64,000 bases of DNA from Ureibacillus sp. (lineage in GTDB: Bacteria; Bacillota; Bacilli; Bacillales_A; Planococcaceae): contig JAPSJC010000003.1 in NCBI GenBank assembly GCA_031178355.1, positions 1-64,000 on the forward strand, read 5' to 3'. Under the pieces are notes generated by a model that worked only from the letters and a program-made list of their open reading frames with translations, did no database searches and had not been told where the DNA came from. Of this stretch, positions 1-64,000 are shown piece by piece. The position numbers and the translations under genes were made by a program. Within the stretch, counting starts at the first letter, position 1, and every line of letters starts with the position of its first letter.

Positions 1-2
1 TT

Positions 3-2036
3 GATGATTCAATTGAATATGATAATTTAAATCATTCGTACGTAGTAATAGAACATGACGTCAAGGAATCCGAAGAAAATCAAGAATTGCCAGTAACTGA
101 AGAATCAGAATCAGAATCAGAATCAGAAGAATTATCAGATTTGCCAATATCCAAACAATCCGTAGTTCCGATTTATGAGGAATTGGAGCGATTTGTAGAG
201 GTTAATGAAGTTGACTTCGAAGATCCTATTGATTCTATTGATCCTCAGGAAAAAATAGATGATTACGATAATGTAGAAAAAGAGGATAGACAAAATCAGG
301 TAGGTCAGTTGGATGGCGAACCTAATGAAGTAGTGGAAGAAGCAATTTTTTCACCGCATTTGAATAATGTAGAAGATAAACAAATTATTCATAAACCAGA
401 TATTGAAAATAATAAAATATCATCGGGAAGTAAATTGCCATTTAATGTATTAATGTTAAAATCCGATAAAGAAAAATTAAAATTAAAAGAGGCTATATTG
501 AAGGCAAACTCACCTTCTGAAGTGAAACACATAACAATAGCCAATTCTGAGTCTGTGAAACCGCTATCTGAAAAAAATGAATTATTGCCGGAAGAAGAAC
601 TACTCGATACCACTCAGAATGTATTAGAGTATGCAAAACCAACTTTTGACTGTTTAATACCGCCAGAGGAAAAAACGGAAGATAGAGAATGGATGGAATC
701 ACAGGCAAATAACTTAGTGGAGTCCCTCTCATATTTTCAAGTGACTGCTCAAGTTGAATCCATTGTTCAAGGTCCTGCAGTAACACAATTTGAGATTACT
801 GTCGGTCATGGAACTAAGGTAAGTAAAATTAAAAATTTAGCGGATGATTTAAAACTTGCTTTAGCAGCAAAAGATATTAGAATACAAGCACCTATACCAG
901 GAAAAAGTTCAATTGGTATTGAAATACCGAATCGCATCTCAAGAGCGGTAAGACTCTCAGAAGTAGTGCGTAGTGCAACATTTGAAACTTCTGATTCGCC
1001 TTTAGAGGCAGCGTTAGGACTTGACTTGACTGGTAAGCCTATTACGATTGATCTGAGAAAAATGCCCCATGGGTTAATTGCGGGAGCAACAGGCTCAGGG
1101 AAATCTGTCTGTATTAATTCAATTTTAGTGAGTTTGTTGTATAAAGCCGATCCTCATGAATTGAAACTAATGTTAATTGACCCTAAAGTGGTGGAACTTG
1201 CTCCATTTAATAATATTCCACATTTAGTAAGTCCTGTTATTACAGATGTCAAAACAGCGACAGCAGCTTTAAAATGGGCTGTGGAAGAAATGGAGAGACG
1301 TTATCAATTATTTGCGCATGTAGGAGTTCGAGATTTATCTAGGTATAACAAGCAAGCTGAAAAGAATGGCAATAAAAATAAGTTACCTTATATTTTGATT
1401 GTAATTGACGAGTTGGCTGATTTAATGATGATGGCACCTAGTGATGTTGAAGAATCGATAGCACGAATCGCACAAAAAGCGAGAGCATGTGGCATCCATT
1501 TAATTGTAGCTACACAGAGACCATCTGTTGATGTTATCACCGGGTTAATCAAATCAAATATTCCAACACGTATCGCTTTTGCCGTTTCTTCACAAATCGA
1601 CTCTAGGACGATCTTAGATAGTCAAGGTGCAGAGCGCTTGTTAGGCCGCGGAGATATGCTATACCTAGGTAATGGTATGAGTGCTCCAATTCGCATACAA
1701 GGTACTTTTGTTACGGATGATGAGATTGAAGAAATTATCGAACATGTTCGTAGTCAAGGTAAGCCTAATTACATGTTTGAACATGAGGAATTATTGAAGA
1801 AATCGGAAATTGTAGAAGAATACGATGAATTGTTTGAAGAAGTTTGTCGATTTGTATATGAACAAGGAACAGCATCTACTTCATCCATTCAACGTAATTA
1901 CAAGGTTGGGTATAATCGTGCTGCAAGACTGATGGACCTTTTAGAAAAGAATGGTTATATATCAGAACAGCGCGGAAGTAAGCCACGAGAAGTATATATT
2001 ACCGAATCTGATATTCATTCTATGTTTGATCAATGA
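3..2036 (+). CDS. sftA: DNA translocase SftA, FtsK/SpoIIIE family (5' end outside window)
   Basis: The reading frame is open to the left window edge, so the TTG at 87 is only an internal codon and the true start lies upstream. The visible N-terminal part is acidic, low-complexity linker, including four Glu-Ser pairs from a hexanucleotide repeat at 102-125. Then come an FtsK alpha-like region, the RecA-like motor with Walker A GATGSGKS (codons at about 1083-1106) and Walker B VIDEL (about 1400), and a C-terminal gamma winged helix near 1830-2020, which in this family reads polar DNA motifs. No membrane helix is seen in the visible part. That fits SftA (YtpT), the soluble translocase that moves chromosomal DNA off the closing septum, better than SpoIIIE. 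Its position directly before murC matches B. subtilis. Confidence 0.92.
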   Translation, partial: DDSIEYDNLNHSYVVIEHDVKESEENQELPVTEESESESESEELSDLPISKQSVVPIYEELERFVEVNEVDFEDPIDSIDPQEKIDDYDNVEKEDRQNQVGQLDGEPNEVVEEAIFSPHLNNVEDKQIIHKPDIENNKISSGSKLPFNVLMLKSDKEKLKLKEAILKANSPSEVKHITIANSESVKPLSEKNELLPEEELLDTTQNVLEYAKPTFDCLIPPEEKTEDREWMESQANNLVESLSYFQVTAQVESIVQGPAVTQFEITVGHGTKVSKIKNLADDLKLALAAKDIRIQAPIPGKSSIGIEIPNRISRAVRLSEVVRSATFETSDSPLEAALGLDLTGKPITIDLRKMPHGLIAGATGSGKSVCINSILVSLLYKADPHELKLMLIDPKVVELAPFNNIPHLVSPVITDVKTATAALKWAVEEMERRYQLFAHVGVRDLSRYNKQAEKNGNKNKLPYILIVIDELADLMMMAPSDVEESIARIAQKARACGIHLIVATQRPSVDVITGLIKSNIPTRIAFAVSSQIDSRTILDSQGAERLLGRGDMLYLGNGMSAPIRIQGTFVTDDEIEEIIEHVRSQGKPNYMFEHEELLKKSEIVEEYDELFEEVCRFVYEQGTASTSSIQRNYKVGYNRAARLMDLLEKNGYISEQRGSKPREVYITESDIHSMFDQ
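102..125 (+). repeat. Hexanucleotide tandem repeat (gaatca x4) inside sftA
   Basis: Four perfect copies of gaatca encode Glu-Ser x4 in the acidic linker of SftA. Gain or loss of a unit would keep the frame and only change linker length. Confidence 0.85.
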
Positions 2037-2066
2037 GAGGGTTTAAACACCCCTCTCATTTTTTTC
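2033..2066 (+). terminator. Intrinsic terminator of sftA
   Basis: A 9-bp perfect stem (atgagaggg / ccctctcat) is followed by a T run. Its left arm overlaps the sftA stop codon. Confidence 0.88.
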
Positions 2067-2141
2067 AAAAAGGGTAATTAATGTTTATAATTGTGTGGCT
2101 TTACAGACAAACTAAAACTTAATCCAATGTATTAATTCAAG

Positions 2142-2170
2142 TTAAAGTTTTACCAAATTAGTGCTATAAT
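2142..2170 (+). promoter_or_regulatory. Candidate sigma-A promoter for murC
   Basis: A TATAAT box at 2165-2170 lies 17 bp after ttaaag at 2142-2147, a weak match to TTGACA. It sits about 200 bp upstream of murC, so the transcript would have a long leader. Confidence 0.5.
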
Positions 2171-2211
2171 GGTATAGGTCTTTACCAAGTATAAAGAGTG
2201 GGGAAAAAGTA

Positions 2212-2247
2212 ATGAAATTGTGCTTTTTTAGCGCGTTTTCTACTTGA
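2212..2247 (+). other. Possible 11-codon leader ORF upstream of murC
   Basis: ATG at 2212 is followed by ten sense codons and TGA at 2245 (peptide MKLCFFSAFST). A G-rich stretch (gtggggaaaaag) stands just upstream as a possible ribosome site. The peptide shows no regulatory codon run and the ORF could be chance. Confidence 0.2.
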
Positions 2248-2288
2248 AAACTTTGATTATGAAAACCCCAATAATAGAGATTTACTTT

Positions 2289-2328
2289 TATTGTAATTAT
2301 TCATTCGTTAACACCTTTAATTACAATA
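2289..2328. repeat. Inverted repeat in the murC leader
   Basis: An 11-bp perfect inverted repeat (tattgtaatta / taattacaata) has an 18-nt loop and no T run after the right arm, so it is not a terminator. It lies 45 bp before the murC start. It could be an operator or a leader RNA hairpin. Confidence 0.45.
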
Positions 2329-2372
2329 GTTCATCATAGGGGTCAAATTGTGTATCCCAGGAGGTTTGCAGT

Positions 2373-3674
2373 ATGACATTTTATCATTTTACAGGAATAA
2401 AAGGTTCCGGTATGAGTTCATTAGCTCAAATTTTATTTGACTCGGGTGAACAAGTACAAGGTTCAGATTATGAAACGTTTTATTTTACAGAGAAGCCATT
2501 AAGAGATCGTAATATCACAATTTTAAATTTTGATCCTGACAATATAAAGCCTGGTATGACAGTCATTGCAGGTAATGCCTATTCCGACGATCATCCAGAA
2601 ATTGTTCGAGCAAAAGAAATCGGAGTAGAGGTTATCCGATACCATAAGTTTTTAGGGGATTATATTAAAAAACATACTTCGATTGCCATTACTGGTGCGC
2701 ATGGAAAGACATCAACTACCGGTTTAATGAGTCACGTAATTGGTGGTTATATGCCAACATCATTTTTAATTGGTGATGGAACTGGTTCGGGAAAACAAGA
2801 TGCTTCATTTTTTGTAATGGAAGCATGTGAATACCGACGACATTTTTTAGCTTATCATCCTGATTATGCAGTAATGACGAATATCGATTTTGATCACCCG
2901 GATTATTTCGCAAATATTGAAGATGTGTACAATGCTTTTCAAGAGTTAGCATTACAAGTGAAAAAAGCAATCATTGCATGTGGCGATGATGATCATTTAC
3001 AAAAAATTCAAGCAAATGTACCTGTTGTTTATTACGGATTTGGAGCGCAAAATGATTTTGCTGCTCGAAACGTAGTTAAAACTACAGAGGGTACTACATT
3101 TGAGGTATACGTACGAAATGAATATTACAATACGTTTACGATTCCAATGTATGGAGATCATAGCGTATTAAACTCATTAGCTGTAATCGCGCTTTCACAT
3201 TACGAAGAAATTCCGGCAAACTTAGTTCAAGAAAGATTAAATTCTTATACCGGAGTAAAAAGACGTTTTACAGAAACAATAATTGGTAACAATATTCTTG
3301 TAGATGATTATGCACATCATCCGACTGAAATCCGAGCAACAATCCAATCTGCACGACAGAAGTACCCGGATCATAAACTTGTTGCGATATTCCAACCACA
3401 TACATTTAGTAGAACTGAAGCATTCTTACAAGATTTTGCTGATAGTTTAAATCAGGCAGATGCAGTATATTTATGTGATATTTTTAGTTCAGCCAGAGAA
3501 AAGAATGGTAATTTAACTATTGAAGATTTAAAAAAGTTAATTGACGATAGTGAAATTTTACAAATAGATACTGTATCTACATTAGAACAATATGAAAAGA
3601 CAGTATTCTTGTTTATGGGTGCTGGGGATGTTCATAAGTTTCAAGAAGCATTTGAAAGCTTACTGAAAAAATAA
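2373..3674 (+). CDS. murC: UDP-N-acetylmuramate--L-alanine ligase MurC
   Basis: This cytoplasmic enzyme adds the first amino acid, L-alanine, to UDP-MurNAc in peptidoglycan precursor synthesis, using ATP. The 433-residue length is normal for MurC. The N-terminal nucleotide-binding loop [11 protein letters not shown] (8-18) and the Mur ligase ATP loop GAHGKTS (108-114) are present, as are the central [10 protein letters not shown] block and the C-terminal [11 protein letters not shown] block typical of MurC. The ATG at 2373 has a strong aggagg ribosome site. It follows sftA, as in B. subtilis, but has its own leader and terminator. Confidence 0.96.
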
Positions 3675-3725
3675 AAAGCTTCTTTACTTATAAAATGTAC
3701 TAATTAATGTCTAGACTAAATGTTG

Positions 3726-3756
3726 ACAGCTTATCATATTGGTAGGCTGTTTTTTC
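3726..3756 (+). terminator. Intrinsic terminator of murC
   Basis: A 10-bp stem (acagcttatc / ggtaggctgt, two G-T pairs) is followed by six T. Confidence 0.75.
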
Positions 3757-3764
3757 AAAATTTA

Positions 3765-3801
3765 AAAGGTATTGATACAATTTTTGTCGAAACATTATTA
3801 T
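3765..3801 (+). promoter_or_regulatory. Candidate promoter(s) for ytxG
   Basis: TTGATA (3772-3777) and TATTAT (3796-3801) are 18 bp apart. An overlapping aaaggtatt ... gtcgaaaca pair loosely resembles a sigma-H promoter. The homologous B. subtilis ytxGHJ operon is known to be under sigma-B/sigma-H, but the match here is weak. Confidence 0.35.
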
Positions 3802-3826
3802 AACAAGCTACAGGAGGTTTTATTGC

Positions 3827-4246
3827 ATGATCATCGTTTTATACATTGCAGCTTTGATTGCAGCGGTCGCTTTTCTAATTTTATGTATTAGCATAGGGAT
3901 GACATTATTCTCATTAAAAAATATATTAAATAGTATTGCTGGTACAGCATCAGGTATTGAAAAACAAATGGAAGGTATTACTCGTGAAACAACATCATTA
4001 CTCGAGAAAACGAATACATTAGCAGAAGACATAGCTCACAAATCGGAAAAATTAAACACGGTTGTAGATGCTGTGAAAAATATTGGTACTTCAGTAAACG
4101 GTTTGAATCATTCCATTAATAAAATTACACATACCATTTCAACAGAAGTTGAAAAAAATGAAGAAAAAATTGCTCAAGTAGTACAGTGGGGTAATGTTGC
4201 AATTGAGCTAGCTGATAAGTGGAAACAACGTAAAACTTCTAAGTAG
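3827..4246 (+). CDS. ytxG: YtxG-like DUF948 membrane protein
   Basis: This 139-residue protein has one N-terminal membrane helix (about residues 2-26). The rest is hydrophilic and heptad-rich, predicted as a coiled coil on one side of the membrane, as in the DUF948 family. The molecular function is not known. In B. subtilis ytxG starts the ytxGHJ general-stress/early-stationary operon, and here ytxH follows at once while ytxJ is not seen. The ATG at 3827 is preceded by aggaggttttattgc, a strong ribosome site. Identification rests on the domain type plus the murC-ytxG-ytxH order. Confidence 0.8.
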   Translation: MIIVLYIAALIAAVAFLILCISIGMTLFSLKNILNSIAGTASGIEKQMEGITRETTSLLEKTNTLAEDIAHKSEKLNTVVDAVKNIGTSVNGLNHSINKITHTISTEVEKNEEKIAQVVQWGNVAIELADKWKQRKTSK

Positions 4247-4307
4247 GTCTAAAATAGCGATGTTTTCTAGTTTAAAATAAATATACAAATGTGAGGGGAT
4301 GTAAATT

Positions 4308-4775
4308 ATGACTAGCGAAAAACCGAATTACAATGAAGTAAGGAATCAATCTAATTTACCGCAGGTTTATAACGGAACAATTGATCCAATTTATAATGAG
4401 GAGACGGTGAATGTGAAAGATTTCGTAATTGGTGCATTAGTTGGTGGAATTGTTGGAGCAGCAGTAGGACTATTACTTGCACCAAAAGCAGGAAAAGATT
4501 TAAGAAGTGAAGTTGCGAATCAGGCCATTACTTTACGAGACAGAAGTTTAGAACTTTCTTCTACAGCTAAGGAGAAAACAGTACATTTATCAAATCAGTT
4601 AAAAGAACAATCTGTTTCATTAGTAGATAAAGTGAAATTAAGAACGACAAAAGTACCTACATTGTATGATGATGGCACTGTATCAGCTGAAGGTGAAGAG
4701 CCTTTAGAATTAATCGAAAATGAATTAACGGAAGGGATAGAAATTTCAGAGGCATCTAAACCGTCATCAATTTAA
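4308..4775 (+). CDS. ytxH: YtxH family stress-associated protein
   Basis: This 155-residue protein has a hydrophilic N-terminus and a glycine-zipper membrane segment (about 38-62, with GALVGGIVGAAVGLLLAPKA). A basic junction LAPKAGKDLR, diagnostic of the YtxH domain, follows, and then a charged amphipathic tail rich in Lys/Glu/Ser. Its function is unknown; in Bacillus the operon is induced by stress and entry into stationary phase. It is co-directional with ytxG, 61 bp downstream, and shares the terminator that follows. Start at ATG 4308 with ribosome site gaggggatg. Confidence 0.82.
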   Translation: MTSEKPNYNEVRNQSNLPQVYNGTIDPIYNEETVNVKDFVIGALVGGIVGAAVGLLLAPKAGKDLRSEVANQAITLRDRSLELSSTAKEKTVHLSNQLKEQSVSLVDKVKLRTTKVPTLYDDGTVSAEGEEPLELIENELTEGIEISEASKPSSI

Positions 4776-4787
4776 TTCTTCCAGAAT

Positions 4788-4836
4788 AAAAGGGTTGAAC
4801 CCAAAGAGTATTTCTCTTTTTGGATTCAACCCTTTT
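4788..4836. terminator. Bidirectional terminator between ytxH and the FtsA-like gene
   Basis: A long hairpin has aaaagggttgaa paired with ttcaaccctttt and an inner ccaaagag/ctctttttgg stem. T-rich tracts lie on both sides, so it can serve the two converging genes. Confidence 0.85.
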
Positions 4837-4888
4837 GTTATAACAATCAACGAAATCATGCTATGAAGAAGTTTGTTGTTTGTCTTGT

Positions 4889-7033
4889 TTAGGATCCGCT
4901 TAGTATAATTTCTAATTGATCTCCACCGAAGATTTCAGTATCAAATGAAGCAGGCTCCCCATTTTTCATTATCTTAAATTGCCCTTTAAATTGAGTCGGT
5001 AATTGCCAATTTGAAAAACGAAATACATCTTGGAAAATCCATTTTTGAGAAGTGTCTTTTTCCACAAATTGAACTGTTGCTCCATTGAAGATGAATGCAT
5101 TTGGTTGATAAACTGAACCGTTTACTCGAACTTCAAACTTATTTCTATATAATTGAATTTCTTCTTGTTGAAATATAACCAATATTCGTTCTTCCAATAG
5201 AATATTTAATTTATTTGCAATGCTCTGAACCGTCGGTAATGAAGATTTTTCAACATATACTTCATCTCCATCATTAATGGGGTAGTGTAGTTTTCCTGGC
5301 TTCCCATTAATATAAAGTTTAGCTGTATATTCCGGTAAGTATAATGGCTTGTCCCCAACATTTACATAAATTGTTTGTAAATGTTGAATGAATTCTTTAT
5401 TGTATGATGTTAATAAATCTTCAATCGTATCAACCGTTTCAACAGAAAGGCTATCACGATCGTGTAGAGGCGTATTTAAATTTGTATGAACACCATTCAG
5501 TCTAACTATAGGTTCGACAGTATATGGCTGATTCTGAATCTTAATTTTTTTAACCAGAGCATGATCAATAATATCTCGAACCTGTGCAGTAGCATTATTT
5601 CCGTTATGACCCTCTAATAGATCGATTAAATCACCGTGTTTAATCAGTGTTTTCGTTGTAGCGATTTCGCCATTTACGTAAATGGTTGCTGGCTTCCCGT
5701 GCTCTCCTGGTATGGAAATAGCTTGATTATTTAAGGTGATTGAAATCCCTTTCCCTGGTTTTCCGTATAACTGTTTAGCTGTAATATTAGCGGCTAAAAG
5801 AGCGTCTGAAACTGTCATATCCTTCATTTCAAAAAGACGGACTATTTGTTCATTGACCGTTACAGTCATATATTGGATTGGTGCCTTTTTTGCAGCTATT
5901 GCAATTCCAATTGGAGTAACAAGCTCAGGTGAATCAGCAATCGAATCTGCTTTCGTTAAATTTTGAATTGCGTTTAGCCCACGTACAGCTACACGATTTT
6001 GTGGAAGTTGTAGAAATTTACCTAACACATCTGTAATTGTTGGAGTTAAACTGCCACCACCTACTAACATGACTGCTTTAGGAGGTCGTTGATTATTTAA
6101 TCTCAAGATTTCTTTACCAATTGCTTCTGCAAGATTTAAAATTGCTGGTTTAATCGCTTCAACTACCTCATCTGGATGAAATTCTTGATCAAAACCAAGT
6201 ATATCTTTTATCAATATGGTTGAATGAGACTGTAGCTGTCTTTTTGTTATTTCTGCAATTGGAAAATCTAATAAGAAATGATCACTTAATGCTTCTGTAA
6301 TCTCGTCTCCTGCAACTGGGACCATACCATACGCTATTATTGTGCCATGATCAGTTATGGCAATATCTGACGTACCTGCCCCTATATCAACGAGTGCGAC
6401 ATTTAATCTACGCATACTAGTAGGAATGAGAACGTTTATGGCTGCAATTGGTTCTAAAGTCATCGCTTCCATTTCTAAATCTGCTCTTTTTAAAGCAGCT
6501 AGAAGGGACTCAACCACTACGCGTGGTAAAAATGTAGCAATCACATCAACGGATGCTTCATCACCTTGTTGATCAACAAGACTTCCTATTTCTTCACCAT
6601 CTAGTTTGTAATGTAGTACAGAGTATCCAACACAATAATAATGATTTAACTGATTGTCCATAGTGTGTTGAATTAGTTGGGTTTGAGCTTCTTGAACTGC
6701 TTGCAATTCTAAACGGTTTATATCTTCTTCTGTAAATATTGGGCGATTTTTAATATTAATTGTTACACTAGCTTGTTCTGTTTTAAGTGCACGTCCAGCT
6801 GCTGCAACACTTACTTTAGTAAGTGGACCATGAATTTGTTCTAACTCTGTTTTAATTTCTTTAATTAGCTCTGCTACGTATAGTACATTATGTATTTGGC
6901 CATCTACCATTGCACGTTCTTTATGTTCTTTAATAAGAATATCTACAACATGAAAATATTTATTTTGTTCTTCTAAAATTATACCAACAACCGACCGGGT
7001 GCCTATATCTAATGCAAATAGTTTCGAACACAT
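4889..7033 (-). CDS. FtsA/PilM-like actin-fold ATPase with repeat-rich C-terminal region
   Basis: The N-terminal half of this 714-residue protein is an FtsA-type actin fold: phosphate-1 loop LDIGTRSVVG (about 8-17), an SHS2-like inserted segment (VSVAAAGRALKTEQ, about 74-87), phosphate-2 loop DIGAGTSDIA (about 216-225) and adenosine loop LVGGGSLTPT (about 323-332). Genuine FtsA is near 420-440 residues and ends in a membrane-binding amphipathic helix, which I do not see here. Instead about 320 more residues contain four or five units of the form NG ... GD/GG.x(I/V/L), resembling small beta-grasp-like modules. Such long FtsA-like proteins are often annotated as cell division protein FtsA in Bacillales; the actual role is unknown. 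The start ATG has aaggaag upstream. It is divergent from aroA. Confidence 0.75.
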   Translation of the reverse strand: MCSKLFALDIGTRSVVGIILEEQNKYFHVVDILIKEHKERAMVDGQIHNVLYVAELIKEIKTELEQIHGPLTKVSVAAAGRALKTEQASVTINIKNRPIFTEEDINRLELQAVQEAQTQLIQHTMDNQLNHYYCVGYSVLHYKLDGEEIGSLVDQQGDEASVDVIATFLPRVVVESLLAALKRADLEMEAMTLEPIAAINVLIPTSMRRLNVALVDIGAGTSDIAITDHGTIIAYGMVPVAGDEITEALSDHFLLDFPIAEITKRQLQSHSTILIKDILGFDQEFHPDEVVEAIKPAILNLAEAIGKEILRLNNQRPPKAVMLVGGGSLTPTITDVLGKFLQLPQNRVAVRGLNAIQNLTKADSIADSPELVTPIGIAIAAKKAPIQYMTVTVNEQIVRLFEMKDMTVSDALLAANITAKQLYGKPGKGISITLNNQAISIPGEHGKPATIYVNGEIATTKTLIKHGDLIDLLEGHNGNNATAQVRDIIDHALVKKIKIQNQPYTVEPIVRLNGVHTNLNTPLHDRDSLSVETVDTIEDLLTSYNKEFIQHLQTIYVNVGDKPLYLPEYTAKLYINGKPGKLHYPINDGDEVYVEKSSLPTVQSIANKLNILLEERILVIFQQEEIQLYRNKFEVRVNGSVYQPNAFIFNGATVQFVEKDTSQKWIFQDVFRFSNWQLPTQFKGQFKIMKNGEPASFDTEIFGGDQLEIILSGS

Positions 7034-7070
7034 TGCAACCGCTTCCTTTTCAAAAATGAAGTTTATACAC

Positions 7071-7092
7071 TTTAGCGAGTTGAAGCGCTAAA
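7071..7092. repeat. Inverted repeat between the FtsA-like gene and aroA
   Basis: A 7-bp perfect inverted repeat (tttagcg / cgctaaa, 8-nt spacer) lies just upstream of the aroA -35 box and in the 5' region of the divergent gene. It is a possible operator; the binding protein is unknown. Confidence 0.35.
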
Positions 7093-7100
7093 TTAAATGC

Positions 7101-7129
7101 GTGACAATTTATAATAACTTGATTATAAT
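7101..7129 (+). promoter_or_regulatory. Sigma-A promoter of aroA
   Basis: GTGACA (7101-7106) and TATAAT (7124-7129) are separated by exactly 17 bp, about 75 bp upstream of the aroA start. Confidence 0.75.
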
Positions 7130-7203
7130 GAAGTTATTATTTTAAAATGTATCATACATTTCAGACTTCTGAAAGAGTTCGGTACAAGGAGAGGGGAAAA
7201 GGA

Positions 7204-8289
7204 ATGAGTGAGCAAAATTTAGAAGCACTTCGCAGTCAGATAGATAACCTGAATTTAGAAATTTTAAGATTAATCAATGAACGTGCGGAGGTTGTTAACG
7301 AAATCGGAAAAATTAAAGAAAAGCAATCCGTAAACCGATACGATCCTCTACGTGAACGCCATATGTTAAATTTATTGAAAGAACATAATAAAGGCCCGTT
7401 AAATCAAATGACGGTTGATTATATATTTAAACAAATCTTTAAAACTGCACTTAAACAATTGGAAGCAGATAAAAAGAAAGAATTACTTGTTTCCCGTAAG
7501 AAAAAATCAGAAGATACTGTCATTGAGATTAATGGTGAAACAGTCGGTGCTGGTGGACCATCATTTATCTTTGGTCCATGTTCAGTAGAATCATACGAAC
7601 AAACTGCTAAAGTAGCTGAGTCAATTAGTTCAAAAGGGTTGAAATTCATTCGTGGTGGCGCTTATAAACCACGTACTTCTCCATACGATTTCCAAGGTTT
7701 AGGATTAGAAGGCCTAAAAATTCTAAAACAAGTTTCTAAAGAATATGGTTTAGCAGTTGTGACAGAAATCGTAACACCAGCTCATATTGAAGAAGCATTA
7801 GATTATGTTGATGTCATTCAAATCGGTGCTCGTAATATGCAAAACTTCGAACTATTAAAAGCAGTAGGTTATACAAATAAACCTGTATTATTAAAACGCG
7901 GATTGGCTGCAACGATTGATGAATTCATTCATGCTGCAGAATACATTATGTCACAAGGTAATGAAAATATTATGTTATGTGAACGTGGAATTCGTACTTA
8001 TGAAAAAGCAACACGTAACACTTTAGATATTTCTGCAGTTCCAATCTTAAAACAAGAAACACATTTACCAGTATTTGTTGATGTTACACACTCCACTGGT
8101 CGTCTCGATTTATTACTTCCATGTGCAAAAGCTGCAATAGCGATTGGTGCAGATGGTGTGATGGCAGAAGTTCACCCGGATCCATCGGTGGCACTTTCTG
8201 ATTCTCAACAACAAATGGATATACCTACATTCGATAATTTCTATAAAGAACTTCAAGTATTCATGAAACAATACGAATTTAAAGGATAA
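7204..8289 (+). CDS. aroA: Bifunctional chorismate mutase / 3-deoxy-7-phosphoheptulonate synthase
   Basis: This enzyme condenses phosphoenolpyruvate and erythrose-4-phosphate to DAHP, the first shikimate-pathway step. In Bacillus-type enzymes an N-terminal AroQ chorismate mutase domain acts as the feedback sensor for chorismate/prephenate. Residues 1-90 show the AroQ pattern ([19 protein letters not shown]). From about 110 the type I-beta DAHP synthase begins, with [19 protein letters not shown] and the conserved metal-site region near DVTHS. The start is set at ATG 7204 (361 residues) because aaggagagg lies just before it; an upstream in-frame ATG at 7147 has no ribosome site and adds residues not seen in the family. 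ccpA follows, as in B. subtilis. Confidence 0.95.
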
Positions 8290-8296
8290 ATAATAG

Positions 8297-8328
8297 AACG
8301 ACCAGTGAATACTGGTCGTTTTTTTTTC
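8297..8328 (+). terminator. Intrinsic terminator of aroA
   Basis: Stem aacgaccagt / actggtcgtt with a 4-nt loop, then eight T. Confidence 0.92.
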
Positions 8329-8371
8329 TGTCAACTTTTCAATTAGTGAATAATATTTAACAATTGTCACG

Positions 8372-8392
8372 AATGTTAGAAAAATTAACATT
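8372..8392. repeat. Palindromic element upstream of ccpA
   Basis: aatgtta and taacatt form a perfect 7-bp inverted repeat with a 7-nt spacer, 135 bp before ccpA. It may be an operator; no matching regulator is recognised. Confidence 0.3.
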
Positions 8393-8526
8393 GTTCGTAT
8401 AAAATATTTAAAAAGATATGTTAAAATGAATACCATATAATTACATTGGATTCTTTAATCGTTGAAAGGGCATATGTTTATATCGTATGATGATAGCAAC
8501 ATTAATTTAAAAAGGAGGCGGATCCT

Positions 8527-9528
8527 TTGACTGTAACAATTTATGATGTAGCTCGTGAAGCAAATGTTTCCATGGCGACCGTATCACGCGTTGTTAATGG
8601 AAATCAAAATGTTAAACCTTCTACACGTAAAAAAGTGTTAGAAGTAATTGAACGATTAGAATATCGACCAAATGCTGTTGCAAGGGGACTTGCAAGTAAA
8701 AAAACAACTACGGTAGGCGTTATTATTCCAGATATATCGAACAATATTTATGCCGAAGCAGCTCGCGGTATTGAAGATATTGCAACGATGTATAGATATA
8801 ATATTATCTTGGCAAATTCAGATCAGAATGAGGAAAAAGAGCTATCACTACTTGATACGATGTTAGGTAAACAGGTGGATGGCATAGTAATGATGAGTGA
8901 TGCAGTGACGGATAAATTACATCAGTCTATGAAACATTCTCCGGTCCCTATCGTATTAGCCGGGTCAGTAGATGATACAAATGAATTCCCATCTGTTAAT
9001 ATTGATTATTTCCAAGCATCTTATGAAGCAATACAATTACTGTTAAATAATGGACATAAACGAATAGCCTTTCTATCTGGGCCACTGGCATACACAATTA
9101 ATTCTAAGTATAAGTTAGAAGCCTATAAAAAGGTTTTACAAGATGCTGGTATTGAAGTCGATGAACAACTAATACTTTCAGAAGAAAGCTCTTATGATAG
9201 TGGTATTGAGGCCTGGGAAACATTTAGTTCATTAGACAATCCGCCTACTGCCTTTTTTGCAGGTAGTGACGAACTTGCCATCGGAATTATTCATGGTGCA
9301 CAAGATCATGGAAAAAAGGTTCCAGAAGATATTGAAGTAATAAGTTTTGAAGACTCCAAACTAGCAAGAATGGTACGTCCAAAATTAACTAGTGTGGTGT
9401 TCCCTCTTTATGATATAGGGGCAGTAGCGATGAGATTATTAACAAAGATAATGAATAAAGAAAAAGTTGAAGAAAAAGAAGTAATTTTGCCACATCGTAT
9501 TGAAACGCGCCAGTCCATCAAACTTTAA
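8527..9528 (+). CDS. ccpA: Catabolite control protein A
   Basis: This is the LacI/GalR-family global regulator. With HPr-Ser-P it binds cre sites to repress or activate carbon-metabolism genes. The 333-residue length matches the family. The N-terminal helix-turn-helix and hinge are typical ([20 protein letters not shown] at 3-22, then the [12 protein letters not shown] hinge), followed by the periplasmic-binding-like effector domain. The start is TTG at 8527, seven bases after a strong ggaggcg ribosome site. It is monocistronic, between the aroA terminator and a strong terminator of its own. A good cre site in this window (24724-24737) is a likely target. Confidence 0.95.
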
Positions 9529-9556
9529 ATGATGTCGAAGAGATTCAAAAGGTATA

Positions 9557-9606
9557 AAAGGATGTCCTAGTAATGGATTTATCATTACATTAGGACATCC
9601 TTTCTT
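9557..9606. terminator. Terminator between ccpA and acuC
   Basis: A long stem (aaaggatgtcctagtaatg / cattacattaggacatcctt, one bulge or mismatch) with T-rich flank serves ccpA and probably also the converging acuC. Confidence 0.85.
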
Positions 9607-9660
9607 TGCATAAAGATAGTTTCAAATTAGAAAATTCTATACAATAGTTTATTGGTAGTA

Positions 9661-10821
9661 TTATATACTTTGTTCCCTTCGAATCATTTGCAAAGCTTTC
9701 ATTAGCATCTTGGCATTTCTCTCTTCGATTTCTGTCTTTCGTGGAACAGCAGTATACAATGGATTTGGGTCTTCCCAGTTTGGAAACAGTGGTATAGGCG
9801 TTTCTTTTTGCCATTGGTCTAGCCAACTTTTTGGTAATGGTCCAGAGGGAGCAGGGAAATTGTTCATTTCGGTCCAAATGTAGGACCAAGCTCTAGGAAC
9901 TACTCTCCAAATGTCATAACCACCACCACCTACAGCAATCCACCGTCCATCGCAATATTCGTGAGCTAGTTTATGAGCTAGTTTTGGAATTTCCCTATAA
10001 ATTTTCATTGTTCCATATAAATGTGTTAATGGATCTAAATAATGAGCATCTGCTCCATTTTGAGTAAACACAACATCTGGTTTAAAATATTCAAAAACTT
10101 CTCTCATAGCCTGTTCGTAGATGAGTAAGAAACTTTCATCTTCTGTAAAAGCATCCATCGGAAAATTAAACGTTGTACCAAATCCTTTACCACTTCCACG
10201 TTCAGTCACACTTCCTGTACCCGGAAATAAGTATCTACCTGTTTCATGTATAGATAAAGTACATACATTTGGATTTTCATAAAATGCCCATTGAACACCA
10301 TCACCATGATGAGCATCTGTATCAACGTATAATACACGTACATTGTATTTTTTCAACAAATAGTGAATTGCTACACTACTATCATTATAAATACAGAAAC
10401 CGGATGCTCTCCCATGAAAACCATGATGCAAACCACCGCCTAAATTTAAGGCGTGTTTACTTTTCCCTTGCATTACATGATCTACTGCCTGTAAAGTTCC
10501 ACCAACTAATAAACTACTAGCTTCATGCATGTTAGTGAATATGGGTGTATCTTCTGTACCAATTCCGTAGTTCACTGTTTCTGATAGAGTGAGTAAACCT
10601 TTCCCTGCTTGTTTGACAATTTCAATATATTTTCTGTCATGTGCAAGGGCAATTTCATCCTCTGTTGCCATACGAGCTGGGATGATGTCATCATCCATGA
10701 GTGCATTGATTTTTTTTAATAAATCCATTGTTAAAATTAATCGTTTCTGATTAAAGGGGTGTGAATCAGTAAATTTATATTCGAGTTGCTCTGGTGAATA
10801 GACAAATACCGCATTCTTCAT
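9661..10821 (-). CDS. acuC: Acetoin utilization protein AcuC, class I histone-deacetylase fold
   Basis: AcuC is an NAD-independent zinc lysine deacetylase. In B. subtilis it removes the acetyl group that AcuA places on acetyl-CoA synthetase AcsA, reactivating that enzyme. The 386-residue length equals the B. subtilis protein. Signature HDAC elements are present: LNLGGGLHHGFHGRASGFCIYND, and DTDAHHGDGVQWAFY with the zinc-binding Asp/His. The gene is last in acuA-acuB-acuC, and its ATG overlaps the acuB stop as ATGA, implying translational coupling. AcsA in the same locus is reduced to a C-terminal remnant, so the substrate must be supplied by another locus or have changed. Confidence 0.93.
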   Translation of the reverse strand: MKNAVFVYSPEQLEYKFTDSHPFNQKRLILTMDLLKKINALMDDDIIPARMATEDEIALAHDRKYIEIVKQAGKGLLTLSETVNYGIGTEDTPIFTNMHEASSLLVGGTLQAVDHVMQGKSKHALNLGGGLHHGFHGRASGFCIYNDSSVAIHYLLKKYNVRVLYVDTDAHHGDGVQWAFYENPNVCTLSIHETGRYLFPGTGSVTERGSGKGFGTTFNFPMDAFTEDESFLLIYEQAMREVFEYFKPDVVFTQNGADAHYLDPLTHLYGTMKIYREIPKLAHKLAHEYCDGRWIAVGGGGYDIWRVVPRAWSYIWTEMNNFPAPSGPLPKSWLDQWQKETPIPLFPNWEDPNPLYTAVPRKTEIEERNAKMLMKALQMIRREQSI

Positions 10822-11075
10822 CGTGTAACACCTGGGAAATTTGCTTCCGTTAATATGGAAGATCTATTTTTAACCATAGCAGTTGCAATTTTGTCTATAT
10901 AAACAGAAGCATTAGAAAGATCCTTTATAGTTGAAAATTTAAACTTAACGGAGTGTCTTTTATCCAAAATTAAAATGTGGCTGATTTTTCTATCTTTGAT
11001 TAGATGGAGTGCCTCTTTTACTTTGTTAGCTTTAAGTAAAAATAGGTCGGTTATCATAATTTCTTCAACAATCAT
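10818..11075 (-). pseudogene. acuB: Truncated AcuB (single degenerate CBS domain)
   Basis: The 85-codon frame starts like AcuB (MIVEEIM...) with an aagggggag ribosome site and lies between acuA and acuC. The family protein has about 214 residues: two CBS domains and a C-terminal ACT domain. Here only a CBS1-like segment survives. Its usual Gly-Ile-(Ser/Thr)-Asp-Arg-Asp stretch is replaced by KFKFSTIKDL, and CBS2 and ACT are missing. The stop codon overlaps the acuC start (ATGA). The frame may be kept only to couple acuC translation, or the short peptide may still act; loss by deletion is the simplest reading. Confidence 0.75.
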
Positions 11076-11088
11076 GGTATCTCCCCCT

Positions 11089-11721
11089 TTAATACATAAG
11101 ACGATTTTTAAATCGTAATCGATTAAATCGTTCTAGTGTATCTTCGTTCACTCTTTTACCGATGCGAGCCATTAAGCAATTAGCTGGATGAGATGTAATC
11201 TCTGGGTCATCGGTTGCAAAAGGTACAAATCCGACAGTACTCATTAACCGTTCCATCATTTTTCGATATTCCCAAACATTTAGTCCAGTACCTTTTAGAT
11301 CCCAATGCCAATAATATTCTGTGGTTATGACGAGATAGTCTTCCATTTCATCCCCGTTAAATGATACTTCAAGAAGTTTCTTTCCTAATCCACAACCACG
11401 ATACGATGGAATAACTTCAATGGCACCTAGTTCAATCATATTTTCGATTTTATCTTCAGACCATCTTTCGAGTGGATCTGGGTATAGGTATGTGGCATAA
11501 CCTAAAACTGTATTGTCTTTTCGTATAATCATAATACGGCCATCTTCTAAATCAGCAATTTCTACAAGTGCTTTTTTCTGTTGTTCGGAAGGTCTAAAGG
11601 ACGTTAAGTCTTGATGAAATGTATATTGTGCAAGTTGAACTGGGGATATCGGACCTTCGATTAAAACCTGTCCATGCTTTGTTTCCATTTCAACACAATA
11701 GTAATTTTTAATATGATTCAT
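11089..11721 (-). CDS. acuA: Acetoin utilization acetyltransferase AcuA (GNAT)
   Basis: AcuA is a protein acetyltransferase that uses acetyl-CoA to acetylate the catalytic lysine of AcsA, shutting the enzyme off. The GNAT core is visible: IELGAIEVIPSYRGCGLGKKLL gives the R/Q-x-x-G-x-G/A acetyl-CoA loop (RGCGLGK). The C-terminal CLMARIGKRV block is shared with B. subtilis AcuA. Starting at ATG 11721 gives 210 residues, the B. subtilis length, and aligns with its N-terminus; aggtgg lies upstream. An in-frame ATG at 11745 would add eight residues (MHRWCSCN) and has no better ribosome site. It is divergent from the acsA remnant, as in Bacillus. Confidence 0.92.
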   Translation of the reverse strand: MNHIKNYYCVEMETKHGQVLIEGPISPVQLAQYTFHQDLTSFRPSEQQKKALVEIADLEDGRIMIIRKDNTVLGYATYLYPDPLERWSEDKIENMIELGAIEVIPSYRGCGLGKKLLEVSFNGDEMEDYLVITTEYYWHWDLKGTGLNVWEYRKMMERLMSTVGFVPFATDDPEITSHPANCLMARIGKRVNEDTLERFNRLRFKNRLMY

Positions 11722-11927
11722 ATTGCATGAACACCACCTGTGCATGATAGTACTATTATATTATAAGAAAAGTTGAAAAAAGCTAGAAAAAAAGAATATT
11801 AATTGAATTATTTAAAGATTAAAAATTTTAAAGCATAATCTTCTTGTTTAATGTAAAATAATGTTACTAAACATTTAGCAGGAATTATTAAGGGATAATT
11901 TTATGGGGATGAAAGGACAGTTGTATA

Positions 11928-12269
11928 ATGACTTCAGGTGAAAGTGTTGGACCATTTGAGTTAGAAAGTAGGATACATGAACATCCAGATGTTGTAGAAG
12001 TGGTAGTTATCGGGAAACCAGATCCTTTGCGCGGAGAAATAATAATTGCGTTTATTGTGTTGAAGGAGGGAATTGTACCAACAGAAGAAGTAGCGGAGAA
12101 TATTCGCACATTCGTAAAGATTGGCTTAGGTGCAGATGCTGAACCCACAGAAATTAAGTTTAGGAATAATTTACCAAAAACAAAAAGCGGAAAAATAATG
12201 CGTCGCGTACTAAAATCTTCTTGGGAAATAAATATACCTGTCGGTGATCTTTCAACAAGTGAAGAATAG
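11928..12269 (+). pseudogene. acsA: C-terminal remnant of acetyl-CoA synthetase (acsA)
   Basis: The 113-codon frame matches only the end of AcsA (about 570 residues in Bacillus), beginning at the internal Met of the VIMTSGE motif. It covers the mobile C-terminal domain: TSGESVGPFELES, GKPDPLRGEII and PKTKSGKIMRR. The last contains the lysine needed for adenylation, which is the residue AcuA acetylates. The N-terminal adenylation core is absent. Just upstream, the bases before the ATG still look like the preceding AcsA codons but out of frame. The site divergent from acuABC is where acsA sits in B. subtilis. An aaagga ribosome-like site lies 10 bases before the ATG and the frame is intact, so expression as a stand-alone domain cannot be excluded. 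Confidence 0.82.
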
Positions 12270-12358
12270 CGATAGATGAATTAGAAATTTTAATTGTATG
12301 TAAAAACTTTATTATTATTGTAAAATAAAGGGCATTTTATATTTATACATTATTTTAT

Positions 12359-12408
12359 AAAGGTGATTCACTGGGAGTTGTAGAAATATTCCGGTGAAAC
12401 ACCTTTTT
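12359..12408 (+). terminator. Terminator downstream of the acsA remnant
   Basis: A two-part stem (aaaggtg-a-ttcac / gtgaa-a-cacctttt) with a 22-nt loop and T run is probably the original acsA terminator. The rest of 12270-12634 holds no gene that I can support. Confidence 0.75.
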
Positions 12409-12634
12409 CTATTTAGTTGGTTGGTAAAATGATAATTTCTATCCAAAATTTGTGTATTAATGGTTTTTCGACAAAAAAGGCTTCTTGAGAAGAGAAGTAC
12501 CTAGGATTATAGTTAAGGTTGTATAAATTGCTATGAGATGAATGGTCGGGTATTACAATATTTCATAAAAACAAATTAGTTCCTTTATTTTGAAGTATTT
12601 ATGAAAAAATTGGATTAGTTATATAAAAATACAG

Positions 12635-12663
12635 TTGACTAAATAATTATGCAGTCTTATACT
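12635..12663 (+). promoter_or_regulatory. Sigma-A promoter of argCJBD, with a possible ARG-box-like palindrome
   Basis: TTGACT (12635-12640) and TATACT (12658-12663) have a 17-bp spacer. The spacer region (12636-12653) forms an imperfect 18-bp palindrome, tgactaaataattatgca, that loosely resembles an AhrC/ArgR box. The promoter is well supported; the operator is speculative. Confidence 0.65.
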
Positions 12664-12693
12664 AACAATATCTTAATTTAGGGGTGGATTATT

Positions 12694-13728
12694 GTGAAGA
12701 TTGGAATCATTGGTGCAACAGGATATGGTGGTTTGGAGTTAATCCGTTTTTTACACAATCATCCAGAAGTCGAAAAAATTGAATTATTTACTTCTTCAGA
12801 TGAGGGGGCGATTTTCTCTTCAAGGTTTGGCCACCTAATTGCTATTCATGATGATCCATTAAAGAAAATCGATGTCGATTCATTCGCTTCATTAGATGTC
12901 ATATTTACAAGTACTCCATCAGGAGTGACAAGTAAGCTCCTACCGTCATTAGTAGGATTAGGACCAAAATTAATTGACTTATCTGGTGATTATCGATTAA
13001 AAGAACCAAAAAAATATGAGGAATGGTACAAAAAAGAACCTGCACCACTCAATCTTCTTGCTGAAAGTGTATATGGATTAACAGAATGGAATGAGTACAA
13101 TATTAAAAATGCTCAAATTATTGCAAATCCAGGATGTTATCCGACAGCTGTTTTGCTGTCAGTTCTACCATTAATTAAAAATAGATTAATTGAATCAAAC
13201 TCATTAATTATTGATGCGAAAAGTGGTATATCAGGAGCTGGCAATAAACCTTCTCAAGGAACACACTTTAGTGAAACAAATGAAAACTTTTCAATATATA
13301 AAATGAATGAGCATCAACATATTCCAGAAATTGAACAGGCAATTAACATGTTTACAGATGTTAATGCAACGGTATCCTTTAATACGCACCTAGTACCTAT
13401 GACGAGAGGGATACTTTCGACTGCATATGCTACAGTGTTACCTGGTGTAACAAATACTCAGTTAACTGAAAGTTTAGAAGAAACATATAAAAATCATCCA
13501 TTTGTAAGAATTATTAAAGATACTTCTTCACTTGGAACGAATAGGGTAAAAGGCTCAAACTACTGCGATATATTAGTTAAATTAGATGAAAGAACGAACC
13601 GTGTCACGATAGTTAGTGTCATAGATAATCTAGTCAAAGGGGCAGCAGGTCAGGCAATCCAAAATATGAATGTACAATTTGACCTTCCACAAACGTTAGG
13701 GCTAGATGTAGTTCCGTTATTTATATAG
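12694..13728 (+). CDS. argC: N-acetyl-gamma-glutamyl-phosphate reductase
   Basis: ArgC catalyses the third step of the acetylated arginine pathway, NADPH reduction of N-acetylglutamyl-5-phosphate to the semialdehyde. The N-terminal Rossmann motif is GIIGATGYGGLELIR (3-17). The active-site cysteine lies in ANPGCYPTA (about 147-155), and DAKSGISGAG and NEHQHIPEIEQ are typical ArgC blocks. The 344-residue length is normal. The start is GTG at 12694 after an aggggtgg ribosome site. It is first in argC-argJ-argB-argD, a standard Bacillus order; carAB and argF, which follow argD in B. subtilis, are absent here. Confidence 0.95.
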   Translation: MKIGIIGATGYGGLELIRFLHNHPEVEKIELFTSSDEGAIFSSRFGHLIAIHDDPLKKIDVDSFASLDVIFTSTPSGVTSKLLPSLVGLGPKLIDLSGDYRLKEPKKYEEWYKKEPAPLNLLAESVYGLTEWNEYNIKNAQIIANPGCYPTAVLLSVLPLIKNRLIESNSLIIDAKSGISGAGNKPSQGTHFSETNENFSIYKMNEHQHIPEIEQAINMFTDVNATVSFNTHLVPMTRGILSTAYATVLPGVTNTQLTESLEETYKNHPFVRIIKDTSSLGTNRVKGSNYCDILVKLDERTNRVTIVSVIDNLVKGAAGQAIQNMNVQFDLPQTLGLDVVPLFI

Positions 13729-13769
13729 ATAGTAAAGATTAAGAGGAATACATTTTAAGGAGGAGAATT

Positions 13770-14996
13770 ATGACAACTATTAGTTATGAATTAAAAAGAC
13801 TTTCAAGTAAAAATATTGTTTCACCAAAAGGCTTCAAAGCAGCAGGTATACACTGTGGAATTAAACATAAAAAGAAGGATTTAGCTTTTCTTGTAAGTGA
13901 AGTACCAGCAAGTGTAGCTGGTGTTTTTACAACCAATGCAGTCCAAGCTGCGCCATTAAAAGTGACAAAAGAAGTAGTTTACAATAGTAAAAAAATGCAA
14001 GCAATTATTGTTAACTCAGGTAATGCCAATGCATGTACTGGAAAACAAGGTCTTGCTGATGCATATGAAATGCAACAACTTGCTAGTAATAAATTAGGAA
14101 TTGACTCTTCATTAATTGGGGTTGCTTCTACTGGTGTGATTGGAGAATTACTTAAAATGGATCCAATTCGTAATGGGGTTCAGACAATAGAGGTAGGCAA
14201 TTCTCTAGAGAATGCAATTGATTTTTCTCAAGCTATTTTGACGACAGATACTGTTATGAAGAACACAGCATATAGCACATTGATAGATGGTAAAGAAATT
14301 CTTATCGCTGGTACAGCAAAAGGCTCAGGAATGATCGAACCGAATATGGCTACGATGTTAGGATTTATTACGACTGATGCAAATATTGAATCGCAAGAAT
14401 TACAAAAAGTTTTATCTGAATTAACAGAGCTAACTTTTAATGCAATTACAGTAGATGGTGATACATCTACGAATGATACTGTACTCGTAATGGCAAATGG
14501 TTTAGCAGGAAATGAACCTTTAACTCCATCACATCCTGATTGGTTGAGTTTTTATAGTGTCCTAAAAGCAGTATGCGAAGATTTAGCAAAATCAATCGCA
14601 AGAGACGGTGAGGGAGCAACGAAATTAATTGAAGTAGAAGTAGATGGTGCGGCTTCAGATGAGGAAGCTCGTAAAATTGCAAAAACAGTTGTTGGTTCAC
14701 CATTAGTTAAAACTGCAGTATTTGGCTGTGATGCTAACTGGGGACGTATAATTGCGGCTGTTGGATATAGCGGTGCTACTGTTGACCCAGAAAAAATCAC
14801 AATTAGAATAGGAAATGCATTAATGGTTGAAAAGGGTGAACCAGTTCCATTTTCAGAAGATGAGTTAATTCAAATTCTAAAAGCAAATGAAGTGAAAATT
14901 AACGTTTCTTTAGAACAAGGAAATGGTCATGGCTTAGCATGGGGGTGTGATTTGACTTATGACTACGTTCAAATCAATGCATCCTACCGATCGTAA
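13770..14996 (+). CDS. argJ: Bifunctional glutamate N-acetyltransferase/amino-acid acetyltransferase ArgJ
   Basis: ArgJ transfers the acetyl group from N-acetylornithine to glutamate, closing the arginine acetyl cycle; bifunctional forms can also use acetyl-CoA. It is an Ntn-type enzyme that cleaves itself before a threonine, here in the block GSGMIEPNMATMLGF, where the T of ATML is the expected nucleophile. IVNSGNANACTG and VDGDTSTNDTV are further signatures. It has 408 residues, a strong aaggaggag site before ATG 13770, and lies 41 bp after argC. The 3' end overlaps the argB start by 38 bp. Confidence 0.95.
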   Translation: MTTISYELKRLSSKNIVSPKGFKAAGIHCGIKHKKKDLAFLVSEVPASVAGVFTTNAVQAAPLKVTKEVVYNSKKMQAIIVNSGNANACTGKQGLADAYEMQQLASNKLGIDSSLIGVASTGVIGELLKMDPIRNGVQTIEVGNSLENAIDFSQAILTTDTVMKNTAYSTLIDGKEILIAGTAKGSGMIEPNMATMLGFITTDANIESQELQKVLSELTELTFNAITVDGDTSTNDTVLVMANGLAGNEPLTPSHPDWLSFYSVLKAVCEDLAKSIARDGEGATKLIEVEVDGAASDEEARKIAKTVVGSPLVKTAVFGCDANWGRIIAAVGYSGATVDPEKITIRIGNALMVEKGEPVPFSEDELIQILKANEVKINVSLEQGNGHGLAWGCDLTYDYVQINASYRS

Positions 14997-15741
14997 ATGT
15001 ATTGTTATTAAACTGGGTGGTAGTACTTTGGAAGGTTTAAATGAGGAATTTTTTGCCAATTTAAAACTTTTACAAAAGGAATACGCTTGTATTATTACTC
15101 ACGGTGGTGGCCCAGCTATTAACAAAGAACTTGCAAAACAAGCAGTTGAGTCAAATACATTAAATGGTATTCGAGTTACAAGTGGGGATGCAATTGGAAT
15201 TGTACAATCGACTTTAATAGGAAAAGTGAATCCACAACTTGTTTATGAACTAAATAAAGCTGGTATTTCTGCTATCGGATTAAGTGGATTTGACCAATTT
15301 TTACTTCAATCTAATTACTTAGATCAAGAAACATATGGCTATGTTGGTGAAGTGAACTTAGTTAATACTCAATTATTAGAAATGCTAATTTCTCAAGGCA
15401 TTGTACCAGTTATTGCTTGTATAGGTGTAACTGAAAGTGGGCAAGCACTTAACATTAATGGTGATACAGTTGCCAGTGCAGTTGCTCTTGCAGTTAATGC
15501 AGAAAGCTTACTTCTAGTAACCGATGTATCAGGAATTCGTATTGAAGATGAATATCAAGAATATGCAACACCAACTGATATCAATAAATGGATTGAGGAA
15601 GGTCATATTTATGGAGGAATGATTCCTAAAGTTCAAGGTGCAATAAAGGTATTAAATGCTGGAATTCCATCTGTACAAATCGTAAACGATCGTTTAATTG
15701 GAACAAACATTTTAAGCCAGGAGTTGAGTAAGGTAAAATGA
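14959..15741 (+). CDS. argB: Acetylglutamate kinase
   Basis: ArgB phosphorylates N-acetylglutamate, the usual control step of arginine synthesis. Amino acid kinase motifs are KLGGSTLE near the start, THGGGPAINKEL for the substrate loop, and GGMIPKVQGAI near the end. The start at ATG 14959 lies inside argJ. It is chosen because gggggtg stands 11 bases upstream; a second in-frame ATG at 14977 would shorten the protein by six residues. With the upstream start the N-terminus is about 12 residues longer than in B. subtilis ArgB. The stop overlaps the argD start (ATGA). Confidence 0.93.
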   Translation: MTTFKSMHPTDRKCIVIKLGGSTLEGLNEEFFANLKLLQKEYACIITHGGGPAINKELAKQAVESNTLNGIRVTSGDAIGIVQSTLIGKVNPQLVYELNKAGISAIGLSGFDQFLLQSNYLDQETYGYVGEVNLVNTQLLEMLISQGIVPVIACIGVTESGQALNINGDTVASAVALAVNAESLLLVTDVSGIRIEDEYQEYATPTDINKWIEEGHIYGGMIPKVQGAIKVLNAGIPSVQIVNDRLIGTNILSQELSKVK

Positions 15742-16892
15742 GCGCACTTTTTAACAACTATTCTAGAAGACCAATTAGCCTAGTAGAAGGTAAGGGTACA
15801 ACTGTTGTAGATAGTAATGGAAAAAAATATTTAGATTTTACAAGTGGAATCGCTGTATTATGTTTAGGACATTCACATCCTGAACTCGTGAATACGTTAA
15901 AAGAACAAAGTGAAAAGATTTGGCACACTAGTAATTTATTCGAGATTCCGGGCCAAGTAAAATTAGCTGAATCTTTAGTAAAAGATCAACATCTATCCCA
16001 TGCTTTTTTCTGTAATAGTGGAGCAGAAGCGAACGAAGCTGCTATTAAAATGGCAAGAAAACATACAGGAAAAGTGAACATTATCACATTTGAAAACTCC
16101 TTCCATGGGCGTACTTTCGGAGCTATGTCAGCAACGGCTCAAGAGAAAATTCATAGTGGTTTTGGACCTTTAGTAGATAAATTTACTTATCTACCTTTTA
16201 ATGATGTAGAGAGTTTAAAAAATTCTATTGATGATTCTGTTGCTGCAATAATGCTTGAAGTTGTTCAAGGTGAAGGTGGAGTAAATGCAATTACTGAAGA
16301 GTTTGCAGCTGCAATAAATGAAATCTGTTCAAATAGTAATATTTTATTAATATTAGATGAAGTTCAGACTGGAATCGGACGTACGGGTACTCGATTTGCT
16401 TATGAACAAACAGTATTAAAACCTGATTTCGTAACAATGGCAAAAGGATTAGGTGGAGGTTTTCCATTTGCAGGTGTTTTAGGAACATCTCAAATTTACG
16501 ACACTTTTAGTCCAGGATCACATGGTACAACATATGGTGGGAACCCATTAGGCGTAGCAGTATCTCAAAAAGTGGTGGACATTGTATTTCAAGATTCTTT
16601 CTTAATAGAAGTAAGAGAAAAAAGCGAATATTTAATCAGCCAACTTGAAAAAGCCTTACCGCAAGATCAAATCACAATTCGTGGTAAAGGTTTACTTTTA
16701 GGCGTTGTAATTGATAATGTAGACGTTGCACCTATTATTAAAAAGTTAGAAGATGAAGGTTTACTTGTATGCAGTGCAGGAGCAAATGTAATTAGATTAT
16801 TACCGCCTTTAAACGTTAGTTACGAAGAAATCGATCAAGCAATTGCTATTTTAGAAAAAGTATTACTAAATAAAAGTGTTGCATTATCCTAG
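15738..16892 (+). CDS. argD: Acetylornithine aminotransferase
   Basis: This PLP class III transaminase converts N-acetylglutamate semialdehyde to N-acetylornithine with glutamate. Signatures are FCNSGAEANEAAIKMAR for the phosphate cup, the ILDEVQTGIGRTG aspartate that holds the PLP nitrogen, and the Schiff-base lysine in MAKGLGGGFPF. The protein has 384 residues. Its ATG overlaps the argB stop by four bases, giving coupled translation, and it closes the operon before a strong terminator. Confidence 0.95.
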   Translation: MSALFNNYSRRPISLVEGKGTTVVDSNGKKYLDFTSGIAVLCLGHSHPELVNTLKEQSEKIWHTSNLFEIPGQVKLAESLVKDQHLSHAFFCNSGAEANEAAIKMARKHTGKVNIITFENSFHGRTFGAMSATAQEKIHSGFGPLVDKFTYLPFNDVESLKNSIDDSVAAIMLEVVQGEGGVNAITEEFAAAINEICSNSNILLILDEVQTGIGRTGTRFAYEQTVLKPDFVTMAKGLGGGFPFAGVLGTSQIYDTFSPGSHGTTYGGNPLGVAVSQKVVDIVFQDSFLIEVREKSEYLISQLEKALPQDQITIRGKGLLLGVVIDNVDVAPIIKKLEDEGLLVCSAGANVIRLLPPLNVSYEEIDQAIAILEKVLLNKSVALS

Positions 16893-16940
16893 AGAATTAA
16901 GAAAAACTGAATAGAAAAAAGTGCTCTCTTAATTTAACTA

Positions 16941-16987
16941 CCCCGTAAAAGTTAGAAACTAATCTAATTTTTTACGGGGAATTTTTT
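16941..16987 (+). terminator. Intrinsic terminator of argCJBD
   Basis: ccccgtaaaa pairs with ttttacgggg with an inner partial stem, followed by a T run. Confidence 0.9.
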
Positions 16988-16988
16988 A

Positions 16989-17260
16989 TGGATAAATTAA
17001 CAGTTGGACTGCAATATCATTTTAAATTGTAGGAAAACCTTGTAAACGGTGATTATATGCCCTTGTTTCTTAGAAAGAGGAGCGAACGTCCATGAAAAAA
17101 ATTTCCTTAACCCTATAAGAATCGGACATTCCTGTAGAAGAAAGATTAGATTGAAGGGCGTGTTTGCATGTAAGATCTGTGTCCAACTTCGTGTTCGCCC
17201 TAAGAGGCTCAAGCGAGGTCGGTAGAAAGCGTTCACTAACAGAAATCAATTTTTCCTCAT
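16989..17260. other. Unassigned intergenic sequence of higher GC, with a 79-codon minus-strand frame
   Basis: No gene is recognised in this interval. About 17150-17220 is near 50% GC by eye, well above flanking intergenic DNA. A minus-strand frame (17236 to 16997) starts MNAFYRPRLS and has no clear ribosome site or family. The plus strand carries many stops. aagggcg (from about 17154) and cgccctt-like sequence near 17195 could pair. It may be a dispersed repeat, a structured RNA or a decayed gene. Confidence 0.35.
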
Positions 17261-17263
17261 ATC

Positions 17264-17302
17264 AAAAACACAAAATTTTTTGTAACTAGATATGTTGTGT
17301 TT
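17264..17302 (-). terminator. Terminator of the PAS-GGDEF gene
   Basis: Read on the minus strand, aaacacaa and ttgtgttt form an 8-bp stem followed by a T run, about 38 bp after the stop codon of the diguanylate cyclase gene. Confidence 0.6.
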
Positions 17303-17339
17303 CAGGTTTGTTCACCATCGTAATAATTAGGAAAAAGTT

Positions 17340-18659
17340 TTAACTATAAAAATGTACATTTGCTCTTCCTTTTGCTTTTGCAGTATATAATGATTCATCA
17401 GCGTTCCGAATCAATACTTGTGGATTTGTTCCATCTTTTGGGAAAATCGAAATGCCAATGGAAGAAGTTGTTTGGAAAATTTTATCTTCTATATTCCATG
17501 GTTCTTTCAATATATTTACTATTCTTTCGCCAATTACTTTTGCTTCTAATTCATTCGTCAAGTTAGGGAGTATAATTGCAAATTCATCCCCACCAATTCT
17601 AGCTAATATATCTGTTTCCCTAATTGATTGCTGAATTCGTCTTGCAAGTTGAATGAGTAGCTGGTCCCCGATATCATGACCCATTGAATCATTAATTTTT
17701 TTAAAGTGATCAATATCTAAATACATTAGAGCTAGTATCTGTTTAGAATCTCCAGCTTTCACAATTTCTTGAGAAAGTTTATCCATAAAAAAACGGCGAT
17801 TAGGTATATCAGTTAAATGATCATAATAGGCCATTAGTTCTAATTGGTTTAGGTATATTTTCCGTTTTATAATATCTCGTGCAACTAAAATTAATTTCTC
17901 AAAATCCCCATTTATGTTATATATACTATTTATATTTGCCTCTAACCAAATATATTGACCATCGGAATTTTTTAGTCGATATTCATAATAGGCGTGAAGT
18001 TTTTTTCTTTCAAATATCAACTCGTGATATGTTTGTTTTACAAAATCCTGATCTTCTGGATGAATGTACTGCAAAAAGGCTAGGGCATCCACATTTAGGA
18101 ACTCCTTATTACGATAACCTGTAATTTTTTCAAAAGAAGGGGATAAATAATTAATTAAACCATTATGGTCAACTGTTATAATTATATCTTTCATATTTTC
18201 AGCAATTAAACGATAGTTCGATTCGCTATTTTTTAATGCTTCTTCTGCGATCTTCCGCTTCGTTATATCTCTACTAACGATAATTAAATGACTTCTATCA
18301 CCGTTTTGATTAAAGATTGGTGTTTTAATGACTTCCCAAGTTCGACTAATACCATTAGGTGTTTGAAGGGTTTTCTCAATTTGAATTGTTTCACCTTTTG
18401 TCCACGCCAATTCATCTGTTTCGACATTATAAAAAAAGTTATGTTTTTGGCTCGTGAAAACTTTTGAAAGTTCTTTATCAGTTTTTCCTTGATAAGGGTA
18501 ATCTTCACCCATTCCATAGGAATTAAGGACTAATTTATTCGTAACGAGCCAACGACCTTCTCCATCTTTTAAGACGATAAACTCAGGAATCATATCTATT
18601 AACAACCTTAGTTGAGGTTCATGAGCAATTAGGGAAGATAGCTGCTTAGTATAATCCAT
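17340..18659 (-). CDS. PAS-PAS-GGDEF diguanylate cyclase
   Basis: This 439-residue protein has two PAS/PAC sensor modules (about 15-135 and 146-268) and a C-terminal GGDEF domain (about 275-438). The catalytic signature GGDEF is intact at 356-360. The allosteric inhibition site RxxD (RETD, 347-350) lies exactly five residues before it, so product inhibition by c-di-GMP is expected. No membrane segment is visible, so the PAS domains should sense a cytoplasmic signal. An aggagg site precedes the ATG. It is monocistronic with no linked phosphodiesterase. I do not recognise a specific Bacillus orthologue. Confidence 0.9.
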   Translation of the reverse strand: MDYTKQLSSLIAHEPQLRLLIDMIPEFIVLKDGEGRWLVTNKLVLNSYGMGEDYPYQGKTDKELSKVFTSQKHNFFYNVETDELAWTKGETIQIEKTLQTPNGISRTWEVIKTPIFNQNGDRSHLIIVSRDITKRKIAEEALKNSESNYRLIAENMKDIIITVDHNGLINYLSPSFEKITGYRNKEFLNVDALAFLQYIHPEDQDFVKQTYHELIFERKKLHAYYEYRLKNSDGQYIWLEANINSIYNINGDFEKLILVARDIIKRKIYLNQLELMAYYDHLTDIPNRRFFMDKLSQEIVKAGDSKQILALMYLDIDHFKKINDSMGHDIGDQLLIQLARRIQQSIRETDILARIGGDEFAIILPNLTNELEAKVIGERIVNILKEPWNIEDKIFQTTSSIGISIFPKDGTNPQVLIRNADESLYTAKAKGRANVHFYS

Positions 18660-19005
18660 ATATCCTCCTAAACAGTATATTTATATTGTTTTATTAAATG
18701 CGTAAATTGGATTGCTGGTATCGTTTACTATAGATGTTATGGATATTTACTTAAAAAAGGTAAATGATCCGGAATATGGACATTAATAAAGATTAAAACT
18801 GTGCTTATTTAATAAAGAATAATTAATATCATAATGCCCTAAAAGTGTTTATTTTTACTAAAGCATTTATTGGGAATTTCTAAAAAAATAACTACATTTC
18901 TTTGTTAGTTTGGAGGTTTTGGATAGACTAACCTAAAAGTGTGAAAGCATGGATAACTTTAAGGGGTATAAGCAATGTATATTCACTATTATTTATAACA
19001 AACGC
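18660..19005. other. Intergenic region with no supported feature
   Basis: About 350 bp of AT-rich DNA lies between the diguanylate cyclase and the PBP terminator. It should contain the cyclase promoter, but no convincing -35/-10 pair was found on the minus strand. A 6-bp gttagt/actaac repeat near 18905-18932 has no T run. Confidence 0.3.
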
Positions 19006-19007
19006 CA

Positions 19008-19053
19008 AAGGTAAAATTAAAAGACCTAAGCCGGGAAAACCGAACTCAGGTCC
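19008..19053 (-). terminator. Terminator of the class A PBP gene
   Basis: On the minus strand a hairpin (ggacct...aggtc with an inner cgg/ccg pairing) is followed by ttttaatttt. Confidence 0.7.
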
Positions 19054-19132
19054 TTGATGCAATCTAAAAACTATGTCTAATTTTATGAAGGAGAGCTTTA
19101 TTTAGTTAGATACTAAATCCTATTTATATCCA

Positions 19133-22111
19133 TCAATTGGGATCGATAATGTCTTCAATGATATTATCTTCATTTTGATTACCATTACCATTATTGTCAT
19201 TGCCGCTTCCATTACCATTACCGCTTCCATTGCTGTTACCGTTACCATTACCGCTTCCATTGCCGTTACCATTACCATTTCCACTATCTGGAGATGGTCC
19301 ATCCTCTTCTCCAGGTAGATCTGGATTAGGGTTTATTGGGGGAGTAGGATCATCGGTTGATTCTGTTGTAATAGTGTTTGAATTTGCTGATTCTAATCCA
19401 GTAATATCAACTGCTACGACGATATATGAACTATTTAGAGTAATGGTGAATTGACGTTCTTGGCCATCTTTAATTGTTGCTACTAATTTACGATCGCCAT
19501 TAGTGATATCGTAAACACGATAACCGATCACGTCATTCGCATTCGATTTAGACCAAGTAATTGAATTCCCTTTCAATGTCACAGTAACTGTTGATGGTTT
19601 ACCACTGTCTGGTTGTAATTTTGCAGTTGAAACAACTTTTTCTGTTAGAGAAGAACCATTAGGCAATAATTTTGATGGTTCTCCACCTAATCTACCAAGC
19701 ATTTTTTCAACAAAGTCAGGATTTAATCCAATTCCATTTTCAGTTACAAATTCTTTTGGTGTTGAATCTAGGGCAACATATGCTTTTCCATCTATCATCA
19801 CTGTTGATGACTGAATCAAACTATCATCAAGTTTAGTTGGTAAGAAATTCCTATTAAATAAATCCGAATTAACCAAACCAGCCTGTGTACATGCATCGGA
19901 AGGCGCTAGACCAGAAATACTACAAAATGATGCATTTACGACTCCTGGTGGAGGTGTGAATTGTTCGGAAGTACCTATTAAATCCGGGTTCACATCGTAT
20001 ATTGCATTCATCAAATTAGCCCAAAGCATATTAACGCGAGTACTTGGTTGATAATACGTATTGTTAAATTGATATAACGAACGTGGTTCTTTTTTGTCGT
20101 CATAACCCATCCATAATCCAAGTGAAATATTTGGATTATAACCTACAAGCCAAACGTCTCGATAATTTTGAGATGTACCAGTTTTCGCAGCAAAGTCTGA
20201 TGAGAATTTCAATAAACTTTTTGCTCTAGCACCAGTACCGTAATCTAACACATCACGTAGAGCATCAGTCATCATATAGGCTGTTTCTGCAGAATAGACA
20301 TCAACAGCTTCGGATTTATGTTCGAAAATAATATTTCCGTCTATGTCAACAATTTTGTCAATCATATAGGCATCCACGAATTGTCCGCTATTTGCAAAAG
20401 CAGCAAATGCATTTGTATTTTCCTCAACTGTTGTACCAACTGTCATAGCTCCTATTGAAATAGCTAAACTTTCATAATCAACTGGTACTAATTTAGAAAA
20501 GCCTAGTTTTTCTAGATAGGTGACAGGACGTTTATCTCGTATGGAATCATACAATCTTAGTGCAGTTAAATTTTGTGAGTGGGCTAAAGCTTCCCTTACT
20601 GTCATAATCCCTCTTTCTTCATTTACTAAATAATTCGAGGGTTCATATCCAGGAAGGGTGAATTTTACATCCACTACGGGACTTCCGGCACCGATAATTC
20701 CATAGTCCATTGCAGGACCATAAGCAAGTAATGGTTTCATTGTTGATCCATTAGAACGGTATGCCTGTGTTGCATAATTCAATTCACTTAGGTCAAAATC
20801 ACGTCCACCTACGAAACTAAGAATTCTTCCAGTACGATTTTCGATTAGCATTCCTCCGACTTGTACTGGAATTTGAACTTCATATTCTTCACCGGATTCA
20901 GGATCAGTTTCTGTTCTAGTAAATGTATGACCGTAGTAATTAAAGTTTTCTGCAGCTTCCTGCATTGCATCATACATTTCCTTATCAATGGTCGAATAAA
21001 TACGATAGCCACTTGAGCGAATGTCGCGGTCTGCAAGAATCATATATTTTTCAAGTAAGTTGTCTTCCTCATCTAAACGGTTAGGATCAATACCATCCTT
21101 TTCCGCTAAAATTCCTGCTATAATACGTTTTGCTCGACTTTCCAATTCATAAGTTAACCAAGGATAATTATCAGTGGCTAGTTTTTCAGGCTCTCGGAAA
21201 TCTTGTGTAATATCATAAGATATTGCTTGTTTATATTCAGTATCCGTTATATATCCCACCTCTAGCATACGAGAGAGAACAACTTTCATTCTTTCAATTC
21301 CAGGTTGTAGTCCATTGATATCCTTTATTTGCCCATATTGTGTAAAAGGCGTATAAGCAAAAGGTGCTTGTGGGATACCTGCAATGTATGCTGCTTGAGG
21401 TAAGTTTAATTCAGATGCACTTTTACCAAAAATACCTCTGGCTGCAGTTTCCACACCAGCTATATTACGGCCAGAAGAACTTCGACCATAAGGAATGATA
21501 TTTAGATATGCTTCTAATATCTCATCCTTTGACATGAACTTTTCTAATCGTAAGGCAAGTAAAATCTCTCTAGCCTTTCGTTCGTATGAAACTTCGTTCG
21601 TTAAGATCTGATTCTTAATTAACTGTTGTGTTAACGTAGAACCTCCAGTTTGTGTACTAGTATTTAAAAAGTCTTGTAATAGTCCTCTAAGTACTGCCTT
21701 TGGAACAATCCCACCATGCTCTTTGAAAAATTCATCTTCTGTTGCAAGTACGGCGTTGACAACCAGAGGAGAGACTTGATCTAAAGACGTTTCACGACGT
21801 TCTAAGTCTGTACGTAGTTTACCTATGTAAATATTATTCGCAAAGTAGACTTCACTAGTTTCTTCATAACTATAGATTTGCGCTAACATTTCATCCTTCG
21901 ATTGTAGATGCTCATCCTTTACTAATGATGCAAAATAACCTGCACCAACTGCTGATACAAATGCAAAACCTGTAACAATAATAAAAAGGAATAATAGTGT
22001 TAAATTCCATACAACTCTTAAACCAATACGAATTGGGCGTGTACGCTCTGAAGTAGACAGTTGTTCAATTTTTTCATTGAGTTGTTCGATACGTTTTTTT
22101 ATTTCATCCAC
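19133..22111 (-). CDS. Class A penicillin-binding protein (PBP1A family) with FnIII-like domain and Asn/Gly tail
   Basis: This bifunctional peptidoglycan synthase has 992 residues. A short basic cytoplasmic segment and one membrane helix (about 29-53) come first. The GT51 transglycosylase follows, with catalytic ATEDEFFKEHGG, GGSTLTQQLIKN and KAREILLALRLE. The transpeptidase has SxxK in GSTMKPLL, SxN (SQN) and KTGTS. After it lies a fibronectin-III-like module (about 815-905) and a low-complexity tail of Asn, Gly, Ser and Asp ending IIEDIIDPN. The whole C-terminus is outside the cell and may span the wall. It is divergent from the tyrS T-box. B. subtilis PBP1 also ends in a disordered Asn-rich tail, but I cannot assign orthology. 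Confidence 0.92.
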   Translation of the reverse strand: MDEIKKRIEQLNEKIEQLSTSERTRPIRIGLRVVWNLTLLFLFIIVTGFAFVSAVGAGYFASLVKDEHLQSKDEMLAQIYSYEETSEVYFANNIYIGKLRTDLERRETSLDQVSPLVVNAVLATEDEFFKEHGGIVPKAVLRGLLQDFLNTSTQTGGSTLTQQLIKNQILTNEVSYERKAREILLALRLEKFMSKDEILEAYLNIIPYGRSSSGRNIAGVETAARGIFGKSASELNLPQAAYIAGIPQAPFAYTPFTQYGQIKDINGLQPGIERMKVVLSRMLEVGYITDTEYKQAISYDITQDFREPEKLATDNYPWLTYELESRAKRIIAGILAEKDGIDPNRLDEEDNLLEKYMILADRDIRSSGYRIYSTIDKEMYDAMQEAAENFNYYGHTFTRTETDPESGEEYEVQIPVQVGGMLIENRTGRILSFVGGRDFDLSELNYATQAYRSNGSTMKPLLAYGPAMDYGIIGAGSPVVDVKFTLPGYEPSNYLVNEERGIMTVREALAHSQNLTALRLYDSIRDKRPVTYLEKLGFSKLVPVDYESLAISIGAMTVGTTVEENTNAFAAFANSGQFVDAYMIDKIVDIDGNIIFEHKSEAVDVYSAETAYMMTDALRDVLDYGTGARAKSLLKFSSDFAAKTGTSQNYRDVWLVGYNPNISLGLWMGYDDKKEPRSLYQFNNTYYQPSTRVNMLWANLMNAIYDVNPDLIGTSEQFTPPPGVVNASFCSISGLAPSDACTQAGLVNSDLFNRNFLPTKLDDSLIQSSTVMIDGKAYVALDSTPKEFVTENGIGLNPDFVEKMLGRLGGEPSKLLPNGSSLTEKVVSTAKLQPDSGKPSTVTVTLKGNSITWSKSNANDVIGYRVYDITNGDRKLVATIKDGQERQFTITLNSSYIVVAVDITGLESANSNTITTESTDDPTPPINPNPDLPGEEDGPSPDSGNGNGNGNGSGNGNGNSNGSGNGNGSGNDNNGNGNQNEDNIIEDIIDPN
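19175..19285. repeat. Degenerate trinucleotide repeat encoding the PBP tail
   Basis: An imperfect array of ccattaccgttaccatt-type 6- and 12-bp units encodes alternating Asn-Gly and Ser-Gly on the minus strand. It is prone to slippage and possibly polymorphic between strains. Confidence 0.75.
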
Positions 22112-22173
22112 TTAATCGACCCCCTAAAATCTCGTTTATTATAGCATAATTCTAATAGTCAGTAATCAATTTA

Positions 22174-22201
22174 TTGACAATGTCATGAAAACAAGTAAAA
22201 T
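22174..22201 (+). promoter_or_regulatory. Sigma-A promoter of the tyrS leader
   Basis: TTGACA (22174-22179), a 16-bp spacer and TAAAAT (22196-22201), immediately before the T-box. Confidence 0.65.
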
Positions 22202-22221
22202 TATCTTTATAGTTTTTCAAG

Positions 22222-22505
22222 TAGTGAAGAGATTGAAGTAGTGTTTTCACTCCCTGTATAGAGAGCTAGCGGTTAGTGTAAGCTAGTCACAGTGTAAACA
22301 TGAATTACGTTCTTGGAGCTTGAACGTGTTTGTCGCGATAAGGCAATACGAGTGGAAGAATTTATTCGGGTAAAAAGTACAATGCTTTTGATATCCGAAT
22401 CGATTGTCTTATATATGATTCTTCAAGCTGGGTGGTACCGCGTTAATTTATCTTAAACGTCCCTGCATACAATTTATGATTTGTATGTAGGGACTTTTTT
22501 TATTG
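22222..22505 (+). promoter_or_regulatory. T-box riboswitch of tyrS
   Basis: The tRNA-sensing leader carries the conserved T-box sequence tgggtggtaccgcg at 22429-22442. A strong terminator follows: gtccctgcatacaa / ttgtatgtagggac at 22459-22494, then seven T. In the upstream Stem I region a TAC triplet at 22306-22308 is a plausible tyrosine specifier. Uncharged tRNA-Tyr would favour the antiterminator and so switch on tyrS. Confidence 0.93.
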
Positions 22506-22565
22506 ATTTTTAATAAGTAAGTACATCATTCGACCAATCATGGCTGAAAGATGTCTTTCTAATAG

Positions 22566-23882
<1,317 letters not shown>

Positions 23883-23886
23883 GAAA

Positions 23887-23925
23887 AAGACGACTCAAAA
23901 TAAATTGAGTCGTCTTCTATTTTAT
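23887..23925. terminator. Bidirectional terminator between tyrS and the GntR gene
   Basis: A perfect 12-bp stem (aagacgactcaa / ttgagtcgtctt) with a 6-nt loop has T-rich sequence on both sides. Its end overlaps the GntR stop region. Confidence 0.88.
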
Positions 23926-24539
23926 CTATTGTTCATTCTAATTAAACTAAATTCCAAATCATTTTTTAAATGTTCAACCATTAGTTCTTGAGCTAATTGT
24001 TCATTATGCTCTTCTATGGCCCTATAAATACTAGCGTGTTCATCAATTAGGTGCGGTCTTTTTTGTTGGACAACTAATTTTCTAAATAAATAAATAATCG
24101 ATTGCATTCTATCAATTATTTGAATAAGGACTGGATTTTTCGTTTCTTGCACTATAATTTGATGAAAATCATGATTCGCTTGCATTATTTCTTCAGTACT
24201 TCCATTGTATCCTATATCTATACACTTTTTTAAATTATTTAAGGCTTCCTCAGATATAAAGTTTGAACAGTACTTTGCAGCATGCCCCTCTAGTAGCATA
24301 CGCACTTGAAATATATTACGCATATCACTCGCTGTTGGAATAAATATCCTTTTGTTGCGTATTAATCCTTCTTGTTCAAGTTTTGCAATTGCGGAACGTA
24401 TTGGTGTTCTACTTATACCTAATTTATCTGCTAACATTTCTTCAGTTAATTTAACATGTGTTTCTATTTCGCCACATAATATTTGATCTCTTATTGTTTC
24501 ATATGCGTATGTATAAGCATGCATGTCCTTTTTTTTCAA
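23922..24539 (-). CDS. GntR-family transcriptional regulator (FCD subfamily)
   Basis: This 205-residue regulator has a winged helix-turn-helix of GntR type (about 12-72: IRDQILCGEIETHVKLTEEM, then LADKLGISRTPIRSAIAKLE) and an all-helical FCD ligand domain. The likely metal ligands include the His residues in NHDFHQII and the later EHASIYRAI block. FCD regulators usually respond to organic or sugar acids. The gene is divergent from a sugar-acid operon whose upstream region carries repeated TGTGTACAA elements, so it very likely controls that operon and itself. The start is a TTG codon with aggag nine bases upstream. Confidence 0.88.
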   Translation of the reverse strand: MKKKDMHAYTYAYETIRDQILCGEIETHVKLTEEMLADKLGISRTPIRSAIAKLEQEGLIRNKRIFIPTASDMRNIFQVRMLLEGHAAKYCSNFISEEALNNLKKCIDIGYNGSTEEIMQANHDFHQIIVQETKNPVLIQIIDRMQSIIYLFRKLVVQQKRPHLIDEHASIYRAIEEHNEQLAQELMVEHLKNDLEFSLIRMNNR

Positions 24540-24631
24540 TGTAATCGACTCCTATAGTAAAAACTCCCCACTTGTAGTATAAATTCCAATACGTCAAATG
24601 AAAAGTTTTATTACAATTTTCTTAACCTTTA

Positions 24632-24768
24632 GTGTGTACAAATAAGTAAATGTTACATACAACTCCATAAAAATGTGTACAAAATAAAGTAGAATGTGTA
24701 CAATTTTAAATATAATTTAGAAATGAAAGCGCTTTTTTATAATCAATTAATTGTTTGTTAGTATACAA
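24632..24768 (+). promoter_or_regulatory. Candidate GntR operator array
   Basis: Ten-base elements ending in TACAA start at 24632 (gtgtgtacaa), 24653 (ttacatacaa), 24673 (atgtgtacaa) and 24694 (atgtgtacaa). The spacings are 21, 20 and 21 bp, two helical turns each. A fifth, tagtatacaa, starts at 24759. They resemble the TTGTATACAA-type palindromes bound by FCD-GntR proteins. A TATAAT box at 24711-24716 lies between the fourth and fifth. Confidence 0.6.
24724..24737 (+). promoter_or_regulatory. cre site (CcpA operator) before the sugar-acid operon
   Basis: tgaaagcgcttttt matches the consensus TGWAARCGYTTWCW with one mismatch. It lies just downstream of the TATAAT at 24711, a position suited to repression by CcpA. 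Confidence 0.72.
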
Positions 24769-24812
24769 CTCAATTTATGGTGAAAAAGCATTTTACATAA
24801 AAGGAGAAGAAT

Positions 24813-25709
24813 GTGAAAATGACTAAAAAAGTTGGATTTGTTGGTTTAGGAATTATGGGTAAACCGATGGCGAAAAATTTACTAAAAGCAGGTTTTGAAG
24901 TTTATGTTTTTGATATAAATCAAGATGCAGTAGACTCTCTTGTGGAAACAGGTGCAAAAGCAAGTACGGTTTCTGTAATGGGAGAAGTTTGTGACTGTGT
25001 TATAACAATGCTTCCAGCTGCACCACATGTTAAGTCAATAGTACTTGGTGAAAATGGGTTATTAAATGCTGCAAATGAAGGGTTAGTAATCATTGATATG
25101 AGCTCAATTTCACCAGTTGATTCTATTGAAATTGCCAATGAAGCTCTAAAAAAAGGTGTTCATTTTATCGACGCACCAGTAAGTGGTGGAGAACCAAAAG
25201 CTATTGATGGAACTTTATCTATTATGGCTGGAGGAAACGAAGATGTATTTGAGTCAGTTAGAGATATACTACAAGCTGTTGGAAAAGATATCGTATTAGT
25301 TGGAGCTAACGGTAGTGGGGTAACAGCGAAACTTGCAAACCAAATAATAGTTAACTTAAATATTGCCGCAATGTCTGAAGCTTTAGTATTGGCTGCAAAA
25401 GCTGGTATTGATATTGAAAAAATGTATCAAGCCATTCGCGGGGGCTTAGCAGGTAGCACGGTGTTAGATGCGAAGGTTCCACTAATTTTAGATAGAAACT
25501 TTCAACCAGGCGGCACAATGGCAATTAATATGAAAGACATTTCGAACGTAATGGATACTGCTCATCAACTAGATGTTCCACTCCCATTATCTAGTCACTT
25601 ACTAGAGATTTTCCATGCCTTAAAAGCAGATGGAAAAATTATGGATGACCATGGTGGAATTGTTCAATACTACGAAAAACTAGCAAATGTTGAAGTAAAG
25701 AGAGTGTAA
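24813..25709 (+). CDS. NAD(P)-dependent 3-hydroxyacid dehydrogenase (GarR/LtnD type)
   Basis: This 298-residue beta-hydroxyacid dehydrogenase has N-terminal Rossmann loop GFVGLGIMGKPMAKNLLKAG, substrate loop DAPVSGGEPKAIDGTL and the catalytic lysine in KLANQIIVNLN. These are typical of tartronate semialdehyde reductase and L-threonate dehydrogenase. The neighbouring DUF1537 kinase and GntP permease favour oxidation of a four-carbon sugar acid such as threonate or erythronate (inference). It is the first gene of a four-gene operon. GTG 24813 and ATG 24819 are both possible starts after aaggagaag; the GTG has the closer spacing. Confidence 0.82.
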   Translation: MKMTKKVGFVGLGIMGKPMAKNLLKAGFEVYVFDINQDAVDSLVETGAKASTVSVMGEVCDCVITMLPAAPHVKSIVLGENGLLNAANEGLVIIDMSSISPVDSIEIANEALKKGVHFIDAPVSGGEPKAIDGTLSIMAGGNEDVFESVRDILQAVGKDIVLVGANGSGVTAKLANQIIVNLNIAAMSEALVLAAKAGIDIEKMYQAIRGGLAGSTVLDAKVPLILDRNFQPGGTMAINMKDISNVMDTAHQLDVPLPLSSHLLEIFHALKADGKIMDDHGGIVQYYEKLANVEVKRV

Positions 25710-25713
25710 TGTC

Positions 25714-27144
25714 ATGTTAAAATTAAACGTAAACGAAGTATTTTCTCAAATACCTTCTAGGCCAAAAGAAGAAAAAGTAAATGAATTATTAACAAGCGAA
25801 CTATCGCTATTAAATAAAAAAATTGTTGTTCTAGATGATGATCCAACTGGAGTTCAAACGGTTCATAATGTATCTGTGTATACTGATTGGTCTAAAGAAA
25901 GTATCGAAGCAGGATTTAGAGAAGATAATTCCATGTTTTTTATACTAACGAACTCCCGAGGATTTACTGCAACTGAAACTGAAAAAGCTCACAAAGAAAT
26001 TGCAAAAGTTGTTTCAGATATTGCAAACACAGTAGGTAAAGATTTTATTATTATTAGTCGTGGAGATTCTACATTACGTGGCCATTATCCACTAGAAACT
26101 GAAGTCTTAAAAGATACAATTGAAAGTTTAACTGAAACTCGTTTTAGTGGCGAAGTAATTCTACCATTTTTCCAAGAGGGTGGACGTTACACAATTAATA
26201 ACATCCACTATGTACAATACGATGACGAGTTAGTACCTGCTGGTAATACAGAATTCTCCAAAGACCGTACATTTGGTTACAGTTCTTCTAACCTAGGTGA
26301 ATGGGCCGAAGAGAAATCTAATGGCAAATACAAAGCACAAGATGCAACATATATATCTATTGAGGATTTGCGTTCCTTAAATATAGATAGATTAGTTGGC
26401 CAATTAATGGCTGTAAGTGATTTTAATAAGGTAATAGTAAATGCTGTCGATTATATTGACGTTAAAGTATTTGTTATAGCATTAATTCGTGCAATTAGAG
26501 CTGGTAAGACTTTTATGTTTAGAAGCGCAGCAGCATTAACGAAAATAATTGGTGGTGTAATGGATCGTCCACTATTATCACGTCATGAGTTAGTAAAAGA
26601 TTCAATTAATAATGGTGGACTTATTATGATTGGATCACATGTAAAAAAGACTACAGAACAATTTGAAGAACTAAAAAAATGCGATTTCATTCACTTTATT
26701 GAGTTCAATGTTCATTTAGTTCTAGATGATGAAGCATTTAAACAAGAGATAGAAAGAATTGTTAAAGAAACGAATGAACTAATAGCTAATGGTCAAACGG
26801 TCGCTGTTTTTACGAAACGTGAAAGACTTGATCTTGGTGAAAATAAAAAAGAAGAAGAATTAGTATTAGCTGTTAAAATATCAAATGCTGTAACGAGTAT
26901 TGTGAAACGTTTAGAAGTACGTCCAAGTTTTATCATAGCCAAGGGTGGTATTACTTCGAGTGATATTGGTACGAATGGACTAGGTGTAAAGCACGCAATT
27001 GTTGCTGGACAAGTAAAACCTGGTATACCTGTTTGGTATACAGGGGATGATTCAAAGTTCCCTGGTATTGCGTATGTTATTTTCCCAGGTAACGTTGGAA
27101 CGAAAACAACGTTAAGAGAAGTGGCAGAACTACTACAAGGATAA
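25714..27144 (+). CDS. Four-carbon acid sugar kinase family protein (DUF1537)
   Basis: This 476-residue protein has the N-terminal signature VVLDDDPTGVQTV and the HYPLETEVL / SRGDSTLRGH substrate block. The C-terminal nucleotide-binding part is AKGGITSSDIGTNGLGV, with GNVGTKTTL near the end. DUF1537 enzymes (OtnK, DtnK, OiaK) phosphorylate threonate, 3-oxo-tetronates or related acids with ATP. The gene starts four bases after the dehydrogenase stop and two bases separate its stop from the first possible start of the aldolase gene, so the three enzymes are tightly linked. The substrate is inferred from context only. Confidence 0.85.
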   Translation: MLKLNVNEVFSQIPSRPKEEKVNELLTSELSLLNKKIVVLDDDPTGVQTVHNVSVYTDWSKESIEAGFREDNSMFFILTNSRGFTATETEKAHKEIAKVVSDIANTVGKDFIIISRGDSTLRGHYPLETEVLKDTIESLTETRFSGEVILPFFQEGGRYTINNIHYVQYDDELVPAGNTEFSKDRTFGYSSSNLGEWAEEKSNGKYKAQDATYISIEDLRSLNIDRLVGQLMAVSDFNKVIVNAVDYIDVKVFVIALIRAIRAGKTFMFRSAAALTKIIGGVMDRPLLSRHELVKDSINNGGLIMIGSHVKKTTEQFEELKKCDFIHFIEFNVHLVLDDEAFKQEIERIVKETNELIANGQTVAVFTKRERLDLGENKKEEELVLAVKISNAVTSIVKRLEVRPSFIIAKGGITSSDIGTNGLGVKHAIVAGQVKPGIPVWYTGDDSKFPGIAYVIFPGNVGTKTTLREVAELLQG

Positions 27145-27154
27145 GGTGAATAAC

Positions 27155-28000
27155 GTGCTAGTTAATACAAAAGAGATGTTGCTAAAAGCTAAAGAGGGAA
27201 AATATGCAGTTGCTGCATTTAATGTATATAATTTAGAAACTGTTCAAGCAGCAGTACGTGTTTCAGAGGAGTTACAGCATCCAGTTATTATTGCTTTAGG
27301 AGAACGCTATTTTGACACTGTTGATGTTGAAGGATTTGCGAGTCTTGTTCAAACAATAGGAGCAAAATCTTCGGTACCTGTATCATTACATTTAGATCAT
27401 GCATATGAAAAAGAGTCTATTATTCGTGCAATACGTGCAGGTTTCAACTCAGTAATGTTTGATGGGTCAAAATTCGACTTAGAAGAAAATACACGACTCA
27501 CAAAAGAGATTACTGAAATTGCTCATATGGCAGGGGTAAGTGTTGAAGCAGAAATTGGCTCTGTAGCGCTTGGTGCATTTTCGGATGAAGAAGAGGGTAC
27601 GGGCACGTTAACAGATCCGCTTGAAGCGAAAAAATTTGTTGAGAAAACGGGTGTCGATTTTTTAGCGGCTGCTATTGGCACTGTCCATGGTATGTATAAA
27701 GGCGAGCCGAATATTCGTTTAGATTTGTTAGATGAAATACGTAATTTAGTTGATGTTCCACTTGTTTTACACGGAGCATCCGGTACACCAGATGAAATTA
27801 TAAAAGAGGCAGTTGCAAGAGGTATTTGCAAAATAAATGTAAATACGGAAGTTTCACTAGCTGCAACTAGACATTTGGACGAAATGTTCAAAAACGGGAA
27901 TCAAAAAAATGAACACTTATCAAATATTATGGCTGAGATGCAAAAATCGATGGAGCCAGTAATGATGAAGTTTGTTCAACTATTAAAACAATCAATTTAA
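27155..28000 (+). CDS. Class II fructose-bisphosphate aldolase family protein
   Basis: This zinc aldolase of the FbaA/GatY type has 281 residues from GTG 27155; GTG 27146 would add three. Catalytic features are intact: LHLDHAYE (catalytic Asp and zinc His), the EAEIGSV zinc-site Glu, GTVHGMY (zinc His), LHGASGTP (zinc His and phosphate loop) and KINVNTEV. The enzyme should split or form a DHAP-containing product. In the described ygbJKLMN-type pathway this slot is filled by OtnC and OtnI, so the chemistry here may differ. GTG 27155 is preferred because aaggtg lies six bases before it and the N-terminus then fits the family. Confidence 0.85.
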   Translation: MLVNTKEMLLKAKEGKYAVAAFNVYNLETVQAAVRVSEELQHPVIIALGERYFDTVDVEGFASLVQTIGAKSSVPVSLHLDHAYEKESIIRAIRAGFNSVMFDGSKFDLEENTRLTKEITEIAHMAGVSVEAEIGSVALGAFSDEEEGTGTLTDPLEAKKFVEKTGVDFLAAAIGTVHGMYKGEPNIRLDLLDEIRNLVDVPLVLHGASGTPDEIIKEAVARGICKINVNTEVSLAATRHLDEMFKNGNQKNEHLSNIMAEMQKSMEPVMMKFVQLLKQSI

Positions 28001-28010
28001 AAATATGTCA

Positions 28011-28040
28011 TAGAATGCCGTGGGATAACGCGGCATTCTA
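28011..28040 (+). repeat. Intercistronic hairpin between aldolase and permease genes
   Basis: A perfect 10-bp stem (tagaatgccg / cggcattcta) with a 10-nt loop has no T run. It may stabilise the upstream mRNA or mark a processing site that lowers permease expression. Confidence 0.6.
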
Positions 28041-28062
28041 TATAGAAAGAAAGAGGATCATT

Positions 28063-29382
28063 ATGCCAGTAGTATCGATTTTAATAGGAGTTATTCTTTT
28101 ATTAATACTTATGATGGGATTAAAGTTAAACGCTTTCATATCTCTCATTATCGCAGCATTAGTCGTAGCTATTTTAGAAGGAATGACACCAATTGAAGCC
28201 ATGGCATCCGTTCAAACCGGTTTAGGGAATTCGCTTGGTAGCTTAACGCTAATTATTATATTTGGAGCAGTTTTAGGTAAGTTAATGACTGAATCCGGTG
28301 GTGCACAACGTATTGCCACAACGATGTTAACTGCTTTTGGGATAAAACGAGTTCAATTTGCATCTGTAATTACTGCCAGCATTGTAGGAATTGCCTTGTT
28401 TTTCGAAACAGGGGTTGTTGTACTTATTCCATTAATATTTACAATTGCAACAGCAGCAGGTGTGCCACTTCTTTATATTGGACTTCCGGTAATTGCAGCT
28501 TTAATTACAATGCATGGATTTGTGCCTCCACATCCTGGGCCTACAGCAATTGCGGAAATTTTTGGCGCTAGTATTGGTCAAACAATTATGTGGGGAATTA
28601 TACTAGCAATCCCTGCTATTATTGTTGCTGGTCCATTATTTACTAAAGTATTCAAAAAAGAAGAATTAGAGGTTGAAATTCCAAAAGGATTATTTACTCC
28701 TAAGACATTTGAAAATCATGAAATGCCAGGATTTGTAACAAGTATTTTAACGGCACTATTACCGGTAATTTTAATTGGTATTAAGACTATAGTGGAAATA
28801 GTAGCACCTGATTCTGCTATTCGACCATTTACAGATTTTATTGGAACAGCAAGTACAGCATTATTAATTTCAGTTATTATAGCAATGTTTACATTCGGAC
28901 TTAACCGAGGAAAAAACATGAACGAAATTATGAACATCTTTGCTGATGCAACAGCAGGTATCGCATTAATTCTATTAATTATCGCTGGTGGTGGTGCGTT
29001 CAAACAAGTATTACTTGATAGTGGCATCGATCAATATATCGCAGGTTTAATGGAAGGTACTACACTATCACCAATTCTTTTAGTTTGGGTGATAGGTGCG
29101 GTATTACGTGTAGCATTAGGATCTGCAACAGTTGCTGGTATGACTGCAGCAGGGATTGCAGCGCCAATAGTAGCAGTAACAGGTGCTAGTCCAGAGCTTA
29201 TGACACTCGCTGCAGGAGCAGGTAGTGTAGGATTCTCTCATGTTAACGATGCAGGATTCTGGATTGTTAAAGAATATTTTAATATGTCAATAGGGAAGAC
29301 ATTTAAAACTTGGACAGCATTAACTTCTATTATCTCAATAATAGGGTTATTTGGAGTATTAATTTTGGATATGTTTATTTAA
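28063..29382 (+). CDS. GntP-family gluconate/sugar-acid:H+ permease
   Basis: This 439-residue integral membrane protein has about 12 hydrophobic segments. GntP signatures include the GMTPIEAMASVQTGLG region, the VPPHPGPTAIAE loop typical of GntP/YgbN carriers, and the GSATVAGMTAAGI C-terminal segment. It is the last gene of the operon and the likely importer of its substrate. The start is placed at ATG 28063 (MPVVSIL) because gagg lies eight bases before it; the in-frame extension to 28015 would run through the intercistronic hairpin and add a hydrophilic stretch not seen in the family. Confidence 0.9.
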   Translation: MPVVSILIGVILLLILMMGLKLNAFISLIIAALVVAILEGMTPIEAMASVQTGLGNSLGSLTLIIIFGAVLGKLMTESGGAQRIATTMLTAFGIKRVQFASVITASIVGIALFFETGVVVLIPLIFTIATAAGVPLLYIGLPVIAALITMHGFVPPHPGPTAIAEIFGASIGQTIMWGIILAIPAIIVAGPLFTKVFKKEELEVEIPKGLFTPKTFENHEMPGFVTSILTALLPVILIGIKTIVEIVAPDSAIRPFTDFIGTASTALLISVIIAMFTFGLNRGKNMNEIMNIFADATAGIALILLIIAGGGAFKQVLLDSGIDQYIAGLMEGTTLSPILLVWVIGAVLRVALGSATVAGMTAAGIAAPIVAVTGASPELMTLAAGAGSVGFSHVNDAGFWIVKEYFNMSIGKTFKTWTALTSIISIIGLFGVLILDMFI

Positions 29383-29393
29383 AAGTACATTTC

Positions 29394-29436
29394 GAGGCAC
29401 GAGTGAGTATATATCATCTCACTTGTGGCTTTTTTA
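29394..29436 (+). terminator. Terminator of the sugar-acid operon
   Basis: gaggcacgagtgag pairs with ctcacttgtggct (one mismatch, one G-T pair), followed by six T. Confidence 0.8.
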
Positions 29437-29497
29437 AGTTAAGTTATGAATATGTAATGATTGGTTACATATACATCGTTAAACTAGATTATTTGAT

Positions 29498-29526
29498 TTG
29501 ATAATCAATTCACGATATTCTATTTA
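29498..29526 (+). promoter_or_regulatory. Candidate promoter of the CNNM gene
   Basis: TTGATA (29498-29503) and TATTTA (29521-29526) are 17 bp apart. They would give an approximately 125-nt leader containing a further partial hairpin (ggggtgtttc ... gggaaccacac, about 29544-29570). Confidence 0.4.
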
Positions 29527-29617
29527 CTAGATTGTTAAGAATTGGGGTGTTTCTGATGGGAACCACACGCTAAATATTTGTAATTTTATAAAAAATGGAA
29601 ATAAAGACTATCTAACC

Positions 29618-29660
29618 AGGAGGTGGAGTCTTACTTATTATTAAGTAAGACAATTAGTTG
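29618..29660 (+). promoter_or_regulatory. Ribosome binding site separated from its TTG start by a hairpin
   Basis: A near-perfect Shine-Dalgarno, aggaggtgga (29618-29627), is followed directly by a perfect 10-bp stem (gtcttactta / taagtaagac, 29628-29651) with a 4-nt loop. Then come aattag and the start TTG (29658-29660). The linear gap from aggagg to TTG is 34 nt, far beyond the usual 5-10, but folding the stem leaves about 10 nt. An in-frame TAG at 29655-29657 rules out an upstream start. Confidence 0.75.
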
Positions 29661-30983
29661 ACCGCATTAAATTTAACCATTTTTGTCATATTAATTATTT
29701 TAACTGCTTTTTTTGTTGCAACAGAGTTTGCGATTGTAAAAGTGAGGCATTCTCGTATTGATCAACTTGTAGATGAAGGGCATAAAGGTGCATTAGCTGC
29801 AAAGCATGTTATATCACATCTTGATGAGTATCTATCTGCATGTCAGTTAGGTATAACTGTAACCGCATTAGGAATCGGTATGGTTGGTGAATCAACCTTT
29901 GAATTTATTTTACACCCGTTATTTGAAGCAGTAGGTATTGGCCCGGATTATGTACACTATTTTACAATTGCAGGTGCATTTGCATTGGCTACATTTTTCC
30001 ATGTAGTAGTTGGTGAATTAGCACCAAAATCTGTTGCGATTCAAAAAGCAGAGGAAATAACATTATTGTTCTCAAAGCCAATTATGATATTTTACAAAAT
30101 ACTTTTCCCATTCATCTGGTTTTTAAATGGTTCCGCACGAATTCTAATCGGACTTTTTGGTATGAAACCAGCAAATGAGCATGAGCTATCCCATACAGAA
30201 GAAGAACTGCGATTATTACTAACTGAAAGTTATAAAAGTGGAGAAATCAATCAGAACGAATTGAATTACGTAAATAACGTCTTCGAGTTTGATGAAAGAA
30301 TCGCAAGGGAAATCATGGTATCGAGAACACGAATGGTTGGTTTTGATAAAAGTGTCTCATTTGAGGAAATATTAACTACTGTATCTGAAGAACGCTATAC
30401 AAGATATCCAATATTTGATGGTGATCGTGATAATATTATTGGTTTTATTAATATTAAGGATTTTTTAACTCAAGGAATGAGTAAACGCATTAGGCCAGAA
30501 ACATTTAAAATCGAGGACTTTATTAACCCAATAATAAAAGTAATCGATTCAACACCTATTAACACCTTATTAGTTAGAATGCAAAAAGATCGAACACCAA
30601 TTGCTATTTTAATCGATGAATACGGTGGGACATCGGGTCTTGTGACAATTGAGGATATTATAGAAGAAATTGTTGGAGAAATACAAGATGAATTCGATGA
30701 TGATGAAATCGCTGATATAAGAATTGAAGCAGAAGGAATCTATATTTTACATTCTAGTGTATTACTTGATGACGTCGAGGATTTATTAAAAATAAGCTTT
30801 GAAACACCAGAAATCGATACAATTGGTGGTTGGTATTATAACCAAGATGTAGATTTAGAAGAAATCACAAGTATTGAATACAATGGTTATATATTTACAA
30901 TTTATGATAAAGAAGATCACCAAATTAATTTTTTAAAGGTTGAAAAGCTAGATGAAATAGAGAATATAGATGAAGAAGAGTAG
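29658..30983 (+). CDS. CNNM/CorC-type membrane protein (DUF21-CBS-CorC_HlyC)
   Basis: This 441-residue protein has a DUF21/CNNM membrane domain with about four helices in the first 190 residues (start MTALNLTIFVILIILTAFFV; CQLGITVTALGIGMVGE is characteristic). A cytosolic pair of CBS domains follows (about 200-335, with DEYGGTSGLVTIEDIIEEIVGEI). A C-terminal CorC_HlyC domain completes it. Family members such as MpfA and YhdP-type proteins act in Mg2+ export or divalent metal tolerance. The start can only be TTG 29658: the next in-frame start codon, a GTG, falls after the first membrane helix. Translation initiation is unusual, since a hairpin separates the ribosome site from the start. Confidence 0.9.
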   Translation: MTALNLTIFVILIILTAFFVATEFAIVKVRHSRIDQLVDEGHKGALAAKHVISHLDEYLSACQLGITVTALGIGMVGESTFEFILHPLFEAVGIGPDYVHYFTIAGAFALATFFHVVVGELAPKSVAIQKAEEITLLFSKPIMIFYKILFPFIWFLNGSARILIGLFGMKPANEHELSHTEEELRLLLTESYKSGEINQNELNYVNNVFEFDERIAREIMVSRTRMVGFDKSVSFEEILTTVSEERYTRYPIFDGDRDNIIGFINIKDFLTQGMSKRIRPETFKIEDFINPIIKVIDSTPINTLLVRMQKDRTPIAILIDEYGGTSGLVTIEDIIEEIVGEIQDEFDDDEIADIRIEAEGIYILHSSVLLDDVEDLLKISFETPEIDTIGGWYYNQDVDLEEITSIEYNGYIFTIYDKEDHQINFLKVEKLDEIENIDEEE

Positions 30984-31007
30984 GCCGAATTTTTCGGCCT
31001 TTTTTTA
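30982..31007 (+). terminator. Terminator of the CNNM gene
   Basis: aggccgaa / ttcggcct stem with a 3-nt loop and seven T; the left arm overlaps the stop codon. Confidence 0.9.
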
Positions 31008-31149
31008 ATAGTTTGATAATAGCTAACAGATAAAAGGGAATTGTATTTTTCTATATAAAATTTTTAATAAATAACCTAAATAAGTATGTTCATGCTTATT
31101 TATTGTCTATCCTAATGGAGAAACATAATAATGAAGGAGAATATAGCGT

Positions 31150-31560
31150 ATGTTAACACTACAAACTGAACTTGAAGGTAAACATGCACAATTTGGCTTT
31201 TTACGTGAAAATCTTAAACATCATGGATTCACTCTAGGAAGTTACTGGGAGTATGATCGAGGATTTTTTGACGCGGTTCTTACTAAAGAGGAAGGTGAAA
31301 CCATCTATTTAAGATTACCATTCAAAGTAACTACTGGAATGCTTGATTCTGACAATGCATATGTAAAATTTTTAAAACCTTATGTGATCAAACATGTAGT
31401 TCATCTTGGCTTAGAACATGATGGAAGTTCATTGCTCGATTCGACTGGGATTAGTCAGTTCCAAACACCTATTGATAAGGATGCAGAGATTCAACATAGG
31501 AACAAATGGGTTGCTGCAGGTGAGGAAGTCGTAGAAAAAGTAGTACAATACTTGAATTAA
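31150..31560 (+). CDS. YugN-like family protein
   Basis: This 136-residue soluble protein has no signal peptide or membrane helix. It resembles the Bacillus YugN-like family: YWEYDRGFFDAVL, YLRLPFKVT, a short LDSDNAYVKF stretch, then KHVVHLGLEHDG. The function is unknown; the fold is expected to be small alpha/beta. ATG 31150 follows gaaggag. It is monocistronic with a strong terminator and has no functional link to either neighbour that I can see. Confidence 0.65.
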   Translation: MLTLQTELEGKHAQFGFLRENLKHHGFTLGSYWEYDRGFFDAVLTKEEGETIYLRLPFKVTTGMLDSDNAYVKFLKPYVIKHVVHLGLEHDGSSLLDSTGISQFQTPIDKDAEIQHRNKWVAAGEEVVEKVVQYLN

Positions 31561-31624
31561 TATAAAAGTATCATAAAGCCTTTAAGAAAAGAGAAATATA
31601 GGTTTATCATTAATATCATTTATA

Positions 31625-31663
31625 AAACGTTAATTCCTTTTTCAGGAATTGACGTTTTTTTTT
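31625..31663 (+). terminator. Terminator of the YugN-like gene
   Basis: aaacgt-t-aattcct / aggaatt-g-acgttt stem (one mismatch), then nine T. Confidence 0.9.
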
Positions 31664-31718
31664 ACGAGTAGTGAAAAATGTTTTTTCAATAAAGGGTAAG
31701 GTAATTTTTACTTGCTAA

Positions 31719-31763
31719 ATCGTAATCATTACGATACAGTATAAATCGTAATGGTTACGATTT
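31719..31763 (+). promoter_or_regulatory. Two Zur boxes with promoter
   Basis: Box 1, atcgtaatcattacgat (31719-31735), is a perfect palindrome identical to the Bacillus Zur consensus TCGTAATNATTACGA. Box 2 (31744-31763) has perfect 9-bp arms aaatcgtaa / ttacgattt. Their centres are 26 bp apart. TTGCTA (31712-31717), a 17-bp spacer and TACAGT (31735-31740) form a probable promoter whose spacer is box 1, so Zn-bound Zur should block transcription. Confidence 0.88.
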
Positions 31764-31787
31764 TAAAACAGGGAGATGGGTATCACT

Positions 31788-33386
31788 ATGAAATTAACTA
31801 AAAGGAAATCTAGGCTTAAATTGACAATTATGGATAAGAATTACTTATACAAAGGAAGGCACTTCCTTAAAATTGGTGTATTATTGGTCTTTATTTCCGT
31901 ATTAAATGCTTGTGCTAACCCTTCAGAAAGCAATACTAAAGAACTATCAGAACAAAAGCATATTAACTTCCTTTATAATTTTTCAACAAATTCATTGGAT
32001 CCTCATGTTGATTCGAGTTATGTTCCGTTACGAGCAGGTATAACAGAAACATTAGTGAGATTAGATGAAGAAAACTTAACTGTTGAACCATGGCTTGCTG
32101 AAAGTTGGGAAGGAGAGGATGGTCAACATTGGACGATTAAGCTTCGAGAAGATGTTACATTCCAAAACGGTAAAATAATGGATGCAGAAATGGTGAAAGC
32201 TTCTCTTGAACGAGCACTACAAGAAAGTGTTGCTATTCAAAACGCTCTGAAAATAGAAAAGATTGAAGCAGATGGGTATACATTACATATTACCAATAAG
32301 GAACCTTTTCCAGAGTTTATTTCTGAGTTAGTAAATCCAAATGTTTCTATAATTGATGTGACAGAAGAAGATATTATCAATAAACCTGTAGGTACAGGTC
32401 CGTTTGTATTGAAGAAATTTTCACCAGGAAGCAAACTTGAGCTTAAGCGTTATGATGATTATTGGGACGGTGCTTCGAACCTTGATTCAGTGACATTCTC
32501 TTTTAATGAGGATGCAAATGCCCGATCGCTTGCTCTAAAATCTGGGCAAGTTGATATTGTTTATCGTCCAGAGGTAGAGAGTTTGACATCATTACAAGAA
32601 CTTGAAGGTATTAAAGTGGAATCTACGGCGACCTTCCGTGTTCATCAAATGACCATGAATATGGAGCGGGAAAGTTTACAGGACATTCATGTTCGCCGTG
32701 CGGTAGATGCATTGATTGACCGCCAGAAAATTGTGGATAATATTCTGTTAGGTTATGGCGAACCAGCTGTTAGTCCATTTTTACCATCATTGCCTTTTGC
32801 ACCATCTTATGAACCAAGTAAGACGGGAGCAGATATAGCGATTAAGTACTTAGAGGAAGCGGGTTACTCGTTAAAAAATGGAAAAATGCAAAAAGATGGG
32901 GAACAACTTAAATTTACTCTTTTAACTTATAGTGCTAGAGCAGATTTACCATTAATTGCTCAAGTTTTTCAATCGGATGCTAAACAAATTGGAATTGATG
33001 TAGAAATTCGGCAAATTGATACTCCTGAGGAATACATGGCGTCAAATCGCGATTGGGATTTGGCAACATATAGCAATTTAACAGCTCCGCGAGGAGATGC
33101 TGGATATTATTTAAATGCAACTTATCATCCAACTGGTGCTCTTAACTTCAGTGGTGCTCATGAGCCTGAACTGACTGCAATTATTGACAAACTGAATCAA
33201 ACTGTTAGTCAAGAAGAGAGAGCTGTACTTGCTGAACAAGCAGCAGATTATGTACATAACAATGTAATAAATACATTTGTTTTACATCCTTCAACTATTG
33301 TTGCTTATAACGAAAAAAAAGTTGAGAATTGGGTGACAGCTCGAAGTGAATATTACATGATTACAAACTTATTGGACGTGAAGTAG
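31788..33386 (+). CDS. Metal-chelate/nickel/peptide ABC transporter substrate-binding lipoprotein
   Basis: This is an SBP_bac_5 family solute receptor, 532 residues from ATG 31788. The N-terminus has a hydrophobic signal ending in the lipobox LNAC, so the mature protein is anchored outside the membrane. Typical blocks are NSLDPHVDSSYVPLRAGITE, VEPWLAESWEG, the WTIKLREDVTFQNG stretch and VGTGPFVLKKF. These resemble NikA and the staphylopine-metal receptor CntA more than oligopeptide OppA. The operon is headed by two Zur boxes, so the cargo is probably zinc or a zinc chelate. ATG 31788 has ggag about 11 bases upstream; ATG 31776 overlaps that site and is less likely. Confidence 0.85.
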   Translation: MKLTKRKSRLKLTIMDKNYLYKGRHFLKIGVLLVFISVLNACANPSESNTKELSEQKHINFLYNFSTNSLDPHVDSSYVPLRAGITETLVRLDEENLTVEPWLAESWEGEDGQHWTIKLREDVTFQNGKIMDAEMVKASLERALQESVAIQNALKIEKIEADGYTLHITNKEPFPEFISELVNPNVSIIDVTEEDIINKPVGTGPFVLKKFSPGSKLELKRYDDYWDGASNLDSVTFSFNEDANARSLALKSGQVDIVYRPEVESLTSLQELEGIKVESTATFRVHQMTMNMERESLQDIHVRRAVDALIDRQKIVDNILLGYGEPAVSPFLPSLPFAPSYEPSKTGADIAIKYLEEAGYSLKNGKMQKDGEQLKFTLLTYSARADLPLIAQVFQSDAKQIGIDVEIRQIDTPEEYMASNRDWDLATYSNLTAPRGDAGYYLNATYHPTGALNFSGAHEPELTAIIDKLNQTVSQEERAVLAEQAADYVHNNVINTFVLHPSTIVAYNEKKVENWVTARSEYYMITNLLDVK

Positions 33387-34334
33387 ATGGTACGGATTCT
33401 TATTAGTAAATTTATTGAAATGTTAATTTTTATGTTGTTTATTACATTTATTAGCTTTTTAGTTGTTCGACTTGCCCCTGGCGATCCTGTTTTGACCATT
33501 TTAAATGTTGACGAACTATCTGTTAATCAGGAGCAAGTTGAGGAATTAAGAGAGGAAATGGGATTCAACAAACCATTACTCATTCAATATGGACTTTGGC
33601 TCTTAAAGTTCATACAGCTAGATTTCGGGGTGTCTTATGTAACAGGGCAACCGGTAATGGATATGATTCTCACTGGATTGCCTGCCACTATGGAATTAGC
33701 CATTGGTGCATTGAGTGTAATGCTGTTTGTGTCGATTCCATTAGGATCGTTATCGGCCCTTTACAGAAATAGTTGGATTGATCAGTTAAGTAGAACTCTA
33801 TCGGTTCTTGGTGCGGCCATCCCAAGTTTTTGGCTTGGCCTTATCCTTATTGAACTATTCGCGGTCCATATTAACTGGCTTCCGACCATGGGGAGAGATG
33901 GATTTGTTTCTTTAATTTTACCTTCATTGACACTTGGTCTGGCCATTTCAAGCGTATATGTGCGTTTGCTCCGTTCTAGTCTTCTTGATTCGCTAAGTCA
34001 GGAATTTATTCGTGCAGCCAAAGCGCGTGGGTTGTCAGAAATGCGTATTTTTTTTATGCATGCATTTCGACACAGTCTTCCTCCTGTTATTACCGTTTTT
34101 GGCGTTAGCTTAGGAAGCTTAATTGGCGGTGTTGTAGTAATTGAAGTATTGTTTGCTTATCCAGGAATAGGAAAACTTGTCGTTGATGCCATTCGTCAAC
34201 GCGATTACCCACTCATACAAGGATATATTTTAATTATGGCAATTATTGTTTTTGTAGTTAATACATGTGTGGACCTGTCCTATAGGTATTTAAATCCCGA
34301 AATGAAACTAAAAGAAAGGGGGACCAACCGATGA
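33387..34334 (+). CDS. ABC transporter permease (NikB/OppB/CntB type)
   Basis: This 315-residue inner-membrane permease has an N-terminal helix, then the LAPGDP motif typical of DppB/NikB, five more helices and an EAA-like loop (AAKARGLSEMRIFFMHAFRHSLPP) that contacts the ATPase. ATG immediately follows the lipoprotein stop with no gap. It pairs with the next permease to form the translocation channel. Confidence 0.9.
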   Translation: MVRILISKFIEMLIFMLFITFISFLVVRLAPGDPVLTILNVDELSVNQEQVEELREEMGFNKPLLIQYGLWLLKFIQLDFGVSYVTGQPVMDMILTGLPATMELAIGALSVMLFVSIPLGSLSALYRNSWIDQLSRTLSVLGAAIPSFWLGLILIELFAVHINWLPTMGRDGFVSLILPSLTLGLAISSVYVRLLRSSLLDSLSQEFIRAAKARGLSEMRIFFMHAFRHSLPPVITVFGVSLGSLIGGVVVIEVLFAYPGIGKLVVDAIRQRDYPLIQGYILIMAIIVFVVNTCVDLSYRYLNPEMKLKERGTNR

Positions 34335-35173
34335 ATGGATCTTTACGTATACCCAAGATGAAAAAGTACAGTTGGCAGGGAATAGTGGCTTTTATATTTT
34401 TGATTTTGCTCTTTGTAGTTGCGATATATACTTTTTCCTATTTACAACATGATCCAAATTTAACAAACCTCGATGAGCGTCTTCAGGGCAGTAGCCTCCT
34501 GCATCCGCTTGGTACAGATCAACTCGGCCGGGATGTACTGACTAGGCTGTTGTTAGGTGCTCAACAGACAATTGGCTATAGTCTGCTAGCACTTATTGTA
34601 GCTCTTATTATTGGGGTCCCCATCGGACTCATTTCAGGATATAAACGTGGTTTGGTTGATCGAGTGTTTATGCGTATTGCTGATGGATTTTTAGCATTTC
34701 CTGATACAATTGTAGCAATTGTTTTAAGTGGCTTACTTGGACCAGGAATTGGAAATTTAGTATTCGCAATCATACTGATTAAGTGGGTGAGTTATGCCCG
34801 TCTTGTACGCAGTACGATGTTAACTGAATCTCAAAAAGAGTATGTACTTATTGCCCGTACCAATGGACTTTCTCCAATAAAAATTATTCGAAAGCATTTA
34901 TTACCTCACATCGTAGGGCATGTTCTAGTACTTGCGAGTCTTGATATGGGGAAAATTATTTTACTCATCTCTGCTTTTTCATACATAGGTTTAGGTGTTC
35001 AGCCGCCTACACCTGAATGGGGAGCAATGTTAAATGACTCGCGTCCATACTTTCAATCGAGACCTGAATTAATGATATTTCCAGGGTTAGCAATCGTAGT
35101 AGTTGTGTTGCTAACGAATATGGTAGGCGATTATTTACGTGATCACTTTGATGTGAAGAAAGAGGTGCAGTAG
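34331..35173 (+). CDS. ABC transporter permease (NikC/OppC/CntC type)
   Basis: This is a 280-residue permease of the DppC/NikC family. It has an N-terminal helix (about 16-36), the HPLGTDQLGRDVLTRLLLGA block diagnostic of the family, and an EAA loop IARTNGLSPIKIIRKHLLPH. Its ATG overlaps the previous stop by four bases after a gaaaggggg site. It is the second half of the channel. Confidence 0.9.
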   Translation: MNGSLRIPKMKKYSWQGIVAFIFLILLFVVAIYTFSYLQHDPNLTNLDERLQGSSLLHPLGTDQLGRDVLTRLLLGAQQTIGYSLLALIVALIIGVPIGLISGYKRGLVDRVFMRIADGFLAFPDTIVAIVLSGLLGPGIGNLVFAIILIKWVSYARLVRSTMLTESQKEYVLIARTNGLSPIKIIRKHLLPHIVGHVLVLASLDMGKIILLISAFSYIGLGVQPPTPEWGAMLNDSRPYFQSRPELMIFPGLAIVVVVLLTNMVGDYLRDHFDVKKEVQ

Positions 35174-35973
35174 TGATTTTGTCGTTTGAGCAAGTTTCAA
35201 TAAGCAGTAGAGAAAAAACAATTGTTGACAACGTGTCGCTCTCTATTGGTGAAGGGGAGTGGTTTGCCTTGGTGGGGCAGAGCGGAAGCGGTAAAAGCTT
35301 GTTATCACTGGCAATTGGACAAATGCTTTCTCCTAATTTAAAGGTTAATGGGAAAATAAATTTTAAAGGGGAAGATTTGCTTTCGTTATCAACAAAGCAA
35401 ATACGAACAATTCGTGGTCGAAAAATGTCTTATATTTTTCAAGATTATCAAGGTTCTTTTACACCATTTAGAACAATAGGACAGCATCTTGATGAATATC
35501 AAAAAGCACACGGTATTCGGGACGGGAAAATAAGAAGGATTAAATCAATTGATGCACTTAATTCAGTAGGGTTAGATGAGACTTTGTACAATAGTTATCC
35601 TTTTCAGTTAAGTGGAGGACAACTTCAGCGGGTTTCAATTGCTATGTCACTTTTGCTGTCCCCTGACTTACTAATTGCAGATGAAATAACGACCGCACTT
35701 GATAGTGTATCAGGGCATCGTATTTTGGAGTTGCTTGCAAAAAGGCAACAGGAAACGGGTTGTACAATTCTATTTATCACGCATGATTGGCGACATGTGA
35801 GAAAATATGCTACCCGTTTAGCTGTAATGAAAGAGGGAGCAATTATTGAATCAGGTGGGAAACACCGAATACTCGACCATCCAAGGCATGAATATACTAA
35901 ACAGTTAATACAAGCTGCTCCTATACTTGGTCAAGGTTTACCATCGGGTTTACAGGAGGACGGAAACGGATGA
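35173..35973 (+). CDS. ABC transporter ATP-binding protein (NikD/OppD/CntD type)
   Basis: The 266-residue ATPase has Walker A GQSGSGKSLL, signature LSGGQLQRV, Walker B LLIADEITTALD and the H-loop FITHDW. It starts with GTG 35173, overlapping the permease stop by one base. Walker B contains the usual Asp-Glu. It should dimerise with the following NikE-type ATPase. Confidence 0.9.
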   Translation: MILSFEQVSISSREKTIVDNVSLSIGEGEWFALVGQSGSGKSLLSLAIGQMLSPNLKVNGKINFKGEDLLSLSTKQIRTIRGRKMSYIFQDYQGSFTPFRTIGQHLDEYQKAHGIRDGKIRRIKSIDALNSVGLDETLYNSYPFQLSGGQLQRVSIAMSLLLSPDLLIADEITTALDSVSGHRILELLAKRQQETGCTILFITHDWRHVRKYATRLAVMKEGAIIESGGKHRILDHPRHEYTKQLIQAAPILGQGLPSGLQEDGNG

Positions 35974-36731
35974 ACCTACTTACAATTAAAGAGCTAACCA
36001 AATCCTATTACGGGGGAAAATTAGCTGTTGATCATCTCTCATTTGAATTGAATAAGGGAGAGTGTCTCGGTCTAGTTGGAGAGAGTGGTTGTGGTAAAAG
36101 TACATTAGCTCGTTGTTTAATGAGGATTGAACCGATTGACAGCGGTTCAATCAGTTTTGAAAATGAAGCAATTGAACACCTTGATGGACGTCATTTACAT
36201 CCTTATCGAAAAAAGATGCAGATTGTTTTTCAAAATCCTACGGCTGCCTTAAACCCAAAACTGAGAATAAAGGATTCACTGATTGACCCTTATGAGCAGT
36301 ATCACAAGGAACTAAAACTTAGCCATTTTACCTTCACATCCAAGGATGCTTTTGTAAAACAACTAATGGAAGCTGTTGAATTACCATACGATTTGGCTAA
36401 TAAATACCCACATGAGTTAAGTGGTGGACAGCGACAACGTGTAACAATTGCACGTGCTATTAGTATTGAACCTGAACTTATTGTTTTAGATGAGCCAACC
36501 GCAAGCCTGGACGTTATTTCACAAAAGGCTGTGCTTACATTATTAACGGAGCTTCGTAAAACGTTAAGTCTATCCTATTTGTTTATCTCACACGATCTTG
36601 CCGCAGTTAGCCAAATGTGCCAACGCATTCTTGTCATGAGAGAGGGCAAACTAGTTGATCAGTTTGACAGCAAACATCTATTTGCCGATGAACGTCATCC
36701 TTATACGAAAGAACTTATTTCAATATTTTAA
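35970..36731 (+). CDS. ABC transporter ATP-binding protein (NikE/OppF/CntF type)
   Basis: The 253-residue ATPase has Walker A GESGCGKSTL, Q-loop FQNPTAALNP, signature LSGGQRQRV, Walker B LIVLDEPTASLD and H-loop ISHDL. Its ATG overlaps the preceding stop by four bases, and an aggagg site lies upstream. It is the last gene of the Zur-controlled operon. No nicotianamine-synthase-like or opine-dehydrogenase-like gene (cntL, cntM) occurs in the window. Confidence 0.9.
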   Translation: MNLLTIKELTKSYYGGKLAVDHLSFELNKGECLGLVGESGCGKSTLARCLMRIEPIDSGSISFENEAIEHLDGRHLHPYRKKMQIVFQNPTAALNPKLRIKDSLIDPYEQYHKELKLSHFTFTSKDAFVKQLMEAVELPYDLANKYPHELSGGQRQRVTIARAISIEPELIVLDEPTASLDVISQKAVLTLLTELRKTLSLSYLFISHDLAAVSQMCQRILVMREGKLVDQFDSKHLFADERHPYTKELISIF

Positions 36732-36818
36732 TAGAACAAGTAAGATCCAGACAATAGTTCACATAAAAAAGGTACTCTATAACGGTAAATTGTTACTAGT
36801 TGTCCGGTATTACAATAA

Positions 36819-36853
36819 AAAAATTAAAAGAACCTCTTGGTTATAAGAGGTTC
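36819..36853 (-). terminator. Terminator of the GMC oxidoreductase unit
   Basis: gaacctct / agaggttc forms an 8-bp stem. On the minus strand it is followed by ttttaattttttt. It overlaps the GMC stop codon and may weakly serve the converging ABC operon. Confidence 0.8.
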
Positions 36854-38540
36854 AAAAGTAGTTACGATATATAATACTTGCTGTACGGATGGCCAATGCT
36901 TGAGTTGTTAGTGTAGGATTTGCACCTCCCAAACCATTACTTAGAATACTGTTATCAGATATGAATAATCTCTTTACCTGTAATGCTTCGCTGTTATAGT
37001 CTACGACATATCCCATTCGCATTGTACTCATAATATGGATCATCATGCCATCTGGCCATGCTGCATGAACAACTTTTTTTGCACCTGCAGCCCGTAGTAT
37101 ATCGATAGCGACTTTCGTTAGTTCCTTCTTTTTTCGTAAAGAATTAGATGTTGGTACATAATTAATAAATGGGACAGGGCCATGTTCATCTGAAACTGTA
37201 GGAGTTATCGAAACATAGTTACTATTGACTACTTCATCATCAGTTACGATTAACATGTTTAATGTATTTTGATAATTGGCCATTAATTCCATTAGTTCTT
37301 TACCGACCATTCGACCTTTCGTATAGTTATCGTTTCCTGAAGTAGAAGCGTTTACAGTACTTAAAGCATAAGAGAAAGAGGAGGTTAAACCTGGACTAAT
37401 ACCCATTACTAAAATTGACCCAAGTCCCGGATAATCAAATCTAGCACCTGAAGTATGGCCAACATTTGGTCGAACAGAATGACTACCTACTATAGAATTT
37501 AAGTCTATTGAGTTGAAAATCCCTGTAACCATATCCATATTATGATTCGTTAATCCTCTTCCAACCCATTCATTCTTTGGTAACAGTGAATTGAGCCAGA
37601 GGCGTGGTGTTTCAATCGCTCCTGCTGCCATTACAATACAATCTGCAAACAATTCTTGATTTTCACCTGTCCAAGTATTTCTTACCTTCACTCCAATTGC
37701 TCTAATACCTTCTTTAGCATGATTTTCAGTTATAATCTGATATGTAAAAGTATTTGGCATTATTTCTACATTTCCTGTAGCTAATGCTAAAGGAGTATAA
37801 CTTACATTTGTAGAGCGTTTAGCTATTTTATCAACAGATGGTCCATGGGGACAGCCGTTTATACAATGGCCGGCGAGTGTACAACCTTCCATCCAAGATA
37901 ATTCATATTCGGAATATGCCCTATTAGTGAGCTGTGAATTTGGTGGTAGTATTGCATTTGGTTGAGGTCGAAATCCTGCACTAGTAATATTTAAACTAGA
38001 CAAAAGACCCCACCCAGCCTTCTTAGCGCCAAAATAATATAATTCTTCCTTTGTTGTAGTAGGAGCGAACTCCACTGGTAATTCAGCCTCGGCCTTCTCG
38101 TAAAAAGGAATAAGGTCGCGGTAAGAAATTGGCCACTGATTATCAATGGAGATAGGATACGCTCTAGGTGAATTACCTAAATAATGCTGGGTAGAACCGC
38201 CAACTCCTGAATTTTGCCATGTAAAGCCCCGTTTTTCGTATACGCGATTCCATAAAGGACGATCTCGGTTTGCAGGTCCCCAACGAAGCTTCCCTACAAT
38301 TAAATCGTTCATTTCATTTTCCATCTTATTATAAGTTTGCTTAAACAAATGAATATCTAAATCTTGTAACTCACCACTTGAAATTGCGCCCTTTTCAGTA
38401 TTAGGGAATGGCCACTTTCGATTTCCATACCACGGTCCAGCTTCAAGCAAGAGGACTTTTAATCCTAATTCACCAAGTTCTTTTGCAACGACTGCACCAC
38501 CACCACCTGCACCGATTATAATTACTTGATAATTTTTCAA
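36852..38540 (-). CDS. GMC-family FAD oxidoreductase (gluconate 2-dehydrogenase alpha-like)
   Basis: This 562-residue flavoprotein has an FAD loop IIIGAGGGGAVVAKELGELG at the very start and LLEAGPWYG for the ribose. A cysteine cluster (CTLAGHCINGCPHG, about 237-250) is shared with membrane sugar-alcohol dehydrogenases. The C-terminal GMC block is DNSILSNGLGGANPTLTTQA, and the IHIMSTMRMG segment holds the active-site His. The start is TTG 38540: aaggagag lies seven bases upstream and TTGA overlaps the stop of the small-subunit gene. A longer reading to 38651 would run back through that gene in another frame and is rejected. The substrate is unknown. Confidence 0.85.
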   Translation of the reverse strand: MKNYQVIIIGAGGGGAVVAKELGELGLKVLLLEAGPWYGNRKWPFPNTEKGAISSGELQDLDIHLFKQTYNKMENEMNDLIVGKLRWGPANRDRPLWNRVYEKRGFTWQNSGVGGSTQHYLGNSPRAYPISIDNQWPISYRDLIPFYEKAEAELPVEFAPTTTKEELYYFGAKKAGWGLLSSLNITSAGFRPQPNAILPPNSQLTNRAYSEYELSWMEGCTLAGHCINGCPHGPSVDKIAKRSTNVSYTPLALATGNVEIMPNTFTYQIITENHAKEGIRAIGVKVRNTWTGENQELFADCIVMAAGAIETPRLWLNSLLPKNEWVGRGLTNHNMDMVTGIFNSIDLNSIVGSHSVRPNVGHTSGARFDYPGLGSILVMGISPGLTSSFSYALSTVNASTSGNDNYTKGRMVGKELMELMANYQNTLNMLIVTDDEVVNSNYVSITPTVSDEHGPVPFINYVPTSNSLRKKKELTKVAIDILRAAGAKKVVHAAWPDGMMIHIMSTMRMGYVVDYNSEALQVKRLFISDNSILSNGLGGANPTLTTQALAIRTASIIYRNYF

Positions 38541-39124
38541 TGATTTCTCTCCTTGTGTAAGTGTTCCATTTTTAATAGAAAGCCCCGGAAATCGCGGTAT
38601 CCATAAGAAGGACCTGGATAACCGGCGTATACCCATCCTAAAGGGAAGCACGTAAGTTTTCTATAACTTGGAGAGTAACCTCTTGTATAAAGATAGCCAC
38701 TCCATTCAGAGTAATATCCGAAAGAAGTAAGTAGGTAGAATGAATCAACGATGTTTTTTATCAATGAAGGATTGTTTTGGTACGGAATAGGAAGCAAATC
38801 AAGTGGTACCTGAAGATTCTCTAATGCTGTTAAAGTTTTTAGTCGAGCATCTCTTGATAAGGTAGAGAAAAAACCGTTGTAAGTATAGGGGGTAGGAATT
38901 GTATAATAGGCAGAAATATCGAGTAGCTGTGATGTTTGTTCGGATAAAGGAATTGTAAAATTGTCAAACGAAATTAGGAGATACTTCCAAAGCGATAAAT
39001 CGTTTCCACCATATTGGAATTGCAAATTTGAATTACATCTTATTAAACTAGTAGGGAGAATGGCATCAACGATAGCCATAAAGTTTAACTGTGTTGTATA
39101 AGACCATTTGTATTTAGAGACCAT
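38537..39124 (-). CDS. Putative gluconate 2-dehydrogenase subunit 3-like partner of the GMC oxidoreductase
   Basis: This 195-residue protein is Tyr/Leu-rich and contains an N-terminal VDAILPTSLIR block like subunit 3 of gluconate 2-dehydrogenase complexes. No Tat or Sec signal is evident. It is immediately upstream of the GMC gene and overlaps it by TTGA, so the two are co-translated and probably form a complex. The C-terminus is unusual, with many Tyr and Gly (YSPSYRKLTC, YAGYPGPSYGYRDF). Identification depends mostly on context. Confidence 0.55.
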   Translation of the reverse strand: MVSKYKWSYTTQLNFMAIVDAILPTSLIRCNSNLQFQYGGNDLSLWKYLLISFDNFTIPLSEQTSQLLDISAYYTIPTPYTYNGFFSTLSRDARLKTLTALENLQVPLDLLPIPYQNNPSLIKNIVDSFYLLTSFGYYSEWSGYLYTRGYSPSYRKLTCFPLGWVYAGYPGPSYGYRDFRGFLLKMEHLHKERNH

Positions 39125-39349
39125 ATCTCATCTACTTTCTACTGTACTTTAAATATCATAATAATTTTATGTTAGTTTAGATTTAGATAGTACAACTAAA
39201 ATCTTTATAAAAATTAATGTGAATACAAAGGGATTACATGTATTCCAAGATACTAGGGACACATGGTTCAGCAGTTAATTTATGTTTATATTATTTGTTG
39301 TTCATCCACAATATAGCACGAATTTACGCATTTACTCTGAGTTGATAAA

Positions 39350-39398
39350 TAAAATAAAAAAAGCCCTAGAACCTTGATTTAACAAGGTTTCTAAGGCT
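39350..39398 (-). terminator. Terminator of rpsD
   Basis: On the minus strand agccttagaaaccttg pairs with caaggttctagggct, followed by a T run. The remaining sequence to 39125 contains no gene and should carry the promoter of the GMC unit. Confidence 0.88.
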
Positions 39399-39428
39399 AT
39401 TAACATTACACTATGCAAAGTGTAATTA

Positions 39429-40031
39429 TTAACGAGAGTAGAACTCTACGATTAATGATTCGTTAATTTCAGCTGATAATTCTGAACGTTCAGGAAGACG
39501 TACGAAAGTACCTTCTTTTTTGTCAGCATCGAATGATAAGTATTCTGGAACAAAGTTGTTCACTTCGATAGCTTCTACTACTGTAGCAAGGTTTTGAGAT
39601 TTTTCACGAAGAGAAATCGTTTGACCTGGTTTTACACTAAATGAAGGGATGTCAACGCGTTTTCCATCAACTAAGATGTGACCGTGGTTAACTAATTGAC
39701 GAGCTCCACGACGAGTGCGAGCTAAACCTAAACGGTAAACAAGGTTGTCAAGGCGAGTTTCAAGAAGGATCATGAAGTTTTCACCAGCAACACCTTTCAT
39801 TTTAACAGCTTTAGTGAATAGGTTTTTGAATTGACGTTCGTTCATACCATACATATGACGAAGTTTTTGTTTTTCTTGTAATTGTAAACCATATTCAGAT
39901 AATTTTTTACGTTGGTTTGGACCGTGTTGACCTGGTGCATAAGGGCGTTTTTCTAATTCTTTACCTGTGCCGCTTAAAGAAATACCTAGGCGACGAGACA
40001 CTTTCCAAGATGGACCTGTATAACGAGACAT
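39429..40031 (-). CDS. rpsD: 30S ribosomal protein S4
   Basis: S4 is the 16S-rRNA-binding primary assembly protein of the small subunit, 200 residues as in Bacillus. It begins [20 protein letters not shown], and the S4 RNA-binding motif is near 91-150 ([20 protein letters not shown], then [14 protein letters not shown]). It is monocistronic. In Bacillus S4 represses its own mRNA by binding the leader, which is present here. An aaggagg site precedes the ATG. Confidence 0.97.
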
Positions 40032-40044
40032 AATAGTCTCCTCC

Positions 40045-40190
40045 TTTTTACATTTGGTTTTTTTGTGTTCAAAGAAAACCAGTTGTACCCAATACTAATA
40101 ACTATTTTATATTCATGTATCTTCGCCCTTGCAGCCGGTAAGGGTTACACAATACACCGTCTAATATAGATTAGAGGAATAAAATACAAA
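40045..40190 (-). promoter_or_regulatory. Ribosomal protein S4 leader (autoregulatory RNA)
   Basis: On the minus strand the rpsD 5' untranslated region contains the conserved core of the Firmicutes S4 leader, around ggtgtattgtgtaaccctta and ccggctgcaagggcgaagat (about 40110-40165). Downstream sequence reaches the ribosome site. S4 binding to the pseudoknot blocks rpsD translation. Confidence 0.78.
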
Positions 40191-40460
40191 CTAGCTTATA
40201 CAACTGCTGCATTCATTTTACACAAAGAATATTGTATAATTTTATTCACATTTCGTCAAGAAATAATGTACTTTAATACATTGTTTTTTAGCGCTTCAAT
40301 TATATAAAATGTACTACTATATGATATAATATAGTCATAATAGTCATAGATTAATATTAATAAAATGAAGTTTCCAAAATAGATAGTCAATTAGACTTGA
40401 AGCGTGTATACTTAAATATTAGTAAAATTATTACAATTTATTGCTCTACTTATGATTAGA
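40191..40460. other. Divergent promoter region between rpsD and dgcP
   Basis: Very AT-rich sequence contains several TATAAT-like boxes (for example tatgatataatatag near 40320). It presumably carries the promoters of both divergent genes, but no single -35/-10 pair is decisive. No gene is seen. Confidence 0.35.
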
Positions 40461-40473
40461 AAAGGTGATTTTT

Positions 40474-42336
40474 ATGAAAGTGCATCAACAATCCATTATT
40501 GACTTTAAATCGGATTTACTTGCTATTTGTGTAAAATCTTTAGATGAACTTTCTATGAATCATAGTTATTTTGAACTAATTCAACATTGTTTAAATAAAC
40601 ATTTTGATATTGAATATAGTTATTTTCTCCTTGAAGAAGATCATAAATTTATATCACCTAATCCTAATGCTTTAATAGAATTGCAATTAAGTGGAATTCC
40701 CATTGAAAATTACTTCTTAAATCAAAAAATCGAAACTCTACCGTATTTTTTACGGGAGAAAAATGAATTCAAAGAAATGACTCATATGATTTTATTAGAA
40801 GAATTGGAACAAAAGAGTATACTATTAATTAAAGAAAGTAAGAAATGGAACGAATTTATTAAATCTGAATATTTCGAGAATACAATAAGTTATTTAGCAA
40901 ATATTTTAACAACACTAAGAAAAACGGTAGAAATTCATGCTAATGAAACTCATTACCGTAAATTATATAATATGACTGAACTATTCCATTCAACAATGGA
41001 TATTAATGTTATATTGGAAAATGTATTAAATACAATACAAGAGAATTTCCCAAATTTCCAAGTGGATTTAATCTTGTCAAATGACCAAGATCGTCAAACA
41101 ACAATAAATATCAAGCAATTCGATTATCTATCGGAAAGACCATCAGCTATAGAAGCATTTGTTTCTGGTAATATTACAACGGAACAGGCAACTGATTTAA
41201 ATTGCAGTTTATTAAATGCGCCTATTAAAGGACGCCAAGCAATCTATGGCATATTGCAAGTTAGTGCACCTACAACTTATGTTTTTTCACAGAAACAAGA
41301 AAACTTTATACGCATGCTTGCTCATGCATCTGGAAATGCACTTGAAAATGCAAAATTACATCATCAATCCCATCGATTAATAAGTGATTTACAGCTAATA
41401 AATGAAACATCCCATCGCTTAAATATGAATATGGATATGAATGAAATGTTAATGTTCTTACGAAAACAATTGGTTAAATCTTTACAACCGATGGAACTTT
41501 GTTTCTGTTTCGTTGACAATGAATTTATTAAAAAATCGAATGCTTGTACCGATTTCTTTTATACATCTGAGGGCAAAGATTATATCCAATATGTAACAAA
41601 ACACTTCAATAAATCACAAGAACCGATGTTTATAGCGGATTTTAATCGTTTAATTTCGAAAGAAGTACCTTACAAGTCGATTATGGCTATTCCAATGATT
41701 GTTGAAAGGCGAATCTATGGATTTAGTATTGTATTACATCGTGATGCATACTTTTTCTCATTTGATAGTTATAAACTCATGCAATCGTTGATTCATCACT
41801 CTTCTTTAGCAATAGCTAACTCTATGCTTCGAAATCAACTACAAGAAATGGTTGATCACGATCATTTAACGAAGTTATATGCTAGAAGTTACTTAGATAA
41901 TTATGTGGAAAATTCATTACTATATGATGATTCCGGTATGTTTTTACTAATTGATATCGATTATTTTAAACGCATAAATGATACCTATGGACATCAAGTT
42001 GGTGACGAAGTACTTATTCAAATAGGGCAACTATTAAATAATGTTATTGGTGAAAGAGGCATTAGTGCTCGCTGGGGTGGGGAGGAAATGTCTGTTTATA
42101 TTCCAAACATTTTAAATGATGAAGCAATAAGTATTACTGAAAAAATTGTAAAGTCTATACCTCGAGTAACAAATCCGACTGTAACGATTTCTGCCGGACT
42201 AACAGTTTGGCATAATGACAATCGACCAGATTTTCAAACGATTTTCTTACAAGCAGATACGGCACTTTACCATGCAAAAAACAATGGCAAAAACAAATTT
42301 TGTGTACAAGATGGCACATTAGAAAAAATGCATTAG
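40474..42336 (+). CDS. dgcP: GAF-GGDEF diguanylate cyclase DgcP (YtrP)
   Basis: This 620-residue cytoplasmic protein has GAF-like sensor domains (about 160-300 and 310-450) and a C-terminal GGDEF domain. The catalytic signature is GGEEM (535-539), a permitted GG(D/E)EF variant with a terminal Met. The inhibitory RxxD site is missing (GERG at the expected position), so c-di-GMP feedback is not expected. It lies between rpsD and ytsP, where B. subtilis has ytrP/dgcP. Start ATG 40474 follows aaaggtgattttt; the GTG at 40465 overlaps that site and is rejected. Confidence 0.88.
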   Translation: MKVHQQSIIDFKSDLLAICVKSLDELSMNHSYFELIQHCLNKHFDIEYSYFLLEEDHKFISPNPNALIELQLSGIPIENYFLNQKIETLPYFLREKNEFKEMTHMILLEELEQKSILLIKESKKWNEFIKSEYFENTISYLANILTTLRKTVEIHANETHYRKLYNMTELFHSTMDINVILENVLNTIQENFPNFQVDLILSNDQDRQTTINIKQFDYLSERPSAIEAFVSGNITTEQATDLNCSLLNAPIKGRQAIYGILQVSAPTTYVFSQKQENFIRMLAHASGNALENAKLHHQSHRLISDLQLINETSHRLNMNMDMNEMLMFLRKQLVKSLQPMELCFCFVDNEFIKKSNACTDFFYTSEGKDYIQYVTKHFNKSQEPMFIADFNRLISKEVPYKSIMAIPMIVERRIYGFSIVLHRDAYFFSFDSYKLMQSLIHHSSLAIANSMLRNQLQEMVDHDHLTKLYARSYLDNYVENSLLYDDSGMFLLIDIDYFKRINDTYGHQVGDEVLIQIGQLLNNVIGERGISARWGGEEMSVYIPNILNDEAISITEKIVKSIPRVTNPTVTISAGLTVWHNDNRPDFQTIFLQADTALYHAKNNGKNKFCVQDGTLEKMH

Positions 42337-42338
42337 AC

Positions 42339-42387
42339 AAGGGCTGATTTGATAAGGTAATCTTATCAAATCAGCCCTTTATTTTTT
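42339..42387. terminator. Bidirectional terminator between dgcP and ytsP
   Basis: A perfect 18-bp stem (aagggctgatttgataag and complement) with a short loop and T-rich flanks on both strands. Confidence 0.92.
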
Positions 42388-42389
42388 GA

Positions 42390-42869
42390 TTATATATGTT
42401 GAATTAATACCTCTACATACTTCTCTAACCCTATACGGTCATCCTCAGAAAATCGATTTTTAATAGGGCTATCAATATCTAACACACCTATAACGATTTC
42501 GTTTTTAATTAGAGGGATTACAATTTCAGAGTTAGATGCTGCATCGCAAGCGATATGACCTGGGAATGCATGCACATCTTCAACAACAATCGTTTCCTTT
42601 TTCATAACGGCAGTTCCGCACACACCTTTTCCTACTGGTATTCTTACACATGCTGGAAGCCCCTGGAAAGGTCCTAATACAAGTTCTCCTTCTTTCATTA
42701 AATAGAAACCGACCCAATTAATTTCGTCTAGAAATTGATTTAATAATGAAGAGGCATTGCTCAAGTTCGCTATTACATCTTTCTCACCTTCTAAAAGTGC
42801 GTTTAACTGTTTTGCTAATAGTTCGTACTGTTCTTTTACTGATCCAGAATAATTTAATTTATTAAACAT
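42390..42869 (-). CDS. ytsP: Free methionine-(R)-sulfoxide reductase (GAF domain, YtsP)
   Basis: This 159-residue single GAF-domain enzyme reduces free L-methionine-(R)-sulfoxide with thioredoxin. The three family cysteines are present at 74 (LPACVRIP), 84 (GKGVCGTA) and 108 (GHIACDA), with the signature SNSEIVIPL after them. It is near dgcP and hisJ, as in B. subtilis. The start ATG has aaggagc upstream and the gene lies 11 bp after hisJ, so the two form an operon. Confidence 0.92.
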   Translation of the reverse strand: MFNKLNYSGSVKEQYELLAKQLNALLEGEKDVIANLSNASSLLNQFLDEINWVGFYLMKEGELVLGPFQGLPACVRIPVGKGVCGTAVMKKETIVVEDVHAFPGHIACDAASNSEIVIPLIKNEIVIGVLDIDSPIKNRFSEDDRIGLEKYVEVLIQHI

Positions 42870-42880
42870 TAAAATGCTCC

Positions 42881-43675
42881 TTAACTTTTTATGATTGTTT
42901 CAAAATGTTGGTGTAAATCTTTAACGCTATGTGCGTCTGAACCAAACACCATAGGTAATTCAATTTTTCTAGCATATTCTATCATAGATAACGGTGGATA
43001 TGGTTCTTGACAATTCTTTTTACTTAAACCTGCACTATTTAAATCAAGTTCGTATCCATTCGTTTTCATATGATCAAGTAATTCTATTATTTTGTTTGTA
43101 TCATCTATTTCTTCGTTATGTGCTAATTGGAACTTATGAACGAGTGTTGGATGCCCAATCCTTCTGGGTTTATACCTTCCCAGATTTGCATTAATCGAGC
43201 TCGTTACTGCTTCGTAGTATAAATTATAAACTTCTCCGACACTTCCTACTTTTTTAGCAAAATCAAAAAATACTTCTTCAGAAAAATCAATACAACAATA
43301 TTCATTTTCCCATTTTAAGAAGTGAACAGATAAGATTGCATCATCTAATAAAGGACCAACAATATCTAGAAAAGCTCTTGTCTCTGTTTCAAAACCAATT
43401 ATATAATCAATTTCTAATCCGATGTTAATTTTTATTTTGTTTTCATATGTGGATTTTAGTTTATCTAACTTTTCAAAATATGGTTTGAGTAACATTGGAT
43501 CCATACCACTATCTTTATCAGGTGTCGGGTCATTAAAGTTTGTTGGTAATGGTGCGTGTTCTGTGAAAGAAATCTCAGTGAAGCCGCATTCAATCGCTTT
43601 TTCAATATATTCCTCAAAGGGATCTGCTGTACCATGGGGACAAAAAGGTGTATGAATATGTCCATCTCTTTTCAA
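42881..43675 (-). CDS. hisJ: Histidinol-phosphatase, PHP family
   Basis: This enzyme dephosphorylates histidinol phosphate in histidine synthesis. The PHP metal motifs are visible: DGHIHTPFCPHG (4-15) for the first His pair, FTEHAPLP (Glu/His), SVHFLKW and the late FGSDAHSVKDL. The 264-residue length is near B. subtilis HisJ (YtvP), which also lies beside ezrA and ytsP, away from the main his operon. The start ATG 43675 is preceded by aaaggagga. It is divergent from ezrA. Confidence 0.92.
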   Translation of the reverse strand: MKRDGHIHTPFCPHGTADPFEEYIEKAIECGFTEISFTEHAPLPTNFNDPTPDKDSGMDPMLLKPYFEKLDKLKSTYENKIKINIGLEIDYIIGFETETRAFLDIVGPLLDDAILSVHFLKWENEYCCIDFSEEVFFDFAKKVGSVGEVYNLYYEAVTSSINANLGRYKPRRIGHPTLVHKFQLAHNEEIDDTNKIIELLDHMKTNGYELDLNSAGLSKKNCQEPYPPLSMIEYARKIELPMVFGSDAHSVKDLHQHFETIIKS

Positions 43676-43807
43676 ATAAAACTCCTCCTTTACAAAAAGA
43701 AACTTATTCCTCCATATATTTCTATTAATTTATTCAACAAATTACGAAAAACGTGATATATTATAGATACAAACTAGCCGATTGAGTGATTGAATAGGGG
43801 GCTTACG

Positions 43808-45511
43808 ATGAAGTATATCATCTTTATTGTCATCGTACTAATAACATTATTAATTATCGGACTCGTCATGAGACGTAAACATAATGTCGTTATACAGCGA
43901 TTAGAAAAAGAAAAATTACAAGTTCAACATTATCCAATCTTTGAGGAACTCACAAAAATAAAGACACTTAATATGAATGGTGAGACGGAGAAATTATTTG
44001 AGACTTGGCGTGATCAGTGGACAGAAGTCGTAGACGTACATGTTATTAAAATGGATTCAATGCTCTTTGATGCTGAGGATTACATCGACCGATTTAATTT
44101 TAAAAAAGCATCGAAAATAGAAAAAGAACTCGAAGAATATTTATTGAATTGTGAAAAAACTAAAAATCAGATTATTACTGAGTTAGAAGAACTGGTAGGT
44201 AGTGAAGAAAAAAATCGTATCGAAATGGAACAACTAAAAGAATACTATCGCTCTGCACGTAAAACTTTGCTAGCACATCAATATTCGTTTGGACAAGCTT
44301 TATCAAGCTTAGAAAAAATTCTTGAAGATATTCCAGTTAGATTTGAAGGATATGATGAGCTAACACGAGAAGGAAATTACTTACAAGCAAGAGAGATTGT
44401 ACTTGCGTTAAATGCAGATGCAGAAAGATTAGATTATTTCATAAATGAAATTCCAAGTGTTATTACGGAAATACATACAAAAATTCCCAATGCTATTTCA
44501 GACTTAAGAAATGGTCAACGTGAAATGGAAGAGCAATCTTACTACCTAAATCATTTAGAATTAAATGAATCACTTGATAGGCTTGAAATGGAATTGAAAC
44601 AGTTAAATGAAGAAGTGATTAATTTAAATGTCTCAACAGTTGCAACTCGTATTCAAGAAATCAATGATGAAATCGACAATTATTACGATTTACTTGAAAA
44701 AGAGGTAATTGCAAAAAACTTTGTGGATAAAAACTGTGAGAATATGTATTCTACACTTTCAGAAGTAATGCGTGTTACGAAAGAAGTTAGTGAAGAAGCT
44801 GAATATGTTCAAAGTAGCTACCGTTTATCTGAAAAAGAAGCTGAAATACCAAGAATTGGATTGAAGCAACTTGAACTGATACAAAAACGATATGAAGTCT
44901 TAAGCAATAGGGTGAAAGCAGAACAGTCTGCTTATACTAGCTTACAACAAGAATTAATCGAAATAAGTAAAGAAATTGAAAATATTAAAGCACAACAGGA
45001 AGAATTATCGAATCGACTCAAAAGTTTACGAATTGATGAAAATAAAGCTCGAAACCAACTAAATTCATTAAAACGACTTCTTCAAAATACTGATCGCTTA
45101 TTAAACAAAGCGAATATACCGGGTATTCCCGAAGAAATGGAAGCTAGATTAGAAGAAGCGGAAGAGAAGATCTTTATCGTTATCCAAAGTCTACAAGAAG
45201 TTCCATTGAATATGAATTTAGTAAATAACAATTTACAGAATGCAAACCAATGTGTACAAGAAGTTAATGACCGTGCTAAGGAAATGATTGAAAATGTCAT
45301 GTTAATTGAACGTATTATTCAATACGGTAATCGTTATCGTGCGATAAATTATACTGTAAATCAAAAATTATTAGAGGCTGAAGAAGCATTCCATCAATTC
45401 CGATACATGAAAGCATTAGAAGATGCAGTAGCTGCCGTAGAACTTGCAGAGCCTGGTTCTATTAAGCGAATTGAAGAACTTGTACAAGAAGAATTGTATT
45501 CTAAATCTTAA
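43808..45511 (+). CDS. ezrA: Septation ring formation regulator EzrA
   Basis: EzrA is a 567-residue bitopic membrane protein that binds FtsZ and limits Z-ring assembly away from midcell. One N-terminal helix (about 2-20, IIFIVIVLITLLIIGLVM) is followed by a basic anchor (RRKH). The rest is a long Glu/Lys/Leu-rich coiled coil forming spectrin-like repeats. ATG 43808 follows agggggc; the in-frame TTG at 43790 overlaps that site. The order hisJ-ezrA-nifZ-thiI agrees with Bacillus. Confidence 0.95.
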   Translation: MKYIIFIVIVLITLLIIGLVMRRKHNVVIQRLEKEKLQVQHYPIFEELTKIKTLNMNGETEKLFETWRDQWTEVVDVHVIKMDSMLFDAEDYIDRFNFKKASKIEKELEEYLLNCEKTKNQIITELEELVGSEEKNRIEMEQLKEYYRSARKTLLAHQYSFGQALSSLEKILEDIPVRFEGYDELTREGNYLQAREIVLALNADAERLDYFINEIPSVITEIHTKIPNAISDLRNGQREMEEQSYYLNHLELNESLDRLEMELKQLNEEVINLNVSTVATRIQEINDEIDNYYDLLEKEVIAKNFVDKNCENMYSTLSEVMRVTKEVSEEAEYVQSSYRLSEKEAEIPRIGLKQLELIQKRYEVLSNRVKAEQSAYTSLQQELIEISKEIENIKAQQEELSNRLKSLRIDENKARNQLNSLKRLLQNTDRLLNKANIPGIPEEMEARLEEAEEKIFIVIQSLQEVPLNMNLVNNNLQNANQCVQEVNDRAKEMIENVMLIERIIQYGNRYRAINYTVNQKLLEAEEAFHQFRYMKALEDAVAAVELAEPGSIKRIEELVQEELYSKS

Positions 45512-45547
45512 CGATCTAAGCTCACTACTCGCTATACTTTTTGCGAA

Positions 45548-45594
45548 AAGGGCTGTCTAGAAAATATTTCTAGACAGCCCTATGCATTTTTTCA
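45548..45594 (+). terminator. Terminator of ezrA
   Basis: agggctgtctagaaa / tttctagacagccct perfect stem with a 4-nt loop, then atgcatttttt. Confidence 0.85.
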
Positions 45595-45667
45595 TGTATA
45601 ATAAGTAATTGAATTCGTTATAGTCTACTGGAAAATTTCAATTTATTACTAATCTGGTTATATTCAA

Positions 45668-45703
45668 AGGACGTCTCTAATGGTTTTTAGACGTCCTCTT
45701 TAT
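45668..45703 (+). other. Second hairpin upstream of nifZ (possible attenuator)
   Basis: aggacgtct / agacgtcct forms a 9-bp stem with a 12-nt loop, followed by ctttatta. It lies 117 bp before nifZ and downstream of the ezrA terminator, so it could be a leader attenuator of nifZ-thiI or a second read-through terminator. Confidence 0.45.
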
Positions 45704-45813
45704 TATGGAAGATTCAGTAGGATGGAAATTTGGGTGCGGGCACCATCCATTCGTATTACAATTAGGTTAAAATGGATCTTTTCTCTAAATCTCTATAAAA
45801 AAGGTTGGTTAAT

Positions 45814-46959
45814 ATGATATATTTTGACAATAGTGCAACAACAAAACCATATAAAGAAGTGTTAGACACTTTTGTTACGGTAAATGAACAATTTTACGCT
45901 AATCCTGCATCAATCCATGAAGCAGGTACGGATGCGAATATATTATTAGATCGAGCAAGAAATCAAATTGCACAAATTTTTCATACAGATGAAAGATGCG
46001 TGATTTTTACAGCAGGTGGAACAGAATCAAATAACCTTGCGATATTTGGAATCTCAAAAGCAAATACTCATAAAGGGAAGCATATTCTTACAACCGACAT
46101 TGAACATGCATCGGTATTAGAAGCATATAAATCTCTTGAAAAAGAAGGATTTGAAGTTGAATATTTACATGTCGATAATTCTGGGGTTATCTCATTAGAA
46201 GAATTAAAGGCAAAAATTAGAAAAGACACTGTGCTTGTGAGTATGATGCACGTAAATAATGAAATAGGTTCAATACAACCAATTGAAGAAGCAGCACAGA
46301 TTATACATGCTAATAGTCGTGCAACTTTTCATGTCGATGCAGTACAAAGCTTCGGAAAATTGCCAATTCATTTTAATGGTGATAATGGTCCGGATATTAT
46401 TACGATTTCTGGCCATAAAATCCATGCTTTGAAAGGAACAGGCATTATTGTGTTCCGTCAAAAAATGAATATTAACCCATTAATACTTGGTGGTGGACAA
46501 GAGTTTGGAATTCGAAGTGGAACAGTAGCTGTTCCGCAAGCTGTTGCTCTTGCCAAAGCTGCAAGAATTGCAATAGAAAATTTAAATGCAGCAAAAGTAA
46601 GATATCGTAATTGGCACAAAGGCCTAATTCAATTCTTATCTAAATTTGGAGACCTTATTCATATTTTATCTACTAATTCTGGTGTAGGGCATATTGTGTC
46701 ATTTAGTGTGAAAGATCTTAAAGGTGAAATATTAATAAATGCATTGCAAGATCGTGGAATCATTGTATCAACTTCAAGTGCATGTTCTTCAAAACAAAAG
46801 AAAACGAGCCATGTTGTAACTGCACTCAATGTAGATCCTAAATATAAAAATGGCGTTATTCGTTTAAGCTTTGGTGCATTTAATACAGATGAAGAAATTG
46901 AAAGATTTAAAACAGAATTTACTTATGTGATGAAAGAACTAAAAGGAGTTAATCTATAA
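45814..46959 (+). CDS. nifZ: Cysteine desulfurase NifZ (NifS/IscS family)
   Basis: This PLP enzyme converts cysteine to alanine and carries the sulfur as a persulfide, which it passes to ThiI. The 381 residues from ATG 45814 include the PLP lysine at 202 (ISGHKIHAL), the cofactor-binding HVDAVQ and the mobile catalytic cysteine at 324 (STSSACSSKQKK). In B. subtilis the nifZ-thiI pair serves s4U8 tRNA modification, and here too the stop and the thiI start overlap (TAATG). aaaggttgg is the ribosome site; the TTG at 45805 is within it. Confidence 0.93.
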   Translation: MIYFDNSATTKPYKEVLDTFVTVNEQFYANPASIHEAGTDANILLDRARNQIAQIFHTDERCVIFTAGGTESNNLAIFGISKANTHKGKHILTTDIEHASVLEAYKSLEKEGFEVEYLHVDNSGVISLEELKAKIRKDTVLVSMMHVNNEIGSIQPIEEAAQIIHANSRATFHVDAVQSFGKLPIHFNGDNGPDIITISGHKIHALKGTGIIVFRQKMNINPLILGGGQEFGIRSGTVAVPQAVALAKAARIAIENLNAAKVRYRNWHKGLIQFLSKFGDLIHILSTNSGVGHIVSFSVKDLKGEILINALQDRGIIVSTSSACSSKQKKTSHVVTALNVDPKYKNGVIRLSFGAFNTDEEIERFKTEFTYVMKELKGVNL

Positions 46960-48167
46960 TGGAATGGAAAGAAGTATTAATAAGATATGGTGAATTGTCT
47001 ACAAAAGGAAGAAATAAAAAGGAATTTATTAACCGTCTGAGAGACAATATTCGAAATACGTTTAAAGAAATATCGCCACTTAATATCGTTACTGAACGAG
47101 ATAGAATGCATATTCAAATTGAAAGTAATGATCAAATGAACATTTTGATGGAGAAATTACCGAAAGTTTTTGGTATTCAATCTTTTAGTCCAGTTGCAGT
47201 TTGTGATAAAAATTTAGACGCGATAAAATTGTTAGCAATTGAAATAATGAAGGATTTTAAGGATCAAAACCTAACATTTAAAGTTGAAGTAAGACGTTCC
47301 GATAAATCGTTTCCATATGAAACACATGAACTTCAAAGAGAAATTGGCGGAGCAGTTTTAAGTCATTATGGAAATCTTACCGTTCAGGTAAAAAAACCAG
47401 ACGTTGAGCTTCGTATTGAAGTACGTAAGGATGCCATTTATATGATGGCGCAAATTATTCAAGGTGCTGGTGGTATGCCAGTCGGTTCAAACGGTAAATC
47501 ACTTTTAATGTTATCCGGTGGAATTGATAGTCCTGTGGCTGGCTACATGATGTTAAAAAGAGGAGTTCGCTTAGAAGCAATTCACTTTTTCAGTCCACCT
47601 TATACTAGTCAAAATTCATTAGAAAAAGTAAAGGTTCTCGCAAACGAATTGTCTAAATTTGGATATAAAATTCGATTACACGTCATTCCATTTACGGATA
47701 TACAAGTCCTTATTAAAAATCGAGTACCTGAAAATACAATTATGACCACTACAAGAAGAATGATGATGAAAATCGCTGATAAAGTACGTGAAGAAATTAA
47801 TGGATTAGGCATAGTAACTGGTGAAAGTTTAGGCCAAGTTGCAAGTCAGACATTAGAAAGTTTAACGGCAATTAATGATGTGACATCTACACCTATTCTT
47901 AGACCACTAATCGGATACGACAAATTAGAAATCATTGATATAGCAGAAAAGATTGGAACATACGAAACATCGATTCAACCGTTTGAAGATTGTTGTACAA
48001 TTTTTACTCCTGCAAGTCCTAAAACAAAGCCGAAAGTTGAAAAGGTTAACTACTACGAAAGCTTTACTGACTTTGATGAATTAATAGACAAAGCAGTACA
48101 AAACCGTGAATTATATATCTTCCCAATGGTGAAGCCGAAAGAAGATAAATTCGATGGTTTACTGTAA
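46959..48167 (+). CDS. thiI: tRNA 4-thiouridine synthase ThiI
   Basis: This 402-residue protein has an N-terminal ferredoxin-like/THUMP RNA-binding region (about 1-165) and a PP-loop ATP pyrophosphatase with SGGIDSP at 186-192. It adenylates U8 of tRNA and receives sulfur from the desulfurase. The C-terminal rhodanese domain of the E. coli protein is absent, the usual Bacillus form. CCTIF near residue 347 contains Cys residues that may take the persulfide (inference). It is translationally coupled to nifZ. Confidence 0.94.
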   Translation: MEWKEVLIRYGELSTKGRNKKEFINRLRDNIRNTFKEISPLNIVTERDRMHIQIESNDQMNILMEKLPKVFGIQSFSPVAVCDKNLDAIKLLAIEIMKDFKDQNLTFKVEVRRSDKSFPYETHELQREIGGAVLSHYGNLTVQVKKPDVELRIEVRKDAIYMMAQIIQGAGGMPVGSNGKSLLMLSGGIDSPVAGYMMLKRGVRLEAIHFFSPPYTSQNSLEKVKVLANELSKFGYKIRLHVIPFTDIQVLIKNRVPENTIMTTTRRMMMKIADKVREEINGLGIVTGESLGQVASQTLESLTAINDVTSTPILRPLIGYDKLEIIDIAEKIGTYETSIQPFEDCCTIFTPASPKTKPKVEKVNYYESFTDFDELIDKAVQNRELYIFPMVKPKEDKFDGLL

Positions 48168-48220
48168 ACGATAATTTAATTTGAAATAAAAAGAACAAAA
48201 AAATTTCTCTCATCTTTTGT

Positions 48221-48249
48221 GTATGAAAAAACGAATCCGGCACATTCTA
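48221..48249 (+). promoter_or_regulatory. Sigma-G-type promoter of the SASP gene
   Basis: gtatg (48221-48225) as -35 core and cattcta (48243-48249) as -10, with a 17-bp spacer, fit forespore sigma-G promoters. The site is 25 bp upstream of the SASP start. Confidence 0.7.
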
Positions 48250-48273
48250 AATGCACAAGGAGGTGAGACAGAG

Positions 48274-48486
48274 ATGGCTTCAAACAACAACGGTAACAGC
48301 AACAAATTATTAGTGCCTGGTGCTAACCAAGCATTAGACCAAATGAAGTATGAAATCGCACAAGAGTTTGGTGTTCAACTCGGACCAGATGCGTCTTCTC
48401 GTGCTAACGGATCAGTTGGAGGAGAAATCACTAAACGCCTAGTGCAAATGGCTGAATCACAATTACGTGGTACTCAAGGTCAATAA
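48274..48486 (+). CDS. sspA: Alpha/beta-type small acid-soluble spore protein
   Basis: This 70-residue protein coats and protects spore DNA and is degraded in germination. The GPR protease site lies in [12 protein letters not shown], and the two conserved helices are [19 protein letters not shown] and [19 protein letters not shown] 48274 has a strong aaggaggtgag site; an in-frame extension to 48217 would run through the sigma-G promoter and is rejected. Position next to thiI and an acyl-CoA synthetase matches B. subtilis sspA. Confidence 0.96.
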
Positions 48487-48493
48487 GACTTGC

Positions 48494-48530
48494 AAGGGCT
48501 AGTAGCTTATGCTACTAGCTCTTATTTTTT
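48494..48530 (+). terminator. Terminator of the SASP gene
   Basis: agggctagtagc / gctactagctct stem with a short loop, then ttattttttg. Confidence 0.88.
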
Positions 48531-48733
48531 GTGTTTTTCAAGTTCTTACTCTAAGTAAAATTACTTATTTTAGTGAATAAAATAAAAAATAGTACCTACT
48601 ACTAAAACCTTGGTATATAATGAGGTTATAGAAAATGCTTAAAGGACTTTTTTACTTCTTTTGTATATGTCTATTTTCTTAAGCACTAACATATATAAAA
48701 TTCAAAAATATATTTAATTTGGGGGAATGAGTA

Positions 48734-50314
48734 ATGAAAAGAGAAGATTTATTAGCTCCTGAAGATTACAACATCGTAGATGAAATTGAACGATTTGCTA
48801 GTAAAGAAGGAAAATTAGCGTTAATGGTTCATCATGAAAATGGAGAAATTACGAAAATAACGTATAGAGAATTAATGAAACAAGCAAATAAAGTAGCAAA
48901 TGTTTTAACAAATCGTGGTCTTAAAAAAAGTGACGTTATACTAGTGATGGTTCCCCGTTCAATCGAAGCTTATTTTACATACATTGGAGCTTTAAAAGCT
49001 GGACTAACAATTATTCCTAGCTCAGAAATGTTAAGAGCAAAAGATATTGATTATCGTATCATACACTCTCAAGCAAAGGCAGTTATTGCGTTCGAAAATG
49101 AATTATCTCAATTCGATGAAGTAGAAAATCTAAATGGCCTACAACAACTAGTTTTCGGAAATTCACAAGGATCTTGGATTTCCATGCAAGCTGAAATTGC
49201 ACAAGCTTCAGATGAGTTTGAAGGCAAACTAACAAAAAACTCGGATATCGCTTTCCTATCTTATACGAGTGGTACAACTGGTAATCCTAAAGGTGTTGTA
49301 CACTCACATGGTTGGGGATATGCACACTTACGTACAACAGCTTCACAATGGTTAGGTGTAGAAGAGGATGATATCGTTTGGGCAACAGCAGCACCAGGCT
49401 GGCAAAAGTGGATTTGGAGTCCATTTTTAGCGGTATTAGGGAGCGGAGCAACAGCATTTGTTCATATAGGTCGTTTTAATCCACAAGATTATTTACAAAT
49501 GCTTCAAGATCACCAAATCAATGTGCTATGCTGTACACCTACAGAATATCGATTAATGGCAAAAGTGGATGGTTTAGAAAAATATAACTTATCTAGTGTT
49601 AAGAGTGCTGTCTCAGCTGGTGAACCGTTAAATAGTGAAGTCATCAATAAGTTTATTGAAGTATTCTCACTACAAGTACGTGATGGATATGGCCAAACAG
49701 AAAATACATTATTGGTCGGTACTTTACTTGATATGAAACCAAAACCAGGATCAATGGGTAAACCAACTCCAGGTAACTTAGTTGAAGTAATAAATGACTT
49801 AGGAGAGCCAACAAAACCTGGGGAAGTTGGAGATATTGCAGTCCATTCCTCTACTCCAGCGTTATTTAAAGGATACTTAAAAGATCCTGAAAGAACGCAA
49901 TTACAATATCGTGGTGAGTGGTTTTTAACTGGAGATCGTGCATATAAAGACGAAGAGGGCTATTTTTGGTTTGAAGGTCGCGGTGATGATATTATCGTTT
50001 CTTCAGGGTATACAATTGGACCATTTGAAGTTGAAGATGCGCTTGTTAAACATTCAGCAGTTAAAGAATGTGCTGTTGTTGCTAGTCCCGATGAAATTCG
50101 TGGTAACATCGTAAAAGCCTTTGTAGTTTTACGCGATTCAGAGTTGAAAAACAATCCAAACCTTATTAAAGAACTACAGGACCATGTGAAAACGATAACA
50201 GCACCATATAAATATCCTAGAGAGATTGAATTTATTGACGAATTACCAAAGACGTCTTCTGGTAAAATTCGTCGAATTGAACTTCGTCAAAAAGAGTTTA
50301 ACCAAACTGTTTAA
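48734..50314 (+). CDS. ytcI: Acyl-CoA synthetase (YtcI/MbcS-type, AMP-forming)
   Basis: This 526-residue ANL-superfamily ligase activates a carboxylic acid to acyl-AMP and then acyl-CoA. Motifs: P-loop SYTSGTTGNPKGV (A3), GYGQTEN (A5), TGDRAYKDEEGYFWFEGRGDD (A7-A8) and the C-terminal catalytic lysine in ELPKTSSGKIRRIE (A10). The nearest described relatives are S. aureus MbcS, for branched short-chain acids, and B. subtilis YtcI beside sspA. The same organism retains only a piece of acsA, but this enzyme lacks AcsA-specific features (for example WWMTETG), so acetate is probably not its main substrate. Confidence 0.85.
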   Translation: MKREDLLAPEDYNIVDEIERFASKEGKLALMVHHENGEITKITYRELMKQANKVANVLTNRGLKKSDVILVMVPRSIEAYFTYIGALKAGLTIIPSSEMLRAKDIDYRIIHSQAKAVIAFENELSQFDEVENLNGLQQLVFGNSQGSWISMQAEIAQASDEFEGKLTKNSDIAFLSYTSGTTGNPKGVVHSHGWGYAHLRTTASQWLGVEEDDIVWATAAPGWQKWIWSPFLAVLGSGATAFVHIGRFNPQDYLQMLQDHQINVLCCTPTEYRLMAKVDGLEKYNLSSVKSAVSAGEPLNSEVINKFIEVFSLQVRDGYGQTENTLLVGTLLDMKPKPGSMGKPTPGNLVEVINDLGEPTKPGEVGDIAVHSSTPALFKGYLKDPERTQLQYRGEWFLTGDRAYKDEEGYFWFEGRGDDIIVSSGYTIGPFEVEDALVKHSAVKECAVVASPDEIRGNIVKAFVVLRDSELKNNPNLIKELQDHVKTITAPYKYPREIEFIDELPKTSSGKIRRIELRQKEFNQTV

Positions 50315-50470
50315 TAGAAACAATTGTTTGTGTTAAAAAATTCTATTAAAGTTAATACTATTTCTCGGGAAATATCTATGTTAAATTGACAAGAACATTT
50401 CTTTACGAGGTAGTAGGGATATTTTTGAAGAATTTATTAAAACGGCTAATGAATATAATTAGTACTGAAG

Positions 50471-50517
50471 AAGACTGTCCAGTTATTAAAAAACTGGACA
50501 GTCTTTAAAATTTTATT
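50471..50517 (+). terminator. Terminator downstream of the acyl-CoA synthetase gene
   Basis: aagactgtccagtt / aactggacagtctt perfect 14-bp stem with a 7-nt loop and a T-rich tail. It is 157 bp after the stop codon. Confidence 0.85.
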
Positions 50518-50574
50518 TCTTTGAAACATTTGTTGATGGTTAATCGTAAAACTATATAAGGAGGAATTAATACT

Positions 50575-51579
50575 ATGAATACGAAAAGATGGATTGCAAT
50601 AATAATTGCAGCATTTTTATTTATTTTTTCAATTGGATTAAATGCTGTGATAGGCTTTTTTAGTTCGGATTTGATATCAAGTGTAACGAATGATAATGAC
50701 ATTACATTAAATGAAAATGTCATTGAAAGTGGGACGCTTACGGAAAAAATCGTATTACTAACAGTCGATGGTGCTATTCAAGATGTTGGGACCGGTACAG
50801 CTTGGTCACAAGTAGCATATGATCATCAATTGTTTTTAAAACAACTTGATACAGTTTTACAAGATAATACAGTAAAAGCAGTTGTTTTATCCGTGAATTC
50901 ACCTGGTGGTGGAGCTATTGAATCCGCTGAAATTCATGAAAAATTAGTACAGATTAAGCAAGAAAAGAGTATACCAATATATGTTTCAATGGGTTCAATG
51001 GCGGCATCGGGAGGCTATTATATAGCAGCACCAGCTGATAAAATATTTGCTCATAGGGAAACGATAACAGGCTCTATAGGCGTAATCATGTCTAGTTTTA
51101 ATTTTTCTCAGCTAGCTGAAAACTTTGGCATTGAATTTGAAACGATAAAATCCGGAGAACATAAAGATATGTTCAGTGGAACAAGACCTACAACTGAAGA
51201 AGAAAAAGTAATGGTACAAGAGATGATTAACGATTCCTACGAAGTATTTGTAGATGTTGTTGAACAAGGGCGCGGTATGAGTGAATCAGAAGTAAAAGCA
51301 GTTGCAGATGGTCGTATTTTAGGTGGTTCCCAAGCAGTTAAAGCTGGATTGGTAGATGAATTAGGTGGCTTGCAAGATGCAATTGATAGCCTTCGATCGG
51401 ATTATGGATTACAAAATGCTACGTTGTTTGAATACCAAAGTGGTTCTGGTGGCCTCAGGTCTTTTATTGGTATGAAAATCAGTTCATTATTTGGCCCTAC
51501 TCCCGAACAACGAATGCTAACTGAGATTATGAATTCATCAAATTCACCAAGACTAATGTATTTATATGGTGAATATTAA
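50575..51579 (+). CDS. sppA: Signal peptide peptidase SppA
   Basis: SppA is a membrane-bound serine protease that degrades cleaved signal peptides and has a role in lantibiotic resistance in Bacillus. One N-terminal helix (about 6-30) precedes the S49 domain. The catalytic Ser145 (SMAASGGYYIA) and Lys197 (SGEHKDMF) are 52 residues apart, exactly as Ser147/Lys199 in B. subtilis SppA. The 334-residue length is normal. ATG 50575 follows aaggaggaa. It is followed 12 bp later by yteJ, as in Bacillus. Confidence 0.95.
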   Translation: MNTKRWIAIIIAAFLFIFSIGLNAVIGFFSSDLISSVTNDNDITLNENVIESGTLTEKIVLLTVDGAIQDVGTGTAWSQVAYDHQLFLKQLDTVLQDNTVKAVVLSVNSPGGGAIESAEIHEKLVQIKQEKSIPIYVSMGSMAASGGYYIAAPADKIFAHRETITGSIGVIMSSFNFSQLAENFGIEFETIKSGEHKDMFSGTRPTTEEEKVMVQEMINDSYEVFVDVVEQGRGMSESEVKAVADGRILGGSQAVKAGLVDELGGLQDAIDSLRSDYGLQNATLFEYQSGSGGLRSFIGMKISSLFGPTPEQRMLTEIMNSSNSPRLMYLYGEY

Positions 51580-51591
51580 GGAGGGATAAAT

Positions 51592-52182
51592 ATGTCAATA
51601 CAAGACAATTATGGATCTAACTTTCACCCCTCACATGATAGTAATAGTATAAATAATCCGTTACATGAATCCATTTCCGTTATAGGTGAATATCAAGAAA
51701 AAACGGTTGGGTTTTGGATGCGCTTTTTTGCATTTATTATTGATCAAGGGCTTGTTACTGCGATTATTGGTATTGTTGTGTATCCTTTATTTAGGGTCTA
51801 TGATTGGAGTTTAACCGATTCTAGTTATTTTGCTCCAATTACAATAATCTCAGCTATTTTCTATTATGGTTATTTTATTCTGATGACTAAATATGTTGGG
51901 CAAACATTAGGGAAAATGATATTTGGTATAAAGGTACAAGCATCAACTGGCGGTAACTTAGATTGGAGTACTGTATTCTTTAGAGAGTTAATTGGAAGAT
52001 TTATTAATAACACCATTCCAATACTATATCTACTTGTCATCTTTATGCCGAAAAATAATAGTGTGGCAGATTATTTCGCAGATACAGTTGTGATTCAAGA
52101 AAACGTATATATTAAAAAGCAGACTAGGGATACAACTTCGGTTGAGGTGAATTCACAAAGTAATATTTCACCTTTAGTATAA
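51592..52182 (+). CDS. yteJ: RDD-domain membrane protein YteJ
   Basis: This 196-residue protein has an RDD domain: FWMRFFAFIIDQGLVTAIIG supplies the Arg and Asp of the family name. Three membrane helices are expected (about 46-65, 82-102, 140-155), and TLGKMIFGIKVQ is the conserved cytosolic loop. Function is unknown, though in B. subtilis YteJ works with SppA in resistance to antimicrobial peptides. It is in an operon with sppA and has an aaggaggg site. Confidence 0.9.
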   Translation: MSIQDNYGSNFHPSHDSNSINNPLHESISVIGEYQEKTVGFWMRFFAFIIDQGLVTAIIGIVVYPLFRVYDWSLTDSSYFAPITIISAIFYYGYFILMTKYVGQTLGKMIFGIKVQASTGGNLDWSTVFFRELIGRFINNTIPILYLLVIFMPKNNSVADYFADTVVIQENVYIKKQTRDTTSVEVNSQSNISPLV

Positions 52183-52281
52183 TTTGTTTTTTTGTATAAG
52201 TTTTTAAATAATAAGCTATCTTATTTGCATTGATGAAATTACTTTTAGTAAGATGATTACAGAAAGGGAGGCGTTCAAATA

Positions 52282-52791
52282 ATGGTACAAGTAACATTTA
52301 AAAACAATCCAGTAACTTTAGTAGGAAATGAGGTAAAAGTAGGTGACCAAGCACCTGATTTTACAGTATTAGCAAATGATTTGTCACCTATTACTTTACA
52401 AGAGTCAGAAGGGAAAGTTCGATTAATCGCTTCTGTTCCTTCATTAGACACAGGTGTTTGTGACGCGGAAACTCGTCGTTTTAATGAAGAGGTAGCGAGT
52501 ATTGGTGGAGATGTTGTATTCTATACTGTATCTGTAGATTTACCATTTGCTCAAAAACGTTGGTGTGCAGCAGCTGGAATTGAGGGAGTACACACAGTTT
52601 CAGACCACAAAGAATTGTCTTTTGGTGAAGCTTACGGAGTATATATTAAAGAACTTCGTCTACTTGCTCGTGCAGTGTTTGTCATTGACCGTTCTGGTAC
52701 AGTAACATATGTTGAATATGTGTCAGAAGGAACAAGTCATCCAAATTACGAAGCTGCTGTTGAAGCTGTAAAAGCTGCTCTAGCAAAATAA
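52282..52791 (+). CDS. tpx: Thiol peroxidase (atypical 2-Cys peroxiredoxin)
   Basis: Tpx reduces hydroperoxides with thioredoxin. The peroxidatic Cys60 lies in DTGVCDAETRRF and the resolving Cys95 in KRWCAAAGI, the 35-residue spacing typical of Tpx. It has 169 residues and a gggagg site before ATG 52282. It is monocistronic, with ytxK downstream as in B. subtilis. Confidence 0.96.
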   Translation: MVQVTFKNNPVTLVGNEVKVGDQAPDFTVLANDLSPITLQESEGKVRLIASVPSLDTGVCDAETRRFNEEVASIGGDVVFYTVSVDLPFAQKRWCAAAGIEGVHTVSDHKELSFGEAYGVYIKELRLLARAVFVIDRSGTVTYVEYVSEGTSHPNYEAAVEAVKAALAK

Positions 52792-52864
52792 TATCTTTAA
52801 GCGAACTATTATTGTAGTACAATCATACTTAGATAATTACCATCTTTGTCTAGTATTTTACGTA

Positions 52865-52900
52865 TAACCCACTCGACTAAATTTTTGCGAGTGGGTTGTT
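52865..52900 (+). terminator. Terminator of tpx
   Basis: aacccactcg / cgagtgggtt stem with a T-containing loop. The tail (gttcattt) is weak in T. Confidence 0.65.
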
Positions 52901-52919
52901 CATTTAGAAGGAGTAAACC

Positions 52920-53849
52920 ATGGAAAAATTAGAACAAATTTTTGCTTTCATTAACGAAAAAGCTGAACACTATGAACAAACTAATAATCTAACATATCTC
53001 GAAAGTGTACTAAATACTCTTGAAGATGTGCTTGACCATAAAAATGAGTGGGCTGGGGAGGGTGCTTCTAAAGAGGAAATAAGGAAAGCTATTCAATTGG
53101 CTATACTTAAGGGTATGAGAAAAGCTTCTCAACCCAATCATCAAATGACACCTGATACACTAGGATTGTTAGTAGGATATTTCGTAGAACAATTCTTTGA
53201 AGAAAAACTAAAAGATTCACCTATATCCATACTCGACCCGGCAGTAGGTACAGGTAATTTACTAATTACTGTTATGAATATGTTAGATGGTAAAACATTT
53301 GCAACTGGTATAGAAGTGGACGAAACATTAATTCGCTTAGCGGCAGATACCGCAGAATTAACACAACAGCCTATCATGCTATATCATCAAGATGCGCTAC
53401 AAAAAATGCTCGTTGATCCTGTTGATGCGGTTGTTTGTGACTTGCCGGTTGGATATTATCCAAACGAAGAAGTAGCCCTTGATTATGAACTTTGTGCAAG
53501 TGAAGGGATGAGTTATGCACATCACTTATTTATTGAACAGTCCTTAAACTATGCTAAAGAGGGAGCGTATTTATTTTTCCTTGTTCCATCCAATCTTTTT
53601 GAATCAGAGCAGTCTAAGGATTTACACAAATATTTGAAAAAACATGCTTGGATTCAAGCGGTCATTCAGTTGCCTGATGGAATATTTGCAAATAAAGTAT
53701 TAGAGAAAAGTATTCTAATTTTACAAAAGCAAAGTAAAGATTTACGTGCTCCCCGAGAAGTGTTATTAGCGAAAGTTCCAAATATGTCCAATAAGCAAGC
53801 GTTAGCCGCATTTTTTGATAAAGTTCAAGTGTGGAAAGAAGAAAAATAA
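52920..53849 (+). CDS. ytxK: YtxK-like class I SAM-dependent methyltransferase (N6-adenine methylase fold)
   Basis: This 309-residue protein resembles the catalytic part of type I HsdM. The SAM-binding motif I is DPAVGTGNLL (about 105-114). The catalytic motif IV, normally NPPF/Y, is DLPVGYY (about 166-172), a clear departure that the YtxK family shares. A helical N-terminus precedes it. No HsdS or HsdR gene is nearby, so this is not a restriction system. The natural substrate is unknown. ATG 52920 follows agaaggag. In B. subtilis ytxK lies between tpx and ackA; ackA is not here. Confidence 0.85.
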   Translation: MEKLEQIFAFINEKAEHYEQTNNLTYLESVLNTLEDVLDHKNEWAGEGASKEEIRKAIQLAILKGMRKASQPNHQMTPDTLGLLVGYFVEQFFEEKLKDSPISILDPAVGTGNLLITVMNMLDGKTFATGIEVDETLIRLAADTAELTQQPIMLYHQDALQKMLVDPVDAVVCDLPVGYYPNEEVALDYELCASEGMSYAHHLFIEQSLNYAKEGAYLFFLVPSNLFESEQSKDLHKYLKKHAWIQAVIQLPDGIFANKVLEKSILILQKQSKDLRAPREVLLAKVPNMSNKQALAAFFDKVQVWKEEK

Positions 53850-53867
53850 GAATTGCATAAAGATGGC

Positions 53868-53905
53868 AAATCCCCAAAACGGAACTAACTTCGTTTGGGG
53901 ATTTT
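53868..53905. terminator. Terminator between ytxK and the universal stress gene
   Basis: aaatccccaaaacg / cgtttggggattt stem, T run on the plus strand. It can serve both converging genes. Confidence 0.8.
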
Positions 53906-53923
53906 CTATATTTGTTAACTTTA

Positions 53924-54376
53924 TTATTCTTCGTTATCAGGAGTACGAACTACTAATACATCACATTTTGCAGAGCGTACGATTGCTTCAGAAACAGAAC
54001 CAATTAAGAATCGTTCAACTGCATTTAAACCTGTTGCACCACATACGATTAAATCGGCATCGACAACTTTAGTAAGCTCTTTTGTAATAATGACTTTTGG
54101 GGAACCGTATTCAATCATCACATTTACATTTTTCACGCCGGCATCTTCAGCTTGCTTTTTATAACTTTCCAAAAAATCCTTAGAAAACCCTTGGGCACTT
54201 TCCGCGAGTGAACGATCAGATGCTTCTCCTGCTGCAAATGAACGTGAGTCAATTACATTCACTAAATTTAGCTTTGCAGCATCATTGCATTTTGCTATAC
54301 CGATGGCTTTTTTTAATGCGTATTCCGCCTCTTTTGAACCATCCACGGCTACAACGATACTATTGTATTGAGTCAT
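53924..54376 (-). CDS. Universal stress protein (UspA family, ATP-binding type)
   Basis: This 150-residue cytoplasmic dimer-forming protein begins with SIVVAVDGSKEAEYAL. It carries the ATP-binding pattern G-x2-G-x9-G-S as GATGLNAVERFLIGS (about 118-132), placing it in the ATP-binding MJ0577-like group. It is monocistronic with aggagga before the ATG. It stands where ackA lies in B. subtilis order; no specific role can be given. Confidence 0.92.
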   Translation of the reverse strand: MTQYNSIVVAVDGSKEAEYALKKAIGIAKCNDAAKLNLVNVIDSRSFAAGEASDRSLAESAQGFSKDFLESYKKQAEDAGVKNVNVMIEYGSPKVIITKELTKVVDADLIVCGATGLNAVERFLIGSVSEAIVRSAKCDVLVVRTPDNEE

Positions 54377-54669
54377 AAAAAATACTCCTCCTTTGTCTTC
54401 ATACCTTGATTATAACAAAGTGAATAATAAAGGTAATATATAACACACAGTCCTTAATCAGAAGATTTACTAAATAGTATATAATATCTTGTAATTAACA
54501 ATTATGTTCTTTACTAGCAATATTAATAAGGTGATTCGTAACCTTTTATTATACTATCTATTATTTAAAAACTAAAAATAGCAAATTATAGAAAACTTTG
54601 TTTCCAAATTTAGAAATGACTGATAAGATAGAATTGTCAGATTATTACTTACAGAAAGAGGAATCGGCT

Positions 54670-55803
54670 ATGAAAATAGGGGTACCAAAAGAGATAAAAA
54701 ACAATGAAAATCGTGTAGCTATGACTCCAGCTGGAGTTGTAACATTAACGACTGCAGGTCATAAAGTATTTATTGAAACAGGTGCAGGACTAGGTTCTTC
54801 ATTTACAGATCAAGATTACCTTTCTGCAGGTGCAGTGATTGTCGAAACTGCAGCTGAAGCTTGGGCACAGGATATGGTTATGAAAGTAAAGGAACCAGTA
54901 TCTAGTGAATATCAATATTTCCATGAAGGATTAATATTATTCACATATTTACATTTAGCTCCTGAATATGAACTTACTCAAAATTTAATAGATAAAAAAG
55001 TAGTAGGAATTGCATATGAAACAGTACAATTACCAAACCGTTCATTACCATTACTAACACCAATGAGTGAAGTAGCTGGAAAAATGTCAGTTCAAATTGG
55101 TGCACAATATTTAGAAAAAATGAATGGTGGAAAAGGAATTTTGTTAGGTGGAGTTTCTGGTGTCCAACGAGGTAAAGTCACAGTCGTTGGTGGTGGAATG
55201 GCAGGAACAAATGCTGCCCGTATAGCAGTTGGAATGGGTGCAGATGTGACAATTCTAGATGTAAATCCGGAACGCTTACGCCAATTGGAAGATATTTTCG
55301 GGTCTTCTGTACAAACTTTAATCTCAAATCCATTTAATATTGCAGAATCAGTAAGGGATTCTGATTTAGTGATTGGTTCAGTGCTTATTCCTGGAGCAAG
55401 AGCACCAAAACTAGTTACGGAAGAAATGGTTAAGTCAATGAAACCTGGGTCAGTTATTGTTGATATAGCGATTGACCAAGGTGGTAGCTTTGAAACAACT
55501 GATAAAGTTACAACTCATGATGACCCAACGTATGAAAAACATGGTGTTGTTCATTATGCAGTTGCAAATATGCCCGGAGCAGTTCCGCGTACTTCAACAA
55601 TTGCGTTAACTAATAATACAGTTCCATATGCATTACAAATTGCAAATAAAGGTTTCAAACAAGCATCTATTGACAATGAAGCATTAAGAAAAGGGATCAA
55701 TACATTAGAAGGTCATGTTGTCTATCAAGCGGTAGCTGCTGATCAAGGTCGCGGATATGTACCTGTTGAATCTCTACTAGTAGATACATTACAAAATAAA
55801 TAG
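54670..55803 (+). CDS. ald: Alanine dehydrogenase
   Basis: Ald interconverts L-alanine and pyruvate plus ammonia with NAD, feeding carbon and nitrogen in growth on alanine and in sporulation. It has 377 residues. [20 protein letters not shown] is the family N-terminus, with the pyruvate-binding Arg and Lys. The NAD loop is [15 protein letters not shown], and [12 protein letters not shown] is diagnostic. ATG 54670 follows agaggaatc; an in-frame extension to 54598 lacks a ribosome site and adds a stretch absent from the family. The 54377-54669 region should hold its promoter, but no strong sigma-A pair was found. Confidence 0.95.
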
Positions 55804-55850
55804 AAAAAAGCTATTTAAGGAGTAATTATCCTCTTTAAATAGCTTTTTTC
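55804..55850 (+). terminator. Terminator of ald
   Basis: aaaaaagctatttaaggag / cctctttaaatagctttttt stem followed by a T run. Confidence 0.9.
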
Positions 55851-55880
55851 TATACTAGTATAATTATAAAAATAGACACA

Positions 55881-55895
55881 ATTTATCAGAAAATA
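55881..55895 (+). promoter_or_regulatory. Candidate CodY box upstream of the liv operon
   Basis: atttatcagaaaata matches the CodY consensus AATTTTCWGAAAATT at 12 of 15 positions. It lies 107 bp before the branched-chain amino acid receptor gene. CodY senses isoleucine, leucine and valine, which suits the target. Confidence 0.5.
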
Positions 55896-56001
55896 TTAAA
55901 GATTATAAAAATATTATTTACATTTTCACGTAAATGTAATTAAATAGAGATGTTTCATATAAAAATGAAAAAATAAAAAATGGATAGGGGGCCTATTGAT
56001 A

Positions 56002-57168
56002 ATGAAAGGGATTAGTAGAAAATTATTCTCAATTTTATCAATTATTATGCTATTATTACTTGCTGCATGTGGAGGTAACAATACAGGTTCGGAGACAAAT
56101 ACAAATGAAGGTTCAAGTAATAAAGATGGAGTAGTAAGCGCAAAATTTGGCGTTATTGCATACTTAACAGGTGCTGGAGCTGCTTATGGTGAGGCCATAA
56201 CAAATGGGTTAAAGTTAGCACAAAAAGATATCAACGCACTTGGTGAAGTAAACATTGAATTAGTAATTGAAGATTCAGCTGGAAAAGCAGATCAAGCACT
56301 TAATGCATCTCAAAAGATTATGAGTGATGATTCTATTACAGCAATTATTGGACCAACTTTAAGTACTGAAATTTTTGCAGTTGCTCCAGAAGCTGATTTA
56401 AACGGTATTCCTATCATGGGTACGTCAACTACTGTTGATGGTATTCCTGAAATAGGTGATTATGTTTTTAGAAACGCAGTTCCAGAATCTTTAGCAATTC
56501 CTGCAGCGATTGAAAAAGCAGTTGAAAGAACTGGTGCGAAAAAAGTTGCGTTGATTTATGGAAATGACGACGCTTTAACAAAAGGCGGCTTTGACGTAAT
56601 GGAAAGAACAGTTAAAGAAATGGGACTGGAAATTACTACAATTGAAACATATCAAGATGGTCAAAGTGATTATAATGCACAATTGACAAAAATTAAAAAC
56701 ACAAATCCAGATTTAATTTTAGCATCTGCTTTATATAACGAAGGTGCTGTCATTATGGACCAAGCTCGTAAAATGGGTATCGATATTCCGTTTGTAGGTG
56801 GAAATGGTTTTAACTCTCCACAAGCTATTGAAATTGCTGGTGATGCAGCAAATGGTTTAATTGTTGCGACTCCGTATTTCGGTGAATCGACAGATCCAAA
56901 GATTGTAAAATTCAATGAAGATTATGAAGCAGAATTCGGTAAAAAACCTGACCAATTTGCTGCACAAGCATATGATGGACTATTCATTTATGCAGATGCA
57001 TTAAAGAGAGCAGGAAGTGCTGATCGTGAAGCGTTTAGAGAAGCTTTAGCTGAAACAAAAGATCTTGAAGGTATTTTAGGGAAATTCTCATTCGATGAAG
57101 TTGGAGATGTAATCATGAATGTTACTGTTCTTGAAATTAAAGACGGTAAGTTTATTGAATTTGAATAA
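56002..57168 (+). CDS. livJ: Branched-chain amino acid ABC transporter substrate-binding lipoprotein
   Basis: This periplasmic-binding-type I receptor (LivJ/LivK family) has 388 residues. The signal MKGISRKLFSILSIIMLLLL ends in lipobox LAAC, giving a membrane-anchored lipoprotein. GYxTGAGAAYGE-like ligand loops (AYLTGAGAAYGEAITNGLKL) and IIGPTLSTEIFA mark the family. ATG 56002 follows aggggg at ten bases; an in-frame TTG at 55996 is too close to that site. A hairpin separates it from livH, which would allow more receptor than permease to be made. Confidence 0.9.
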   Translation: MKGISRKLFSILSIIMLLLLAACGGNNTGSETNTNEGSSNKDGVVSAKFGVIAYLTGAGAAYGEAITNGLKLAQKDINALGEVNIELVIEDSAGKADQALNASQKIMSDDSITAIIGPTLSTEIFAVAPEADLNGIPIMGTSTTVDGIPEIGDYVFRNAVPESLAIPAAIEKAVERTGAKKVALIYGNDDALTKGGFDVMERTVKEMGLEITTIETYQDGQSDYNAQLTKIKNTNPDLILASALYNEGAVIMDQARKMGIDIPFVGGNGFNSPQAIEIAGDAANGLIVATPYFGESTDPKIVKFNEDYEAEFGKKPDQFAAQAYDGLFIYADALKRAGSADREAFREALAETKDLEGILGKFSFDEVGDVIMNVTVLEIKDGKFIEFE

Positions 57169-57177
57169 AAAAATTGA

Positions 57178-57208
57178 CTGGTTCTCGTAAGTAATTGCGA
57201 GGACCAAT
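57178..57208 (+). other. Intercistronic hairpin between livJ and livH
   Basis: tggt-t-ctcg pairs with cgag-g-acca (one mismatch) with a 10-nt loop and no good T run. It may act as a partial terminator or RNA stabiliser after the receptor gene. Confidence 0.5.
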
Positions 57209-57257
57209 CTATATTAAGTTTGATAGGGTAATCAAATTAATTAAAGGATGATTAAAT

Positions 57258-58142
57258 TTGCTATTAGAACAAATAATTAACGGCATAACATTAGGTAGCA
57301 TTTATGCCATAATAGCACTCGGTTTTACCCTTGTATTTGGTGTGCTGGGTATCATCAATATGGCACATGGTGAAATCTTTATGGTTGGTGCTTTTGTAGG
57401 GGTAACAACAACAGGAGTACTTGGATGGCCTCTTTGGATGGCATTTATAGCAGCTATTGTGGTTACTAGTATTTTAGGCTACTTATTAGAACGTTTTACT
57501 TTAAGACCATTACGAGGAAAAAAGGGTGTATCACATTTAGCACCATTAATTAGTACGATTGGTGTGTCCATATTATTAGAAAATCTTTCGCACCACATTT
57601 TTGGTGCTGGTAATAAACCATTTAACACGCCGTTTTCTGAAATTAGCATTAACATAGGATCAATCACGGTTTACCTAGTTCAAATTGTTATTTTCGTTAT
57701 TTCCATTTTATTAATGATTGGTTTAACAGTTTGGCTTTCTAAAACAAAAGCAGGTAAGGCTTTAAGAGCAACTGCGGATAACTTAGAAACAGCTAGTATA
57801 CTTGGAGTAGATACAAAGAAAATTATTATACTTACTGTTGTCGTTGCATCTGCAATTGGTGGAATTGCAGGGATTTTAGTTGGTATGGCATTTAACTCTG
57901 TAAGTCCACAAATGGGATTATCAATGGGGTTAAAAGGTCTAGCGATCATCATTTTAGGTGGTATGGGTAATGTAAAAGGTGCTATGGTTGGTGGCCTAAT
58001 ATTAGGTTTATCAGAGACAATGCTAGTTGCTTATGGAGATTCAGGCTACCGAGATGCAATTGCATTTATTATGATTATTGTCATCCTGTTATTACGTCCA
58101 CAAGGTATCTTTGGTTCAAAGGTATCTCAAGAAAGAAGGTGA
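57258..58142 (+). CDS. livH: Branched-chain amino acid ABC transporter permease LivH
   Basis: This 294-residue membrane permease begins with the LivH signature: NGITLGSIYAIIALGFTLVF, then NMAHGEIFMVGAF. About eight hydrophobic segments are present, with the ATPase-contact loop RATADNLETASILG. The start is TTG 57258 with aaaggatg upstream. It forms the channel with LivM. Confidence 0.92.
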   Translation: MLLEQIINGITLGSIYAIIALGFTLVFGVLGIINMAHGEIFMVGAFVGVTTTGVLGWPLWMAFIAAIVVTSILGYLLERFTLRPLRGKKGVSHLAPLISTIGVSILLENLSHHIFGAGNKPFNTPFSEISINIGSITVYLVQIVIFVISILLMIGLTVWLSKTKAGKALRATADNLETASILGVDTKKIIILTVVVASAIGGIAGILVGMAFNSVSPQMGLSMGLKGLAIIILGGMGNVKGAMVGGLILGLSETMLVAYGDSGYRDAIAFIMIIVILLLRPQGIFGSKVSQERR

Positions 58143-58146
58143 TCAC

Positions 58147-59097
58147 TTGTTAGGAGAAATTTTAAATACGTATTATTTACAAATAGGCTCGTTCATTTTG
58201 ATTAATATTATGTTAGCAATTAGTGTATATGTTCCTTTATCGTCTGGTCAGTTATCACTAGGAAGTGCTGGGTTTATGGGTGTCGGAGCCTATACATCTG
58301 CATTACTGACAATCCATTTTGATCTACCAATTGTAATAGGAATTATCGCTGGTGCCTTAGCGGCAAGTATTTTAGGTGTGATTGTTGGGATTCCTTCTTT
58401 AAGACTATCAGGTGTCTATTTAGCCATTGCAACATTAGGTCTTGGGGAAGTAATCCGTGTAATCTTTGTAAACTGGGACACTTTAACTAAGGGGTCAGTT
58501 GGATTAACAGGTATTCCACAATTAGGTAGGGAAATTCTAGAGTTTGCTCGAGGCTTAGGATTTGAACCAGCAATGATTGGTATTAAAAACAATCAATTTG
58601 TGTTTCTATCTATTTTCATAGTGCTTTTAACTTTAGTGATCGTGATTTTATGGTTTGTTGTACGTCAACAAAATTCACGAGTTGGGAGAGCATTGTCATC
58701 CATAAATCAGGATGATAAAGCAGCAGAATCAATGGGGATTAACATAACTTACTATAAGGTTATTTCATTCACACAAGGTGCATTCTTTGCTGGATTAGCA
58801 GGTGCATTATTTGCCCATGTCATTGGTTATATTTCTCCTGCTGACTTTTCATACCACCGTGCTGTTGAAGTGTTAATTTTTACTGTATTTGGTGGTAGCG
58901 AAGTAATTATTGGATCTGTGTTTGGTGCATTCTTCTTAACTTTAATGCCGGAAGTATTACGATTTGTAAGTGAATTCCGATATATTATATATGGAATCCT
59001 TTTAATTGTTTTAATGGCTGTACGTCCACAAGGAATTCTTGATGCAAATTTACTTAAAAAAATTAAGATTAAACGCTCAAAAGGAGGGGTACGTTAA
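58147..59097 (+). CDS. livM: Branched-chain amino acid ABC transporter permease LivM
   Basis: This 316-residue permease has [19 protein letters not shown] and the [18 protein letters not shown] stretch, both typical of LivM, plus the contact loop [16 protein letters not shown]. It starts at TTG 58147, four bases after the livH stop, with aaggtgatc overlapping that stop; an in-frame extension to 58078 would lie inside livH and is rejected. It overlaps livG by one base (TAATG). Confidence 0.92.
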
Positions 59098-59870
59098 TGG
59101 TTTTAGAAGTGAAAAATATTACGAAAAACTTTGGCGGTATCTCTGCTTTAAAGGATGTTTCTTTTTCGATTAATAAAGGCGAAATTTTTGGTTTAATTGG
59201 TCCAAATGGTGCCGGAAAAACAACGATGTTTAATATGATTACGAATATTTATGAACCGACTTCAGGTGAAATTATATTCCATGGCGAAAATATAACAGGA
59301 ATAAAGCCGTATAAAATCACAGAAAAAGGGATATGTCGTACGTATCAAAACATCCGTTTATTTTCTCAAATGTCTACTTTACATAATGTAATGGTTGGTG
59401 GACATAGCCAATCACAATCTGGCGTATTTAGCAGCGTTTTTCGTACAAAAGCCCAACGTACAGAAGAACAACAATTAATTAAAAAATCAGAAGAATTGTT
59501 AGAGTTAGTAGGCCTTCTAGAACATAAAGATACGATTGCAGAGAACTTAGCCTATGGACAGCAAAGACGTCTTGAAATTGCACGTGCACTAGCAAGTAAT
59601 CCTAGTCTGTTATTGTTAGACGAGCCTGCTGCAGGTATGAATGAAAAAGAGACTGATAGTTTATATGATTTAATAAAAACTGTACAATCGAGAGGGATCA
59701 CAGTATTGATTATTGAACACGACATGCCGCTCGTTATGAAATTATGTGATCGAATCACAGTTCTAAACTTTGGGGAAAAACTAGCAGAGGGTACTCCAGA
59801 AGAAATTCAAAATAATGAAGCAGTTATTGAAGCCTACCTTGGTAAAGAGGAGGATGAGGTGGATGCTTAA
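59097..59870 (+). CDS. livG: Branched-chain amino acid ABC transporter ATP-binding protein LivG
   Basis: The 257-residue ATPase has Walker [10 protein letters not shown], signature [14 protein letters not shown] (the usual LivG form of LSGGQ), Walker [13 protein letters not shown] and H-loop IEHDM. An aaggagggg site precedes the ATG. It overlaps livF by eight bases. Confidence 0.94.
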
Positions 59871-60576
59871 ACTTACAAATGTTGAAACATTTTATGGTCA
59901 AATTCAAGCACTTAAAGGGATTGACTTAGAGGTAAATGAAGGAAAGATAATTACCTTATTAGGGGCAAATGGTGCCGGAAAATCAACAACAATGAAGAGC
60001 ATAGCAGGTCTTTTAAAACCTAAAAATGGAACAATTCAGTTTATGGGTGAAGATATAACAGGTTTACGTCCAGACCAATTGTTACGTAAAGGTATTTCTT
60101 TAGTTCCTGAAGGACGTGCGATTTTATCATCGATGACAGTACTAGAAAATCTTGAAATGGGTGCTTATCAACGAAAAGATAAAGAGGTAAAAGACGATAT
60201 TGAAGACGTAATGAAACGTTTCCCAATATTAAAAGAAAGACAAACGCAAATGGCTGGTACTCTTTCTGGTGGTCAACAGCAGATGTTAGCAATAGCAAGA
60301 GCTCTACTATCAAAGCCCAAATTGTTATTATTAGATGAACCCTCTATGGGATTAGCCCCATTGATTGTTGCGGATATCTTTAAAATTATTAAAGAAATAA
60401 AAGAGGCTGGTACGACGGTTCTTCTGGTTGAGCAAAATGCAAAACAAGCATTGAAAATTGCTGATTACGGCTATGTTATGGAAACAGGTAAAATTATTAT
60501 TGAAGGTAACGCAGAAAGTCTATTAGAGAATCCTCAAGTAGTTGAAGCATATTTAGGAAGAAAATCTACTTCTTGA
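59863..60576 (+). CDS. livF: Branched-chain amino acid ABC transporter ATP-binding protein LivF
   Basis: The 237-residue ATPase has Walker A GANGAGKST, signature LSGGQQQML, Walker B LLLDEPSMGLAP and the VEQNAKQAL switch region typical of LivF. ATG 59863 is chosen because gaggagg lies nine bases upstream and the protein then has family length; earlier in-frame starts at 59815 and 59854 lie within livG or in the ribosome site. It closes the operon. Confidence 0.93.
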   Translation: MLKLTNVETFYGQIQALKGIDLEVNEGKIITLLGANGAGKSTTMKSIAGLLKPKNGTIQFMGEDITGLRPDQLLRKGISLVPEGRAILSSMTVLENLEMGAYQRKDKEVKDDIEDVMKRFPILKERQTQMAGTLSGGQQQMLAIARALLSKPKLLLLDEPSMGLAPLIVADIFKIIKEIKEAGTTVLLVEQNAKQALKIADYGYVMETGKIIIEGNAESLLENPQVVEAYLGRKSTS

Positions 60577-60591
60577 TGGATAGTAAAAAAT

Positions 60592-60623
60592 AAGGTGACG
60601 AGAAGTAATGTTCTCGTCACCTT
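60592..60623. terminator. Terminator between livF and pepQ
   Basis: aaggtgacgagaa / ttctcgtcacctt perfect stem. The stronger T run (attttttact) is on the minus strand, after pepQ. Confidence 0.85.
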
Positions 60624-60630
60624 GCTCACT

Positions 60631-61716
60631 TTATAATAGAATTAATTCTTTTGGATATTTTGTTAGCACTTCAACACCATTTTCTGTGACAACAACATCA
60701 TCTTCAATACGTACTCCCGCAACACTGTTATATATTCCTGGTTCAATTGTAAAAACCATTCCCGGTTTCAGTTTTAATTCATTTGTACCGGTTACGGAAG
60801 GGAATTCATGTACTGATATACCAAGGCCGTGACCAAGTCGATGTGGAAAATCTTCCCCATAACCTCCCTCAGTAATAACATCTCTAGCAATTTTATCAAT
60901 ATCCATTGCACGAACTCCTGGTTTCACTGCTTCAATCGCCTTCTCATTTGCACTTCTAACGAGTTGATAAATTTCCTTCTGGGCATCTGTCACACTACCG
61001 AAAGCGACAGTTCTAGTAATGTCTGAACAGTAACCTTCAAATTCCACACCTAAATCAAATAAGATGAAATCACCTTTTTGAATTTTACGATCCCCAGGTG
61101 TTCCGTGAGGTGAAGCTGTTTTTGGACCGGATAGAACCATCGTATCAAAGGACATTTTATAACCCTTTTCTGTTATCGCCTTTTCAATTGCCGTTAATAT
61201 TTCCATTTCTGTTTTACCTTCAGCAATTTCATTGACTCCAATTTCCACAGCGAAATCGGCTAGTTGAGCAGCTTGACGCATTTTTTCAATTTCAACCGCA
61301 TCCTTGACTACGCGCATCTCATTGATTTTCTCATCTAATCGAGCAAAATTTGCTTGTGGGAAAACTTGTTGTAAGGCTTCTAGTCTTTCTACAGTTAAAT
61401 GACTTTTTTCAATGGCAATGTTATTTACAGAAATACTGTTTAATTTTACCTTTTCTTTAATCAGTTCAAATGGCTTATCAGTATCTAAATGACCTATCAC
61501 TTCAAAGCTCCATCCAGAAGCAACCGCATCAGGAACTTCCATTTTTGGACATACTAATACAGGAGGATTTTCTTGGAAGACCATTACACCAAGCAGTCTT
61601 TCATGTGGGTCACTTTTAAATTGTGAGAAGTAAAATACGTTATCAGGAGTAGAGATAAAAGCCATATCAATTTCATTTACCATTAAATAAGATTGAATTT
61701 GATTAATTTTTGTCAA
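60631..61716 (-). CDS. pepQ: M24-family Xaa-Pro dipeptidase/aminopeptidase
   Basis: This dinuclear metallopeptidase cleaves X-Pro bonds in the cytoplasm. The 361 residues comprise a creatinase-like N-terminal domain (1-130) and the pita-bread catalytic domain. All metal ligands are visible: FDLGVEFEGYCSDITRT (two Asp), HRLGHGLGISVHEFP (His), VFTIEPGIY (Glu) and VRIEDDVVVT (Glu). Whether it is a dipeptidase or aminopeptidase P cannot be told by eye. The start ATG is preceded by ggaggcgttcc on the minus strand. It is divergent from ytkL. Confidence 0.9.
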   Translation of the reverse strand: MTKINQIQSYLMVNEIDMAFISTPDNVFYFSQFKSDPHERLLGVMVFQENPPVLVCPKMEVPDAVASGWSFEVIGHLDTDKPFELIKEKVKLNSISVNNIAIEKSHLTVERLEALQQVFPQANFARLDEKINEMRVVKDAVEIEKMRQAAQLADFAVEIGVNEIAEGKTEMEILTAIEKAITEKGYKMSFDTMVLSGPKTASPHGTPGDRKIQKGDFILFDLGVEFEGYCSDITRTVAFGSVTDAQKEIYQLVRSANEKAIEAVKPGVRAMDIDKIARDVITEGGYGEDFPHRLGHGLGISVHEFPSVTGTNELKLKPGMVFTIEPGIYNSVAGVRIEDDVVVTENGVEVLTKYPKELILL

Positions 61717-61839
61717 AGGAACGCCTCCAATAATGGGAATGTTTGCATAGTAATACTTAATATATTATAACAAAATAGAAGGGAATTTGACTTTAAGAGA
61801 GAAATTATCTCAGTAAGTAACTGTAAGGAGGATAATTTA

Positions 61840-62523
61840 ATGGAAATTTCGTATCACGGACACTCAGTTGTAAAGATAAAAACAAATGGTAAGGAAATTC
61901 TTATTGATCCATTTATTCGTGGTAATGGACTTACAGATTTAAAGGTAGAAAAAGAAAAACCAGATGTCATTTTGTTAACTCATGGACATAATGACCACGT
62001 TGGTGACACTGTGGAATTAGCTATAGCAAACAATTCGCTCGTTGTTGCACCCAATGAACTAGCAAATTATTTAGCTACTCAAGGAGTTAAAGTTCATAAC
62101 ATGGGAATTGGTGGTGCATATGAGTTTCCTTTTGGAACAGTAAAATATACTCTTGCATTTCATGGCTCCGTATATGAGACAGAAAATGGGGAAGTTATCA
62201 ATGCAGGAAATCCAGGAGGGATACTTTTCACTGCGGAAGGAGTTACAATCTATCATGCAGGTGATACAGCGTTATTTGGTGATATGAAGTTAATAGGTGA
62301 ACGTCATCCTATTGATATTGCATTTTTACCAATAGGAGATAATTTTACAATGGGTCCAGAAGATGCAGCTTTTGCTGTTACGTTGTTAAAACCGAAAAAC
62401 GTAGTACCGATCCATTACAATACATTCCCTGTTATTAAACAAGATCCAAATCATTTTGCTCAATTAGTTAGTAATTCAAAAGTACAAGTATTGGCACCTG
62501 GTGAAATAGCAAATTATAATTAA
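61840..62523 (+). CDS. ytkL: UPF0173 metal-dependent hydrolase YtkL
   Basis: This 227-residue metallo-beta-lactamase-fold protein has [12 protein letters not shown] (metal motif HxHxDH), [19 protein letters not shown] and the C-terminal PIHYNTFP. The natural substrate is unknown. ATG 61840 follows a strong aaggaggat site. ytkL and ytoI are neighbours in B. subtilis as well. Confidence 0.93.
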
Positions 62524-62526
62524 AAA

Positions 62527-62588
62527 AATGAGAAGGTAGTAAAGGCATAATTTCTAAAATGTCATGCTACTTTCTCTTTTTTTATTGA
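62527..62588 (+). terminator. Terminator of ytkL
   Basis: gagaaggtag / ctactttctc stem (one G-T pair) with a long loop, then seven T. Confidence 0.75.
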
Positions 62589-62695
62589 TTTGTTACATTA
62601 TTAATAAGTAGTTATGTATATACCAACAATATCAATAAATACACCAAATATGATACACTATAGATATGGTACTAATTTAGGAATTAGGTGATGAC

Positions 62696-64000
62696 ATGTC
62701 GACAAAACATGAAAAAATTTTACAATATATTGAATCTTTGCCCGTAGGAGATAAAATTTCAGTCAGGCAAATTGCAAAAGATATGCATGTCAGTGAAGGA
62801 ACAGCGTATAGAGCAATAAAAGAAGCAGAAAATCGTAGTTTAGTAAGTTCAATTGAACGTGTTGGAACAATCCGTATCGAAAAAAAGAAAAAAGAAAATA
62901 TTGAGCGTTTAACATTTGCGGAAATTGTTAACATTGTCGATGGACAAGTACTAGGTGGAATGAACGGGCTACATAAAACATTAACCAAATTCGTTATTGG
63001 TGCAATGCAACTGGAAGATATGATGCGTTACACAGAGGCTGGTAGTCTATTAATTGTTGGTAACCGATTTAAAGCACATGAGAATGCCTTAAAAGAAGGC
63101 GCGGCAGTACTGATTACAGGTGGTTTTGACACAACAGAAGAAAATAAGCGCCTCGCTGACGAACTAGAACTCCCAATTATTTCCTCTAGTTATGATACAT
63201 TTACAGTTGCCACTTTAATTAATCGTGCAATTTATGACCAATTAATCAAAAAGGATATTTTATTAATAGAAGATATCTATGTCCCAATCGAAGAAACGGA
63301 TACGCTACATACTCAACAAACGATTTCTGATTTCCGTTTATTAAATACGAGAACAAGTCATGGTGCTTTCCCTGTAGTTGGAAGCAATAATAAACTTGTC
63401 GGGATGATAACAGTAAAAGATGTTATTGGGAAAGAACCATCGGAAGCAATTGACAAAGTAATGACTAAACATCCAATTTCAACTTCCATGAAAACGAGTG
63501 TTGCTTCAGCAGGTCACAGAATGATTTGGGAAGGAATTGACTTGCTTCCAATCGTAAATGATGATGGAATTCTCCAAGGGGTTATTAGTAGACAAGACGT
63601 ATTAAAGGCTTTACAACATGCACAACGCCAACCACAACATGGAGAAACCATAGATGATCTCGTGAAAAAAGAGATTAAATTATTAGATGGCGATGACATC
63701 ATAGTGGAATTCACTGTTACCCCACAAATGACTAACCAATTCGGTTCAATTTCGTACGGTGCTTTTACTACATTACTATCTGAAGTTGGCTCATTAGCAT
63801 TAAAACGTAGAAAACGTGGCGATGCGGTAGCAGAAAACATGACGATCTACTTTATTAAACCAATTCAAATGGAAACGGTACTAACCGTTGTTCCTCATAT
63901 ATTAGATATGAGTCGTAAATTCGTAAAAATGGACTTTGACATTTTTAATGATAATTCATTAGTTGGGAAAGCAATGATGATGTTCCAATTATTAGAGAGA
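62696..64000 (+). CDS. ytoI: YtoI-like regulator: HTH, DRTGG, two CBS and a HotDog domain (3' end outside window)
   Basis: The frame is open to the right edge; 435 codons are visible and B. subtilis YtoI has about 439 residues, so little is missing. Residues 1-65 are a GntR-like winged helix (ISVRQIAKDMHVSEGTAYRA). A DRTGG domain follows at about 75-190 (GGMNGLHKTLTKFVIGAM), then two CBS domains at about 195-310 (NKLVGMITVKDVIG; DGILQGVISRQDVLKAL). A thioesterase-like HotDog fold (about 325 onward, GSISYGAFTTLLSEVG) ends it. The ligand is unknown; CBS domains usually bind adenosine nucleotides. ATG 62696 follows attaggtgatg. Confidence 0.9.
   Translation, partial: MSTKHEKILQYIESLPVGDKISVRQIAKDMHVSEGTAYRAIKEAENRSLVSSIERVGTIRIEKKKKENIERLTFAEIVNIVDGQVLGGMNGLHKTLTKFVIGAMQLEDMMRYTEAGSLLIVGNRFKAHENALKEGAAVLITGGFDTTEENKRLADELELPIISSSYDTFTVATLINRAIYDQLIKKDILLIEDIYVPIEETDTLHTQQTISDFRLLNTRTSHGAFPVVGSNNKLVGMITVKDVIGKEPSEAIDKVMTKHPISTSMKTSVASAGHRMIWEGIDLLPIVNDDGILQGVISRQDVLKALQHAQRQPQHGETIDDLVKKEIKLLDGDDIIVEFTVTPQMTNQFGSISYGAFTTLLSEVGSLALKRRKRGDAVAENMTIYFIKPIQMETVLTVVPHILDMSRKFVKMDFDIFNDNSLVGKAMMMFQLLER

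Follow-up and report, generated by a model that had tools for sequence, protein, structure and literature searches.

A hairpin between the Shine-Dalgarno sequence and the start codon of CNNM/CorC genes in Bacilli as a putative spacer of a split ribosome binding site

The question raised by this locus is how a ribosome could start on a TTG codon that is separated from its Shine-Dalgarno (SD) sequence by a perfect hairpin. The site lies in a 64,000-nucleotide stretch of a Ureibacillus sp. contig (JAPSJC010000003.1, positions 1 to 64,000), hereafter the window, and precedes a gene for a CNNM/CorC-type transporter. The initial annotation, made from the letters alone, had suggested that initiation depends on the folded stem, which might act as a temperature-, protein- or ion-sensitive switch. 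The two halves of this suggestion are considered here by comparing the leaders of related genes in Bacilli.

The element in the window

The features of the locus are the following:

29613..29666, + strand: whole element, in the extent matched by the covariance models R1 and R2, R1 having been built with the window sequence included
29618..29627, + strand: extended Shine-Dalgarno sequence AGGAGGTGGA, with the core GGAGG at 29619-29623
29628..29637, + strand: 5' arm of the hairpin, GTCTTACTTA, read from sequence, folding and covariation
29638..29641, + strand: hairpin loop TTAT, whose sequence and length are not conserved among relatives
29642..29651, + strand: 3' arm of the hairpin, TAAGTAAGAC, read from sequence, folding and covariation
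29652..29657, + strand: single-stranded spacer AATTAG, in which an in-frame TAG abuts the start codon
29658..30983, + strand: CNNM/CorC gene of 441 aa with a TTG start (29658-29660) and CNNM, CBS and CorC_HlyC domains

All the parts described by the initial annotation at 29618-29660, including the in-frame TAG directly 5' of the TTG, are present, and the stem between SD and TTG is a perfect one of 10 bp with a 4-nt loop. The distance from GGAGG to TTG is 34 nt along the linear sequence and exactly 10 nt without the hairpin, in agreement with the claim that folding mends an overlong spacing. Folding of 29610-29670 gives exactly the SD-to-TTG hairpin with a predicted stability of -15.9 kcal/mol, which is equalled by 2 of 200 shuffled sequences. 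After the TTG no in-frame start codon occurs before the GTG of codon 29, which lies past the first hydrophobic stretch, so that a later start would indeed drop the first membrane helix; the gene assignment also holds, the CNNM transmembrane, CBS and CorC_HlyC domains all being found in the protein by Pfam.

A scan of 29380-29680 for promoters and terminators found none. Directly past the CNNM stop codon, at 30984-31007, the sequence GGCCGAATTTTTCGGCCTTTTTTT resembles a transcript end of the intrinsic-terminator type. The known cis-regulatory RNAs of Rfam, riboswitches included, were rejected as an identity of the element, since no covariance model matched at its place at the gathering score in the leader, in the window or in 11 relatives; the initial annotation had likewise recognised no riboswitch in the leader. 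The other partial hairpin that it had noted there is not conserved, and many relatives have the coding sequence of a MerR regulator in this position. A MerR-family gene lies directly 5' of the CNNM gene in many relatives, among them those with leaders L302, L303, L304, L326 and L328, and in several of these its stop codon overlaps or adjoins the SD; in the window the gene 5' of the CNNM gene encodes a permease-like membrane protein, with no MerR. Elsewhere in the window a T-box leader (RF00230) was detected at 22215-22467 on the + strand with 100.5 bits.

Pairing, spacing and distribution across Bacilli

The order SD, hairpin, 5-6 nt and TTG recurs in the window gene's paralogue within the genome and in orthologues across the family, with stems that change from one to the other (GTCTTAC/GTAAGAC, CGTCTTAC/GTAAGGCG, TGTTCTAC/GTAGAACA, CGTTCTGT/ACAGAACG and TCCCTTA/TAAGGGA), and GGAGGTG stands unchanged in all 21 of the closest leaders. 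The covariation check proposed in the initial annotation was run on these 21 leaders in a sequence-based alignment (MAFFT): 94.9% of the cells are paired, 8 of the 10 pairs show double changes, and none of 500 shuffles matches the values for paired cells, double changes or covariation score. In a second alignment of 50 leaders, made by a model and fitted to the structure, 94.0% of the cells are paired and compensatory cells number 106, against 35.6 in shuffles and at most 25 with slid partners, for which the covariation score is at most 0.158 as compared with 0.548 for the true ones. The hairpin is thus shown to be real and maintained by compensatory change.

The geometry of the interval was measured in 110 distinct sequences, in which the linear spacing from SD to start is 35.3 +/- 8.4 nt (range 18-50) and the hairpin is 10-41 nt long, linear spacing following hairpin length nearly 1:1 (slope 1.08, r 0.99). 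The residual spacing that is left when the hairpin is subtracted is 9.8 +/- 1.3 nt, a figure that is partly conditioned because the search used in this wide survey demands pairing and summed flanks of 6-13 nt; shuffled intervals match the score of their own hairpin in 1.1% of cases on average, and this control, together with the sequence-based alignment, offsets the conditioning only in part. The flanks consist of mostly 3-6 nt 5' of the hairpin, counted after GGAGG, and 4-7 nt 3' of it. In ordinary genes of the same genomes the mode of the GGAGG-to-start distance is 7-8 nt (within the range of 4-13 nt that was looked at), about 2 nt below the residual spacing of the CNNM leaders. Predicted stabilities range from -2.5 to -17.7 kcal/mol with predicted melting at 58 C or above in all 105 hairpins, and the smallest hairpins, CCCTTCGGGG, are weak at about -2.5 kcal/mol. 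Since the residual distance is constrained and the letters and total length are free, selection appears to keep the pairing and the residual distance, and ribosomes therefore probably start across the folded hairpin.

The architecture, consisting of an extended SD, a hairpin, 4-7 nt and a start codon that is usually TTG, occurs 5' of CNNM genes in about 19 families of Bacilli. A loose scan for it in the window and two relatives (864 kb, 940 ORFs) gave 28 matches, among which the clean ones, i.e., those with an uninterrupted stem and a start codon that lies outside the hairpin and is the first of its ORF, are the five CNNM genes; these 864 kb and the scans with covariance models make up the genome-wide background. 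In the genome to which the window belongs R1 finds two strong sites, which are the window gene and its CNNM paralogue, and across the order it matches in 120 of 261 genomes; among 20 mostly weak R1 matches that were inspected, all those with E <=0.0026 are CNNM starts, and the seven that are not lie at 0.004-0.05. By coordinates, 48 of 49 R2 matches in 61 genomes lie at CNNM starts, the sole exception being a weak one (G049:C1:817627), and across the class R2 gives 85 matches in 62 of 151 genomes, 80 of them at CNNM starts by coordinates or reading. The weak R1 and R2 matches outside CNNM genes, inspected singly, were mostly dismissed as chance-like. The only plausible non-CNNM case among the inspected matches is leader L318 (G341:C60), which reads GGGGGTGAA-TCTCTGCTCTTAAGCAGAGA-AGATG-ATG before a gene for which tblastn with the CNNM protein is empty.

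When leaders were picked by protein similarity alone, about 51 of 60 had the hairpin by inspection. It is present in records of Bacillus subtilis (where the leader, in strain SRCM104011, reads GGAGGTGTAC-GCCTTAC-TAA-GTAAGGC-AAATCA-TTG and belongs to a gene taken to be yrkA because yrzO and bltD are next to it), Priestia megaterium, Listeria monocytogenes, Niallia taxi and Sporosarcina, and the architecture is also seen in Lysinibacillus and Aneurinibacillus. The RefSeq start in Priestia and Sporosarcina is the same TTG or GTG after the hairpin. Homologues that lack the stem and have an ordinary spacing, which the initial annotation had named as speaking against its proposal, are a minority; ordinary spacing was found in some Paenibacillus-like genomes, a plasmid copy of Staphylococcus pasteuri, Pontibacillus and Paraclostridium, and the hairpin is consequently not essential to the protein family. 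Leader L176 has lost the hairpin, and its AGGAGGTGGAGTCT runs straight into an ATT where the start would be expected; the start codon may be a non-standard one, or the start may be misplaced. The open-licence papers covered describe no hairpin between the SD and the start of CNNM, mpfA or yrkA genes, and to our knowledge no old chromosomal split ribosome binding site bound to one gene family has been reported.

A probable bridging hairpin and its alternatives

With a probability of roughly 0.8, the hairpin at CNNM/CorC gene starts would be the structural spacer of a split ribosome binding site. In this mechanism the anti-SD of the 30S subunit would pair with AGGAGGUG(A/G) and the hairpin would remain folded, protruding from the subunit, so that the nucleotides on either side of it, 3-6 before and 4-7 after and about 10 together, could serve as an ordinary spacer that puts the UUG in the P site. 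Unfolding of the hairpin would be expected to lower initiation, and the hairpin and the weak UUG together may hold the exporter at a low output that can be tuned. It may be guessed that the hairpin stacks near the SD duplex, from the invariance of GGAGGTG in the closest leaders and from a stem that mostly starts 3-6 nt past GGAGG. Initiation at the TTG across the folded hairpin, as first suggested, is favoured by the compensatory changes, by hairpins of 10-41 nt that leave a residual of about 10 nt and by the RefSeq starts; kept pairing and residual distance are what a bridging hairpin predicts, and are not predicted by an operator in the DNA, by an aptamer or by a loop recognised by a protein. 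Against bridging count the minority of homologues with ordinary spacing, the excess of about 2 nt of the residual spacing over the mode of ordinary genes and the weakness of the smallest hairpins.

An operator, i.e., a palindrome bound as DNA by the MerR regulator of the neighbouring gene or by another repressor, would fit the perfect palindrome of the window and the MerR gene that directly precedes the CNNM gene in many relatives, but it is hardly credible, as half-sites and loop lengths vary freely with the pairing kept, the 21 G-U pairs on the sense strand exceed the 9 A-C cells expected from antisense wobble, the place between SD and start is fixed in about 19 families and the element is present in the window without a MerR gene. 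The TTG start of the window gene is itself predicted, and initiation might occur further up- or downstream with ordinary spacing; this is very improbable in view of the in-frame stop immediately 5' of the TTG, the hydrophobic segment that a start at the codon-29 GTG would cut, the conservation of the start codon and of its place after the hairpin and the identical TTG or GTG in the RefSeq records. A stable structure is usually inhibitory when it lies in an initiation region, and the hairpin could accordingly slow initiation, which would then follow upon its opening, or act in mRNA stability as an entry site for an RNase or helicase. The response of the mpfA mRNA level to CshB (PMC5122736) would suit such a role, which is nevertheless unlikely, since the open state leaves the SD 18-50 nt from the start as compared with an ordinary mode of 7-8 nt, the stem includes neither the SD nor the start, and the residual spacing is a conserved feature.

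A bridging hairpin could also be regulated, with a CshB-type helicase, Mg2+ or a protein shifting it between folded and open states and so setting exporter synthesis, high Mg2+ favouring the folded, active form; this is possible but doubtful. The element is confined to a gene family of putative Mg2+ exporters, export having been proposed for MpfA of Staphylococcus aureus from genetics. In that species loss of the DEAD-box helicase CshB leads to overexpression of the mpfA mRNA, most strongly in RPMI and at 25 C (PMC5122736), and a GUG to AUG change by which the paralogue mpfB initiates better alters Mg2+ tolerance (PMC6711546). Both results agree with a switch, but the cshB effect is on the mRNA level and possibly indirect according to its authors (PMC5122736). 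Leaders of a group with Staphylococcus-like genome sizes carry the hairpin. A nearly invariant apical CCC-CUCAUUY-GGG in the type B subtype likewise speaks for regulation, whereas the window's type has no conserved stem or loop sequence, and the range of stabilities, the predicted melting and the empty Rfam search count against it. The temperature-, protein- or ion-sensitive switch of the initial annotation is so far without support, given the predicted melting at 58 C or above and the unconserved stem and loop letters of the window's type.

Some leaders depart from the common form. The type B paralogue leaders (L040-L059, L090-L096, L101) have a larger hairpin, and its basal stem varies more than the apical CCC-CTCATTY-GGG, as though a factor read this apex or a tertiary contact involved it. 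In L246 and L254 the 3' arm of the stem reads GGAGG (CCCTCC-loop-GGAGGG) 6 nt before the TTG, and this second SD inside the hairpin makes a two-state arrangement possible; in L276 and L278 the SD (GGTGT) and an ACACC ahead of the TTG might pair with each other in the outer part of long GC-rich hairpins, with a possible sequestration of the SD. It may tentatively be imagined that Bacilli, as a class, regulate Mg2+ export with the hairpin as a spacer switch, translation being on in the folded state and turned down by helicases, by Mg2+ or by a factor that recognises the subtype loop; if so, export would be under feedback from the ion that stabilises the RNA. The hairpin is also a concrete candidate for what ties mpfA expression in S. 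aureus to a DEAD-box helicase, a connection as yet unexplained.

Comparison with known systems

RNA thermometers such as fourU and ROSE have, as the CNNM leaders, a 5' hairpin at the initiation region. This identity was rejected, because in the CNNM leaders SD and start are outside the stem, the folded form should be the active one and the predicted melting (at least 58 C in 105 hairpins) is far above growth temperature. The M-box, the Mg2+ riboswitch of mgtE, and other metal riboswitches are also cis elements of Mg2+-transport genes; in contrast to them, the CNNM leaders have one small hairpin, no conserved aptamer and no Rfam match. The extended SD motifs of S. aureus share with these leaders a start-proximal extension of the SD and frequent UUG starts, but they consist in a longer SD pairing, and the main text of the paper contains no hairpin, stem-loop or mpfA (PMC13009471).

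The closest likeness is with genes 38 and 25 of phage T4, in which a long SD-start spacing is also cut by an intervening hairpin, from 22 to 5 nt and from 27 to 11 nt respectively, and destabilising mutations reduce initiation (PMC3014915). As in T4, the SD-start distance of the CNNM leaders would be too long for use unless the hairpin is folded (34 to 10 nt in the window, and likewise in the 110 leaders), and the pairing of the intervening hairpin is conserved, as seen from covariation in 21 and in 50 leaders; by analogy it is concluded that the CNNM leaders would work like the T4 split sites. Split ribosome binding sites, formerly a curiosity of two T4 genes, would then be an old, selected feature of one transporter family across Bacilli, including B. 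subtilis, with a bearing on how ribosomes cope, at initiation, with folded RNA that separates SD and start, and CNNM genes with the hairpin would break the SD-spacing rules used in annotation. Unlike the T4 sites, the CNNM leaders are chromosomal, extend over about 19 bacterial families, belong to one transporter family and mostly start with UUG, and their function is predicted here.
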